The translations under genes and the position numbers were made by a program. The notes below the pieces were generated by a model. That model worked only from the letters and a program-made list of their open reading frames with translations, did no database searches and was not told where the DNA came from. From a virus: a DNA stretch of 44,144 nucleotides. Shown here in pieces: positions 1 through 44,144 of this stretch. The stretch covers positions 1-44,144 of IMG/VR virus record IMGVR_UViG_3300037071_003248. The stretch is one strand, 5' to 3'. Position 1 is the first letter of the stretch. Each line of letters starts with the position of its first letter.

Positions 1-179
1 AATCGGCCACCAGCAACGTTACCCACGCTTTCCATCTCGGATCCGTTGCTCAGTATTTCGGCGGCCTGATGCCGACCAAATGGGGCGTATGGGTGCTGAA
101 TAACTCAGGTGTGGCGCTGAACAGCACCGGCGGCAACCACGAGTTTAAGTATCGGACTATTAAGTACGAGAGCAGCTAA
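1..179 (+). CDS. Phage structural protein, C-terminal 58 residues only
   Basis: An open frame enters from the left edge and stops at TAA 177-179, giving 58 residues that end in HEFKYRTIKYESS. The segment alternates hydrophobic and polar residues, with Gly, Asn and Thr turns (for example NNSGVALNSTGGNHE), which looks like a beta-rich virion or tail protein. A GTG-started LamG-like gene follows after 3 bases, so the two are probably co-transcribed. The start and the N-terminal domain lie outside the window, so no specific function can be given. Confidence 0.6.
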   Translation, partial: SATSNVTHAFHLGSVAQYFGGLMPTKWGVWVLNNSGVALNSTGGNHEFKYRTIKYESS

Positions 180-182
180 TCC

Positions 183-935
183 GTGGGCACTAATGTCGAC
201 GATAACTCCAATTATTTCCGTCAGACCGCCCCGGCAGTAGTAGCGCCGCCATTCACGGTTGGCATGTGGATTAAACCTAATGCCGCAACCAACGAATGCT
301 CTTGGGCTTTAGGTGGCACCGGAGCTTCGGTTTCCTATCGTATCTTTACCAGCGGCGGCGGCGTCAACATCAGCAACCATGACGGCACCACTGGTACCAA
401 TGCGCAGATAGCGTCCCCGGCGGTTGTGACCGGGGCCTGGATGTATGTTGTAGCTAGGGTGATGTCTACGACGAACCGTAAGATCTCAGCTGTAACTTCG
501 GTTGCCGGCGTTCAGCATGCCAGCAGCGTTACCAGCGCGACTGCGCCAACGTGTACGCAAATGAGCATCGGCACATGGTATACTAACGCCAGCGCAAACC
601 AGTTCAGCGGCCATATTGCCGAGTTCTTCTTTGCCGACGTGGACGTTCAGGGCGACGGCGCTCAGTTGACCGATGAGTTAGTGATGCAGCTAGCCTTCCG
701 TGGCCCATGGAGCGTCTCGCATCTAGTGCCGCGGATTCTCGAGTACATTTCGTTTCGTTCTGTGGTGGCTCCCACCGGGGGTATCATCATGGCACCGGCC
801 TCTGATTTCTATCAGAAGGGGGCGACTTCTCGGCCCTGGACGAATACGGTGGCGGCTACTCTTATCAGCGACCATCCTCCGCTGTATGATGATTATGTTC
901 GGCCCAATCAGATTAAGAAGTTTGTTCCAATCTAG
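183..935 (+). CDS. LamG/concanavalin-like jelly-roll phage protein
   Basis: This 250-residue protein starts at GTG 183, three bases after the preceding stop. The first 170 residues resemble a concanavalin-like (LamG) beta-sandwich: PFTVGMWIKP, a WMYVVARV strand followed by a variable loop, MSIGTWYTN, and the final strand SGHIAEFFFADVDV, a typical LamG ending. The remaining 80 residues end in PPLYDDYVRPNQIKKFVPI and have no fold I recognise. In phages such domains are usually glycan-binding decorations of the virion. The neighbouring repeat protein starts 16 bases downstream with a GGGAGG ribosome binding site, so both are probably in the same surface block. The exact role is inferred. Confidence 0.65.
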   Translation: MGTNVDDNSNYFRQTAPAVVAPPFTVGMWIKPNAATNECSWALGGTGASVSYRIFTSGGGVNISNHDGTTGTNAQIASPAVVTGAWMYVVARVMSTTNRKISAVTSVAGVQHASSVTSATAPTCTQMSIGTWYTNASANQFSGHIAEFFFADVDVQGDGAQLTDELVMQLAFRGPWSVSHLVPRILEYISFRSVVAPTGGIIMAPASDFYQKGATSRPWTNTVAATLISDHPPLYDDYVRPNQIKKFVPI

Positions 936-951
936 CTAGGGAGGTGCTGCC

Positions 952-3828
952 ATGGCTTTCGGCTTTCTAGTACTACCCCTCGCTAGCTCTGCCGAGATCA
1001 CCGGCAATGCGACCATCAACGAGGCGGCTGACACTTCCACCTCGGCTGCCGTTCTCGCGCTTTCCGCAACCGCCTCCATAACTGAGGCGGCGGATACCTC
1101 TACGACCGCGGCGACGCTGGCTATCAGCGCCACGGCCACAATCACCGAGGCGGCTGATACCTCCACCGCAGCTGGTGCCCTGGCGATTGTCGGCACCGAT
1201 ACGACCACCGAAGCGGCCGACACGCTCACCTCTGCGGCCGCACTGGCCATCTCGGCAACGGCTTCGATTAACGAAGCCGCCGATACCTCCACGTCTGCGG
1301 CGGTGCTCGCTCTATCCGCTACAGCCTCCATCACCGAGGCTGCCGACACATCCACCGCATTGATGACTCGCGATCTGTTCGCGACCGCGAGCGTCGACGA
1401 GACCGCAGACACCTCGACCAGCGCCGCGGCTTTGGCGATCTCTGCTACGGCTAGCATCAACGAGACAGCGGACACTCTGACTTCGGTTGCTGCGCTCGCC
1501 TTGGCCGGTACGGAAACTAGCACTGAGCAAGCCGACACCCTTAGCGCGCTGATGACGCGCGATCTGTTCGGCACGTTCACAGCGACCGAAGCTGCCGACA
1601 CGCTGACGTCTGCGTCTATTCTCGAGGTGCTGGCGACGCTGACGGCGACTGAGGTTGCCGATACCCTCACCAGCGCCGCTGGCGTGGTCGTTGGCGGCTC
1701 GCTGGATAAGACCGAAGCTGCCGATACGCTCACGTCCGCCAGCGTTCTAGCTATCAGCAGCGCATCAACGATTTCCGAGACCGCCGACACTCTGACGTCG
1801 GCGGCGGCGCTCGCCATTGTCGGCCTCGGTGGCGGCAACGAGCAAGCCGATACCATCTCGGCTGCTGCCACGCTGGCGATATCTGCAACGGCTTCGATTA
1901 ACGAAGCGGCGGATACCGCCACGACGTTGATGACGCGCGATCTGTTCGCGACCGCGAGCATCAACGAAACGGCAGACACCCTCACCAGCGCCGCTGGCGT
2001 GGCGGTGGGCGGCTCTCTTGATGCGACTGAGGTAGCGGACACCCTAACAGGAGTCGGCGCTCTAGCGCTTTCTGGTGCGGTCGACGCAACAGAACTGGCC
2101 GACGATGGATCCAGCACCGGCGAACTGGCGATTATCTCTAGCTCGTCGCCAAACGAGACTGCCGACACCCTAGACGCTGCGGCGGCTCACGATCCGTTCG
2201 GCGATGTGAGTGCCACTGAGGCGGCAGATACGCTGGACTCGGAAGGCGCGTCTGTCATCTCCGGCAGCGCCGATATCTACGAGACGCCTGACACCATCAC
2301 TACCACGACGATCCTTCTGATCGTCGGCACGGCCGACTCTACCGAAATAGCAGATACAGTAGATGCCGTTGGCGGCAACACCGGCGAAGGCGTCGTCATC
2401 GCGACAGAGGTAGCGGATGATGTCGTCGCGGCCGGCGGCATTCCGATCTTTGCGCTGTTTAATGAATCGGAAGCTGCCGACACCTTGAGCGGCCTGGGGC
2501 TGTTCGATCTGTTCGGCACGGCGGATCTCACCGAAGCCGCCGACACCAGCGACTCGGCGGCGGTGCTGGATATCACCGCGACCGCGGATATCAACGAGAC
2601 TGCTGACACTTCAGACGCCACGGGCTCTATCGACATCGTTGCGTCTATAGAGGTGACGGAAGCGGCTGACACGCTGGATGCCCTAGCCGGCGTCTTCGTT
2701 TCCGCCGAGCTTGAGGCCACCGAAGTCGCAGACACGATGTCTGCTGACAGCTTCCTGACAACGAATGGCTACGTCGACGCCACGGAGGTTGCGGACGACT
2801 GCGTTTCTGACGGTATCATCCCGCTCAACGGCGGGGCCGAGATGGCCGAAAATAGCGATAGCCTTGACGCTTCTGGGCAACTCGCCATTGTGTCGTCGGG
2901 GGTCGATGCCACCGAGGTGGCCGATAGCCTCGACGCTGCAGCCATACTGGAGATCCTAGGAAATGTTGAGTTTACGGAGTCTGCCGACTCGAACCAAGCG
3001 TCTGGCGAAGTTGCGATTGCGGGTTCGATCGCAATTGATGAAGCCGGAGACACCCTCGAATCATCCTCGGTCCTGCTGGTTACTGCCAGCCTGGATTCGA
3101 CGGAAAGCCCGGACGGAATCTCTAGCGCGGCGGGCCTCGGCATCATCGCGCTCCTTACCGCAACCGACGTTTCGGATAGTTTCGAATCAACCGGCGCACT
3201 TGCGCTCACCGGGTCTGTCGCCGGAACTGAGGCTGGTGACACTCTAAGCTCTGACGCCGTCAGGGGCCGCGAAGCCGATGTAAACGCCACTGAGGCTGCG
3301 GACACTGCGTCTGCAGCTGGCGCATTGGCAATTGTCAGTAGCGTGTCAGTAGCCGAGGTTGCTGACACGACTTCCGCGGCTGGCATCCTGGCGATTTCCG
3401 GCACGTTGTCGGCGACCGAGACAGCCGACACTGTAATCACTGATTCCCTACTGGGTCGCGCCGCTTCTGCCTCGTTGTCTGAGGCTGCCGATACGCTTCA
3501 GGCTGCCGGGGAGACGCCCATCGTGGCGACTCTCAATAGGAACGAGACAGCCGATACCGTTACCTCCGTTCTTCTCCCCGGAAGAACCGCAGTATCGACT
3601 ATCACGGAAAGGCGAGATACTATCTCTGCCGCCGGACTTAATCCGGAAACGCCGATTATCATTCCGCAGGGGCGGCGAGTTAATCTGGTTGGCGTTCTTA
3701 GAGATAGGATTCACATGGTCGGCAGGATCCACGGCGGGCCTAATGCGGGGAATGTTGTGGAGTTCCCGAGAATATCTCTGGTCGGCAGGACGATGACGGG
3801 TATTAGGCTGATTGGGAGAATGAAGTGA
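952..3828 (+). CDS. Giant 21-residue tandem-repeat protein (about 42 EAADT repeats)
   Basis: This 958-residue protein has a short hydrophobic N-terminus, then about 42 tandem 21-residue repeats (residues 20-899) and a basic 59-residue tail. The consensus is roughly GTASxTEAADTLTSAAxLAIS. The E-x-A-D-T core is the best conserved part, and a strand-like hydrophobic run (LAIS, LAIV) ends each unit. Three units (6, 9, 15) carry ALMTRDLF or TLMTRDLF in place of the SAAxLAIS half. The tail has a different repeat, LVGR/MVGR/LIGR, in a C-terminal beta-type motif. The regular acidic repeat suggests a beta-solenoid or an extended virion-surface fiber. I know no named family for it. The start is ATG 952 behind GGGAGGTGCTGCC. 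The stop overlaps the next gene (GTGA). Confidence 0.8.
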   Translation: MAFGFLVLPLASSAEITGNATINEAADTSTSAAVLALSATASITEAADTSTTAATLAISATATITEAADTSTAAGALAIVGTDTTTEAADTLTSAAALAISATASINEAADTSTSAAVLALSATASITEAADTSTALMTRDLFATASVDETADTSTSAAALAISATASINETADTLTSVAALALAGTETSTEQADTLSALMTRDLFGTFTATEAADTLTSASILEVLATLTATEVADTLTSAAGVVVGGSLDKTEAADTLTSASVLAISSASTISETADTLTSAAALAIVGLGGGNEQADTISAAATLAISATASINEAADTATTLMTRDLFATASINETADTLTSAAGVAVGGSLDATEVADTLTGVGALALSGAVDATELADDGSSTGELAIISSSSPNETADTLDAAAAHDPFGDVSATEAADTLDSEGASVISGSADIYETPDTITTTTILLIVGTADSTEIADTVDAVGGNTGEGVVIATEVADDVVAAGGIPIFALFNESEAADTLSGLGLFDLFGTADLTEAADTSDSAAVLDITATADINETADTSDATGSIDIVASIEVTEAADTLDALAGVFVSAELEATEVADTMSADSFLTTNGYVDATEVADDCVSDGIIPLNGGAEMAENSDSLDASGQLAIVSSGVDATEVADSLDAAAILEILGNVEFTESADSNQASGEVAIAGSIAIDEAGDTLESSSVLLVTASLDSTESPDGISSAAGLGIIALLTATDVSDSFESTGALALTGSVAGTEAGDTLSSDAVRGREADVNATEAADTASAAGALAIVSSVSVAEVADTTSAAGILAISGTLSATETADTVITDSLLGRAASASLSEAADTLQAAGETPIVATLNRNETADTVTSVLLPGRTAVSTITERRDTISAAGLNPETPIIIPQGRRVNLVGVLRDRIHMVGRIHGGPNAGNVVEFPRISLVGRTMTGIRLIGRMK
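1009..3648 (+). repeat. In-frame 63-bp tandem repeat array (about 42 units)
   Basis: About 42 consecutive 63-bp units each encode one 21-residue repeat. Most are diverged in DNA, but some pairs stay close, which indicates segmental duplication: the stretch around 1258-1285 recurs near 1887-1915, and the MTRDLF-coding segment near 1369 recurs near 1550 and 1927. One unit (unit 31, near 2893) appears to be 22 residues long. The first half of the array is more uniform than the second. Confidence 0.85.
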
Positions 3829-4187
3829 GCAAGAATAACTTCCCGATGTATGCTGGTGACACCCTGTCTATTGTCATTACCGTATTAGATGATGCCGGGG
3901 AGCCGGTGGATCTTTCCGATGCAACTTCAATTCGCTGGCAAATGGCGACATCCATCAGGGCTGCTGAGCCGTTGGTCGTTAAGGAGCTAGGAGACGGTAT
4001 CGAATTGGTAGATGACACCACTTCCGATTTCGAAGTTTCATTGTTGTCTGAGGACACTGAGAATATTGCGGCTGGAACTTATTACCACGAGGCTGAGGTT
4101 ATTCTCGAGACCGCCGGACTGGATCCGATTACTTCTACCGTCATTGGCGGCAACATCCTGCTTCGCCCGTCGCTGATTAAGGCCTAA
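3825..4187 (+). CDS. Ig-like beta-sandwich phage protein (BppU-N-like)
   Basis: This 120-residue protein starts at GTG 3825, which overlaps the preceding TGA (GTGA), so it is probably translationally coupled. It opens with NFPMYAGDTLSIVITVLDD and GEPVDLSDATSIRWQM, then IAAGTYYHEAEVI and VIGGNILLRPS. This is the strand pattern of small Ig-like domains found in phage baseplate and fiber proteins, such as the BppU N-terminal domain (F/M-Y-xGD at the start, G-x-Y-x-H-E late). It may be a small connector or accessory protein for the repeat protein encoded upstream. The fold is inferred from pattern only. Confidence 0.6.
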   Translation: MSKNNFPMYAGDTLSIVITVLDDAGEPVDLSDATSIRWQMATSIRAAEPLVVKELGDGIELVDDTTSDFEVSLLSEDTENIAAGTYYHEAEVILETAGLDPITSTVIGGNILLRPSLIKA

Positions 4188-4189
4188 CA

Positions 4190-4495
4190 ATGAAGCCCTT
4201 CCCTAAGCCTATGGTTGAAGAGATAGGGGTTACCAATCTGGGACCAGTGCCCAATGGCATGTCCTTTCTTGACGCAACCGTGGCGATGCGGCAGCAGCGT
4301 AAGTACACGATTAACCCTAACTGTCAGTCTCGACGGCTGACTGTTTGCGAGACGATGCGAGAGATTTACCGGGCCGCTGAGAATATTCCGGAACCTCATA
4401 AGCAGATAATTCAGGAGTTGGCGGCTGCTGGCTTTGACTATGGTAAGAGAATGAACCAGCGGATGGTTGATTTGAAGGCGGCGCTTAGTGCTTAA
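4190..4495 (+). CDS. Small phage protein of unknown function
   Basis: A 101-residue protein starting at ATG 4190, two bases after the preceding stop. It opens MKPFPKPMVEEIGVTNLGPV. The C-terminal half is helical and basic (LTVCETMREIYRAAENI, IIQELAAAGFDYGKRMNQRM). No motif is recognised. It sits between the Ig-like protein and the glycosyltransferase, and its last codons overlap the GTG start of the latter (4488), so the three are probably one translational unit. Confidence 0.6.
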   Translation: MKPFPKPMVEEIGVTNLGPVPNGMSFLDATVAMRQQRKYTINPNCQSRRLTVCETMREIYRAAENIPEPHKQIIQELAAAGFDYGKRMNQRMVDLKAALSA

Positions 4496-5411
4496 GGTTC
4501 TCACTTGGCTTTGGGATCAGCCCGGCGGACGCACGCGGTACACTGCGGGTCACGTTAATATCTGGGCTGCTATGGTCGAGCGGCATCTTTCCCTGCCTCA
4601 CACGCTTGCATGCGTCACTGATACCCCTGAGGGCTTACGTGACGACATCGAGATCATTGTGCCGCCGGGTGATTTCGTTGGCATCGAGACTCCCACTTGG
4701 GGTGGCGGGCTGCCGAATTGCTTCCGCCGTTTGGCGATGTTTCGCCCGGACGCCGCAGACATCTTTGGCGAACGTTTCGTGTGCATGGACACCGATTGCG
4801 TAATTGCCGATTCCCTGGACCCCCTGTTTGAGAGGGATGAGGATCTGATAATGTACCGCGGGACTAACTTCTCGCGGCCGTATAATGGCTCTATGATGAT
4901 GCTGACTGCTGGGTGTCGTCCTAAGGTGTACAATCTATTTAAACCAGAACTAGCCAGCAAGGCAGGATATCAGTATGTTGGCTCCGACCAGTCTTGGATT
5001 TCCTATGTGCTAGGCGAGGGTGAGGCGGTTTGGGGTCATGAGGATGGAGTTGCGTGGTTCGGAAGTCGCTGGAACAGAGACACCAGAATTATGTTCTTTC
5101 CTGGGCACCCCAAGCCGTGGCATTTGGTGGGGCGGTCCAAACTAGTGACGGATAATTATTACGGCGCTGAGGGTGGTCGTTGTATTATACTCAGCGTTGG
5201 CAAGACGCTTTGGCAGGATGCATTACGAGCAATGGCGGAACCTTATGATGCCGTAATCGCCTTGCCGGAGGTTGCAGACAAGTGGGCCGGTCCTCTCCGC
5301 GAGGTCTGCAATGACGAGACTGCGGCGCTGATTGCCGCCAGAATGCACGGCTTCGATGAGGTCGTAGTGTGCGGCAAGATGGGGGACGCTGAATGCGCAT
5401 TCTCGGCTTAG
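4488..5411 (+). CDS. Phage glycosyltransferase-like protein (GT-A, DxD)
   Basis: This 307-residue protein starts at GTG 4488, overlapping the previous gene. The N-terminal strand KVLTWLWDQPGGRT is followed by HVNIWAAMVERHL. A DxD motif lies in FVCMDTDCVIADSLDPLF (near residue 104), the metal and nucleotide-sugar binding signature of GT-A enzymes. Further on are GSDQSWISYVLG and FFPGHPKPWHL, also typical of GT8-like enzymes. The C-terminal 70 residues have a different composition and no clear match. The substrate cannot be read from the sequence. It may glycosylate virion proteins or alter host surface glycans. Its last 19 bases overlap the portal gene, so the two are expressed together. Confidence 0.75.
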   Translation: MLKVLTWLWDQPGGRTRYTAGHVNIWAAMVERHLSLPHTLACVTDTPEGLRDDIEIIVPPGDFVGIETPTWGGGLPNCFRRLAMFRPDAADIFGERFVCMDTDCVIADSLDPLFERDEDLIMYRGTNFSRPYNGSMMMLTAGCRPKVYNLFKPELASKAGYQYVGSDQSWISYVLGEGEAVWGHEDGVAWFGSRWNRDTRIMFFPGHPKPWHLVGRSKLVTDNYYGAEGGRCIILSVGKTLWQDALRAMAEPYDAVIALPEVADKWAGPLREVCNDETAALIAARMHGFDEVVVCGKMGDAECAFSA

Positions 5412-7141
5412 ACATCAAGCGCCTCCCAAAGCCGGTTAAGAAGCTGCAGCAGATTGACGGCCGCGGTGGCGGCTGGATCAATGTCATCCGCGAGTCGTTT
5501 CCTGGCGCCTTTCAGCACAACGTGACGCTGGAAGTTCCGAATATAACTTCATTCGGGGCAGTGTATGCATGCACAACCCTGATTGCATCAGATATTGCCA
5601 AGATGAGGATCCGTCTTGTTCAGATGGATGGCGACGGAATTTGGCAGGAGACTGAAAATCCTGCTTACTCTCCCGTGCTTCGTAAGCCAAACCATTATCA
5701 GACCCGCATTGAATTCATCAGCCGTTGGGTTTTGTCCAAGCTGCTTTACGGCAATGCGTACATCCTGAAAGAGCGCGACACTCGTGGCGTCGTAACCGCG
5801 ATGTACGTCCTTAATCCTCAGTGGGTCAAGGTGTTAGTTACTCAGCAAGGCGACGTGTACTACGAAGTTAACAAGGACGAACTTTCAAGTCAGTATTCAG
5901 AGAATGCTACTATTCCGGCTAGGAATATCATTCACGATAAGATGAATACCTTATTCCACCCGCTGGTTGGGGTGTCTCCGATCTTTGCCTGCGGCTTGGC
6001 CGCGGTGCAGGGGATGCGGATCCAGAATAACTCCGCTGGCTTCTTTGCCAACGGGGCTCGCCCCAGCGGCGTTCTCTCGGCTCCGGACGAGATTGGCGAT
6101 GAGACTGCGGCTCGACTCAAGACGTACTGGGAAGAGCAATTCAACGGGCAGAATGCCGGTAAGATTGCTGTGCTTGGTGACGGCCTCAAGTACGAGCCCA
6201 TGATGATGACGTCGGCGGATGCTCAGGTGATTGAGCAGCTGCGCTGGACGTCTGAGAATGTTTGCAGTGCCTTCCATGTCCCGGCGCACATGATCGGCGT
6301 GGGCCCGACGGAGAGCAATAACAACGTAGAAACTCGCCTGCAGATGTACTACTCGCAGTGCTTGCAGATTCACGTTGAGTCGATTGAGCTTCTGCTGGAC
6401 GAGGCGCTAGGTCTCGCCCCGGCCACCGATGCCTCTCGGCCGCTCGGCACAGAGTTCGATCTCGACGCTCTGCTTCGGATGGACACTGCTTCGCTGATCA
6501 AGGCGGAGGCTGAAGCGGTCGGTGCCGGTATCAAGACTCCGAACGAGGCTCGCTATCGTCTGGGCTTACCGCCGATTTCTGGCGGTGAGAGCGCGTATCT
6601 CCAGCAGCAGAACTTTAGCCTGGAAGCGTTGGCCAAGCGCGACGCTCAAGACGATCCGTTCGCTCCCGCTACAACCCCGGCCGCTGAGGCGCCCATTGCG
6701 CTGCCGGCCCCGGATCCGAAGCCGGCTGATGAAGCGAGGCAGATCACTGACATGGTCACGGCGCTTCGCGAGTCCATGCCGCGGGAGATCGATCCATCCG
6801 AGATCGTCGAGGGTGTGGTCGAGCGCGTCTCCACCCCGTTCGACAGCTTCTCTTCGCAGCTAGAAGACATGCGCCAGAAGTACGCCGAGCGCGAGGCTGC
6901 AAGGCTGGAGGCGGATGCTCTTGCCAGAGAAGCGCTCGAGGCTGCGCGTAGCGAGACGGAGCGGCTCGCCAGCGCCATCGAAGAGACCAACAGCATCGAA
7001 GCAGCCCGGCTCGCTCGTGAGGCTGCGGAAGCGGCTGAGCGGCTCGCCGCGGAGCAAGCCGATGCTGAGGATAAATCGGAAAGTCAGAAGCTGGCCGAAG
7101 CGCTGCGGCTGAAGTTCTTGGAGGAAGTCGATGGCGCTTGA
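5393..7141 (+). CDS. Portal protein (HK97 family)
   Basis: This 582-residue protein matches HK97-type portal proteins (Phage_portal, PF04860): YACTTLIASDIAKMRIRL near the N-terminus, PVLRKPNHYQTRIEFI and KLLYGNAYILKERD, then FFANGARPSGVLSAPD, KYEPMMMTSADAQVIEQLRW and HMIGVGPTESNNNVETRLQM. It forms the dodecameric ring at the head vertex through which DNA enters and leaves. Residues beyond 425 are an acidic, Ala/Glu-rich coiled-coil extension, making it longer than the usual 400-500 residues. It overlaps the glycosyltransferase gene by 19 bases and the next gene by 11. No terminase precedes it. Confidence 0.93.
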   Translation: MRILGLDIKRLPKPVKKLQQIDGRGGGWINVIRESFPGAFQHNVTLEVPNITSFGAVYACTTLIASDIAKMRIRLVQMDGDGIWQETENPAYSPVLRKPNHYQTRIEFISRWVLSKLLYGNAYILKERDTRGVVTAMYVLNPQWVKVLVTQQGDVYYEVNKDELSSQYSENATIPARNIIHDKMNTLFHPLVGVSPIFACGLAAVQGMRIQNNSAGFFANGARPSGVLSAPDEIGDETAARLKTYWEEQFNGQNAGKIAVLGDGLKYEPMMMTSADAQVIEQLRWTSENVCSAFHVPAHMIGVGPTESNNNVETRLQMYYSQCLQIHVESIELLLDEALGLAPATDASRPLGTEFDLDALLRMDTASLIKAEAEAVGAGIKTPNEARYRLGLPPISGGESAYLQQQNFSLEALAKRDAQDDPFAPATTPAAEAPIALPAPDPKPADEARQITDMVTALRESMPREIDPSEIVEGVVERVSTPFDSFSSQLEDMRQKYAEREAARLEADALAREALEAARSETERLASAIEETNSIEAARLAREAAEAAERLAAEQADAEDKSESQKLAEALRLKFLEEVDGA

Positions 7142-8957
7142 TGTTGATGTGATCGCAGACGCGCTGTTCGCGGGAACGACTAGACTTCTTGAGCGAAAGT
7201 TGGCTCCGGTGCTCGCGGCGAACGCGGCACTGCTAGAAGAGAATGAGCGACTTTCGCAGCGGCTCGCCCTCGTTGAGGGACGGGAAATCCCGGTGTTTGA
7301 TCCTAGTGAAATCAACGACGAGTTAGGCCATGTGAAGCGGGTTCTAGAGTCGCTGGAAGTTGATAAGCGCATCGAGGAGCGGCTCACCGGCGTCACCAAG
7401 ACACTTGAGGACGGCTTGGCTTCCATTCCGCGGCCTGAGCCGCTGCCGGACATTGACGGCATGGTTGCCAAGGCCACTGAGGGGCTGCAGGAGCGGCTCA
7501 AGGGTGTCGAGGGTACCGTTTTGGGGCTACCGACAGTCGAGGCCATAGAGGCCGCCGTAGCGCCTCTGCGCGAGGCTGTGGATGCCGTTAAAGCGGTCGA
7601 GGTTCCTGACGTGACGGGCTTGGTCGAGGCTGAGGTGGCTAAGCAGCTAGCGCCGCAGCTGTGCCAACAGGTAGGCCCAGAGGATATCGCCGCAATCGTT
7701 GCGGCCGAGGTCGACAAGATCCCAGTTCCGCAGGATGGCAAGGACGCCGAACTGCCGGATATCGCTGCGATGATCGCTGCCGAGGTTGCGAAAATCCCCG
7801 CGCCCCAGGACGGCAAAGACGCAGAACTCCCAGACATCGCGGCCATGGTTGCTGCCGAAGTTGCTAAGATTCCGGTGCCGGCTGACGGCAAGGACGCCGA
7901 GCTTCCGGATATCGCGGCGATGGTTGCGGCCGAGGTCGCTAAGATCCCCGCACCGGCTGACGGCAAGGACGCTGAGCTTCCCGACATTCCGGCGCTGATT
8001 AACGAGGCGGTCGCCCCGCTTGTCGCCGAGGCGGTTGCCCAGATTCAGCTACCGGAATTGCCGGATGTTAAGTCCATTGTCGCGGAAGAGGTTGCCAAGA
8101 TCCCTGCGCCGGTCGATGGCAAGGACGCTGAGCTTCCTGACATTCCAGCTTTAGTCGCTGAGGCGGTTGCCCAGATTCAGCTTCCGGAGTTGCCAGACGT
8201 CAAGTCTCTGGTCATGGAAGAGGTCGCTAAGATCCCCGCACCGGCTGACGGCAAGGACGCTGAGCTTCCCGACATTCCGGCGCTAGTTGCCGAAGCGGTT
8301 GCGCAGGTTCCGCTCCCTGAACTGCCTGACGTCAAGTCACTTGTCGCCGAAGAGGTGGCCAAGATCCCGCCCGCGCGCGATGGCAAGGATTACGACCCTG
8401 CGGTGCTTGACGAGCTTAAGTCTGGGATTGAAGCTCGCTTTGCCGAGCTAGATGCCGATCACAAGCAGATCGGCGGAATCGTAGCCGGAGAAATCCGGAG
8501 CGCTCTAGACAGTCTCCGAAAGGAAGTGCCGCAGCTGGCGGCGCCGACGTTCCGTCTGAACGAAGACGGCGAACTCATCGCCAAGAATCAGAACGGCGAG
8601 ACGTTCAATGTCGGCAAGGTCCGTGGCAATGACGGCCTGGGCCTGGATGACATCGAGGTTGATTACGACGGCGAACGGCGCATCAGCTTTAAGATGCGCG
8701 GAGCCGGCCGTGAGACAGAACCGCGCACCTTCGTTCTGCCTATCTCGATTTACCGTGGTGTGTGGCAGCAGGACCAGACTTACGAGAAGGGTGACAACGT
8801 GACTTGGGCTGGCTCTATTTGGGTAGCTCAGACGGACACTGCGGCCAAGCCGGAAACCAATAGCGACTGGAAGCTGGCGGTTAAGCGCGGCCGCGACGGC
8901 AAGGATCGTGTAGCGCCTCCCACGCCCAGTGCGCCTACGCGAGGGGGTCGGCAATGA
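7131..8957 (+). CDS. Repeat protein with collagen-like linker and carbohydrate-binding-like C-terminus
   Basis: This 608-residue protein follows the portal with an 11-base overlap. Residues 1-190 are coiled coil (LLEENERLSQRLALVE). Residues 200-420 carry six copies of DGKDAELPDI, spaced 25, 25, 25, 52 and 44 residues apart and separated by amphipathic AAEVAKIPAPA helices, with a decayed seventh (DGKDYDPAV). The end is a module common in alphaproteobacterial phage proteins: FRLNEDGELIA, IYRGVWQQDQTYEKGDNVTW, AKPETNSDWKLAVKRG, with the W-Y-GD-V-W pattern of CBM5/12-like carbohydrate binding domains. It occupies the usual place of protease and capsid genes but is neither. I infer a head-associated or neck fiber. 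Confidence 0.7.
   Translation: MALDVDVIADALFAGTTRLLERKLAPVLAANAALLEENERLSQRLALVEGREIPVFDPSEINDELGHVKRVLESLEVDKRIEERLTGVTKTLEDGLASIPRPEPLPDIDGMVAKATEGLQERLKGVEGTVLGLPTVEAIEAAVAPLREAVDAVKAVEVPDVTGLVEAEVAKQLAPQLCQQVGPEDIAAIVAAEVDKIPVPQDGKDAELPDIAAMIAAEVAKIPAPQDGKDAELPDIAAMVAAEVAKIPVPADGKDAELPDIAAMVAAEVAKIPAPADGKDAELPDIPALINEAVAPLVAEAVAQIQLPELPDVKSIVAEEVAKIPAPVDGKDAELPDIPALVAEAVAQIQLPELPDVKSLVMEEVAKIPAPADGKDAELPDIPALVAEAVAQVPLPELPDVKSLVAEEVAKIPPARDGKDYDPAVLDELKSGIEARFAELDADHKQIGGIVAGEIRSALDSLRKEVPQLAAPTFRLNEDGELIAKNQNGETFNVGKVRGNDGLGLDDIEVDYDGERRISFKMRGAGRETEPRTFVLPISIYRGVWQQDQTYEKGDNVTWAGSIWVAQTDTAAKPETNSDWKLAVKRGRDGKDRVAPPTPSAPTRGGRQ
7734..8381 (+). repeat. In-frame repeat array, DGKDAELPDI units
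   Basis: Six intact copies of the DGKDAELPDI-coding segment plus a degenerate seventh, with unit lengths of 75, 75, 75, 156, 132 and 132 bp. The short units differ from the long ones by an insertion reading AEAVAQIQLPELPDVKSLV, so the array seems to have grown by duplication of two different unit types. Confidence 0.8.
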
Positions 8958-9238
8958 TCTCCTTAATCACTTACGACGAGGCTCTGGCGCAGCTGCGGCT
9001 GGATGAGGGTGCCTTCGATGAAGACGACATCAAACAGAAAATGGAAGAAGCATCCGACATCGTGGTGGGCTACATTAAGCACCTTGATAACTCGTGGTCA
9101 GAGGACACGTGCCCTCCGCGGATTAAGGCGGCTATTAAGATTGTGCTCTCAAACCTCTATGATAATCGAACGGATGATCCTCTTACTCCGGGTGTTAAGA
9201 ATATCCTCAAGCGTGATCGCGATCCTGCTCTCGCTTAA
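8954..9238 (+). CDS. Head-tail connector, gp6-like
   Basis: A 94-residue protein of the size and pattern of gp6-like head-tail connectors (PF05135): LITYDEALAQLRLDEG at the start, DDIKQKMEEASDIVVGYIKH, then PPRIKAAIKIVLSNLYDNRTDD. Proteins of this family form a ring below the portal and start the neck. Its ATG overlaps the preceding stop (ATGA), so it is translationally coupled to the repeat protein. The position directly ahead of the head-closure and tail genes fits. Confidence 0.85.
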   Translation: MISLITYDEALAQLRLDEGAFDEDDIKQKMEEASDIVVGYIKHLDNSWSEDTCPPRIKAAIKIVLSNLYDNRTDDPLTPGVKNILKRDRDPALA

Positions 9239-9260
9239 TCTCCGAAAGGGAGTTGTCTAA

Positions 9261-9764
9261 ATGACGGTTACGGCAGAATTCAAGGCGACACTGGCCTTTC
9301 GGCAGGTTGGTAGCAACGATCTCGGCGGCCCGAACTTTAACGGCGAGGTTGAGGCCGATCTTCGGTTTACCGATGGCACCACGGCGAACAAGGCCGATCT
9401 CTTCTGGGCCGACACGCGCACGCTGGCTGCGTCGGCTACTGAGGATCTGGACCTTGCCGGTGTTCTCACGGATGCGTTTGGCACTACGGTGACCATGGCG
9501 GAAGTTGTGGGCATCATGGTCAAGGCCGATGCGGCCAACACCAATGACGTGGTGCTCGGTGCCGCGACTCAGCCGATCCCGCTCTTCGGCGGTACGCTGG
9601 GGACGTTCGCGGTCAAGCCGGGTGGTTTCTTTGCGATTGGCGCTCCTGGCGCGGCCGGTCAGCTTACGGTTGGTGCTGCGGCGACGGATGACCTCAAGGT
9701 CACCAACAGCAGTTCCGGCACTTCGGTCACCTACACCATCGCAGTTCTGGGACGCTCTGCCTAA
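9261..9764 (+). CDS. Putative decoration or neck-associated structural protein
   Basis: A 167-residue protein with a strong ribosome site (AAAGGGAGTTGTCTAA before ATG 9261). The sequence is Ala/Gly/Thr-rich and beta-like throughout, for example ATLAFRQVGSN, GEVEADLRFTDGTTANKADL, GGFFAIGAPGAAGQL and the final strand GTSVTYTIAVLGRSA. There are no cysteines or membrane segments. It lies between the connector and the head-closure gene, as do small structural proteins in many siphophages. It is too small for an HK97-fold capsid. The function is inferred from place and composition only. Confidence 0.6.
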   Translation: MTVTAEFKATLAFRQVGSNDLGGPNFNGEVEADLRFTDGTTANKADLFWADTRTLAASATEDLDLAGVLTDAFGTTVTMAEVVGIMVKADAANTNDVVLGAATQPIPLFGGTLGTFAVKPGGFFAIGAPGAAGQLTVGAAATDDLKVTNSSSGTSVTYTIAVLGRSA

Positions 9765-9766
9765 CC

Positions 9767-10102
9767 ATGTCCATGAACGAAGACCTTGGTCCGCTGGACC
9801 GCCGCGTCACGATCGAAAGGTCGATCGCCATCCCTGATGGGCTGGGCGGCGAAGAGGCTTCGTGGGGCCGGCATGCTGACGTGTGGGCAAGCTACTATCC
9901 AATCAGTGATAGCGAGCGCCTGCGCGCGGCTGAGGTTGCGGCTACTATTACGGCAAGGTTCCGCATCAGGTGGGGCCTAGACGTGGGCCCTACCGATCGG
10001 CTTGTTTTCGATGGACGCATTTATGAGATCGTCGGCGTCAAGGAGATTGGCCGGCATAAGGGACAAGAGATTACTGCGGGCTCTAGGGCGGAGGCGATTT
10101 GA
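9767..10102 (+). CDS. Head closure / head-tail joining protein
   Basis: A 111-residue protein of the Phage_H_T_join family (PF05521, SPP1 gp16-like): LDRRVTIERSIAIPDGLGGE, then WASYYPISDSERLRAAEVAA, FRIRWGLDVGPTDRLVFDGR and IYEIVGVKEIGR. These proteins close the connector channel after packaging and provide the docking face for the tail. The protein may start at ATG 9767 or 9773. Its stop (TGA 10100-10102) overlaps the next start. Confidence 0.9.
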   Translation: MSMNEDLGPLDRRVTIERSIAIPDGLGGEEASWGRHADVWASYYPISDSERLRAAEVAATITARFRIRWGLDVGPTDRLVFDGRIYEIVGVKEIGRHKGQEITAGSRAEAI

Positions 10103-10569
10103 TGGCTGGTCCAGTTCTTACCTTCAGGATCGAAGGCCTGAGCGAGCTTCAGGCAACGTTGGCCGATTTGCCCAAGGCCACTCAGCGGAACGTCGTTAAA
10201 CGTGTGCTTGCTAAGCGAGCAGAGCCGGTCGCCGCGGCGGCCAGAGCGTTAGCGCCTTACGATGAAAAGGCTGGCGGACGACACCTGAGGGATTCAATTA
10301 CGGTCAGTGACAAGCTAACGCCGCGTCAGGCTTCGCTGAATCGTAATTACTTCAAGCAGGGTGCTGTTGAGATGTACATTGGTGCCGGTCCATTACGGCA
10401 GGCTACTTTCATGGAATTTGGCACCTTTAAGGATCCTCAGCAGCCCTTTCTCAGGCCGGCCTGGGATGCTCTAGGTAAGGCGGTGCTTGAGGGTATTAAG
10501 GACGATCTTTGGGCCGAGATAAGCAAGGCGGCCGGCCGCAGAGCCCGCAAGCTCGCTAAGGCAGGATGA
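10102..10569 (+). CDS. HK97 gp10-like tail-component protein
   Basis: A 155-residue protein of the HK97-gp10 family (PF04883). It begins AGPVLTFRIEGLSELQATLAD and has KRVLAKRAEPVAAAARALAP, HLRDSITVSD and MYIGAGPLRQATFMEFGT, ending in a basic helix. Members are minor neck or tail-terminator components. I chose ATG 10102 over TTG 10099 because GGAGG lies seven bases ahead and the ATG shares a base with the preceding TGA. The stop overlaps the next gene as ATGATG. Confidence 0.85.
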   Translation: MAGPVLTFRIEGLSELQATLADLPKATQRNVVKRVLAKRAEPVAAAARALAPYDEKAGGRHLRDSITVSDKLTPRQASLNRNYFKQGAVEMYIGAGPLRQATFMEFGTFKDPQQPFLRPAWDALGKAVLEGIKDDLWAEISKAAGRRARKLAKAG

Positions 10570-10970
10570 TGGCACTCGAGGAAGACTTCCGCTCGCTGAT
10601 TACGGCTAACGCACCGCTTATGGCGCTAGTGCGTGTAGTTGCGTGGAATGAGAGGCCTCAGGGCAGTCAGCTTCCAGCCATCACGCTCAACCTCATTTCC
10701 CAGCCGCATCGCTATACCTATAGCGGGGCGGATACCCTAATTCAGTCCAGGGTGCAGGCAGATATCTGGGCACTTAGTACAAAGGCTGTTATTGATATAG
10801 ACCGCCTGCTTGTTCCGGTGGTAGATGGCTTTCGAGGGACCATAGGTAATACAGAGTTTTCTGTGATCTTTATTGAATCTAGGTTCGATGGGACCGAAGA
10901 CCCGGCGACGGGATCGGCGCCGATCCACCGCATCTCGCGCGACCTTATGGTCAATCACAAGGAGGCTTAA
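10566..10970 (+). CDS. Tail completion protein, DUF3168
   Basis: A 134-residue protein of the DUF3168 family (PF11367, tail terminator, like RcGTA gp8 and lambda gpU-type proteins). It begins LEEDFRSLITANAPLMALV, followed by RPQGSQLPAITLNLISQP, SRVQADIWALSTKAVIDI and HRISRDLMVNHKEA. It forms the ring that ends tail growth and joins the tail to the head. The start ATG 10566 overlaps the previous stop. Confidence 0.87.
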   Translation: MMALEEDFRSLITANAPLMALVRVVAWNERPQGSQLPAITLNLISQPHRYTYSGADTLIQSRVQADIWALSTKAVIDIDRLLVPVVDGFRGTIGNTEFSVIFIESRFDGTEDPATGSAPIHRISRDLMVNHKEA

Positions 10971-10975
10971 CTTAA

Positions 10976-11389
10976 ATGTCAGACGCAATTCTTGGCTATG
11001 GCATCACTTACGAGATCGCCGCGGCGAACGGCAATACCTTTCATCCTCTCGGGGAAGTTTCGGATATTGAGTTGCCGTCGGACGAGACCGAGGAAGTTGA
11101 TGTCACGCACTACGAGTCCCCCAACAGGACCCGTGAGTTCATCGCCGGCATGATCAATACCGGTGACGGCTCGTTCACCATCAACTGGATCCCCGGTAAC
11201 GGCACTGATCTCTTGCTGCGCGATCTGCGTATCTCGGGCGAAGTGCGTACGCATCGGATCACGTTTCCCAATGCGGTGTATGTGACCTTCCCTGGCTTCA
11301 TCAAGGGTTACACCCCTCAGGCGCCAGTGGACGATAAAATGTCGGCGCAGTTCACCGTTAAAAAGGCCGGCGCGGAGACTTGGGGTTAA
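10976..11389 (+). CDS. Major tail tube protein
   Basis: A 137-residue tail tube protein: GYGITYEIAAANGNTFHPLG, then IELPSDETEEVDVTHYESPN, FIAGMINTGDGSFTINWIPG, VTFPGFIKGYTPQAPVDDKM and FTVKKAGAETWG. The DVTHYES/PGxIxG pattern is characteristic of tail tube proteins of siphophages and GTAs, which stack as hexamers around the tape measure. GGAGG sits ten bases ahead of ATG 10976. It stands directly before the chaperone gene, as expected. Confidence 0.9.
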   Translation: MSDAILGYGITYEIAAANGNTFHPLGEVSDIELPSDETEEVDVTHYESPNRTREFIAGMINTGDGSFTINWIPGNGTDLLLRDLRISGEVRTHRITFPNAVYVTFPGFIKGYTPQAPVDDKMSAQFTVKKAGAETWG

Positions 11390-11395
11390 TCGACC

Positions 11396-11755
11396 ATGGC
11401 GAACAAATCTCGCGGTGAGCTTAAGCTTCCCGGAACCGAGTACACGATCCGCTACACTATTAACTCGCTTTGCGAGCTGGAGTCAGCGGCTAATGTCTCG
11501 ATTCCGGAACTTCTAGAGAAGCTTCAAAACCGACCGACCCTGTCGGTCATTAGAACCCTTCTCTGGGGAGGACTCAGGTACCATCATCCTAATGTCACCC
11601 TCGATGACGCGGGAGACTTGATGGGGGAAGTTTTCACTTCAGAGGACACCGTTAAGATTATTAGTGAGGCTTTGGCGGCATCTCTTAACCCGAAGGGTAA
11701 GGACACAGAAGAGGACGCAGGCGAAAAAAAAGAACAGCGCCTCGCGACTGGCTAG
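11396..11755 (+). CDS. Tail assembly chaperone, unshifted product
   Basis: A 119-residue protein that ends at TAG 11753-11755 when no frameshift occurs. It has GELKLPGTEYTIRYTINSLC, ELLEKLQNRPTLSVIRTLLW and FTSEDTVKIISEALAASL, as in GTA-gp10-type tail assembly chaperones, followed by a charged tail with an A8 run. By analogy with lambda gpG, this abundant form coats the tape measure during tail assembly. The extended form shares its first 112 residues and replaces the last seven. Confidence 0.88.
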   Translation: MANKSRGELKLPGTEYTIRYTINSLCELESAANVSIPELLEKLQNRPTLSVIRTLLWGGLRYHHPNVTLDDAGDLMGEVFTSEDTVKIISEALAASLNPKGKDTEEDAGEKKEQRLATG

Positions 11756-12027
11756 AACTTCTCGCTGAGTACATCGCGTGCGGGGGGGATTCGGAAACCT
11801 TCTGGAACATAACTCCACGGGAACTATCGGCTCATTTTCGGGGCGCGGCATTAAGGGCGAACAGAGAGCATGATGCGAGAGCTTGGCTGGCGTGGCATAC
11901 CGCGGCGCTGCCTGGGGCTAAGAAATTCCCCAAATTCGAAGACTTCATATCCGGGAAGCCGAAAGCCAAAGCAAAGAAGTCTGCCCAAGAGTTGGAAAAT
12001 ATGATTAGGTTCTGGTTGAGAACCTAG
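11396..12027 (+). CDS. Tail assembly chaperone, -1 frameshift fusion (G-T type)
   Basis: Slipping back one base at the A run (codons AAA AAA at 11726-11731) moves ribosomes into a frame that stays open to TAG 12025-12027, giving about 210 residues. The added part reads RTAPRDWLELLAEYIACGGD, then WNITPRELSAHFRGAALRAN, ARAWLAWHTAALPGAKKFPK and FEDFISGKPK. The AWHTAALxxxKKxPKxEDF pattern is that of the second part of alphaproteobacterial phage and GTA tail chaperones. It has no convincing start of its own. By analogy with lambda gpGT, the fusion recruits tail tube subunits. The tape measure gene follows after 14 bases, which is the standard order. Confidence 0.85.
11724..11731 (+). promoter_or_regulatory. 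Programmed -1 ribosomal frameshift site
   Basis: Eight consecutive A in frame GAA-AAA-AAA-GAA give the slippery heptamer A-AAA-AAA (11725-11731). The zero frame ends 22 bases later at TAG, and the -1 frame is open for 98 codons. A possible weak stem (CAGCG 11735-11739 with CGCTG 11763-11767) lies downstream. I did not see a strong pseudoknot. Confidence 0.8.
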
Positions 12028-12041
12028 GGGAGTTATAAGCT

Positions 12042-13967
12042 ATGCCCAGTTCAGTTATTGGCTCCCTGAGAATTAACCTAGGGCTTGACGCAGCATCGTT
12101 GGACCCAGGCCTTCAGAAAGCCAGTTCCAGTTTTAAGAAGTTCGGCAACGACGTTGAGCAAAGCACGCGGCGTGGCCGAGATGGTATGGGCAAGTTTGGC
12201 CGTGGCGTCCAGAACTTCAGCTATCAGGCTCAGGACTTTGTCGTTCAGGTTTCCGGCGGGACTAGCGCTCTACGAGCTTTAGGTCAGCAGCTTCCGCAGG
12301 CACTCGGTAGCTTCGGCTTGCTAGGCGCTGCCGTTGGTATCGTCGCGGCCAGCTTACCTATCGTCATCACCTTATTCAAGAATATGGGCAGCGAGAGCCT
12401 GAATCTGTCCGGCAGCATTACGCTTCTTGAGGATTCACTCAAGGGCCTTAACGAATCCGGAGTGCATGCGGCTCAGGATATAACTGACAAGTTTAACGTA
12501 GCCTTTCAGGCCATAGCTGAAAACAAGGCTCGGGTGGCCATCGAGACGGTTAGGGCCGAATTCCAATCGCTAACCGCTACTACAAAGGAAGTGTCTAACG
12601 GGTTTCTTGGGTTGTTCGCGGCAGGCGAAGGGTTGCTTGCGCAGTCTAAGATGGTGGAGGGGTGGCAGCGCTTAGGTAAGGCGCTTAATCTTAGCGATGA
12701 CAACGCTAAGCGTCTGGACGCCTCTTTGACCGAATTGGCCAATTCGGCGCCCGAGAAACTTACTCAGAATGCTCAGAAAACTCTGGCAATCATGGCGGAG
12801 ATTGCCAATGTGGCCACCACCGCAGTGGGTCCAGAGTTCGAACAACTGGAAAAGGACGTCCGTCTTACCGCCACGAACGCTGCGACGTTAGCGTCCAACA
12901 CGGGTGGCGCAAACGCCGCTGCGGTCTCTCTGTTGACGACGTGGGGCTCCTTGGCCGCAGCCGCTCAGTCGACTGCCGGCTGGGCAGCGGCGGCCGCATC
13001 CGCCACGGCGCGGGCCACGCAACAAGCCGCCAATATGTCAAAGGCAGTCTCCTCCATCAGGGGAGGCGCCGGGACGGCCTTTGGCGGTAAGCCGGGGTCT
13101 TCGGCCAGTGATTTCTCCGTAAGCGGTATCCCTGGTTTCAGCGGTGCCGCGTCTTCTTCTGGTTTTGACAATTTGGGTACGGTGATCACTGAGGCCCCCT
13201 CATTAGGTGGAGGCGGCGGTGGCGGTGGCGGTCTTAGCGATGAGGCTAAGGAGCTTAAGAAGCACTTAGACGAGTTGAAATCTTCGGCGGAGGCGGTGTT
13301 TGCTAACACGAGGACTCCCGCCGAAGCCTTTGCGATCCAGATGCGTGACATCAACGAGTTGCTTACCACCGGCAACATTGACTTGGTCACGTGGGATCGG
13401 GCGGTGGCGCAGGCTAAGCAGACCCTGGCTGAGGCCGGAGAGGAAGGGTCGGACACGTTCAGAAACTTCTCAGACGATTTCGGCGACGCTGTCTCGAGCA
13501 TCGTGCAGGGCACCTCTTCGATCGGCGAGGCGTTCTCGGATCTTTTCGCGCAGATTTCTGGCGACCTTATCTCCTCTGGCATCACCAGCGCGCTGTCGGG
13601 ACTCTTCGGAGCCGCAGCATCTGGCGGCAAGCCGGCTAGCCCCGGTTTGTTTAGTGGGTTCTTGGGCGCCATGGGCATTAAGACATACGCGAGCGGCACA
13701 CGCTACGCTGCCGGTGGCCTATCGCTGGTGGGAGAAGCTGGTCCGGAGTTGATCAATCTTCGGCGTGGTGCGCAGGTTCACCCCAACGGCAGCTTTGGCG
13801 GCAACGTGGTGACATTCGCCCCCACAATTCATGCGCCTGGGGCAGACGCGGCCGGGCTCCAACAGGTACGCTCGGAAATGCAGGCGCAGTTCCTTGAGTT
13901 CAAAACCACGTTCCGTGATAATGTAGCTAACAGTAACCGCGACCATAGGTATCGAGGGCGGGTGTAG
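12042..13967 (+). CDS. Tail tape measure protein
   Basis: A 641-residue protein of the lambda/GTA tape measure type. The N-terminus has LGLDAASLDPGLQKASSSFK and FSYQAQDFVVQVSGGTSALR, ALGQQLPQALGSFGLLGAAV, and a hydrophobic segment (GIVAASLPIVITLF). The middle is coiled coil and Gly-rich linker (GGGGGGGGGLS). The C-terminus is YASGTRYAAGGLSLVGEAGP, then ELINLRRGAQVHPNG, the usual VGExGPELxxLxxGxxVxPN motif. At about 0.15 nm per residue (family rule) the tail would be near 95 nm. GGGGAG precedes ATG 12042. Confidence 0.93.
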   Translation: MPSSVIGSLRINLGLDAASLDPGLQKASSSFKKFGNDVEQSTRRGRDGMGKFGRGVQNFSYQAQDFVVQVSGGTSALRALGQQLPQALGSFGLLGAAVGIVAASLPIVITLFKNMGSESLNLSGSITLLEDSLKGLNESGVHAAQDITDKFNVAFQAIAENKARVAIETVRAEFQSLTATTKEVSNGFLGLFAAGEGLLAQSKMVEGWQRLGKALNLSDDNAKRLDASLTELANSAPEKLTQNAQKTLAIMAEIANVATTAVGPEFEQLEKDVRLTATNAATLASNTGGANAAAVSLLTTWGSLAAAAQSTAGWAAAAASATARATQQAANMSKAVSSIRGGAGTAFGGKPGSSASDFSVSGIPGFSGAASSSGFDNLGTVITEAPSLGGGGGGGGGLSDEAKELKKHLDELKSSAEAVFANTRTPAEAFAIQMRDINELLTTGNIDLVTWDRAVAQAKQTLAEAGEEGSDTFRNFSDDFGDAVSSIVQGTSSIGEAFSDLFAQISGDLISSGITSALSGLFGAAASGGKPASPGLFSGFLGAMGIKTYASGTRYAAGGLSLVGEAGPELINLRRGAQVHPNGSFGGNVVTFAPTIHAPGADAAGLQQVRSEMQAQFLEFKTTFRDNVANSNRDHRYRGRV

Positions 13968-14609
13968 ATGGGCTTCTCTAGCTTTCCGGTCCCTCTCGAC
14001 GAGTTCATTGATCTCGTTCCGATTCGCTCCGTTCACTGGGCCCTGAAGGAGTTCATCGATACCTCGGGCATGCCTCAGCACATGATCACCGCGCAGTTTG
14101 CGGACCCGCTGTGGACTGCGACGATCACCACTTCGGTGATGACCGATTTGCAAGCCCGTCTGGTCCGCGGATACATGCGCCGCATCGGAGCGCACGGCAC
14201 GTTTCTGCTTTACGACTCCTCATGCCTATACCCAGCCTTGGATCCGGATGGCAGTGAGATTGCCGGCAATAATGTGACGGTGTCTCAGGTGGGCAACGAC
14301 AATCGATCCATCCGCCTTAGCGGACTTCCGGGCGGATATCGCCTTCGCTGGGGCGACAGAATTCAAGTCAGGTACTCCTCGCCAGTATCTTATAACGTCT
14401 ATGAGGTCAGCGACGTCGCCACGGCCACCAGCGGCGGAGTGACCAATATGTTTGAGGTTACCCCGCCTTTGCGGGTTGGCATCCAGGCCGGCAACAGCGT
14501 CGGCATTCGCAGGCCGTCAGCCAAGATGCAGTTTCTCAATTACGATCCTGGCATCTCCGAGATCGGCTTTACCCAGCCGATGACTTTTGAATGCATTGAG
14601 GTTCCATGA
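13968..14609 (+). CDS. Distal tail protein-like (GTA gp12 position)
   Basis: A 213-residue protein starting one base after the tape measure stop. It has VPIRSVHWALKEFIDTSG, TATITTSVMTDLQARLVRGY, GTFLLYDSSCLYPALDPDG, LPGGYRLRWGDRIQVRY and a final MQFLNYDPGISEIGFTQPMT. In siphophages and GTAs this place is taken by the Dit-type protein (RcGTA gp12), which forms the hexameric ring joining the tail tube to the hub. The assignment rests on order and length more than on motifs. The last bases overlap the next gene (ATGA). Confidence 0.65.
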   Translation: MGFSSFPVPLDEFIDLVPIRSVHWALKEFIDTSGMPQHMITAQFADPLWTATITTSVMTDLQARLVRGYMRRIGAHGTFLLYDSSCLYPALDPDGSEIAGNNVTVSQVGNDNRSIRLSGLPGGYRLRWGDRIQVRYSSPVSYNVYEVSDVATATSGGVTNMFEVTPPLRVGIQAGNSVGIRRPSAKMQFLNYDPGISEIGFTQPMTFECIEVP

Positions 14610-15256
14610 CGCTTGCGATTAATGCCGCGGCACAGGCGCAACGTGAACTCCGCGCAGGGTTCGCGGTTCATTATCTTGTGTGGATTGACGCCAAGAACCG
14701 AGACACCGGTCAGGTGCAGGGCGTGGGCTTCTGGACGGGCTGGCGTTCCGAAAACATCACCGTAACGGATCAGTTTTCTGGCGTGGTGCAGACGCTTCCG
14801 TTCCAGGCAGGTGCGCTGATTAAGGTTAAGGATCTCAGGTTTGAGTCTGGCCTGAACATCCGCCCAGTGACCATATCACTAAGTCGGCTGAACGAGTCGG
14901 TGCTTGTCGCCATGATGGAGTACGAGCCTCGGGGCGCTCCGATCCAACTGTGGAAGCGCACCTACAATACCAACGGCGTTCCTCTGGGGGTGGAGGCCCT
15001 CGATAAGGGGTCAGTTAACAAGGCCCCCAGCGAACATCCAGCTGGCGGCGGCGAGTGGACTATTGAGGCTGAGTTCGTTTCTGACGTACGTTCATTGACG
15101 GTCACCTCTACCGGCAGCAAGAGCAACGAGTCACAGAAGAAGCGTATGGGTGATCTAATCAGGCAGCACAAAACGGTAGCAGCCGATTGGACAGTCCATT
15201 GGGGGACTAAAGATATCCGGCACGGTAAGGGCGGAAACTCGGGGAACTTCTCTTGA
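14606..15256 (+). CDS. Tail hub-type protein (GTA gp13 position, DUF2163-like)
   Basis: A 216-residue protein with AVHYLVWIDAKNRDTG, VGFWTGWRSENITVTDQFSG, LRFESGLNIRPVTISLSRLN and EYEPRGAPIQLWKRTYNTNG, ending in a basic segment (SNESQKKRMGDLIRQHKTVA). The position before the peptidase and the length suggest the hub component at the tail tip (RcGTA gp13; DUF2163). Sequence evidence for that family is moderate. It overlaps both neighbours by ATGA/TTGA junctions. Confidence 0.6.
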   Translation: MTLAINAAAQAQRELRAGFAVHYLVWIDAKNRDTGQVQGVGFWTGWRSENITVTDQFSGVVQTLPFQAGALIKVKDLRFESGLNIRPVTISLSRLNESVLVAMMEYEPRGAPIQLWKRTYNTNGVPLGVEALDKGSVNKAPSEHPAGGGEWTIEAEFVSDVRSLTVTSTGSKSNESQKKRMGDLIRQHKTVAADWTVHWGTKDIRHGKGGNSGNFS

Positions 15257-15663
15257 AGCGTAATTCCAACTGGCGCTCTCAGTTAATAGAGTACATTGAC
15301 AGGGCCCGGCAGCATCCGTTCGAATACGGAGAGCAGGATTGCGCCCTCTTCGTTGCTCAGGCTATTGAGGTTATGACGGGCGTTGATTTATTTAGCGACT
15401 TGAAAGGGGAATATGCTTCCCTAGAAGAGGGAATTGAAAAGCTTAAAGTTAGCGGCTTCACAGATCACATCGATATGGTGTCTAAGATCTTCGATGAGCA
15501 TCGGAATAAAGCTAATACGCAGATGGGCGATATAGCCATCATTGACACACCGCAAGGACAAGCTCTCGGGATAGTCGGCGGCGCTGAGATCTTCGTGATG
15601 CGTGAGAAGGGTTTGGGAACTATGCCGCTGATGTCTGCCACTCGTACGTTCAAGGTCGGCTAA
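15253..15663 (+). CDS. NlpC/P60-like tail peptidase (DUF6950-type)
   Basis: A 136-residue protein that starts at TTG 15253, sharing bases with the previous TGA (TTGA), with GGGGAAC ahead. Motifs are HPFEYGEQDCALFVAQAIEV, where the Cys is the expected nucleophile of NlpC/P60-like peptidases, then QMGDIAIIDTPQGQALGIVG with a Gly-Asp-Ile. It contains no obvious catalytic His in the usual GHxG form, the equivalent region reading GQALGIVGG. It corresponds to RcGTA gp14, thought to cleave cell-wall peptides during DNA entry. Confidence 0.75.
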   Translation: MKRNSNWRSQLIEYIDRARQHPFEYGEQDCALFVAQAIEVMTGVDLFSDLKGEYASLEEGIEKLKVSGFTDHIDMVSKIFDEHRNKANTQMGDIAIIDTPQGQALGIVGGAEIFVMREKGLGTMPLMSATRTFKVG

Positions 15664-18600
15664 ATGCCTCCTGTCGTCGCAGCAGTAGGCGGCGCAGCCA
15701 CCAGTTTCGCGCTTGCCACCGGGGCTTCGACCGCGGCGGCAACGGCGTTCGGCACCTTCGCCGGTCAAGCATTCGTCAACATCGCGGCCGGTGTTGCCCT
15801 GTCCGCAGTCTCTCGTGCGCTGGCTCCGCAGCCGGAGACTACCAGTCGAGGCACCAAGGTCTCTATCACCGTTGGCGAGGATCAGCCGCAGTCGTTCTTC
15901 CTGGGCAAGTACGCCACGGCCGGTGACTTGCTGTATCACGGCAGCTGGGGCACCGAGGGCGACACGCCCAACATGTATTACGTGCAGGTGATCGAACTAT
16001 CCGATCGCCCCGCACGGTTTAGCCGTGTCTGGGTTAATGATGCGTACGGCACCCTTGCCGGCACCGAGGATGACGAAGGTCGCGGCTTTGCCGTCGAGGA
16101 GTTCAAGAGTCCGAACACCGGCAAAGACAATCTCTGGATCAAGTTTTACGACGGAACCCAGACGGTTGCGGACCCATATCTAGTCTCCAAGTTCGCCGAG
16201 GAAGAGACGCGGCCGTGGACGTCCGCCATGATCGGCCGAGGCATGGCTTACGCCATCGTCACGGCTCGCTACAAGCCGGAGATCAATCAGGACAAGCCAG
16301 ACTGTCTCTTTGAATTGCGAGCCTGGGGGCTTTACGACCGACGCAAGGACAGCACGGCATCAGGCTCTGGGGCCCAGCGCTGGACCGACTGGCGGACGTG
16401 GCAGCCGTCTGACAACCCGGTCGTGATGATCGACAACATCCTTCGCGGCATCCGAGATCCCATCACCGATCAGTTCATGTGGGGCGGCCCGAATATCGAC
16501 AACACGTCCAAGCCGGCGAGCGTTTGGTTCGCGGCTATGAACGCTTGCGACGAGACTCTCACGCTTCCTAACAGCAATACTGATGTAAGGTATCGGGCTG
16601 GGCTTGAGGTCCGCGTTGACGAAGAGCCGGCGGCGATTATCGAGGAATTGCTGAAGGCGTGCTCCGGCGAGATAGCCGTCGCCGCCGGCAAGTGGATTAT
16701 CAAGGTTGGCATTACAGCGCCCGTGTACGCCTTCACGGATGCCACGATGATCACCACTGCGACGGACCAGTTCGATCCGTTCCCGCAGCTGGACGATGCC
16801 TACAACGAGGTGCAAGCGAAGCATCCGGAACCAGAAGAGGGCTGGAACGCTAAGGACGCGCCGCCTCGAAAGAACGAAATCTATCTCGCCGAGGACGGTG
16901 GCAAACGGAATGTCGCGGACATCAGCTTCAAGGCCGTGCCTTACTGGCGACAGGTGCAGCGCCTTATGGCTGCGGCGCTCAATGATGGCCGTAGGTTCCG
17001 GCGGCACACGGTAGTTCTTCCGCCTGAGGCGCAGTTCCTTTCGCCGCTGGATGAGGTGTCGTGGACGTCCGTCAGGTACGGATATTCCAACAAGAAGTTT
17101 GCCATCGATCTGGTCGAGCATCTCGCCAACGGAACGGTGGCGGTTTCTCTGCGTGAGCGGGACCCGACAGACTACGACTGGGATGATGGCCTGACTGTGC
17201 CGGTTGTTCCGGTCACGCCCGGTGTCGTCGTCCCGCGGCCTCCGCAGGTTGCTGCGTTCGAAGTCGAGGGCGTCGCCATCCTCGATACTAATGGCGTCCC
17301 GAGGCGGGCGGCTATCAAGCTGCTCACGACTCCGGCTGCCAACGTCACGGGCATTCGCTATCGTGTCTTCCTGGCCGAATCGATGGCGCAGCTGCCGGCC
17401 AACACTATGGCCAACCCCGGAGACACCGAGACGGTCTCCACAGAGACGATGTCGCTCGAGGACGATCCGGCGGCCCTGGCTGGCGTGCCGGCGACGTACA
17501 GCGTGCTGACGGACGTTGACGGCGAAGCCTACATCACCGACGGCATCCTGCCGAACGAAGACTATCTCGTTCAGATCCTCTTCGAGCCGGTAACCACCAA
17601 TCGTCTCTGGTCGGAATTGAAGCCGGTCCACACCCCGGACATCCGCATCGGCGAGCCAGACCTTGATGACGTAATCACCGATAAGATCCGAAAGGCTCAG
17701 GAAGACGCCGATGCTGCGGCTGCTGACGCTGTAGCAGCGCTGGCTGCGGCCGATGAGGCTACCGCATTAGTCCAGGGATTGAGCGGCCCCGTGCTCGCTC
17801 AGCTTCAGACGCTGGCCGATCAGCTGGCTGGTCTGCAAACTGGCGACGTTCAGGAGCTAATGGGCATCGCTGTCGCCGGCCTGCATCGTGGTTGGGCCAA
17901 GGACCCGACATTCAACTACTGGACGGGCACCGCCCCAACCTGGGTCCCGACGTACTGGGATAGTGTTGGCTTCAGCACTTTCGCCAGCAAGTCAACTGCT
18001 GGATTTTATCCAAGCTCCTTGCTGCTCACCATACCAACCGGCACGCACACGGTTTATGTCCGTGGATCTTCCCTCACTGCAAACCAACTGCCAGCGGCAG
18101 ATTTTGCGGCCCCCTATGTGGTTATGGGTGTCCTCCTGCGCGTGCTCTCTGGCAGCGCCACCGGCGCTCAGGCCAGGATTGAATGGCATCGCGTCTCTAG
18201 CGGATCGTGGATAAGGGGACACGCGCTTGGCCAGGACAACAGCCTGGGGCTTTTCGGAACGTGGGGCTTTTCCAACGCCGTCGATCGCATGCAGAGCAAG
18301 GAGGTGGTTTGGGAAAAGCCATTTGCCGACGCGGCAGACGGGATGCGCATTCACTTCGAGTTTAAGGGGGCATCTTCCGGAACGTCCGCTCTAACTATGC
18401 GCCTTGATTATCTGGACGTCCGCGGCGCGACCGAAGGAGAGATTGCCGGATACGTAGCGGACGAGCACGCTGAGGCTGCGATCAATCAGTTCGCGGTTAC
18501 GATAACGGGCCCAGGCGGGGCGCTTGCGGCGCTTCAGACCTCTTTGCGGGCGGAGTTTGCCGCGGCTGACGCCAGCATCGTCGACACATTCATTGTTGTC

Positions 18601-20550
18601 GGCGGCGACACTACGGCTATGGCCGGTAGGATTACCACGCTGGAGGCTCGGTTCGGCGGGCAGAACTTCGTTCAGAACCCTATCTTTGAAGACGGATTCC
18701 GTGCAGTTGGAGAGGAGCCAGATTGGTGGGACTTCTGGCCGGTAACATTCACCGTCATACCTCGCGATCCGGCATCTGGTATTTCGGCTCTTGCTAACGC
18801 GCCTACGAGATTTGTCGCAAAGTCTGTGTACGACGCCAGCATAGCGCGAGTAGCCCGCGCGCACGGCCCCCAGCCTATTGTCCCCGGTGAGAAGCTTAAC
18901 GCTTCTTTTCGCTGCGCTGGGTTCGGTACCAACTTCGAAGCGAGAATGAGTATCAGCGTCCGCTTCATCGCGGCGGATAAGCTGACCACAGTCTCTCTGG
19001 TGACCAAGACTCATCAGGTGCAGGCTCCCCCAACGTGGAGGAAAACCGATTTCGCCGTCGTTGTAGACGGCGGCACTGTTCCTCCGTTTACGGCACCGGC
19101 TGGTGCGGGATATTTTGAGACGTATATTCGCCGCGAGATCGGAGGCGGCAATCCGGATAACTTCGTACTCTTCACGAACGTCGAGGTCACTAAGGTTGAG
19201 GATGTCGCCTACGCTCGAGCGTCTGAATCCTTGGTGGCGTCCAGCACGGCCAGCGCAGCAGTCGCCGCATGGGACTTGCAGGTCAGGGCATCCTTCGCTG
19301 ACTTTAACTCCATGGTGCATGCCACAGCTGCGGCCGTGGCAACGACCGACAAGGCCGCATCTGCCTTCGTCATCCGCGCTACCGCAGGCGGCGGCTCAGC
19401 AGGCCTGAGGATCGTTGCGTGGGACAACGATGAGGTCGGCTCCGGCGGAGCGGTAGTTCTCGACGGAGACAACGTCATCGCCCCTGGCACAATGTCAGTG
19501 GGCACTTTGGTTGTGACCGATCTTGGGCATAACATGGTGCCGGACGACCAGATCCAGTCTGGGCGAGATTGGACCGGCGCAGACTTCTTCGTGATTCCGA
19601 ATAGCACCGATGCGAACCCCGATAGCATCGGTGAGATGCGGTATAATCACACGCTCGGCACCATCGCCCGTACCACGTCTTCCGGTGGGATCTCGCAAGC
19701 GTTTCCCGTGCGTCCTGGGCAGAGGCTGCAGTGTACCTACCAAGCCAGAAGGCTTGGCGGCACCCGAATGGTGGCCCGCATCCAGCTGCAATGGTATGAT
19801 CGTAGCGGTGTCGCCATCTCTCCGACAAACAGCACCTTTGGAGATCTGGACACCACGACCACTAACTTATTGACGGCAACGGCTAGGGTTATCGTGCCGG
19901 CGACGGCGCGGCGTTGTCGGTTCCAGTTCGTTGCGATGCCTGGGACTGATTCCAGCATTCGCTTCTTCTCGCCCTCGGTGATTTCCAACGAAGACGCGTC
20001 GGTGCTGATTACGCCGGATGGCGCGTTCTTCAACGAGTTGACGGCGCAGACTCTGTGGGTCGGCACGGCCAACATTAAAGATCTTAACGTCTCTCGTATC
20101 AAGGTCGGAACTGGCGCGGTTTCCAACCAGTCAGTGGCGTTCAGGCTGACTGATACGGCGATTCCGGGTGACTCCGCGTTCATTACCGTGCTAACTACCA
20201 GCATCACCAAGACGGCAGACGAGGCCGCCATGGTTCACCTGTACTTGGAGTTGGTGACAAGCGCCCAGTTCCAATGGAGCGCAGGGCTTACCACTACTGG
20301 CATCACCGACTGGCGCATGACTAGAAACGGTAATGTAATTTGGACCACAGCCGGTGCGGGCAATGACTTCTTGTACCGTCAATGGTTTCCGGATGTGAGT
20401 AATTTTTCTGGGCTGCAGACATATGCATTTCAAGTTAGACTGCGTCCCGGCAGTCCGTCCCCAGGTAATACCGGAGCCACTCTTGTTGGTCAGATCCGTA
20501 ATTTGGTGTACAACAATATAACGATGGCCATTAGTCAGGTGGTTAAATAG
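15664..20550 (+). CDS. Giant tail-tip / host-specificity protein (lambda J or GTA gp15-like)
   Basis: A 1628-residue protein starting just after the peptidase stop. It opens with an Ala/Gly-rich hydrophobic segment (residues 1-50), then SITVGEDQPQSFFLGKYATA and YYVQVIELSDRPARFSRVW. Residues 240-480 match the Phage-tail_3 region (PF13550): WRTWQPSDNPVVMIDNILRG, VRVDEEPAAIIEELLKACSG and YEVSDV-like beta strands. The C-terminal half contains several jelly-roll modules that look like glycan-binding domains (near residues 740-860, 1000-1170 and 1280-1430) and a final ALITPDGAFFNELTAQTLWV-type fold-back tip. It forms the central tail spike and probably touches the host surface. RcGTA gp15 sits in the same place. 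Confidence 0.87.
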   Translation: MPPVVAAVGGAATSFALATGASTAAATAFGTFAGQAFVNIAAGVALSAVSRALAPQPETTSRGTKVSITVGEDQPQSFFLGKYATAGDLLYHGSWGTEGDTPNMYYVQVIELSDRPARFSRVWVNDAYGTLAGTEDDEGRGFAVEEFKSPNTGKDNLWIKFYDGTQTVADPYLVSKFAEEETRPWTSAMIGRGMAYAIVTARYKPEINQDKPDCLFELRAWGLYDRRKDSTASGSGAQRWTDWRTWQPSDNPVVMIDNILRGIRDPITDQFMWGGPNIDNTSKPASVWFAAMNACDETLTLPNSNTDVRYRAGLEVRVDEEPAAIIEELLKACSGEIAVAAGKWIIKVGITAPVYAFTDATMITTATDQFDPFPQLDDAYNEVQAKHPEPEEGWNAKDAPPRKNEIYLAEDGGKRNVADISFKAVPYWRQVQRLMAAALNDGRRFRRHTVVLPPEAQFLSPLDEVSWTSVRYGYSNKKFAIDLVEHLANGTVAVSLRERDPTDYDWDDGLTVPVVPVTPGVVVPRPPQVAAFEVEGVAILDTNGVPRRAAIKLLTTPAANVTGIRYRVFLAESMAQLPANTMANPGDTETVSTETMSLEDDPAALAGVPATYSVLTDVDGEAYITDGILPNEDYLVQILFEPVTTNRLWSELKPVHTPDIRIGEPDLDDVITDKIRKAQEDADAAAADAVAALAAADEATALVQGLSGPVLAQLQTLADQLAGLQTGDVQELMGIAVAGLHRGWAKDPTFNYWTGTAPTWVPTYWDSVGFSTFASKSTAGFYPSSLLLTIPTGTHTVYVRGSSLTANQLPAADFAAPYVVMGVLLRVLSGSATGAQARIEWHRVSSGSWIRGHALGQDNSLGLFGTWGFSNAVDRMQSKEVVWEKPFADAADGMRIHFEFKGASSGTSALTMRLDYLDVRGATEGEIAGYVADEHAEAAINQFAVTITGPGGALAALQTSLRAEFAAADASIVDTFIVVGGDTTAMAGRITTLEARFGGQNFVQNPIFEDGFRAVGEEPDWWDFWPVTFTVIPRDPASGISALANAPTRFVAKSVYDASIARVARAHGPQPIVPGEKLNASFRCAGFGTNFEARMSISVRFIAADKLTTVSLVTKTHQVQAPPTWRKTDFAVVVDGGTVPPFTAPAGAGYFETYIRREIGGGNPDNFVLFTNVEVTKVEDVAYARASESLVASSTASAAVAAWDLQVRASFADFNSMVHATAAAVATTDKAASAFVIRATAGGGSAGLRIVAWDNDEVGSGGAVVLDGDNVIAPGTMSVGTLVVTDLGHNMVPDDQIQSGRDWTGADFFVIPNSTDANPDSIGEMRYNHTLGTIARTTSSGGISQAFPVRPGQRLQCTYQARRLGGTRMVARIQLQWYDRSGVAISPTNSTFGDLDTTTTNLLTATARVIVPATARRCRFQFVAMPGTDSSIRFFSPSVISNEDASVLITPDGAFFNELTAQTLWVGTANIKDLNVSRIKVGTGAVSNQSVAFRLTDTAIPGDSAFITVLTTSITKTADEAAMVHLYLELVTSAQFQWSAGLTTTGITDWRMTRNGNVIWTTAGAGNDFLYRQWFPDVSNFSGLQTYAFQVRLRPGSPSPGNTGATLVGQIRNLVYNNITMAISQVVK

Positions 20551-20967
20551 ATGGCCGACGAAACCTTAGATAGGCTTTATTATTCACTGTGGGCCCCCGT
20601 AACGGGAGACGTCATCCAGACTGGCTTCGTGAGGTGGCCGGAGGAAGCCGAGCAGTGCGCTATCGTCATGAACCTCAATCTTTATTGGGGTGAGGCGGAA
20701 TGGATAAATCCAACAACTGGATTGGCGGGCATCCTTACGAACATAGAAGTTCCGGACGCCATAACTCTTTCCGTTGATGCCGAGTGGATTCTAGCTTTGC
20801 CGTTCGAGACCCAGGTATATCAAGACGGAACACTCATAGGTACTTCTGTAACTTCTCCGGAAAGTTTCTCTTTCGGCTATCCTGCGGTTTATGAGATGAA
20901 GTTCGTGCCACCTCCAGGGTGGCGTCCCGCAACCACTACAGTAACGGTGATCGACAATGGTGTTTAG
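20551..20967 (+). CDS. Small tail-tip associated protein, unknown
   Basis: A 138-residue protein whose ATG directly follows the stop of the tip protein gene (TAG-ATG). It has LDRLYYSLWAPVTGDVIQTG and a beta-rich C-terminus (FSFGYPAVYEMKFVPPPGWR, TTTVTVIDNGV). No membrane segment or known motif. The next gene overlaps its last 11 bases. A virion role is inferred from its place between the tail tip and the fiber genes. Confidence 0.6.
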   Translation: MADETLDRLYYSLWAPVTGDVIQTGFVRWPEEAEQCAIVMNLNLYWGEAEWINPTTGLAGILTNIEVPDAITLSVDAEWILALPFETQVYQDGTLIGTSVTSPESFSFGYPAVYEMKFVPPPGWRPATTTVTVIDNGV

Positions 20968-21340
20968 GATCTCAGGCTTCGATAAGCTGACCTCTTGGCG
21001 ATTTACGGTTAAGCCGTTCCGGGCCGCGCTCAAGAAAGCGGCGGCGATGGTTTTTGTTAATGACCATCAGACAACGGTGCTAGACATTATAGAGACGTTG
21101 GCCGCATCATCGGACACACCGCTGAATGTGCGCATCGCTCTTAATGAGGTGGTTCAATTTGAACGAAGCCATCCTGACGTTATGCTTTGGGGCTCTCTGC
21201 TGGTGGAGTTGCTGGGTGTCGGTCTCCCGGTCGACGACTTCTTGGATGCTCTGTTCCTTGCCGCCGAAGCCGTCGAGCGCGGACAGAATGATGTCGCGAG
21301 CAAGCATGTCTCGCGGCTTCAGGAGATGATTGATGGCTAA
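20957..21340 (+). CDS. Helical phage protein, unknown
   Basis: A 127-residue protein starting inside the previous gene. It is helical throughout: RFTVKPFRAALKKAAAMVFV, TTVLDIIETLAASSDTP, IALNEVVQFERSHPDVMLW, LPVDDFLDALFLAAEAVERG and SKHVSRLQEMIDG. This differs in character from the beta-rich neighbours, so it might be a chaperone or assembly protein for the fibers. That role is inference only. Its end overlaps the next start. Confidence 0.55.
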   Translation: MVFRISGFDKLTSWRFTVKPFRAALKKAAAMVFVNDHQTTVLDIIETLAASSDTPLNVRIALNEVVQFERSHPDVMLWGSLLVELLGVGLPVDDFLDALFLAAEAVERGQNDVASKHVSRLQEMIDG

Positions 21341-21683
21341 TGTCGACGACGGCGCAACGCAGACCTTAGACCAGGGCGGATACATCGTCACTTGGTATGT
21401 GGACGGCGGTGGCGTAAAGCGTTGGAGAAAGCTTGCCGTTCAGGACCTAAAGACTGTACGGGATATTGCTAACGCAGCGCCGACGGCTGAAGAGCTTGGA
21501 ACTGCGGCCTTTGAAGATGCGGATACTTTTGTTAGAGTGAGTGAATTGACGGTGCTTTTGGCGGGCTTGCAGGCCCAGATTGATTTCCAGTCCATTCAGA
21601 TTGCGAACCTCATCACGTTGGTTGGGGCAGACTTCATCACCATTCTCGAGCCCGGTATCGTTGACCCGACGGTGGTTACATAA
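21333..21683 (+). CDS. Small fiber-like protein, unknown
   Basis: A 116-residue protein. I take ATG 21333 because AGGAG lies seven bases ahead; the upstream TTG 21330 leaves less spacing. Early strands (GATQTLDQGGYIVTWYVDGG) are followed by TAEELGTAAFEDADTFVRVS, a motif common at fiber shaft entries, and a hydrophobic heptad-like end (LLAGLQAQIDFQSIQIANLI). It is probably a trimerising fiber component. It ends four bases before the next ATG. Confidence 0.55.
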   Translation: MANVDDGATQTLDQGGYIVTWYVDGGGVKRWRKLAVQDLKTVRDIANAAPTAEELGTAAFEDADTFVRVSELTVLLAGLQAQIDFQSIQIANLITLVGADFITILEPGIVDPTVVT

Positions 21684-22460
21684 ATGACAGTTCTGGATCT
21701 CACTAAACGGCTAGAGACGGTAGCGCCTCTTAATCAAGCTCAGTTCGACGGCAACTACACGCTGATCGAACAGGCGATGAACCTTAAGGTCGATTCCACC
21801 GACCCTCGCCTGACTAACGCCAGAACGCCTACAGCGCATCAGCATCCGTTAAGTGATATTCCGGAGGCCGTGACAGCGCTCGCAGGCAAGGCCTCTGTAT
21901 CGGCCCTAGCGGCTCTGGCTGATACCGTCAGCAACTTAGTTGACGATGTTGCCGGCCTTGAGCGCGCGCCGCAGGTTCTGAGCGGCCTCGGAGTTCCGTC
22001 AAATACTCTAGGGTTCAATGGCGACTTCTATATCGACATCACTGGCGATAGTCGCGTATTGTATGGCCCCAAGGGGAAGATTACCCCCAACGTATGGCCG
22101 CTTCCTGGCATTAGCATGACGGCGGTCGGCGGTACGACGTTCACTACTATTACGCTTGCCGCATTAGAGGCCGGCGCGAATGCCGGAACACTGGAGACAA
22201 ACGTTGAGTACCGCATCACCGGTACAGACAATACTGCCGTAGTCCTCTCAAACTCATCGGTGCCAAACGTGGTTCAGATTAGCAGTCCAACCGTGAAGAC
22301 CCGCCTCTTGGTTGACGTATTGGAGGGCCGAGTGCTTTCCTCTAACAACCCAACGTGGAATTACATTTTCGACGTGGACCTAGAGGATCTTATCATTACC
22401 GACCCAGGGCAGAACCTTACCGGGAACGCCGTGCCGGGTTCCGTTGAAATGCAGATCTAG
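21684..22460 (+). CDS. Tail fiber protein, short paralog of the 29323 gene
   Basis: A 258-residue protein. Its first 85 residues are a close paralog of the start of the fiber at 29323: both have LDL-KR near the N-terminus, QFDxNxTxIExAxNxK, then TDPRLTNARTPTAHQHPLSD and VTALAGKASVSALAALADTV. The TDPR-ARTP-xHxH motif is widespread in tail fibers, where it often lies at the shaft base. The remainder is a beta-rich domain with GDFYIDITGDSRVLYGPKGK and VEYRITGTDNTAVVLSNSSV. It was presumably duplicated with its attachment module. Confidence 0.75.
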   Translation: MTVLDLTKRLETVAPLNQAQFDGNYTLIEQAMNLKVDSTDPRLTNARTPTAHQHPLSDIPEAVTALAGKASVSALAALADTVSNLVDDVAGLERAPQVLSGLGVPSNTLGFNGDFYIDITGDSRVLYGPKGKITPNVWPLPGISMTAVGGTTFTTITLAALEAGANAGTLETNVEYRITGTDNTAVVLSNSSVPNVVQISSPTVKTRLLVDVLEGRVLSSNNPTWNYIFDVDLEDLIITDPGQNLTGNAVPGSVEMQI

Positions 22461-22473
22461 TAGGTGAACTGAA

Positions 22474-23253
22474 ATGACGGACGTCACTCACGTTGATATG
22501 ATTGACGGCTCCTGGCCGGCGGACACCGGTACATGGAATGCCGCCAAGATCAATATGCACAAATCGGCGATCAATTCCAAGGTGGATAAGGTCGGTGGCT
22601 TGTTCATTTCAACCGTAGCCCCAAGCAATAGCTTTGGGGTGAACGGAGAATACTACTACAACACTAGCGAGTCCCTGCTGCACCTTAAGACTGCCGGTAC
22701 CTGGGACGATGGCGTGGAGTTCAACCGCAACGCTTACCAGATTTGGCTGGATGAAGGCCGCATCGGCCCAGGCGGCGGTAATGGCGTAGACGATTTCCTA
22801 GATAGCCTCGTTGGGCCCGCCGGTACCTTTAATAAATATGACGTCTCGGTGCTGCCGTCGTCGCTTGATGACAACGCGCTATATTTGCTGAGATCGTCGC
22901 CTACCCCCGCGACTTACGCCACGGCCGCAGACAGAACAATCACCGCTGCAGATCTCCTAACCACCATCATCGTTAGGGATTGCGCCGGCGCCAGCCGCAC
23001 TGACACGCTGCCCACTGCGGTGCTGCTAGTTGCGGCTCTTACCAATCCCGTCGTCGGTCAACGCATCGATTGCGATATCATCAACGGCTCTGACGCCAAC
23101 GAGGTAATCACCATCGCCGCTGGCTCCGGCGGCAGCTTCGACACAAACCAGACCGCCGCGAGCCGGGTTATTCCGCAGAACGCCACTCGAAAGGTGAGGA
23201 TTAGACTCACTAACGCCGGGGTGTCTACAGCTACGTATAAGGTCTACATGTAA
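22474..23253 (+). CDS. Tail fiber adaptor with collar-type repeat motif
   Basis: A 259-residue protein with TAGGTGA ahead of ATG 22474. The N-terminal DGSWPADTGTWNAAKINMHK is a typical fiber start, then FGVNGEYYYNTSESLLHLKT. At residues 88-112 stands AYQIWLDEGRIGPG, then GVDDFLDSLVGPAG, the AYxxWL-G-DFLDSL motif seen at fiber collars and followed by a beta-rich C-terminal domain (TATYKVYM end). The same motif occurs in the small adaptor at 25640. It directly precedes a beta-helix spike and may be the anchor for it. Confidence 0.72.
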   Translation: MTDVTHVDMIDGSWPADTGTWNAAKINMHKSAINSKVDKVGGLFISTVAPSNSFGVNGEYYYNTSESLLHLKTAGTWDDGVEFNRNAYQIWLDEGRIGPGGGNGVDDFLDSLVGPAGTFNKYDVSVLPSSLDDNALYLLRSSPTPATYATAADRTITAADLLTTIIVRDCAGASRTDTLPTAVLLVAALTNPVVGQRIDCDIINGSDANEVITIAAGSGGSFDTNQTAASRVIPQNATRKVRIRLTNAGVSTATYKVYM

Positions 23254-23254
23254 C

Positions 23255-25618
23255 ATGGCCGTCCTTGCTACAGACCCCAGTACTTTCGCTGCCAGGGTTA
23301 CCGCCGCCGCGTCTGGTGATACTCTTTCACTGGCTGGTGGGCAGTATGGAGTCAGGGGGCTTACGAAGGCGCTCAATAGCTGCACACTTAAAGCAGCAAA
23401 TCCTAATGATCCCCCCATCTTTTGGGGAATTAGAATCGCCGGCAGCGAGCGAATGGGATATTTCAACTCCCTCGCCGGATCATCGCCGGGGTCGGTTAGC
23501 AACCTAACCCTTGATGGAATTCACTTTATCGCTCCCCGCGTGTTTAGCCTAAGCAAGGGCGCAAATACCAACGGCGCCTATGATCTGGCCGACGATTTAG
23601 GTCGGGGTTTGTCTTGGCGTATTGCTCCCGGTACTCCCGGATTTAGAACATACGATGCCCAGGACGCCTACATGATGGCGGTTGCCGGAGTGGGCAACAG
23701 TACCAACACCTTGATCCAAAACTGTTATTTCAATGGATACGGTAGGGCTTTCTCCATTTCAGGCGGCAGCGGCTTCACGTTCCAGCAAAATACAACGATT
23801 GACCTTACGGAAGACTTTTTCTTCATTGGCGGTGGTTCCAACATCACCATCCAGTGGAACCGGCAGATCCGTTCTCAGCCTGTTTCCATGCGGGACGCAT
23901 ATCTAGGGTGGGATTACGGCAAGAGCGTCGACCAAGTCCCGCCGCCGCACTCCGACTGGTGCCAGCTTTACGGTAAGACCACCAATTTCGTTTATCAATA
24001 TAACGACATCTTCGATGACACCGAGCGGTGCCACCCGCTGTTGTGCAAGATTAGAGATGGCGGCCCCCAGGGCGGTCAGGTCATCCCGCAGAGTGGGTGG
24101 CATGTCGGCGTTAAGGTGATCAACAACTACTGCGCTTCATCGCATGGGACGCAGCTGTGGGTGAGCCATAGCGTGGCGCCAATGATGTCTCGCAACAAGG
24201 GCATTAAGGTCGGCGGCTCTCCTAGCCTTCAGGTGTCGCAAGAAACGGTTGTGAATGCTACCGTCACCAACAACGTTGGCGCATCGCTTCACTTCGGACC
24301 CAACCCGGATTCCGCTCCGAATGATCCGGTGCCGGGATGGACTAAAAGCGGCAACCAGCAAACCAACGATATTAACGTGCTGCCTTCCGGCTGGGTGGAG
24401 GTCCGTCAAAGCAAGGTCAGCGGTGGCGCTCGCTTTGCCGGGCAGTATGGTAATTCTGGTGGGGTATCTCCGCCACCGCCTCCGCCGCCGCCCCCAACCA
24501 GCACGCCGATCTTCACCACCCTTCCATTGCTTCGTCCGACTCCGACAGTGGTCACCGGGGGCAGGCTGACTGCTACGCCAGCGGTTGCGGATGGCGATCC
24601 AAATCCGACCACTTCCCATCGTTGGTTTAGGGGAGGGGTGCTGGACGCATCCATCACCGGAACGACTTATGACACGGTCACCGGTGATAACGGCGTGGAT
24701 TTCACCTATCGCACTCGAGCCAATAATGGCGTGGGCGGCAACGTGGACTCCGCGATTAGCAATACGGTTCGCGCACTGTCCCCGCCTCCGCCGCCACCGC
24801 CGGCCACGGCGCCATCATTCTTCACGGCTCCTGACTTGAACCCTAACGGCTCGGTTCTGGTTGGAGCAGTTATTACCGCTACGCAAGCTTCTGCCACCGG
24901 CGGTACTCCCATTACTCTTTCAAACAGGTGGTTCAGGGGCGGTATTTTAAACTCTGCCGTAACTGGATTAACCTACACGACAGGTACTCCCGATCTAGGG
25001 GCGGCGATCACTTACCGCACTCGCGCCAGCAATAGCGGAGGGACGATAGACTCCGCCCTGAGCGACGCTGTGATGGTTCTGTCTCCGCCGTCTCCGCCGC
25101 CTCCACCGCCACCACCGCCGCCGACCCTTCCGGATCCATTAACGTCTGGGCAGGTTGAGTTCCGCGAATTGGTCCCGGACCCGACGAAGCCGAATGATGC
25201 GAGGCGGACATTCACAATTACCGTTCCGGCGAGTTCTCCGGCTGCTGACGCCGTAGCGTTCCAGTGGAGCAGTGCGGCGGATGATGACGTCGGGCACCGC
25301 GCGATGGTAAAGCTCGACAATGTAGGGACTGACCGCGTCTGGAGGGCCCAAAGCAATTCGTCCACGTCTAACGCTCATCTCCGTTTCCCGGAGGGGACGT
25401 TCGACACGGTCCATCTTTATTACCAGTTGGCCGCGGGCGGTCAGTTCTCGCTAGCCTCGACCTACACCTTTACCGTGACTGTCCCGTTTGTCGGCGATCC
25501 CGATCCGGATCTGACACAAGTGATCGATTTAGACTTCCTTCGCCGAGCCATCACGACAGAAGGGGACGCCTTCCAAATCGTGACTAAGGATCGCGGCGTA
25601 ATCTGGACCAAGCCTTAA
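23255..25618 (+). CDS. Beta-helix tailspike with Ig-like and polyproline linkers (1)
   Basis: A 787-residue protein. Residues 1-390 are a right-handed parallel beta-helix of the pectate-lyase type: TLSLAGGQYGVRGLTKALNS, TNTLIQNCYFNGYGRAFSIS, SDWCQLYGKTTNFVYQYNDI. The family includes polysaccharide depolymerases. Proline runs (near 24470, 24783, 25095) separate two Ig-like domains of about 90 residues that share NRWFRGG- and YRTRAxN-type strands. The C-terminal part has HRAMVKLDNVGTDRVWRAQS and FRELVPDPTKPNDARRTFTI, a small beta domain also found in the paralog at 26009. No catalytic residues could be assigned. It likely degrades host capsule or O-antigen. Confidence 0.8.
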   Translation: MAVLATDPSTFAARVTAAASGDTLSLAGGQYGVRGLTKALNSCTLKAANPNDPPIFWGIRIAGSERMGYFNSLAGSSPGSVSNLTLDGIHFIAPRVFSLSKGANTNGAYDLADDLGRGLSWRIAPGTPGFRTYDAQDAYMMAVAGVGNSTNTLIQNCYFNGYGRAFSISGGSGFTFQQNTTIDLTEDFFFIGGGSNITIQWNRQIRSQPVSMRDAYLGWDYGKSVDQVPPPHSDWCQLYGKTTNFVYQYNDIFDDTERCHPLLCKIRDGGPQGGQVIPQSGWHVGVKVINNYCASSHGTQLWVSHSVAPMMSRNKGIKVGGSPSLQVSQETVVNATVTNNVGASLHFGPNPDSAPNDPVPGWTKSGNQQTNDINVLPSGWVEVRQSKVSGGARFAGQYGNSGGVSPPPPPPPPPTSTPIFTTLPLLRPTPTVVTGGRLTATPAVADGDPNPTTSHRWFRGGVLDASITGTTYDTVTGDNGVDFTYRTRANNGVGGNVDSAISNTVRALSPPPPPPPATAPSFFTAPDLNPNGSVLVGAVITATQASATGGTPITLSNRWFRGGILNSAVTGLTYTTGTPDLGAAITYRTRASNSGGTIDSALSDAVMVLSPPSPPPPPPPPPPTLPDPLTSGQVEFRELVPDPTKPNDARRTFTITVPASSPAADAVAFQWSSAADDDVGHRAMVKLDNVGTDRVWRAQSNSSTSNAHLRFPEGTFDTVHLYYQLAAGGQFSLASTYTFTVTVPFVGDPDPDLTQVIDLDFLRRAITTEGDAFQIVTKDRGVIWTKP

Positions 25619-25639
25619 GACTGAGAAGGATGTAATCTC

Positions 25640-26005
25640 ATGACCGTTACACTAGACGCAATTGCCTGTATCCCGCGCCAGACCGCGGCTTGGCTTACTG
25701 CGAACAACCCGGTGTTACCGGCCGGCGCTCGGTACATGGAGACCGACACCAAGCGGTCGAAGACCAACAACAACCTGACCGCCGCCGCCACTTGGAATTC
25801 GCTGGCTTACGATCTGGTCGGTCCGCAGGGGCCCGCAGGTTCCAGCGCATATCAACTCTGGCTAGGCCAGGGCAACTCGGGAACAGTCAACGATTTCCTC
25901 GATTCCCTGATCGGAGAGGGCACACAAGGCGAAAGCTTTTACCTTGTGGTCGGATCCAGTATCCCTTCAGTGCAGGCCGGCAACACGCTTTACGCACGGA
26001 TTTAA
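25640..26005 (+). CDS. Spike adaptor with Mtd-N-like and collar motifs
   Basis: A 121-residue protein, probably a short anchor for the following spike. Residues 14-60 (AWLTANNPVLPAGARYMETD, then AAATWNSLAYDLVG) are a diverged form of the Mtd N-terminal-like pattern seen at phage fiber starts, with AxxxANPVLxxGxxxxETDT. A collagen-like GPQGPAG follows, then AYQLWLGQGNSGTVNDFLDS, the collar motif. The gene ends three bases before the ATG of the large spike. Arrangement (adaptor, then beta-helix spike) repeats that of 22474/23255. Confidence 0.7.
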   Translation: MTVTLDAIACIPRQTAAWLTANNPVLPAGARYMETDTKRSKTNNNLTAAATWNSLAYDLVGPQGPAGSSAYQLWLGQGNSGTVNDFLDSLIGEGTQGESFYLVVGSSIPSVQAGNTLYARI

Positions 26006-26008
26006 TTA

Positions 26009-29000
26009 ATGGCCACTATTAACGTCGCTGGAGATCGGACCGCGCTACTAGACGCGATCATGGACGCTTCGGTTAGCTCCGACGACGTTATCCGCGTCGG
26101 TCCAGGGGTTATCGCTGAGTTCGCTTGGCCTCGAGACTTGAGGCGGCCACTGACCCTGGCGCCACAGAACATTAGCAACCCGCCGACCATGCGCGGGATC
26201 ATGTTCGGCAACCCCGGCAATCTGAAAAATAACTTTGCGCATCTCGGGAGTGCCCCTAAGGCCAGCACTATCCAGCAGTTGACCATCGATGGCCTTTATT
26301 TCGAGGCTCAGCGATTCACGACCGGCAAGGATGCCGGCGGGACCACTCGCAACATCACGGTCGGGGGCCGCGGATGGGGTTGGCGCGTCGCCGGCATGGC
26401 TCATCCCGCCGGTGCTTTGGGCAGCTATTCCGAAAACAGCAACATGCGCGGGATTTGGACGTTAGACCAAGTCAACGGCATGACCATTAAGAACTGTACC
26501 CTTAATGGTTATGCTAATGCGGCAGTTTTCCAGGGCTCCAACGTTAGGATGTCCCATTGTACCTTCGAGGAAAATCACGAAGATATTATCAAATATACCA
26601 ACTTCAATAACCTTATTCTTGAATGGATTGAGGCGAGAGACTTCGCTCCCATCCCACAGCAGGTGGCTAACTGGTGGGGGTGGAACAACACTCAGTCGCC
26701 GCCGCATGCTGACTATCTGCAGATGCTGGGGTCCGGCTCCGGATTCACGTTTCGCTACTCCTCGCTGGTCGACACGTCTGGTCTGGTTCACGCCGGCCTG
26801 TGCCGCCCACCGGATGGCTACGGCAAGACGCCCAACGTTGTTTTCGACAACAATGAGTTTTATTGCAATAACACCAATGGCTTGGCCATCGGCGATGCAA
26901 CTAACCTAACCGTCATTAAGCAGAAGATCCACCGTCCGGACGGGGCTCCGATTTGGGGGCCGCAGGGCCCAGCCAATTCTGAGCCGGTCCTTCAGATTAT
27001 GCCGACCAGCGGTGGCAACCTTAACCTTCACGACAACATGGCTCCCCGCCTCTGGGGCCTTGCCGAAAACGGTGCCGTCGCCACCAGAACCAACAGCCAT
27101 ACCAGCTTCCCCGCTGGCTTCCGCCAGATTCGCAAAACACAGGTTAGCTCTGGCGCAGAATATACTGGGGCGTACGGTGGCCCCGGAGACGTTGAGCCGC
27201 CGCCACCTCCGCCCCCGCCGCCCCCGCCGCCGCCACCGACACAGCCGTCATTTACCTCCACTCCGGCGGTTAGGCCGGTTGGGCCAGTTGCCGTCGGCAC
27301 CACGCTTACGGCGACTCCTGCGGTCGCCATAGGCTCTGCGCCGCTTACGAACACCAATCAGTGGTTCCGAAACGATGTGGTGTTTCTGTTCGGGGCAGGC
27401 GTCCCCAACACCTACGTTACTGTTTTGGGCGATGCTGGAAAGCAAATCAGCTACCGGACGCATTCGGCAAACGCCTTCGGAACCACGGCCTCCGCGGAGA
27501 GCAACGCGGTCAACGTTCTGTCCCCGCCACCTCCACCGCCACCTTCTACCGCCCCTGTCTTTGTCACGACGCCAGAACTCGACCCTGAGGTGTCCGTCGT
27601 GTACGGCGCTGTCCTTGTGGCAACTCCGGCCTCGGCCAGCGGCAGCGCGCCGATAACCTATGCCAACCGCTGGTTTAAGGATAACGTTCTTAGCGCCGGA
27701 ACGACTGGAGGCTCCTACACCACCGTCCTCGCGGACGTCGGCAAGACCATCAAGTACCAGACTCGGGCAACCAATGCGGCAGCTCCGAGCGGTGTCGATT
27801 CCAGCTTCAGCAACTCGGTTGCGATTCTGGCGCCTTCTCCGCCACCGCCGCCTCCGCCGCCTCCGCCACCGCCGCCGCCGCCGCCCCCGCCGCCACCGCC
27901 GGATACTCCGCCGGACACGCCGGTGACTCTGGCAGCGGGGCAGGTAGCATTCTATGGACTTGCACCAGATCCGGATTCGCCAGAGACGGACCAGAGGCGA
28001 GCATTTCAAGTTTCAGTGCCGCAGCATAAGACGTTGCGGTTTAGCGGTGGGAACGCGTCTATCGCCTCCGGCACCACGATTAACGATCAGACTTCCGGCG
28101 CGACAGCCGTCACCTCAGGCGTGCCTGTGGTGGAGAGCGGCAGCTACGGTGCAGGAACCGCAGCTGGTTATATCAACCTGACTAGCTGGACGGGTACCTG
28201 GGGAACTGGGAACAATATCCGAGTCGTCACCACCGTTCGCGGTGTGGTTACCAAGGTACCGGTTTTGTCTCCGGCTTACGGAGCCGCTGGGCTTAGGTGG
28301 CACTCTGCCGCCGAGACACTGCCGGGCCAAGCCAGGGCGATGTTTAAGCTCGATGCTCTCGGGCCGGCCGACGAGGAGATCTGGCAGGCAACGTCGAACG
28401 TGACTCAGGGCACCGTTGGTCAGGTAGTCCCGCATCTTCGTTATCCAGGCGAGTCGTTCGACGACGTTCAGATTCTTTATACGCTGGTCACCAATCCGGC
28501 GGTGCGGTCTGAGTTTACCGCAGTCGGACTGATCGCAGATATCGTTATCCCACCGGTTGGCGGCGGCGGAGAGACGTGGATCCCGAAGTGGGTCATTGAG
28601 TTCCCGTTGGTCCGCGGCCTCTACTTTGAGGGTGCGGTTCTGAAGGAGGTTCAATACCTCAATCAGGTGGCGTGGCGTAAGCCGGCTCCTGCGCTGGTGG
28701 GCTCCAACACGGTTGCTGATCGGTCGATCTCGCAGCCGAATATTCCGTCTGTCTACGCCAACAACGACAGGTTGTTTGCCTTCGCGTACGGCACCGGCTC
28801 GACCCCGTTCATCAACCCGGTTGATGCGGGCTCGCTCTGGACTGAGGTCTATCCTAGCGCCACCCCCGGCGCGGCTAACCAAGTGTTCGCTCTGCTGATT
28901 GGCACCGCCACCAGCGGCTCCATGACGCTGGGCAGCTTCTCGCGCGCTGCCGGTAAGACGATCTCCTTCGCCTACCGCGGCGTTCATGTCGCGTCGCCGT

Positions 29001-29296
29001 ACATCATCAGCACGCCTCAGTTTAACAACACCTCGACGACGCTGGCGATCCCCGGCCTTACCATTCCGGCAGGTGACGACAACTATCGCATCATCTTGCT
29101 GGTAGGTAATGCGACCGGTCAGACGATGAGCACTCCGGCTGGCTTCGAGCCGGTGCGCACCAGCGGCGGCAACCCGCGCATGACGGTGTTCCAGAGCATC
29201 GATGCTCAGGGCTCGTTTGCAGGGACGACGTCAACGATGGGCGGCAGCGCTCAGTCGTTCGGCATGTCCATGGCGCTTAAGCTTAAATGGCCGTAA
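26009..29296 (+). CDS. Beta-helix tailspike with long polyproline linker (2)
   Basis: A 1095-residue paralog of the 23255 spike. Residues 1-390 form a beta-helix (VNGMTIKNCTLNGYANAAVF, FTFRYSSLVDTSGLVHAGLC, VVFDNNEFYCNNTNGLAIGD). Proline runs follow at 27196 (14 residues), 27524 and 27839 (21 residues). Ig-like domains sit between them (YANRWFKDN, YQTRATN). Residues 650-870 repeat the C-terminal domain of the first spike (ARAMFKLDALGP, DVQILYTL). The last 190 residues are an extra jelly-roll type domain (ISFAYRGVHVASPY, MSMALKLKWP) with similarity to the 30504 product. It is presumably a second receptor-binding or depolymerase spike. Confidence 0.8.
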   Translation: MATINVAGDRTALLDAIMDASVSSDDVIRVGPGVIAEFAWPRDLRRPLTLAPQNISNPPTMRGIMFGNPGNLKNNFAHLGSAPKASTIQQLTIDGLYFEAQRFTTGKDAGGTTRNITVGGRGWGWRVAGMAHPAGALGSYSENSNMRGIWTLDQVNGMTIKNCTLNGYANAAVFQGSNVRMSHCTFEENHEDIIKYTNFNNLILEWIEARDFAPIPQQVANWWGWNNTQSPPHADYLQMLGSGSGFTFRYSSLVDTSGLVHAGLCRPPDGYGKTPNVVFDNNEFYCNNTNGLAIGDATNLTVIKQKIHRPDGAPIWGPQGPANSEPVLQIMPTSGGNLNLHDNMAPRLWGLAENGAVATRTNSHTSFPAGFRQIRKTQVSSGAEYTGAYGGPGDVEPPPPPPPPPPPPPPTQPSFTSTPAVRPVGPVAVGTTLTATPAVAIGSAPLTNTNQWFRNDVVFLFGAGVPNTYVTVLGDAGKQISYRTHSANAFGTTASAESNAVNVLSPPPPPPPSTAPVFVTTPELDPEVSVVYGAVLVATPASASGSAPITYANRWFKDNVLSAGTTGGSYTTVLADVGKTIKYQTRATNAAAPSGVDSSFSNSVAILAPSPPPPPPPPPPPPPPPPPPPPPDTPPDTPVTLAAGQVAFYGLAPDPDSPETDQRRAFQVSVPQHKTLRFSGGNASIASGTTINDQTSGATAVTSGVPVVESGSYGAGTAAGYINLTSWTGTWGTGNNIRVVTTVRGVVTKVPVLSPAYGAAGLRWHSAAETLPGQARAMFKLDALGPADEEIWQATSNVTQGTVGQVVPHLRYPGESFDDVQILYTLVTNPAVRSEFTAVGLIADIVIPPVGGGGETWIPKWVIEFPLVRGLYFEGAVLKEVQYLNQVAWRKPAPALVGSNTVADRSISQPNIPSVYANNDRLFAFAYGTGSTPFINPVDAGSLWTEVYPSATPGAANQVFALLIGTATSGSMTLGSFSRAAGKTISFAYRGVHVASPYIISTPQFNNTSTTLAIPGLTIPAGDDNYRIILLVGNATGQTMSTPAGFEPVRTSGGNPRMTVFQSIDAQGSFAGTTSTMGGSAQSFGMSMALKLKWP
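27839..27901 (+). repeat. Run of 21 proline codons
   Basis: Counted directly: 63 bases read as 21 consecutive Pro codons (14 CCG, 4 CCA, 2 CCT, 1 CCC) after a Ser codon. Other runs in the same gene and its paralog (24470, 24783, 25095, 27196, 27524) contain about 7-14 prolines. Such runs stall ribosomes without EF-P, which must therefore be active in the host. Confidence 0.9.
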
Positions 29297-29322
29297 CGCC
29301 GTGATTTCAGGGGTGTAATTGA

Positions 29323-30507
29323 ATGCCGACTCTCGACCTTATTAAGCGCACCGAACTCGCCGATGCGTTTAATATGACGCAGTTCGATGCGAACCTGACC
29401 GCTATCGAAATTGCCGTGAACGCCAAGGCCGAGCTTACGGACCCGCGCTTCACCGACGCACGCACGCCGGTGACGCACCAGCACACGCTTACCGATCTGC
29501 CGGCGGTGGTTACGGCTCTGGCCGGCAAGGCCAGCCAGTCGGCTCTGGACTCGCTGGCAACCACCGTCGCGGGCTATGTTGCGACCAACGACGCTCGTCT
29601 GAGCAATGCTCGAGCCATCGCCGACGGCAACTATACGCTGTTTACGGTGGCGTCTGGTGTGGCCACTCTGGCGTCCTCCATCGTTACCGCGGCGAAGATG
29701 GCGAACGGGTCGCACGGGCTCTTTACCTACGCCAGCAACGTGGCGACGGTGAACACTAAGACGATCGGGCCGACCGCTCTGACGGACTCGGACTTCGGCG
29801 CCTTCACCGTTCTCAACGGCGTGGCAACACTCGACAATGGTTCGGTCGCTGCGGCTAAGTTGGTTGACGCCAGCTTCGGTCTTTTCACCATGGCTGCCGG
29901 TGTCGCAAGCATCAACACTAAGAAGGTGGGCCCGACCGCACTCACCGACTCCGACTTCGGCGCCTTCACCGTTCTGAACGGCGTAGCGACGTTGGACAGC
30001 GGTGTGGTCGTGCCGCTGGCGCTGGCTAATCAGTCCTTCGGACTCTTCACCGTCGCATCTGGCGTGGCTTCGATCAACGACGGCACCTCGGTCGCCGACG
30101 TTGTGGCTGGCACCGCCGCCAAGCCGATTACATCCGCTGCGATGAAGAGCACTTGGGCGCCCAGGATTGTCACGCCGGTCTCCGGTGCGGTGACATGGGA
30201 CGCAGCTGATGGTCTTTGCGTCGTCATCCCCGAGGGCGCCAACAACCTTCAGCATGACAACGCGCCGTGGACTAATCTGCCGCTCGACAAGGATGCAGAT
30301 GTCTGGGTTTATGCCGGAGCTAGCGCCCGCACCAATACGTGGTCGGATCCGGGCAGCAACCTTATCCTGCCGGTCGATAACGATGCCCCCTACAACGGCA
30401 CTAATAGATGGAAGCACTTTATCTATCGCTGGGTCTGCGACCCGGTCACGCCGTCCGCAACAACTAAATATCGCCGCGTGGTGATTTTTGGTGGCTACTT
30501 CTCATGA
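29323..30507 (+). CDS. Tail fiber with 27-residue shaft repeats
   Basis: A 394-residue protein. The N-terminus is a paralog of the 21684 product (LDLIKRTELADAFNMTQFDA, then NLTAIEIAVNAKAELTDPRF, DARTPVTHQHTLTDLPAVVT). Residues 100-254 contain about six 27-residue repeats with a consensus like LTDSDFGAFTVLNGVATLDN, which resembles a triple-stranded beta shaft. The last 140 residues (GAVTWDAADGLCVVIPEGAN, HFIYRWVCDPVTPSATTKYR) form a globular tip, perhaps the receptor-binding part. GGGGTG precedes ATG 29323. The gene overlaps the next by ATGA. Confidence 0.78.
   Translation: MPTLDLIKRTELADAFNMTQFDANLTAIEIAVNAKAELTDPRFTDARTPVTHQHTLTDLPAVVTALAGKASQSALDSLATTVAGYVATNDARLSNARAIADGNYTLFTVASGVATLASSIVTAAKMANGSHGLFTYASNVATVNTKTIGPTALTDSDFGAFTVLNGVATLDNGSVAAAKLVDASFGLFTMAAGVASINTKKVGPTALTDSDFGAFTVLNGVATLDSGVVVPLALANQSFGLFTVASGVASINDGTSVADVVAGTAAKPITSAAMKSTWAPRIVTPVSGAVTWDAADGLCVVIPEGANNLQHDNAPWTNLPLDKDADVWVYAGASARTNTWSDPGSNLILPVDNDAPYNGTNRWKHFIYRWVCDPVTPSATTKYRRVVIFGGYFS
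29620..30083 (+). repeat. In-frame 81-bp fiber shaft repeats
   Basis: About six tandem 27-residue units (81 bp) ending GVATLD or GVASIN. Two alternating versions exist, so an exact 54-residue (162 bp) super-repeat is visible: GPTALTDSDFGAFTVLNGVA occurs twice. The DNA is also close between the two (near 29766 and 29928), indicating a recent duplication. Confidence 0.8.
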
Positions 30508-31169
30508 GCGGTGGCGGCTTTCGCGCTTCTCGACAGAAGACTAAGCGATGGGCCGGTGGTGTGTCGCTTATCTCTTATGTCGCATCGAACGGCGTTAACT
30601 CGACTGGCTTTACGGTATCGCCGGTTGCGATCGGAGACGTCGTTGTCGGCACGGCTTTCGATGTAGCTTCCGCTGATGGGATAACGTTGGGCTCCGGAGT
30701 GTCCCAGCCAACCCCTGGCGGTCTCATAGAGAGCGTCTATGCCGATGGTGACGATCTCACACCGACACCCCGCGGCATCTATGGCATTATGGGCTATAGG
30801 GTAGCGGTCGACACGGCTCCGACGTTCAGCGGCTGGACGGGCGCTCAGCGACTGGTCGCCGCAGCCTACCATGGAGTGAACACGTCGTCTCCGATCCTCG
30901 CGGTGAACTGGACGTTGGGAAATGGCAATCCAGTATCTTATGGGGCGCTAGCTCACAACGACTCCAAGGCCTGGGTGATAGCGACGTACAGCAGCACTAA
31001 CGATCAGCCCGCGGCACCCACCCTAATCTCGAATCTAAGAAATGGGGCCGCCAGACGTTATATATGGGACAGCGGCGCAGCGATGGCTAACTACGCCGGA
31101 GAGTCCATAGCGGCTGCATTGACGCCTGGGAACTGGATCACTTGCACCATCGCCATTAGGAGCCTGTAA
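30504..31169 (+). CDS. Jelly-roll receptor-binding-type protein
   Basis: A 221-residue protein starting at an ATGA overlap. A basic N-terminus (GGGFRASRQKTKRWAGG) leads into a beta-rich domain with GFTVSPVAIGDVVVGTAF and QRLVAAAYHGVNTSSPILAV, ending TCTIAIRSL. The AYHGVNTSSPI segment matches AYRGVHVASPYI in the C-terminal domain of the large spike (26009), so both probably share one jelly-roll type fold. It may serve as a separate tip or decoration module. No catalytic motif seen. Confidence 0.62.
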   Translation: MSGGGFRASRQKTKRWAGGVSLISYVASNGVNSTGFTVSPVAIGDVVVGTAFDVASADGITLGSGVSQPTPGGLIESVYADGDDLTPTPRGIYGIMGYRVAVDTAPTFSGWTGAQRLVAAAYHGVNTSSPILAVNWTLGNGNPVSYGALAHNDSKAWVIATYSSTNDQPAAPTLISNLRNGAARRYIWDSGAAMANYAGESIAAALTPGNWITCTIAIRSL

Positions 31170-31654
31170 TGTACGCAGCGATCATCGGCCATCTTAAGGA
31201 TGGCGTCGTTTATCCGGATCCTAAGGGCAAGCCTATTCCAATCGGAGCGGCCGATCCGGAGCGTCGCACGCTGAGGGTCGCGCCTAACATGGTGGTGATC
31301 ACTGCCGGATGCCCCGTGCCTCCTGACTTGGCAGCCGATTTGGGCGGCTATGAGATTGTGGAAGAGGCACCAAAGAAGGGCGAGGTCCACGAAGGCGTGC
31401 AGGAACTAAAGGATGCCAAGGTGGTTGGTGGCAAGCTTGTCCGTAAGCTCATCAACCGCAAGAAGGTCGAGCCGGAGGGTGAGGTTGCCTTTGAGGATAT
31501 TAACCCAGAGCACATTAGGATAGCTCAAGCTATCCGTATACAATCCTCGCTAGAGAGCGTGTTCGGAAAGCGAGTATCGCTGGACGCGGCCTTCAAAATA
31601 TTGGATGGTGAGACCGGAGAGAAAAAGGGAAAGAAGGAAACCAAAACGAAATAG
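31169..31654 (+). CDS. Unknown phage protein with basic tail
   Basis: A 161-residue protein starting at ATG 31169, sharing one base with the preceding stop. It opens MYAAIIGHLKDGVVYPDPKG, continues PERRTLRVAPNMVVITAGCP, and becomes charged (AKVVGGKLVRKLINRKKVEP). Residues 115-150 look helical (HIRIAQAIRIQSSLESVFGK). The end is Lys-rich (GEKKGKKETKTK). No match to a named family. It is the last gene before the lysis block; its role is unknown. Confidence 0.55.
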   Translation: MYAAIIGHLKDGVVYPDPKGKPIPIGAADPERRTLRVAPNMVVITAGCPVPPDLAADLGGYEIVEEAPKKGEVHEGVQELKDAKVVGGKLVRKLINRKKVEPEGEVAFEDINPEHIRIAQAIRIQSSLESVFGKRVSLDAAFKILDGETGEKKGKKETKTK

Positions 31655-31679
31655 GGACAAGACAGGAGACTAAGTTCTC

Positions 31680-32474
31680 ATGCCCGACGACGATCTGGAC
31701 TTTCTGGGGCGCCTTGCAAAACGGTCGCGGGATATTTCCTCGGTTATCGCAGTAGTTATAGCGATTGCGGCTTTTGGGTGGGTACTTTCCGGTAACATTT
31801 ACTTTAAAGAGAGCGTCGCCAACGTGGCCGGCGTCGAGACTTTGCGCGCCGATCTTAACGCCAAGCTGGAACAGTCCTCCAAGGACTTTCAGGAGTCCAT
31901 AACTAAGCTTGTGACCAGCATCGATTCTATGAATCAGCAGGTTTCAGAGGTTGTACAAAGGAGTGCCGTTGGCTCCAAGGAGAGGCAAGAGCTTATCGAC
32001 GAGGTCGCTAAGCTTAAGCTGGCCATCTCAACTGACATGGACGACTCTCCGGCAATCAGGTTCTTCAGTTCCGGAAACAAAGCGGAACCTCTTAGGCCTG
32101 GAGAGCCCATTCGAATTGGCGAGTTCGTTAGATTGACATGGAGCTTCATCAAGCTCAGAGATTGCGGCAAGTCCCAGCCTGATGATTTAATTATGGACAT
32201 TAACGGCGTTCAGGCACATCTTGCACACGCCAGCATTATTGGCGCCGACGGCAAAGGCATCGCGACCCCGGTGGATCCTAATATTAGGAACGAGATCACC
32301 TATACGGCACAGATCCCAGATGACGTTGGATTGTCTCCGGGACCGGCCAGCATTTGGGTGCAGATCGTTTACGATCCTATGAAGTGCCCCCGCCTTGGCT
32401 CAATTGATAGCCCCCGGATTCCTCTCACCCTGACTGAGGCGCTTCCGGATGATGAAAAGAAGCCCGCCAGATGA
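31680..32474 (+). CDS. Membrane-anchored coiled-coil protein, possible inner-membrane spanin-type
   Basis: A 264-residue protein. One membrane helix (DISSVIAVVIAIAAFGWVLS, residues 18-37) comes right after a short cytoplasmic stretch. A coiled coil follows (NAKLEQSSKDFQESITKLVT, QVSEVVQRSAVGSKERQEL, residues 56-110), then a beta-rich domain with PGEPIRIGEFVRLTWSFIKL and ITYTAQIPDDVGLSPGPASI. Topology (N-in, coiled coil outside) is that of an i-spanin, though it is longer than usual. It directly overlaps the endolysin gene. With the lipoprotein at 33844 it may form a two-part spanin. Alternatively it is a membrane protein of other function. Confidence 0.55.
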   Translation: MPDDDLDFLGRLAKRSRDISSVIAVVIAIAAFGWVLSGNIYFKESVANVAGVETLRADLNAKLEQSSKDFQESITKLVTSIDSMNQQVSEVVQRSAVGSKERQELIDEVAKLKLAISTDMDDSPAIRFFSSGNKAEPLRPGEPIRIGEFVRLTWSFIKLRDCGKSQPDDLIMDINGVQAHLAHASIIGADGKGIATPVDPNIRNEITYTAQIPDDVGLSPGPASIWVQIVYDPMKCPRLGSIDSPRIPLTLTEALPDDEKKPAR

Positions 32475-33280
32475 TCCCGACGCTTGAGGCGCTAGACAAG
32501 ATAGCTGGCTCTAGGGTCGACAGAGACAACGCAGCCTCGCTCATAGAGGCGTTGACGATGTACCCCTCGGCAGGCCTCGGCTTGCCGCATCGGCTAGCGC
32601 AGTTCCTGGCACAGCTGTACCACGAGAGTGGGGCGCTCAGGTACAACGAAGAGATCTGGGGCCCCACGGCGGCACAGCTGACCTATGAGGGGCGCGCCAA
32701 TCTCGGTAACACCGAACCGGGCGACGGCTATCGCTTCCGCGGTTGGGGCCTTATTCAGAACACTGGGCGTGCCAACGCCACAGCCTTCCGAGACTGGTGC
32801 TGGAAACGTTCCCTGGCATCGCCTGATTTCGCGCTGCTGCCGGAGAAGCAAGGCGATGCGCCATGGTCGGCGCTGGCGGCTATCTGGTTCTGGGACAGCC
32901 GCAACCTGAACAAGTGGGCCGATGCCGGCAACATCGAATGGATCACTAAGCTCATCAACGGCGGGCTGAACGGCTACGAGTCCCGGCTGCGCTGGCATTG
33001 GCGTGCGTCTCTGGTTCTGCTTGGGTTCGGCGTCACTGCCGCTGAGCTTCAGAAGTTCCAGTCCGCGTCCGGTCTGGTAGCCGATGGCGTGTCGGGCCCT
33101 CTGACGCGCGCAGCGCTGCACACAGCCCTGGTGAAGCTCTCCACGGCTACTCCGGTACCCTCGACGCCTACCCCGGCCCCAGCGGCCACCCTAGCCTCTC
33201 TGGAGGCACGCATTATCACACTAGAGACGCTCCCGCAGAGGATCGCTCGCCTTGAGGCAGTTGCTGGCCTAACGAGTTAA
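32471..33280 (+). CDS. Endolysin: GH19 lysozyme-like domain plus peptidoglycan-binding domain
   Basis: A 269-residue endolysin. Residues 35-175 show the GH19 (chitinase class I-like) fold common in phage endolysins: RLAQFLAQLYHESGALRYNE, with the HES Glu as likely general acid, YEGRANLGNTEPGDGYRFRG, GWGLIQNTGRANATAFRDWC, and KLINGGLNGYESRLRWHWRA. Residues 193-220 (LQKFQSASGLVADGVSGPLT) are a PG_binding_1 type repeat. A Pro/Ala linker and short coiled coil close the protein. The start (ATGA) overlaps the preceding gene. No signal peptide, so the holin must release it. Confidence 0.88.
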   Translation: MIPTLEALDKIAGSRVDRDNAASLIEALTMYPSAGLGLPHRLAQFLAQLYHESGALRYNEEIWGPTAAQLTYEGRANLGNTEPGDGYRFRGWGLIQNTGRANATAFRDWCWKRSLASPDFALLPEKQGDAPWSALAAIWFWDSRNLNKWADAGNIEWITKLINGGLNGYESRLRWHWRASLVLLGFGVTAAELQKFQSASGLVADGVSGPLTRAALHTALVKLSTATPVPSTPTPAPAATLASLEARIITLETLPQRIARLEAVAGLTS

Positions 33281-33329
33281 CCCCATGGCCGCCCGGCCGG
33301 GCTGCCTCAACACTGTAAGGAAACTGCAA

Positions 33330-33821
33330 ATGAGAACTCTCCCTCTTGCTCTCATCTTGCTGGTGGCGGGAGTCTCTCTCGCCTCGGCACAGGTGGTTGT
33401 CGCTGATCCTGATTCGACCGTCTTCTTGGGCTCGTTCGTGGATTTCGTGCTGCCTATCGTCCTGACTGTCGTGACTGCCATCGTTGGCGTCGCGGCGACG
33501 TTCATTACCGCTTGGCTCAACGAGAAGTTCCATCTCGACATCGAAGCCAGCAAGCGGGACGCGTTGCAGACCACGCTGACCAATGCTGCTGGCGGCATCA
33601 TCCAGAAGCTCGGCGAGCGTGCTCGCGACCTCAAGCTGGACATCCACAATCCCGTGGTCGCCGACGCGGTCAATCGCGCGCTGAAGGGTGCTCCGGATGC
33701 GCTGAAGTGGGCGAACCTGACCCAGGAAGAGATTGCTCGCCGCATTCTCGAGAAGGTCGCGCTCATCCTGCCGCCGGCACAGCCGCCCAAGCAGGCTTCC
33801 GATCTCTCCAACGAGATCTAA
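33330..33821 (+). CDS. Holin-type membrane protein with N-terminal signal
   Basis: A 163-residue protein. I chose ATG 33330, with AAGGA eight bases ahead, rather than ATG 33285, because the N-terminus MRTLPLALILLVAGVSLASA is then a clear signal or first membrane segment. A second hydrophobic segment (FVLPIVLTVVTAIVGVAATF) follows, then a helical soluble tail of about 85 residues (HLDIEASKRDALQTTLTNAA). Two-segment holins with a helical tail of this kind occur next to endolysin genes in phages of alphaproteobacteria. The tail resembles LLH-type holins. Confidence 0.7.
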   Translation: MRTLPLALILLVAGVSLASAQVVVADPDSTVFLGSFVDFVLPIVLTVVTAIVGVAATFITAWLNEKFHLDIEASKRDALQTTLTNAAGGIIQKLGERARDLKLDIHNPVVADAVNRALKGAPDALKWANLTQEEIARRILEKVALILPPAQPPKQASDLSNEI

Positions 33822-33843
33822 AACAGGAAAGGAAACGTAAGAG

Positions 33844-34122
33844 ATGATGAAGCGTTTTATGGTTGGCGGTCTTGTTCTGGCCGCCCTTGGTTTGAGTGCA
33901 TGTAACGGCATCGAAGCGCTCGGCTGGACTCGTGATCAGACCGCGTGCGTCGCTAGTGAAGCCGTTAAGGTTGCGTTGTCTGCGGACTTTGATCGTTCGA
34001 ATCTCGCACCATATGTGGGGCAGATTGCCACCACTTGCGGGATTGATCTGACTGCGATGGCGAACTCCGCCGTCGAGACGTCGATTCTTGCCTCGGCTCA
34101 CACTGAGGCCGTCGTCAACTAA
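33844..34122 (+). CDS. Small lipoprotein, possible outer-membrane spanin
   Basis: A 92-residue protein with a lipobox: MMKRFMVGGLVLAALGLSAC, where Leu-Ser-Ala-Cys is the SPaseII site, giving a mature form of about 73 residues. AAAGGA lies ahead. The mature part has WTRDQTACVASEAVKVALSA and PYVGQIATTCGIDLTAMANS, with two more cysteines. It follows the holin and endolysin genes, so an Rz1-like (o-spanin) role is possible, but the Pro-rich composition of Rz1 is missing. I cannot exclude a superinfection-exclusion lipoprotein. Confidence 0.6.
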   Translation: MMKRFMVGGLVLAALGLSACNGIEALGWTRDQTACVASEAVKVALSADFDRSNLAPYVGQIATTCGIDLTAMANSAVETSILASAHTEAVVN

Positions 34123-34137
34123 CTCGACTACCCAAAC

Positions 34138-34178
34138 TGGTGAGGGGCGAAACCGCCTCTCACCACTGAAATGAGGGG
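34138..34178 (+). promoter_or_regulatory. Possible two-state RNA hairpin over the beta-helix gene RBS
   Basis: Stem A pairs TGGTGAGGGGCG (34138-34149) with CGCCTCTCACCA (34154-34165) in 12 pairs, one of them a G-T, around the loop AAAC. Stem B pairs CCTCTCA (34156-34162) with TGAGGGG (34172-34178), the latter holding the ribosome site for ATG 34188. The two are mutually exclusive. No T run follows, so it is unlikely to be a plain terminator. Confidence 0.45.
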
Positions 34179-34187
34179 ACTATAACT

Positions 34188-35189
34188 ATGGTTACAGTAT
34201 CCAACAGCGCACAGCTGAATTCTGCGCTGCGCTCTGCTTCTGCCGGTGAGGTCATCCAACTCACCAGCGGCACCTACTCGCTTAACATGAAGGGCGTTGA
34301 TGCTCACGGTGCAGTTATCACCGAAGCTGAAGGCGCGACTGCTAGTTTTTCCAAAATAGATTTCCGCAACATGCATAACGTCACCTTTGACTCGGTTCAT
34401 TTTAATCTTCCGACCGCCACCAAGGGCATCGTGATTGCCAGTTCCGATGGCATCACCATTGAGAATTCCGATATCAACGGATCGACCGCGCAGGGCACTA
34501 GGGCCGTCTTCATCAACCACTCGAGCGACATGGCTCTGGTGGGCAACCACGTTGAGGGCTTCGCCACCCAGTTCCAGCTGTCCGACATTGATGGGCTGAC
34601 GGTGCAGGGCAATGTCATGACCAACGCGTCTTGGGACGCGATGATCTCTGGCAACGTCCACCACGCTACCTATGCCGACAACGACATCACCCTTAATATT
34701 CCTAAGGGTCGGCTGCACACGGACGGGATGCAGTTCTATGAAAATGGCGGAGCTTCTCTGAGCGACGTCAATATCGTTAACAACTACATCAACACTCAGG
34801 GCCGTTCTCACGGCATCTACATGGGCAACAACTATGCCCATAATGGTGGCGGCGATGCCGCTTTCTTCCGGAACGTGGTGATCGACCATAACACCGTCAT
34901 CACCACCAACTCGCTGGGTATCGCCGTTGGCGAGACTCACGGTCTTGACATCACCAACAACTCTGCCTCGGGCATCCGAGTCAGATATAATTCTACCGAT
35001 GTCAACATCGCGGACAACTACGTCAATCACAAGACCATCGCTAGCGGCGATAATTGGGCGCCGCATTCTGGGCACTCGTCCAGCTGGAGCGAAACCGGTA
35101 CGCACGTTCAATCTGGTTCGCTGCCGGACATGACGTACGATCCGGATCCGGCGGCCGACACGTTCCACTTCGACGCGCATATGATCTGA
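34188..35189 (+). CDS. Third beta-helix protein, NosD/pectate-lyase-type fold
   Basis: A 333-residue protein made almost entirely of right-handed beta-helix rungs: GEVIQLTSGTYSLNMKGVDA, NVTFDSVHFNLPTATKGIVI, LTVQGNVMTNASWDAMISGN, VNIVNNYINTQGRSHGIYMG, VVIDHNTVITTNSLGIAVGE and GLDITNNSASGIRVRYNSTD. N-N-x-hydrophobic turns recur about every 22-25 residues. The N-terminus (VTVSNSAQLNSALRSASAGE) is like that of the spikes at 23255 and 26009, but it lacks the Ig-like and polyproline parts. It may be a depolymerase or epimerase-like enzyme, carried separately. GAGGGG lies nine bases ahead. It is the last rightward late gene. Confidence 0.75.
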   Translation: MVTVSNSAQLNSALRSASAGEVIQLTSGTYSLNMKGVDAHGAVITEAEGATASFSKIDFRNMHNVTFDSVHFNLPTATKGIVIASSDGITIENSDINGSTAQGTRAVFINHSSDMALVGNHVEGFATQFQLSDIDGLTVQGNVMTNASWDAMISGNVHHATYADNDITLNIPKGRLHTDGMQFYENGGASLSDVNIVNNYINTQGRSHGIYMGNNYAHNGGGDAAFFRNVVIDHNTVITTNSLGIAVGETHGLDITNNSASGIRVRYNSTDVNIADNYVNHKTIASGDNWAPHSGHSSSWSETGTHVQSGSLPDMTYDPDPAADTFHFDAHMI

Positions 35190-35203
35190 TTATTATGTTA
35201 AAT

Positions 35204-35224
35204 GCTCTCGAGGAAACCGAGAGC
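35204..35224. terminator. Perfect hairpin between convergent transcripts
   Basis: GCTCTCG (35204-35210), loop AGGAAAC, CGAGAGC (35218-35224): seven pairs, extendable by a T-G pair. It lies between the last rightward gene (stop 35189) and the leftward tRNA (3' end at 35235). Read leftward it is followed by ATTTAACAT, only partly U-rich, so it could act as a weak intrinsic terminator in that direction. Confidence 0.5.
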
Positions 35225-35234
35225 GCCTTCAAGC

Positions 35235-35309
35235 TGGCTCGGGGAGGTGGATTCGAACCACCGACACACAGCTTCAAAGGCTGCCGTTCTTCCGCTGAAC
35301 TACCCCCGA
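35235..35309 (-). tRNA. tRNA-Gln (anticodon UUG) with encoded CCA
   Basis: The minus strand folds as a full cloverleaf: acceptor TCGGGGG/TCCCCGA, D arm GTTC-AGCGGAA-GAAC, anticodon stem GCAGC/GCTGT with loop CTTTGAA (anticodon TTG), variable GTGTC, T arm GGTGG-TTCGAAT-CCACC. Then discriminator G and an encoded CCA follow. U1-A72 and G73 are the known identity elements for GlnRS, so the tRNA should be charged with Gln. It reads CAA (and CAG by wobble). It lies at the end of the leftward gene chain, just ahead of a hairpin. No integrase lies nearby. Confidence 0.93.
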
Positions 35310-35374
35310 AAACTTATAGTCAATCCGTCCCTTTTGCCTTACCCTAGGTCACATATCTAAACGGGGGCAAGTTG

Positions 35375-35641
35375 ATGAATGATCTGGAGCACATGACACC
35401 ATTCTATGGTACTCGCGGTGAAGAGTACCAGCTTATGCAAGAGGAAGAGACTAAGCGACTCGAACAGAGAGATTACAAGCCAACACCGACTTTAGGCTTG
35501 GTGCTGTTTATCCTTCTTGCGACTCTGATTCTGTGGATATTTGGGGGAGAATCTCACAATTCAGATGCCCATGTTCCGCAAACACCCCAAACAGCGCCTT
35601 CTGCATTTCCTGCCTCTCCGGAGCTAACTCCGGATAAGTGA
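35375..35641 (+). CDS. Small membrane protein, convergent with the leftward chain
   Basis: An 88-residue frame that starts at ATG 35375 (TTG 35372 is also possible) with a GGGGG stretch ahead. The first 40 residues are charged (EEYQLMQEEETKRLEQRDYK), then a membrane helix TLGLVLFILLATLILWIFGG and a Pro-rich tail. It overlaps by 134 bases the end of the leftward gene at 35508-35840, which also looks real. Type II single-pass topology fits a small phage membrane protein. I rate it as probable because of the clear helix, but expression is unproven. Confidence 0.5.
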   Translation: MNDLEHMTPFYGTRGEEYQLMQEEETKRLEQRDYKPTPTLGLVLFILLATLILWIFGGESHNSDAHVPQTPQTAPSAFPASPELTPDK

Positions 35642-35840
35642 TTACGGCCGCATCCACGCGAGCCAGGATCTCGTGGGCTACGCTCTCCGGCACGGCGATG
35701 TAGGCGGGGGCGTTAGGTTTTGGCCCGTCCCAGATCTTGTACGCTTTCCCTAGGGGACTCTGATCTTCCATGGCCCTAAGCACGTCCTCAATCTTATGTT
35801 GACGGATCCCGGACATTTGCACCATCGTTTTGAAACTCAT
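35508..35840 (-). CDS. Small unknown protein, last in the leftward chain
   Basis: A 110-residue protein starting at ATG 35840, which overlaps the preceding TGA as ATGA. The longer frame above it is probably not used. It contains MSGIRQHKIEDVLRAMEDQS, KIWDGPKPNAPAYIAVPESV and HEILARVDAAVITYPELAPE, giving a mixed alpha/beta small protein without known motif. Its 3' end runs 134 bases into the opposite-strand membrane gene. Downstream lies the tRNA. Confidence 0.6.
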   Translation of the reverse strand: MSFKTMVQMSGIRQHKIEDVLRAMEDQSPLGKAYKIWDGPKPNAPAYIAVPESVAHEILARVDAAVITYPELAPERQEMQKALFGVFAEHGHLNCEILPQISTESESQEG

Positions 35841-36262
35841 GCCGTAACGACTTCGGCCTTCGCTATCTTCTCCGCCTCCAAGTGCGCAAGGTGCCACATC
35901 ACATGCCCGTCGCGCATGAAGTTGTGGAGGCAGATGGCGGCCACCTTAGGGGAGACTTTTGAGCCACCGCCATGGAAGAACAACTTGTTAGCCTCGACAC
36001 GCGGCAACTCGGCTTTGTCGGCGATATCCTGCCACATGCGCATCTCGCTGACGTTATGGAACAACTCAAATTCCAGCTTGCCACCGAGGCAAGCGCTCGT
36101 GCCGCACCTGGGTGTATCCGACCGGCGCTTCTCGAGATCGGAGTGCCACAGCTTGTAATCGAAGGCGCACTTTTCGTCACCGCCGGCAACGAGCCAGTCG
36201 TAAACCTCGCACATGATCTGATAGTTCATGGGCGTCAGGCCCAGCGCATTGTCCAGCTTCAT
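35837..36262 (-). CDS. CGTxAC-motif phage protein (paralog A)
   Basis: A 141-residue protein coupled by ATGA overlaps on both sides. It holds CAFDYKLWHSDLEKRRSDTP, then CGTSACLGGKLEFELFHNVS and LPRVEANKLFFHGGGSKVSP, ending in a helical region with AAICLHNFMRDGHVMWHLAH. The protein at 39507 has the same layout: F-x-Y-x-x-W, CGTxACxGG, A-x-x-LFF-x-G and a helical His-containing end. Small proteins with this CGT-x-AC-x-GG motif are frequent in phages of alphaproteobacteria. The two Cys could bind a metal. The function is unknown. Confidence 0.7.
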   Translation of the reverse strand: MKLDNALGLTPMNYQIMCEVYDWLVAGGDEKCAFDYKLWHSDLEKRRSDTPRCGTSACLGGKLEFELFHNVSEMRMWQDIADKAELPRVEANKLFFHGGGSKVSPKVAAICLHNFMRDGHVMWHLAHLEAEKIAKAEVVTA

Positions 36263-36621
36263 TCTGCAATCTCGGCATCTTGAGCAGCTGCGGTCTTCTT
36301 GCTGCGCTTCTTTCGTGTCGCCTTGGCCGGAGCCTCAACCACCTCCGGCTCCGGATCAGAGGCACCCATCATGGCAACTCGCAGCTGCATGCGCTGGCGG
36401 TATTCGGTAATGACGGTTTCAGTCATGGACTGGATAAACGGCTCTAGCTCGTCCATCACGGCCTTGGCCTGCTGCTGGAATAGCAGCTTGCGTGCCGCAT
36501 TGAGGGCAACTGCCATAATGAAGTAGCATTTGACCGGGCTTCCCGCGCCCTTCGCGATAGCCGCCGCGAACACATGGTCGATGTCAGGCACAGAAGCCGT
36601 GACCTTGCTTTCAGTTTCCAA
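36259..36621 (-). CDS. Unknown helical protein with Lys-rich end, TTG start
   Basis: A 120-residue protein that begins at TTG 36621, because AAGGAG lies eight bases ahead and no other in-frame start occurs before residue 36. It has SVPDIDHVFAAAIAKGAGSP, FIMAVALNAARKLLFQQQAK, AVMDELEPFIQSMTETVITE, and a charged end AKATRKKRSKKTAAAQDAEI that might bind nucleic acid. It overlaps the previous and next genes (11 bases and ATGA). Confidence 0.6.
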   Translation of the reverse strand: METESKVTASVPDIDHVFAAAIAKGAGSPVKCYFIMAVALNAARKLLFQQQAKAVMDELEPFIQSMTETVITEYRQRMQLRVAMMGASDPEPEVVEAPAKATRKKRSKKTAAAQDAEIAE

Positions 36622-36808
36622 TGAGGATGCTCCTTAGGATTCTCTCTATCCAGTATTCCCAGATTAAGCCTAGCCCATATCCGACAAGGATCACCACGCC
36701 CACTAGCAGGAATAACTTGACGCACCGGGCCAGATATCGGCGATCGGGCGCGCGATAATCCAGCACATAGATCCTAGGCTTAGACTCCTTCGGCGGACGC
36801 CAACTCAT
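36611..36808 (-). CDS. Small single-pass membrane protein
   Basis: A 65-residue protein starting at ATG 36808, which overlaps the preceding TGA (ATGA). A charged N-terminus (RPPKESKPRIYVLDYRAPDR) is followed by a membrane helix with VKLFLLVGVVILVGYGLGLI and a short polar end. By its positive inside N-terminus the C-terminus should face outward. No match is known. It may be a membrane-active takeover protein, an inference only. Confidence 0.6.
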   Translation of the reverse strand: MSWRPPKESKPRIYVLDYRAPDRRYLARCVKLFLLVGVVILVGYGLGLIWEYWIERILRSILIGN

Positions 36809-36999
36809 CGTCCCGGGCCCACTGCGCACGCCACAACTAGGCTATGAAGCCGCCTACCGTCAGGCGAGTCAAGGTCTGCGCTAATGATCTGAACGTGAGC
36901 ACGCTCGCAGTCCAGTGCGGTAGGATCTCCGGTCGGCTCCGGAATGCTGGGGGCGCAGGCCGCAGCCCATAGCGCGCTACCGAGTGCCATCCATCGCAT
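36805..36999 (-). CDS. Small lipoprotein
   Basis: A 64-residue protein that starts at ATG 36999 (AGAGG eight bases ahead). The N-terminus MRWMALGSALWAAACAPSIP has a lipobox-like Ala-Ala-Ala-Cys, so it should be lipidated at Cys15. The mature part is about 50 residues (PEPTGDPTALDCERAHVQII). The longer upstream frame to 37068 runs through a structured region and is unlikely to be translated. The role is unknown; phage lipoproteins of this size often act in superinfection exclusion. Confidence 0.55.
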   Translation of the reverse strand: MRWMALGSALWAAACAPSIPEPTGDPTALDCERAHVQIISADLDSPDGRRLHSLVVACAVGPGR

Positions 37000-37183
37000 A
37001 TCCGTAGCCTCTGTCGTTTCCCCTTGGGTGGTCGGGAGGCCGGATGCAGGAAGGAGCCAACCCACCACACCCAGCCTCCCTCCCGTCCTGCACCTTCTAC
37101 CTTCCTACCTTTGGGAGGAATATCGGAAGGGAGGCCGCAGACACCCTCAGCCGCACCCGCAGCGGCAACGGCTGAGGAACAAT
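37000..37183 (-). other. 184-base structured leader without a gene
   Basis: This gap holds no plausible gene. Read on the minus strand it has a nine-pair stem (37169-37177 with 37145-37153) just after the preceding gene, and GCCTCCCT/AGGGAGGC segments: GCCTCCCT at 37074-37081, AGGGAGGC at 37128-37135 and GGGAGGC at 37034-37040, all in plus-strand notation. The first of these can pair with either of the others, giving alternative folds ahead of the lipoprotein gene. Confidence 0.4.
37145..37177 (-). terminator. Nine-pair hairpin after the 37184 gene
   Basis: CCTCAGCCG (37145-37153) pairs fully with CGGCTGAGG (37169-37177) around a 15-base GC-rich loop. It begins seven bases past the stop of the upstream leftward gene. 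No T run follows, so if it terminates, it would be weak or Rho-dependent. It could also be an mRNA 3' end protection hairpin. Confidence 0.4.
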
Positions 37184-37750
37184 TTAACTCCCGGAGACGA
37201 CGATTGTCCCCGGCTGATTTAGCAGGGCGCCGCCAGCGGGATCCACAAGCTGGACGTGCCCGTTCTTGACCGCCCAAGCCAAATCCGCAGCCGTGCCGCC
37301 GAACGCTCGGTAGTCCTCGTAAGACATCCTTCGCTCCGGAGTCGACCAGAGCAACTCCAGGGACTTGAAGCCGGGCACGCTGGCCAGATGCGGGTTCTTG
37401 TCCGTGACAGCAACCAGATACTTACCGGCAGCCAGGGCAGGGCGTCCGCGTCGCTTCATCACACGGACCACGCCCGGTTCGGAAGGGTCGGGGGGTTCGG
37501 TCGAAGTGATGGCCCCGATCTCGTCGTGCAGCATCTCCGCGGCACCCTCGAGATCGTGCATGAGGATCTGCTGCCAGACTTCAGCTGCACGCTCGCGACC
37601 GATCTTGCCGACTAACGCCAGATTGAACCGCCTCACGGCGCTAGGCAGATCCACGGCCTCGACGTCGGCACGCGTGCCGGTGATGTCTTCCGTCAGTTCC
37701 GCGACTTCCTCCTTGGAAAGCCGCATCGCGTCGAGGTCGAATTCAGACAT
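37184..37750 (-). CDS. Unknown 188-residue protein behind its own promoter
   Basis: Begins at ATG 37750 with AAGGAGCCATAA ahead, the extended ribosome motif shared by several leftward genes. Residues 1-85 are acidic and helical (LSKEEVAELTEDITGTRADV, NLALVGKIGRERAAEVWQQI). Residues 90-140 have VVRVMKRRGRPALAAGKYLV and VPGFKSLELLWSTPERRMSY, then YEDYRAFGGTAADLAWAVKN. The basic RRGRPALAAG patch (AT-hook-like GRP) could contact DNA; this is inference. It is preceded by a good sigma70-type promoter and followed by a hairpin. Confidence 0.65.
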   Translation of the reverse strand: MSEFDLDAMRLSKEEVAELTEDITGTRADVEAVDLPSAVRRFNLALVGKIGRERAAEVWQQILMHDLEGAAEMLHDEIGAITSTEPPDPSEPGVVRVMKRRGRPALAAGKYLVAVTDKNPHLASVPGFKSLELLWSTPERRMSYEDYRAFGGTAADLAWAVKNGHVQLVDPAGGALLNQPGTIVVSGS

Positions 37751-37775
37751 TTATGGCTCCTTGTCGATTCGGCAG

Positions 37776-37805
37776 ATAATACAGCAGGTACCGGCCCTAG
37801 CGCAA
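37776..37805 (-). promoter_or_regulatory. Sigma70-type promoter for the 37184-37750 gene
   Basis: On the minus strand: TTGCGC (37800-37805), an 18-base spacer, TATTAT (37776-37781), then 16 bases to AAGGAGCC and ATG 37750. The -35 overlaps the end of the preceding gene. Its -10 box is identical to that at 38659. Confidence 0.55.
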
Positions 37806-38009
37806 TAACCCTTCGCGTATCTTATCGTTCAGCCAAGCCACGAAAGCGTGAGGTCCAACAATCTCTTCAGGGACATCGATATCTAGATCGTCCAGGGCAA
37901 TGACGAAGTCGGCGGCCGCGTCATTGCCGCCATCAACGTAACCTACGTCATAGTCGGTATCCAGTGCGCGAGCCGGAGACGGTTGGTAGTTTTTGGCCTT
38001 GCCCTCCAT
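37797..38009 (-). CDS. Small acidic protein, unknown
   Basis: A 70-residue protein at ATG 38009 (GTG 38012 also possible), overlapping the preceding TGA. It is acidic and mostly helical: LDTDYDVGYVDGGNDAAADF, VIALDDLDIDVPEEIVGPHA, AFVAWLNDKIREGLL. Strong negative charge and small size are common in phage inhibitor proteins, but no target is evident. Confidence 0.6.
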   Translation of the reverse strand: MEGKAKNYQPSPARALDTDYDVGYVDGGNDAAADFVIALDDLDIDVPEEIVGPHAFVAWLNDKIREGLLR

Positions 38010-38278
38010 CACCGAAGCACCAGCATCGTGCAGAAGATACCCATACCCAGCATGGCCATGCCCATGCCGAACAGACAGAGGTCACGATTGAAGACCATGG
38101 CGCGGAGCATCAGATTCTCCGCACTCACCGTGTTGAATTTATCAACGAGGATTTCGCCCTGATGATCCATCTCGTTCATCTTGTCTAGGGCCATATTGTA
38201 TACTGCCTGGGCAACCTCGTTGTCCTCGAAGATTTCCGGCTCCGGCTCACGGGGGTAAAGCTGGTGAACGGTTCCCAT
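38009..38278 (-). CDS. Small membrane protein with C-terminal helix
   Basis: An 89-residue protein whose ATG 38278 follows AAGGAGCCTTTAA, the shared extended ribosome motif. Residues 20-55 are acidic and helical (DNEVAQAVYNMALDKMNEMD), ending in a Met-rich hydrophobic segment (LFGMGMAMLGMGIFCTMLVL). It is a tail-anchored type membrane protein. The next gene starts in its last codon. Function unknown. Confidence 0.62.
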   Translation of the reverse strand: MGTVHQLYPREPEPEIFEDNEVAQAVYNMALDKMNEMDHQGEILVDKFNTVSAENLMLRAMVFNRDLCLFGMGMAMLGMGIFCTMLVLR

Positions 38279-38452
38279 TTAAAGGCTCCTTCCTTGATTC
38301 TCGGAATTCAAGTCCTCTTCGCGAAGGTCCCACCAGCGTTCGTCGCCGGCCGGCTCCTGATCCTCTGGCTCGTGCTCGTCGACATATGAGCGGGCCGCCG
38401 CATCAAGAACAGCACGATACCAGCCATCGCAGACGCGCCCGCGATCGGTCAT
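38279..38452 (-). CDS. 57-residue acidic protein
   Basis: A short frame starting at ATG 38452, coupled to the preceding stop as ATGA, and ending TAA 38279-38281, one base before the next ATG. It reads MTDRGRVCDGWYRAVLDAAA, then RSYVDEHEPEDQEPAGDERW and a charged end. The tight junctions on both sides make it a likely gene although it is under 60 residues. It is acidic and has no known motif. Confidence 0.65.
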   Translation of the reverse strand: MTDRGRVCDGWYRAVLDAAARSYVDEHEPEDQEPAGDERWWDLREEDLNSENQGRSL

Positions 38453-38634
38453 TCTGCGTCCTCCTCAAGGTAGAACGGATCCAGCCGCTTGGCCACCCGC
38501 TGGAAAAGCCATTCGTCAACTGAGCCTTTGCGTGGCGGACGAGGACGGCCGATTTGCAGGTAGCTTAGGTTCGGGTCCGGCGACCGGGGATGCGTTTCAA
38601 CAAGGCCGCGGAGTAGGCGATTTAGGAATTTCAT
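38449..38634 (-). CDS. 61-residue basic protein, first gene of a promoter unit
   Basis: Starts at ATG 38634, preceded by AGAAGGAGCCAAACG and a promoter. Sequence: MKFLNRLLRGLVETHPRSPD, then LSYLQIGRPRPPRKGSVDEW, then LFQRVAKRLDPFYLEEDAE. It has a basic middle and acidic end. The longer frame reaching 38853 would start upstream of the promoter and is rejected. First of a four-gene set (38634-37797). Confidence 0.65.
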   Translation of the reverse strand: MKFLNRLLRGLVETHPRSPDPNLSYLQIGRPRPPRKGSVDEWLFQRVAKRLDPFYLEEDAE

Positions 38635-38658
38635 CGTTTGGCTCCTTCTATGCGACTC

Positions 38659-38686
38659 ATAATACGCCTCAATCCACGCGTGGCAA
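38659..38686 (-). promoter_or_regulatory. Sigma70-type promoter for the 38634-37797 genes
   Basis: Minus strand: TTGCCA (38681-38686), 16-base spacer, TATTAT (38659-38664), then a short leader with AGAAGGAGCCAAACG ahead of ATG 38634. The leader resembles that of the first gene at 44054, with GAGTC and AGAAGGAGCCAAAC in both. Confidence 0.6.
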
Positions 38687-38770
38687 GGATTCTTTTGAGG
38701 TGATGCCGCGGTCGTGAGCCATGGGCGGAAGTCTGCGCGCAAAGTCACAGACAGCCGAATCCAAACTCGC

Positions 38771-38977
38771 CTAACGCTTACTCTTTGCCAACTTCTGTTG
38801 AAAATCCAACACAACAGCAGCGTGATCGGCTTTCTTTTCGCCGAGCAATTCACTGATCACTTCGCTAGCTAGAAGCAGACATTTGGCGTCTACATCTTGC
38901 GCTAGGCCTTTGCTGGTGTGCGTGCCGGTTGTCTTAAGCCATTCCGCTAACGCTTTCGCCAGGGCGCGGTCGGTCAT
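38771..38977 (-). CDS. Small unknown protein
   Basis: A 68-residue protein that starts at ATG 38977, overlapping the previous TGA (ATGA). Sequence: MTDRALAKALAEWLKTTGTH, then TSKGLAQDVDAKCLLLASEV, ending VVLDFQQKLAKSKR. It is helical with a basic end. The frame that extends to 39031 adds a part overlapping the upstream gene and is not needed. A 136-base gap after it holds the next promoter. Confidence 0.6.
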   Translation of the reverse strand: MTDRALAKALAEWLKTTGTHTSKGLAQDVDAKCLLLASEVISELLGEKKADHAAVVLDFQQKLAKSKR

Positions 38978-39270
38978 GCCGGCTCTCCGGGCGGGATGTA
39001 CACGAGCCCCTGACCCTCGGCGACGTAGCACCCGCTGCCGTCAGGATTCTTGGACACCAAAGTCCAGGCTCCGGACTTTCGGTTGGTGAAGATCTCCATC
39101 ATCGAACCGTAGGTCGAGTCCTGTCCGATCACGATCACGTCCTCGCCCAACTCTCCGCCCAGGAATTTAACGATCTGATCGTGCGGAGCGCATTGATTGT
39201 TTGCCGTCTGAGCGACACCACAGGTCGGAAGCGTAAGAGCGATAAGCAGCGTCGATAGTGATTTCATCAT
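38974..39270 (-). CDS. Secreted small protein with cysteine pair
   Basis: A 98-residue protein starting at ATG 39270 or 39267. A signal peptide MMKSLSTLLIALTLPTCGVA with likely cleavage near AQT is followed by NNQCAPHDQIVKFLGGELGE, FTNRKSGAWTLVSKNPDGSG and CYVAEGQGLVYIPPGEPA. Small secreted proteins with this NxxC...GSGC arrangement occur in phages and prophages of alphaproteobacteria. The function is unknown. GGGGGAC lies ahead of the start. Confidence 0.65.
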   Translation of the reverse strand: MMKSLSTLLIALTLPTCGVAQTANNQCAPHDQIVKFLGGELGEDVIVIGQDSTYGSMMEIFTNRKSGAWTLVSKNPDGSGCYVAEGQGLVYIPPGEPA

Positions 39271-39394
39271 TTAGTCCCCCATTTCCGCACCGGGATGGGT
39301 GCGATGTCGGCTCAATCTCCCAGCCATAAGACTCAAGCTTACGCTTAATTCTCCGGTTGCACTCCCGTTCCTCGGCCGTCAATGGCCTAGCCAT
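39167..39394 (-). CDS. Small basic protein, 3' end uncertain
   Basis: The start ATG 39394 follows the TAA of the preceding gene directly (TAAATG) with GAGGG ahead, so translation should begin here. The first 35 residues look real (MARPLTAEERECNRRIKRKL, then ESYGWEIEPTSHPSRC). The frame, however, runs 104 bases into the secreted-protein gene. A -1 shift near codon 28 would instead give an end DIAPIPVRKWGTK and stop at the TGA that overlaps the next ATG. It may be a broken or misread gene. Confidence 0.4.
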   Translation of the reverse strand: MARPLTAEERECNRRIKRKLESYGWEIEPTSHPSRCGNGGLNDEITIDAAYRSYASDLWCRSDGKQSMRSARSDR

Positions 39395-39520
39395 TTACGG
39401 AGCCCTCTTCCCCGCAAAGGCAATCAGCACCAGTCCGGTCAACCCGCCGCCGACGGCGAGCATCTTGCTCACCGCGACGACATGATCTGCTAGGTAGGCG
39501 AACAAGCTAGGCGTCGCCAT
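39395..39520 (-). CDS. 41-residue membrane peptide
   Basis: Starts at ATG 39520 (39526 also possible) inside the end of the preceding gene and stops TAA one base before the next ATG. Sequence begins MATPSLFAYLADHVVAVSKM, then LAVGGGLTGLVLIAFAGKRA. One hydrophobic helix with a basic end gives single-pass topology. Such peptides are missed by length cut-offs. Function unknown. Confidence 0.55.
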   Translation of the reverse strand: MATPSLFAYLADHVVAVSKMLAVGGGLTGLVLIAFAGKRAP

Positions 39521-39950
39521 GGTCATGCCTATCGCCCAGCCCGAGGAATTCACGGCACGTCTGAACGTCACCCATTGCTCGACGCCAGTTGACTTCGCCG
39601 GTCTCGAGCATGTGCCGGACGCATGAGGCTGCCTGCCCTGGCGTGGGGTTCTCCAAGAACCGATTGCCATCGAAGAAAAGCTGCTCTGCGGTCTCATAGG
39701 GGACGCCGATGATCTCCGGCAGCTTGGGATTGCTGAAGTGATCCGAACGCTCGCCACCGGTGTTGAGATCTAGCCACCCGCCGATGCAGGCAGCTGTGCC
39801 GCACTTCGAGGCCCACTTTGAGTAGTTAAACGAATACTGCCCGTCGTCTCCGCCGTCATCCAGCCAAGCCAGCAAGCGGCCCCAAAGATCCACCTGCGCT
39901 GGCGACATGTCGAACACGTTCCGCTGCGGGATTCCGAAATCGAACGGCAT
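39507..39950 (-). CDS. CGTxAC-motif phage protein (paralog B)
   Basis: A 147-residue protein starting at ATG 39950 (shared A with the preceding TGA), with AAGGAG ahead. It has VDLWGRLLAWLDDGGDDGQY, FNYSKWASKCGTAACIGGWL, IGVPYETAEQLFFDGNRFLE and AASCVRHMLETGEVNWRRAM. Layout and motifs match the 35837 protein (FxYxxW, CGTxACxGG, LFFxG, then a helical end with H-M). It is a paralog with the same order of blocks but modest identity. Two Cys in CGTAAC might bind metal. Confidence 0.72.
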   Translation of the reverse strand: MPFDFGIPQRNVFDMSPAQVDLWGRLLAWLDDGGDDGQYSFNYSKWASKCGTAACIGGWLDLNTGGERSDHFSNPKLPEIIGVPYETAEQLFFDGNRFLENPTPGQAASCVRHMLETGEVNWRRAMGDVQTCREFLGLGDRHDHGDA

Positions 39951-40222
39951 CAATTCTCTCCTTTGTTGAGTCCTAGTTCTTCCATTTCCTCGTCGCTGAG
40001 AGTGAACCAGATATCGCCATCACTGTCAGGGACGGGAGTGGCATTTGTTGCGTTCCTGGCCAACCACTCCGAATACGAGGAAGATATCCCGGCCTTCCTA
40101 ACCTTAACGATATTCTCTCTGATAAAGCCCTCAAGGTCGGCAACGCGAGTGGCAAGGCGTTCGTTCTCGTCCTCGAGCCTGCGGATGGCGGTGAATACGC
40201 TCAACACCTCTTCGTCGGTCAT
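39950..40222 (-). CDS. Small coiled-coil protein
   Basis: A 90-residue protein starting at ATG 40222, with AAGGAGCC seven bases ahead, and overlapping the preceding stop. Residues 1-36 are a coiled coil (TDEEVLSVFTAIRRLEDENE, RLATRVADLEGFI). The rest is polar, with DGDIWFTLSDEEMEELGLNK at the end. No known family. Confidence 0.6.
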   Translation of the reverse strand: MTDEEVLSVFTAIRRLEDENERLATRVADLEGFIRENIVKVRKAGISSSYSEWLARNATNATPVPDSDGDIWFTLSDEEMEELGLNKGEN

Positions 40223-40428
40223 GGCTTCAGGCTCCTTAAGGCCGCCGCAATTACGGATGGCTTCACCCTAGGCTCAATCATCGCCTCATGAGGATTGGGC
40301 GGGGTCCATTCTCCGACTATGTTAAAGTACCCTACCGCTCCGATCACCTGCTTTTTGGGCGGCCACATCGTTTCGATGTAGCGAGCAAACACCTCTCCGA
40401 AGGTCGCGAGGGCTTCGTCGTCGGTCAT
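40219..40428 (-). CDS. Small unknown protein
   Basis: A 69-residue protein starting at ATG 40428, overlapping the preceding TGA as ATGA. Sequence: MTDDEALATFGEVFARYIET, MWPPKKQVIGAVGYFNIVGE, WTPPNPHEAMIEPRVKPSVI. The upstream frame to 40617 is antisense-like and is rejected. It sits between the YkgJ-like protein and the coiled-coil gene. Confidence 0.6.
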   Translation of the reverse strand: MTDDEALATFGEVFARYIETMWPPKKQVIGAVGYFNIVGEWTPPNPHEAMIEPRVKPSVIAAALRSLKP

Positions 40429-40778
40429 TCGCTCAGCCTCTGCTGCGCGGCCGTGAAGATCTCCCTGAGGTGCGGCTCCTTGGCCACCATCTCTCGTCGC
40501 TGCTGGCGATTCTTGCCCTGCATCTTCATAAGGAAGTATGGCCGACAATCGAACAGACGGCAAAGGAACGGGCGTATGGCATAGATGGTGCAGCCTCCCG
40601 GCCCGAGGTACCGGCACTCTCGTCGGCCGTCCTCCCGCGCCGCCATCATGATCTTACCGCCGACCACCTCCGTTTTATAGAGAGAAATGTCGTCGCCCTG
40701 GTCGGGCAGCAGCAAGATCTGCTCCTGCTTGCAGCAAGCGCGGCAGCCGTTGCATTTGAGCGGCGGAAGGTCGATCAC
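40425..40778 (-). CDS. YkgJ-type CxxCxxCC cluster protein
   Basis: A 117-residue protein with a clear CxxCxxCC-type cluster at the N-terminus (LKCNGCRACCKQEQILLLPD), then CRYLGPGGCTIYAIRPFLCR and LFDCRPYFLMKM. Eight cysteines lie in the pattern of the YkgJ/Fe-S or zinc-binding family (PF03692), the C-x2-C-x2-CC followed by GC-x-I-Y-x-x-RPxxCRxF. The family is proposed to bind zinc or iron-sulfur; its role in phages is unknown. Coupled by ATGA overlaps at both ends. Confidence 0.8.
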   Translation of the reverse strand: MIDLPPLKCNGCRACCKQEQILLLPDQGDDISLYKTEVVGGKIMMAAREDGRRECRYLGPGGCTIYAIRPFLCRLFDCRPYFLMKMQGKNRQQRREMVAKEPHLREIFTAAQQRLSE

Positions 40779-41179
40779 GGCACACCATCCGCTGTCACCG
40801 CCTGGATGAATTCGTCAAAAGTCCGGCGACGCAATCCCTTCCAGTCTCGCCATTCGTTGTACACATCGAAGGCCGACTTATCCCAAGTCTCTATCTTCCT
40901 GGCCTCCCTGGATATCCTCGACACCTCTCCATCGCTCAAGTCGTCTATGGTCTTGGCCATGCGATCAATCTTAGCTTTCAGCGTGTCTATCTCATCGTGC
41001 AGACGCAGGCACTCCATGGCAAGAGACTCGTCCCTGACTGCCGCCTTGGCCGCGTCCGACAGCTGATAGGCTGGCACCCCCCACTGCACGGCAGAGCATC
41101 CTGTGCAGCCAAGGATGTGCTCCATCCCCTTAGTGGGATAGCGTACGCTGAAGTCGTGGAAGTGCTCTTCACTCGCCAC
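40775..41179 (-). CDS. Unknown protein with coiled coil, GTG start
   Basis: A 134-residue protein starting at GTG 41179, with GGAG eight bases ahead. N-terminal HFHDFSVRYPTKGMEHILGC followed by TGCSAVQWG, which holds two Cys in CTGC (a possible metal site with His residues). A coiled coil (AMECLRLHDEIDTLKAKIDR, MAKTIDDLSD) follows. It overlaps the previous gene by 11 bases. Function unknown. Confidence 0.6.
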   Translation of the reverse strand: MASEEHFHDFSVRYPTKGMEHILGCTGCSAVQWGVPAYQLSDAAKAAVRDESLAMECLRLHDEIDTLKAKIDRMAKTIDDLSDGEVSRISREARKIETWDKSAFDVYNEWRDWKGLRRRTFDEFIQAVTADGVP

Positions 41180-41447
41180 GCGGCGTCTCCCAGGTCACGA
41201 CGGCAGGGGCGGCGTACCAGCCTTCCTGCTTGCAGTCTTGGATTTCATCTCCGTTGTAGAACATCGCCTTGCCCCAGGCTTCGTACTCGTCCTTGGCCCT
41301 GCCGGCCCAAAACACCCCCCGCTCGTTCACGACCACCCAGATAGGGACGGTGGTTTGAACGGACGGCGTGCGGTCTCGTTGGTGCCAGTAGCGGTTGAAT
41401 TCGTTTAAGTTTGATTCGATTGAGCCAACATCAGGAGTCTCAGACAT
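41169..41447 (-). CDS. Small unknown protein
   Basis: A 92-residue protein starting at ATG 41447 behind GGGGA. It has MSETPDVGSIESNLNEFNRY, WVVVNERGVFWAGRAKDEYE and KQEGWYAAPAVVTWETPRGE. The compact alpha/beta pattern is like a small regulatory protein, but no family is recognised. Confidence 0.6.
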   Translation of the reverse strand: MSETPDVGSIESNLNEFNRYWHQRDRTPSVQTTVPIWVVVNERGVFWAGRAKDEYEAWGKAMFYNGDEIQDCKQEGWYAAPAVVTWETPRGE

Positions 41448-41461
41448 TCCCCGGTCTTCCT

Positions 41462-41536
41462 TTACGATTGCAGGTTAGACTTGAGGCCAAGGCAGCCCCA
41501 GAAAACAGCGAGAAACACGATAAATAGCAGCATCAT
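41462..41536 (-). CDS. 24-residue hydrophobic peptide
   Basis: The frame starts at ATG 41536, overlapping the TGA of the peptidase gene (ATGA), and ends TAA 41464-41462. It encodes MMLLFIVFLAVFWGCLGLKS and then NLQS. Almost all residues up to Gly17 are hydrophobic, so a membrane insertion is expected. The tight coupling to the peptidase gene argues for translation, as does the absence of other coding in this 85-base interval. Confidence 0.5.
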   Translation of the reverse strand: MMLLFIVFLAVFWGCLGLKSNLQS

Positions 41537-42207
41537 AGCACCACCTTCTGTTCTACCGCGGCGCACGCTTCGCCGTCGCTTCTGATGAGTTTGTCCATGT
41601 CAGAATATGTCACCCACGCGCGACCGTTCTGGCCCCATCCGGGACCCCAACTTTGACGCATCCTGAAGGCACCCAGGGTGCCGTCCGGATTGTGTCGCAT
41701 GAGATTGACCCCGACCAGCAACCACGCATGGCCGCCCTCGACCGAACCCGTGGCCGTGATGTAGCCATCACTCGTCGGCGTGAACATATCCAGATACCAG
41801 TCGGTTCCCACCACCACGGGGCTCGTAGTCAGGATATGCTGCGCGACGGTGTCGGCATTAAGCGCCCACTGGTAGCCAGAGACATAGCCGCGCTCCTTGA
41901 GCACCTTAAAGCCGGCTCTGACACTCGTCCCTTCGTAGTCTTCGCCTTCCCACTCGTCTACGCGCTGGCAGGCATCGTAGAACTCCTTGAAGTCGATCGC
42001 CTTGTTGACGACCGGATGCGCCGTCAGAAACCCGATGCTCGAGTACGCGACGCACTGAGGCGTACGTCCTTGGTCCAGAACCGGTCCCGGCGTCATCCAC
42101 GACCGGAACGTCCGCGTCGTCTTTGGTGGCGCCATGAGGTGTCGGCGATCCCGAGGGTCGGGAGCGTGGAGCCGGCCGAGGCCGGCGAGGGAGTTTGTCG
42201 TAGTCAT
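41533..42207 (-). CDS. Papain-like (C1) cysteine peptidase with altered Asn position
   Basis: A 224-residue protein resembling papain-family peptidases (PF00112). GPVLDQGRTPQCVAYSSIGF holds the oxyanion Gln and the nucleophile Cys (about residue 52). GSVEGGHAWLLVGVNLM holds the catalytic His (about residue 160). The third block reads RQSWGPGWGQNGRAWVTYSD instead of the usual NSWGxxWGxxGY, so the catalytic Asn seems to be replaced by Gln. There is no signal peptide or evident propeptide, hence an intracellular role is likely. Possible targets are host or phage proteins. It is the largest gene of the leftward chain and overlaps both neighbours by ATGA. Confidence 0.75.
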   Translation of the reverse strand: MTTTNSLAGLGRLHAPDPRDRRHLMAPPKTTRTFRSWMTPGPVLDQGRTPQCVAYSSIGFLTAHPVVNKAIDFKEFYDACQRVDEWEGEDYEGTSVRAGFKVLKERGYVSGYQWALNADTVAQHILTTSPVVVGTDWYLDMFTPTSDGYITATGSVEGGHAWLLVGVNLMRHNPDGTLGAFRMRQSWGPGWGQNGRAWVTYSDMDKLIRSDGEACAAVEQKVVL

Positions 42208-42392
42208 TGTGCTGGTCCCGGATTGGCGATCAGATCCATCATATCTTTAACGTCAGCTTCGCAGTCGGCAAATCCTGTGACTGTCTGGGCGCCGACGCTC
42301 GTGGAGATGACGACGACAAATGCCCACTTCCCGGAGGAAGTCTTGGTCCATCGTGCGGTTGAATTGAATGTTGGCCGGCAATGCATGATCAT
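42204..42392 (-). CDS. Small unknown protein
   Basis: A 62-residue protein starting at ATG 42392 behind AAGGAGCCAAAGAG, the extended ribosome motif. It has TSSGKWAFVVVISTSVGAQT and CEADVKDMMDLIANPGPAQ. The hydrophobic middle is only about ten residues, so membrane insertion is doubtful. Its last bases overlap the peptidase start. It could act with the peptidase; nothing shows how. Confidence 0.6.
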   Translation of the reverse strand: MIMHCRPTFNSTARWTKTSSGKWAFVVVISTSVGAQTVTGFADCEADVKDMMDLIANPGPAQ

Positions 42393-42423
42393 CTCTTTGG
42401 CTCCTTTTTAAGTTCCCGGTCAT

Positions 42424-42651
42424 TCATGGCGTGCCTGTTTGACCGGACGTTCCCGAGGGGGTGACGAAGGGCGGCGGGCCTTTCCGGGGGCACGTCACGC
42501 TCTGGCACGTCTGCTCGCTAGTAGGCGGACAAATGCAGCCTCGAGTCGGATAGCTGGAATAGCATTTAGCACGCACCATCTTGCATCCATTCGCGGTGCA
42601 GTCCGGATCCGAGCACCAGCACATGACGCCATATCCGCCGTCGCCGATCAT
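42424..42651 (-). CDS. Cysteine-rich small protein
   Basis: A 75-residue protein starting at ATG 42651, overlapping the TGA of the preceding membrane gene (ATGA). Nine Cys lie within residues 11-53 (VMCWCSDPDCTANGCKMVRA, then KCYSSYPTRGCICPPTSEQT). The spacing looks like a small zinc- or disulfide-stabilised fold. No signal peptide is seen, so zinc binding is more likely. A Pro/Gly-rich end follows. Confidence 0.58.
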   Translation of the reverse strand: MIGDGGYGVMCWCSDPDCTANGCKMVRAKCYSSYPTRGCICPPTSEQTCQSVTCPRKGPPPFVTPSGTSGQTGTP

Positions 42652-42782
42652 TCGATTCCCGTGAGGTACAGGTACATCAGAGTGAAGGCGCAGACGAAGG
42701 CGACAATCAGCCACAGAACTTGTGAGTCGGTCAGCGGCCCCGTCTGCTGCATGGCCGCGGTAAGCATTGCATCTTCGCTCAC
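42648..42782 (-). CDS. 44-residue membrane peptide, GTG start
   Basis: Starts at GTG 42782, overlapping the preceding TGA (GTGA), with GGAGG five bases ahead, and stops TGA 42648-42650, overlapping the next ATG. It reads MSEDAMLTAAMQQTGPLTDS, then QVLWLIVAFVCAFTLMYLYL. One strong membrane helix with a short polar start. Junctions on both sides support it. Confidence 0.6.
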   Translation of the reverse strand: MSEDAMLTAAMQQTGPLTDSQVLWLIVAFVCAFTLMYLYLTGIE

Positions 42783-42982
42783 TTCTGCCTCCGCTCAATC
42801 ATTGCGTCGGCTTGGCGATATGCAAGGTCTGCTGCGGATAGGGGGCTACCCCTAAGCGCATTGTCTGAGAGGATACCATTGAGCGCCTCCCCTGCGAAAT
42901 AGTCGCGCAGGCTCATGCGGTAGTAGTGATGCGCTCCGGTCACCGACGACGGGAAAGCAGGGATGCTTGTGTCATCGCTCAT
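42779..42982 (-). CDS. Small phage protein with MSLRDYFA motif
   Basis: A 67-residue protein coupled on both sides (ATGA ahead, GTGA after). It has VTGAHHYYRMSLRDYFAGEA and AADLAYRQADAMIERR. The GxSxRDYFAxxAL...AYxxADAMI pattern is a recurring one in small proteins of phages and prophages of proteobacteria. No biochemical role is known to me. Confidence 0.65.
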   Translation of the reverse strand: MSDDTSIPAFPSSVTGAHHYYRMSLRDYFAGEALNGILSDNALRGSPLSAADLAYRQADAMIERRQK

Positions 42983-43296
42983 TTGCCGATCTTCCTGTGC
43001 TCGACCCGCACTCCTTTGCCTAGCGCGGCCTTGATGCCCTCAAGCATGCCCGGCGTGATTCCGTAATCAATGTAAACGGCGCAGATTTCCGCCACCTCGT
43101 ACCACGCTACGCCGGCGTTGATTCCGCGCTGTCGCTGCTCGGGCACCTTGTCATCTAGTACCTGCGTGTAAAGCAGGTGGCTGGCGAGCGGAGCCTCATC
43201 CCCGCGCTCCAGGCTGTCAAGGAGACAGCGTAGAGCGTACGTCTGGTTGAGCGCAACGTCCCCTGCGAACGGGGACTCGATGATTACACGCTTCAT
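42979..43296 (-). CDS. DUF7768-type protein (nucleoside deoxyribosyltransferase-like)
   Basis: A 105-residue protein: MKRVIIESPFAGDVALNQTY, ALRCLLDSLERGDEAPLASH, LLYTQVLDDKVPEQRQRGIN and VAEICAVYIDYGITPGMLEG. ESPxAG-N-YA-RCL-DSL-RGEAPxASHLLYTQVLDD is the signature of the small DUF7768 family, related to nucleoside 2-deoxyribosyltransferases. Its Glu and Asp residues suggest nucleotide binding. In phages it might act on nucleotide signals or DNA precursors. It overlaps neighbours by ATGA. Confidence 0.75.
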   Translation of the reverse strand: MKRVIIESPFAGDVALNQTYALRCLLDSLERGDEAPLASHLLYTQVLDDKVPEQRQRGINAGVAWYEVAEICAVYIDYGITPGMLEGIKAALGKGVRVEHRKIGK

Positions 43297-43478
43297 AGCG
43301 ACCCCACAGTCTTATCGCGATCGTCTTTATGCATCAGCTGTCGCACATCGTATCTAGCGGACAGAAGAGTTTCGCGCACATTGTCCAGGGCCAGAGCTTC
43401 TGCGGCAGATGCTGCATTATAGATTTGCCGGTCCAGCTTGTCGGCATCGATTTGCTCTGCGGTACGGTATTCTTTCAT
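43293..43478 (-). CDS. Small acidic helical protein
   Basis: A 61-residue protein starting at ATG 43478, overlapping the preceding TGA. The sequence is helical: MKEYRTAEQIDADKLDRQIY, NAASAAEALALDNVRETLLS, ARYDVRQLMHKDDRDKTVGS. No known motif. Coupled to the DUF7768-type gene. Confidence 0.6.
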   Translation of the reverse strand: MKEYRTAEQIDADKLDRQIYNAASAAEALALDNVRETLLSARYDVRQLMHKDDRDKTVGSL

Positions 43479-43654
43479 TTACCGCACGCCATTCGAGTAT
43501 GAAGTATTGCCGCCTCAATAGAGGCTGCCTGACATACAGCCGCTGCCATCATGAACAGTCCGAAGCTTAGCGTGGATACAGGAGCGGAGATCCCCGCGGT
43601 AACGCCGAGAACTATCGTTGCCGCAGAAAGTAAAACTGCCAGATACGCCCACAT
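43475..43654 (-). CDS. 59-residue two-helix membrane protein
   Basis: I take ATG 43654, which shares a base with the preceding TGA; GTG 43657 is also possible (GGAG precedes). It has two hydrophobic helices, YLAVLLSAATIVLGVTAGIS and TLSFGLFMMAAAVCQAASIE, joined by a short loop. A small inner-membrane hairpin protein. The function is unknown; such proteins could alter membrane potential or exclude other phages. Confidence 0.6.
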   Translation of the reverse strand: MWAYLAVLLSAATIVLGVTAGISAPVSTLSFGLFMMAAAVCQAASIEAAILHTRMACGK

Positions 43655-43842
43655 CACGCCTTCTCCTTTTTCACGATGCTATCCAGCCATTGATTCGTAA
43701 CATCTTTCACATTGCGCATGTCCGCTCGAACCGCATCCATGTCGTCATAGAGGCGGCCGAGGCAGTTCTGGTACACCGCGCTCTTGATCCGGATCCCGAC
43801 ATCAAGCCATTCGATAAGGAAAAGCTCCTCCCAGGCGCTCAT
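43654..43842 (-). CDS. Small helical acidic protein
   Basis: A 62-residue protein starting at ATG 43842, overlapping the preceding TGA (ATGA); the upstream ATG 43854 is less likely. Sequence: MSAWEELFLIEWLDVGIRIK, SAVYQNCLGRLYDDMDAVRA, DMRNVKDVTNQWLDSIVKKE. Helical with a coiled-coil-like second half. No known family. Confidence 0.6.
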   Translation of the reverse strand: MSAWEELFLIEWLDVGIRIKSAVYQNCLGRLYDDMDAVRADMRNVKDVTNQWLDSIVKKEKA

Positions 43843-44054
43843 TCGAACCTCCATGCGGCATTGCCGGCGGCTTCGCCGAGGGGCGTGTCTTGGAATGCCT
43901 GCGCCACCGTAACTAGCTCCTTCCAGATCATCATAACAGCGTTTTGATTCTGGTCGAGCAGGCTGCCGCCTTCCATGACGTCACGGAACTGATCGGCCAC
44001 CATGCCGCCATGCTTATGCGAGATGACGGCGTTGAGGATGTCGGTGTATGTCAT
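43839..44054 (-). CDS. First gene of the leftward chain, small unknown protein
   Basis: A 71-residue protein at ATG 44054, with AGAAGGAGCCAAACTG ahead and a promoter at 44080-44108. It reads MTYTDILNAVISHKHGGMVA, DQFRDVMEGGSLLDQNQNAV, then MMIWKELVTVAQAFQDTPLG. Helical; no known motif. As the promoter-proximal gene it should be among the most expressed of this set. The upstream frame to 44081 lies inside the promoter region and is rejected. Confidence 0.65.
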   Translation of the reverse strand: MTYTDILNAVISHKHGGMVADQFRDVMEGGSLLDQNQNAVMMIWKELVTVAQAFQDTPLGEAAGNAAWRFE

Positions 44055-44079
44055 CAGTTTGGCTCCTTCTGATGACTCC

Positions 44080-44108
44080 AACCTACCGCCACGCGTTGCC
44101 TACGTCAA
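44080..44108 (-). promoter_or_regulatory. Sigma70-type promoter at the head of the leftward chain
   Basis: Minus strand: TTGACG (44103-44108), 17-base spacer, TAGGTT (44080-44085), then a leader with AGAAGGAGCC ahead of ATG 44054. It is the best -35 box seen in the window. The 36 bases from 44109 to the right end show nothing else. Confidence 0.6.
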
Positions 44109-44144
44109 CGATTCGTTCGCCTTCACCAGCATATAATTGGCTTC

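Follow-up and report, generated by a model that had tools for sequence, protein, structure and literature searches.

The gene at positions 952..3828 (+) of the window, by which we mean the whole 44,144-base virus contig analyzed here, probably encodes an acidic β-repeat protein that acts as the virion-surface rod or spacer of a receptor-binding (tail-fiber/baseplate) cassette. Its product belongs to a large, apparently undescribed, phage-borne family of 21-residue repeats built around an ExxD turn. A rod or spacer for gripping the host is the most likely role because genes of this family are found almost always just downstream of a gene related to the garland protein of Agrobacterium phage 7-7-1. 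The genomic linkage of the repeat gene to an upstream garland-family gene is new here.

Architecture and evolution of the repeat array

The ORF at 952..3828 is intact, starts with ATG, and encodes 958 amino acids. Residues 23–905 (positions 1018..3666, +) make up 42 in-phase units with the consensus TEAADTLTSAAALAISATASI, each of 21 amino acids except for one of 22. The array is preceded by a short N-terminal segment (MAFGFLVLPLASSAEITGNATI; 952..1017, +) and followed by a C-terminal tail (residues 906–958; 3667..3828, +). Judged by eye, similar short segments stand at the N terminus of many family members (MLGFSPLASAPI..., MALGLSPLGTVPL...). The self-match of the protein reached 0.37 at a lag of 21 residues, 0.34 at 42, and 0.36 at 63, compared with a maximum of 0.147 among 200 shuffled sequences. 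The ExxD motif is present in 41 of the 42 units and is replaced by DxxD in the remaining one. The calculated pI is 4.05, and the protein contains one Cys and no Trp.

An earlier note on this DNA had described an acidic protein with about 42 copies of a 21-residue repeat, and the unit count, the lag-21 self-match above all shuffles, and the pI bear out this description. The same note had pointed to an alternative half, LMTRDLF, in three units; we located it in units 6, 9, and 15 (1360..1380, 1549..1569, and 1927..1947, all +) and nowhere else in the array. The LVGR motif said to close the protein was found in the C-terminal tail in the forms LVGV, MVGR, LVGR, and LIGR.

Units 6 and 15, which both carry LMTRDLF, are the most similar pair of the array at the DNA level (81% identity), so internal copying looks likely. 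Where two units share a residue, the same codon is used in 37.9% of cases, compared with 35.8% expected from codon usage alone. Codons are thus randomized between units, which indicates that the units diverged long ago and that the amino acid pattern is maintained by selection.

No Pfam model, including those for RTX, collagen, and ankyrin repeats, matched the window protein above any cut-off, and no NCBIfam model matched it either, in agreement with the earlier view that the repeat is unlike these three classes. The further claim that the protein has no named family is correct except for PHROG 38872, which matches over eight stretches (E = 1.7e-31) and has no function assigned.

The ExxD repeat defines a large phage family

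Peptide patterns derived from the whole window protein were too specific and returned no related loci. Relatives were sought in IMG/VR by DNA patterns for ExxD at a 63-nt spacing, and, among the matches listed, a two-unit HMM recognized the repeat in at least 173 loci (173 of the 230 fetched), nearly all of them uncultivated viral contigs. We define the family by at least four in-phase ExxD motifs at 21-residue spacing, a definition that overlaps PHROG 38872 and includes the window protein. The profile search therefore places a protein that had been treated as an isolated oddity in a family that is large and has a conserved partner gene. Across 84,980 host species, the strict DNA pattern gave 18 stretches, ten of which were real according to the HMM. 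Among isolated phages, the repeat was present in 2 of 50,697 records, Curvibacter phage P26059A and Vibrio phage 367.14, and tblastn searches with the consensus or with other family members retrieved no further isolates. Our literature search found nothing relevant on a 21-residue phage repeat, and we found no solved structure, Pfam or NCBIfam model, or paper describing the ExxD repeat.

The plan of the unit is constant across 1763 units: hydrophobic positions alternate, Ser or Thr flanks the ExxD turn, basic residues are few, and Gly or Ala occupies position −6 in 87% and position +9 in 73% of the units. Conservation of the Glu and Asp themselves is in part a consequence of the pattern with which the loci were retrieved. 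The 21-residue spacing is strict, with 1271 exact spacings compared with about 60 of 22–24 residues and only three phase-bracketed units that lack ExxD.

Family members differ in length, having between about 3 and about 105 units, and their ends are swapped. For example, the proteins of loci L029 and L088 have C termini that are 98% identical, 7 versus 10 units, and different N termini. In locus L033, a LamG domain is fused N-terminally to the ExxD repeats (E = 4.8e-12); the gene just before the repeat gene of the window encodes the same domain. Other N-terminal partners, judged by eye, are Asp-box-like and Gly-rich stretches. At the C terminus, many proteins (L061, L074, L100, L109, L115, L183, and others) have a short tail of acidic residues followed by leucines, for example DDDEAAAIAWMLAA, and further members carry repeated WTP or ENRxxxV motifs. 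All three kinds of tail may be anchoring signals. The pair L135 and L192 was considered as a clean copy-number change and discarded, because the repeats of L135, a genome-collection locus, are interrupted by a run of N, which makes its unit count unreliable. The neighboring genes across the family include tail fiber, baseplate wedge, and head-tail adaptor families.

A garland-family gene precedes the repeat gene in most loci

Clustering of the neighboring proteins revealed one small family upstream of the repeat gene, PHROG 3758, annotated as "virion structural protein." We scored this linkage with an HMM built from 11 members, taking as evaluable those loci in which 2.5 kb or more of sequence precedes the repeat gene. 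Of the 90 evaluable loci, 83 carry a PHROG 3758 gene upstream, encoded on the same strand, whereas such a gene lies downstream of the repeat gene in 2 of 99. After DNA dereplication, the upstream position held in 70 of 77 clusters. Control loci contained the gene in 4 of 57 cases, and at least three of these four carry divergent ExxD repeats. The garland-family proteins beside repeat genes have a median identity of only 35%.

The PHROG 3758 profile matched chain A of PDB entry 9RKV (E = 1.7e-12), a model of the tail fibers of Agrobacterium phage 7-7-1, where homodimers of gp014 form a garland that touches the long and short fibers (PMC12796354). This match indicates that PHROG 3758 is homologous to the garland protein gp014. 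In the work on phage Milano, garland proteins are related to the T4 gp8/A511 gp105 fold and arranged as beads on a string, the string being unknown (PMC10811340). The partner of the ExxD protein thus matches, by profile to 7-7-1, the garland/T4 gp8/A511 gp105 (BW3TFN) system of 7-7-1 and Milano, although no ExxD protein has been reported in these two phages.

Phage 7-7-1 does encode proteins with the same period in the same slot. Its gp010, two genes after the garland paralogue gp012, has 12 units with a period of 21 (autocorrelation of 0.16; shuffle maximum of 0.138). The 2012 virion proteome (PMC3517404) identified it by MS/MS under the name gp108 (37.5 kDa), a correspondence that we drew from the mass. 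The units of gp010 carry YPxY in place of ExxD, with no detectable homology to the ExxD repeat (E = 0.24). In the same location, 21-residue repeats are present in 7-7-1 gp009 and in a protein of Rhizobium phage RHEph12; the autocorrelation of the latter is below its own shuffle maximum, and its units are visible by eye. Because the 7-7-1 and RHEph12 repeats are not matched by the ExxD HMM, we call them analogous. The repeats downstream of the garland genes in these phages are of the YPxY, APMADA, and PKF types (L232, 8964–9986 and 9980–11407; L236, 7018–9117), and a 21-residue framework common to them and to ExxD is possible. A search for published virion peptides found none for ExxD members; they are known only for the analogous gp010.

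Genomic context of the repeat gene in the window

The structural module of the window is siphovirus-like. A truncated ORF at its start (1..180, +), cut by the beginning of the contig, represents the C-terminal end of a probably fiber-like protein and has a weak relative in one of the loci retrieved with the repeat, L185. The repeat gene is immediately preceded by a Laminin_G_3/concanavalin A-like lectin gene (183..935, +; E = 8.5e-7), for which a search found no close relative. Directly downstream is a gene for a 120-amino acid phrog_1084 protein (3825..4187, +); in four further loci, relatives of this protein are encoded in the same place, immediately after the repeat gene. A weak glycosyltransferase-like match (4488–5411; phrog_1962, E = 0.0039) separates this region from the portal gene (PF04860; 5393..7141, +; E = 3e-88), which marks the structural module. 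The module continues with a head-tail adaptor (starting at 8954), head closure (9767), neck (10099), major tail (10976), tape measure (12042), and distal tail (13968) proteins and a large tail fiber (15664).

Several other features of the window were noted. The gene after the portal (7131–8957) contains tandem 75- and 132-nt DNA repeats (KIPAPxDGKDAEL-like) and shows weak similarity to CBM_5_12. Its product and the portal both match PHROG 2271, suggesting that the two form a single protein in other phages. Beyond the tail genes (22474–25618), a head-scaffolding-like match (phrog_673) and a 787-amino acid protein with weak Hoc-like matches give an unusual gene order, and no major capsid protein was identified among the window genes. 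A chitinase/endolysin-like gene is located at 32471–33280 (phrog_14712, E = 2.3e-82).

The window has no PHROG 3758 match, and the contig offers only 182 nt upstream of the LamG gene; portal relatives of this phage carry neither the garland gene nor the repeat gene. Since the contig begins too late to include a garland gene and the portal relatives lack the cassette, we infer the cassette for the window phage from the family as a whole, and the repeat protein is likely to be part of a tail-fiber complex here as well.

The repeat gene of the window stands just before the portal gene, and other loci likewise have portal genes close to it; such a position would also suit the same rod mounted on the capsid or on the portal-proximal neck and used for sticking to surfaces instead of tail-tip host recognition. 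In the PHROG database, 3758 is assigned to the category "head and packaging," and 7-7-1 has capsid fibers whose protein is unknown (PMC12796354). We nevertheless consider a head or neck location unlikely, as the sole PHROG 3758 relative whose position is known to us sits on the tail fibers of 7-7-1 and the cassette of Vibrio phage 367.14 is placed between spike/baseplate and gpJ-like genes.

Structural models of the repeat

AlphaFold2, run on single chains, predicted a regular all-β structure for the N-terminal region of the window protein, with a mean pLDDT of 64 and a pTM of 0.54 (other models, 40–51), and likewise for a relative whose 50-row alignment had no gaps, with a mean pLDDT of 71 and a pTM of 0.59 (five models, 66–71). 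Both models show the 21-residue period, and the division of the unit into strands differs between runs. A Foldseek search against the PDB gave nothing at E ≤ 0.001, with TM scores below 0.5, and most of the top matches were β-solenoids; in BFVD, a predicted phage relative matched at a TM score of 0.81. The fold could be a solenoid, a hairpin stack, or a trimer.

The earlier note had suggested a long β-solenoid or a virion-surface fiber. A β-rich character of the protein is supported by the predictions, at moderate confidence, and a fiber or rod on the virion surface is very probable given the garland linkage, the tail and baseplate neighbors, the lectin-like fusions, and the proteomics-confirmed 7-7-1 analogue in the same slot. 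The long β-solenoid, however, had no significant PDB match and is best taken as one candidate fold.

The moderate AlphaFold2 confidence and the missing PDB match, together with a composition rich in Ala, Ser, Thr, and acidic residues, might instead reflect a disordered acidic linker, that is, a flexible entropic spacer between the end modules with no rod structure. We regard this as quite improbable: the strict spacing, the near-invariant ExxD, the alternating hydrophobic positions, and the Gly/Ala-restricted sites are all atypical of linkers, the pLDDT values are above 60 and not below 50, and the BFVD relative has a matching model.

Joint insertion of the two genes in a Vibrio phage

Vibrio phage 367.14 has a tail module collinear with that of Vibrio phage 97.13 except for two extra ORFs in 367.14, and this insertion consists of exactly a garland-family protein (135 amino acids) and an ExxD repeat protein (542 amino acids). 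The latter, from Planavibriovirus lipares, has the same 21-residue repeat in an EQPD form and the same pairing with a garland-family gene, but it differs from the window protein in having 14 units and other ends and in being encoded between baseplate genes and not before the portal gene. The protein of Curvibacter phage P26059A (ASJ79159.1, 394 amino acids) also has the same repeat and is encoded downstream of garland-family and fiber-like genes, near the terminase and a structural protein after the terminase. It differs from the window protein by its number of units (about 15), an FDxAxFD N-terminal segment, and an RVVLL C terminus.

The study of the Vibrio phages reported a host range of three strains, not one, for the species that has the additional ORF pair and credited this broader range to an inserted protein, the most diverse one, that was called leucine-rich repeat (LRR)-like (PMC10945359). 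As that text does not name the ORF, we infer its identity: it is probably the ExxD repeat protein of the V. mediterranei phage (L003, 7319–9365; L231). The published LRR assignment, which relied on a 10% HHpred probability and an LxxLxLxxN motif in one of the two inserted ORFs, can be practically dismissed for this repeat, because the 367.14 protein has no Pfam LRR match, the strict LxxLxLxxN motif is absent from plus-strand ORFs of at least 100 amino acids in the fetched 367.14 locus, and the protein shows a period of 21, EQPD turns, and an all-β prediction instead. The tail-fiber genes of 367.14 and 97.13 also differ (67% and 58% identity), and therefore the link between the garland-plus-repeat insertion and host range is suggestive only. 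These differences were overlooked in describing the insertion as the "only distinction" between the phages (PMC10945359).

Discussion

The proposed receptor-binding cassette with its garland and repeat genes is mobile. In the rod or spacer role that we favor, each 21-residue rung would consist of two strands of alternating hydrophobic and polar residues split by the ExxD turn, and the reach of the rod would be set by the number of rungs; 42 rungs would span about 20 nm if stacked as a solenoid at 4.8 Å. The ends would be exchangeable modules that probably anchor the rod and bear the binding surface, with lectin-like domains either fused N-terminally or supplied by a neighboring gene, and the rod would act together with the garland-family protein encoded upstream. 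A stack of 42 Glu/Asp pairs would be expected to need cations. In this reading, the protein would be a rod-shaped virion component that is attached to the tail in preference to the head and binds cations through its stacked acidic residues.

A more speculative proposal, doubtful though conceivable, is that the ExxD protein is itself the string that threads the garland-family dimers, with a PHROG 3758 dimer docking at every rung or every few rungs. The docking site would be the β-edge or the acidic turn of the rung, the number of repeats would count the garland beads, and a garland built in this way would bundle fibers or grip surfaces. If true, this would supply the string missing in Milano and account for the garland and repeat genes traveling together.

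With respect to the wider role of the ExxD protein as a rod or spacer in host attachment, our analysis ties a widespread, unannotated family that is almost absent from isolated phages to a structurally known tail-fiber protein and offers a candidate for the unknown garland connector in Milano and 7-7-1. It also calls into question both the published leucine-rich repeat reading and the idea of gene transfer with corals that rests on it. Many hypothetical proteins of environmental phages thereby gain a testable role in host attachment.
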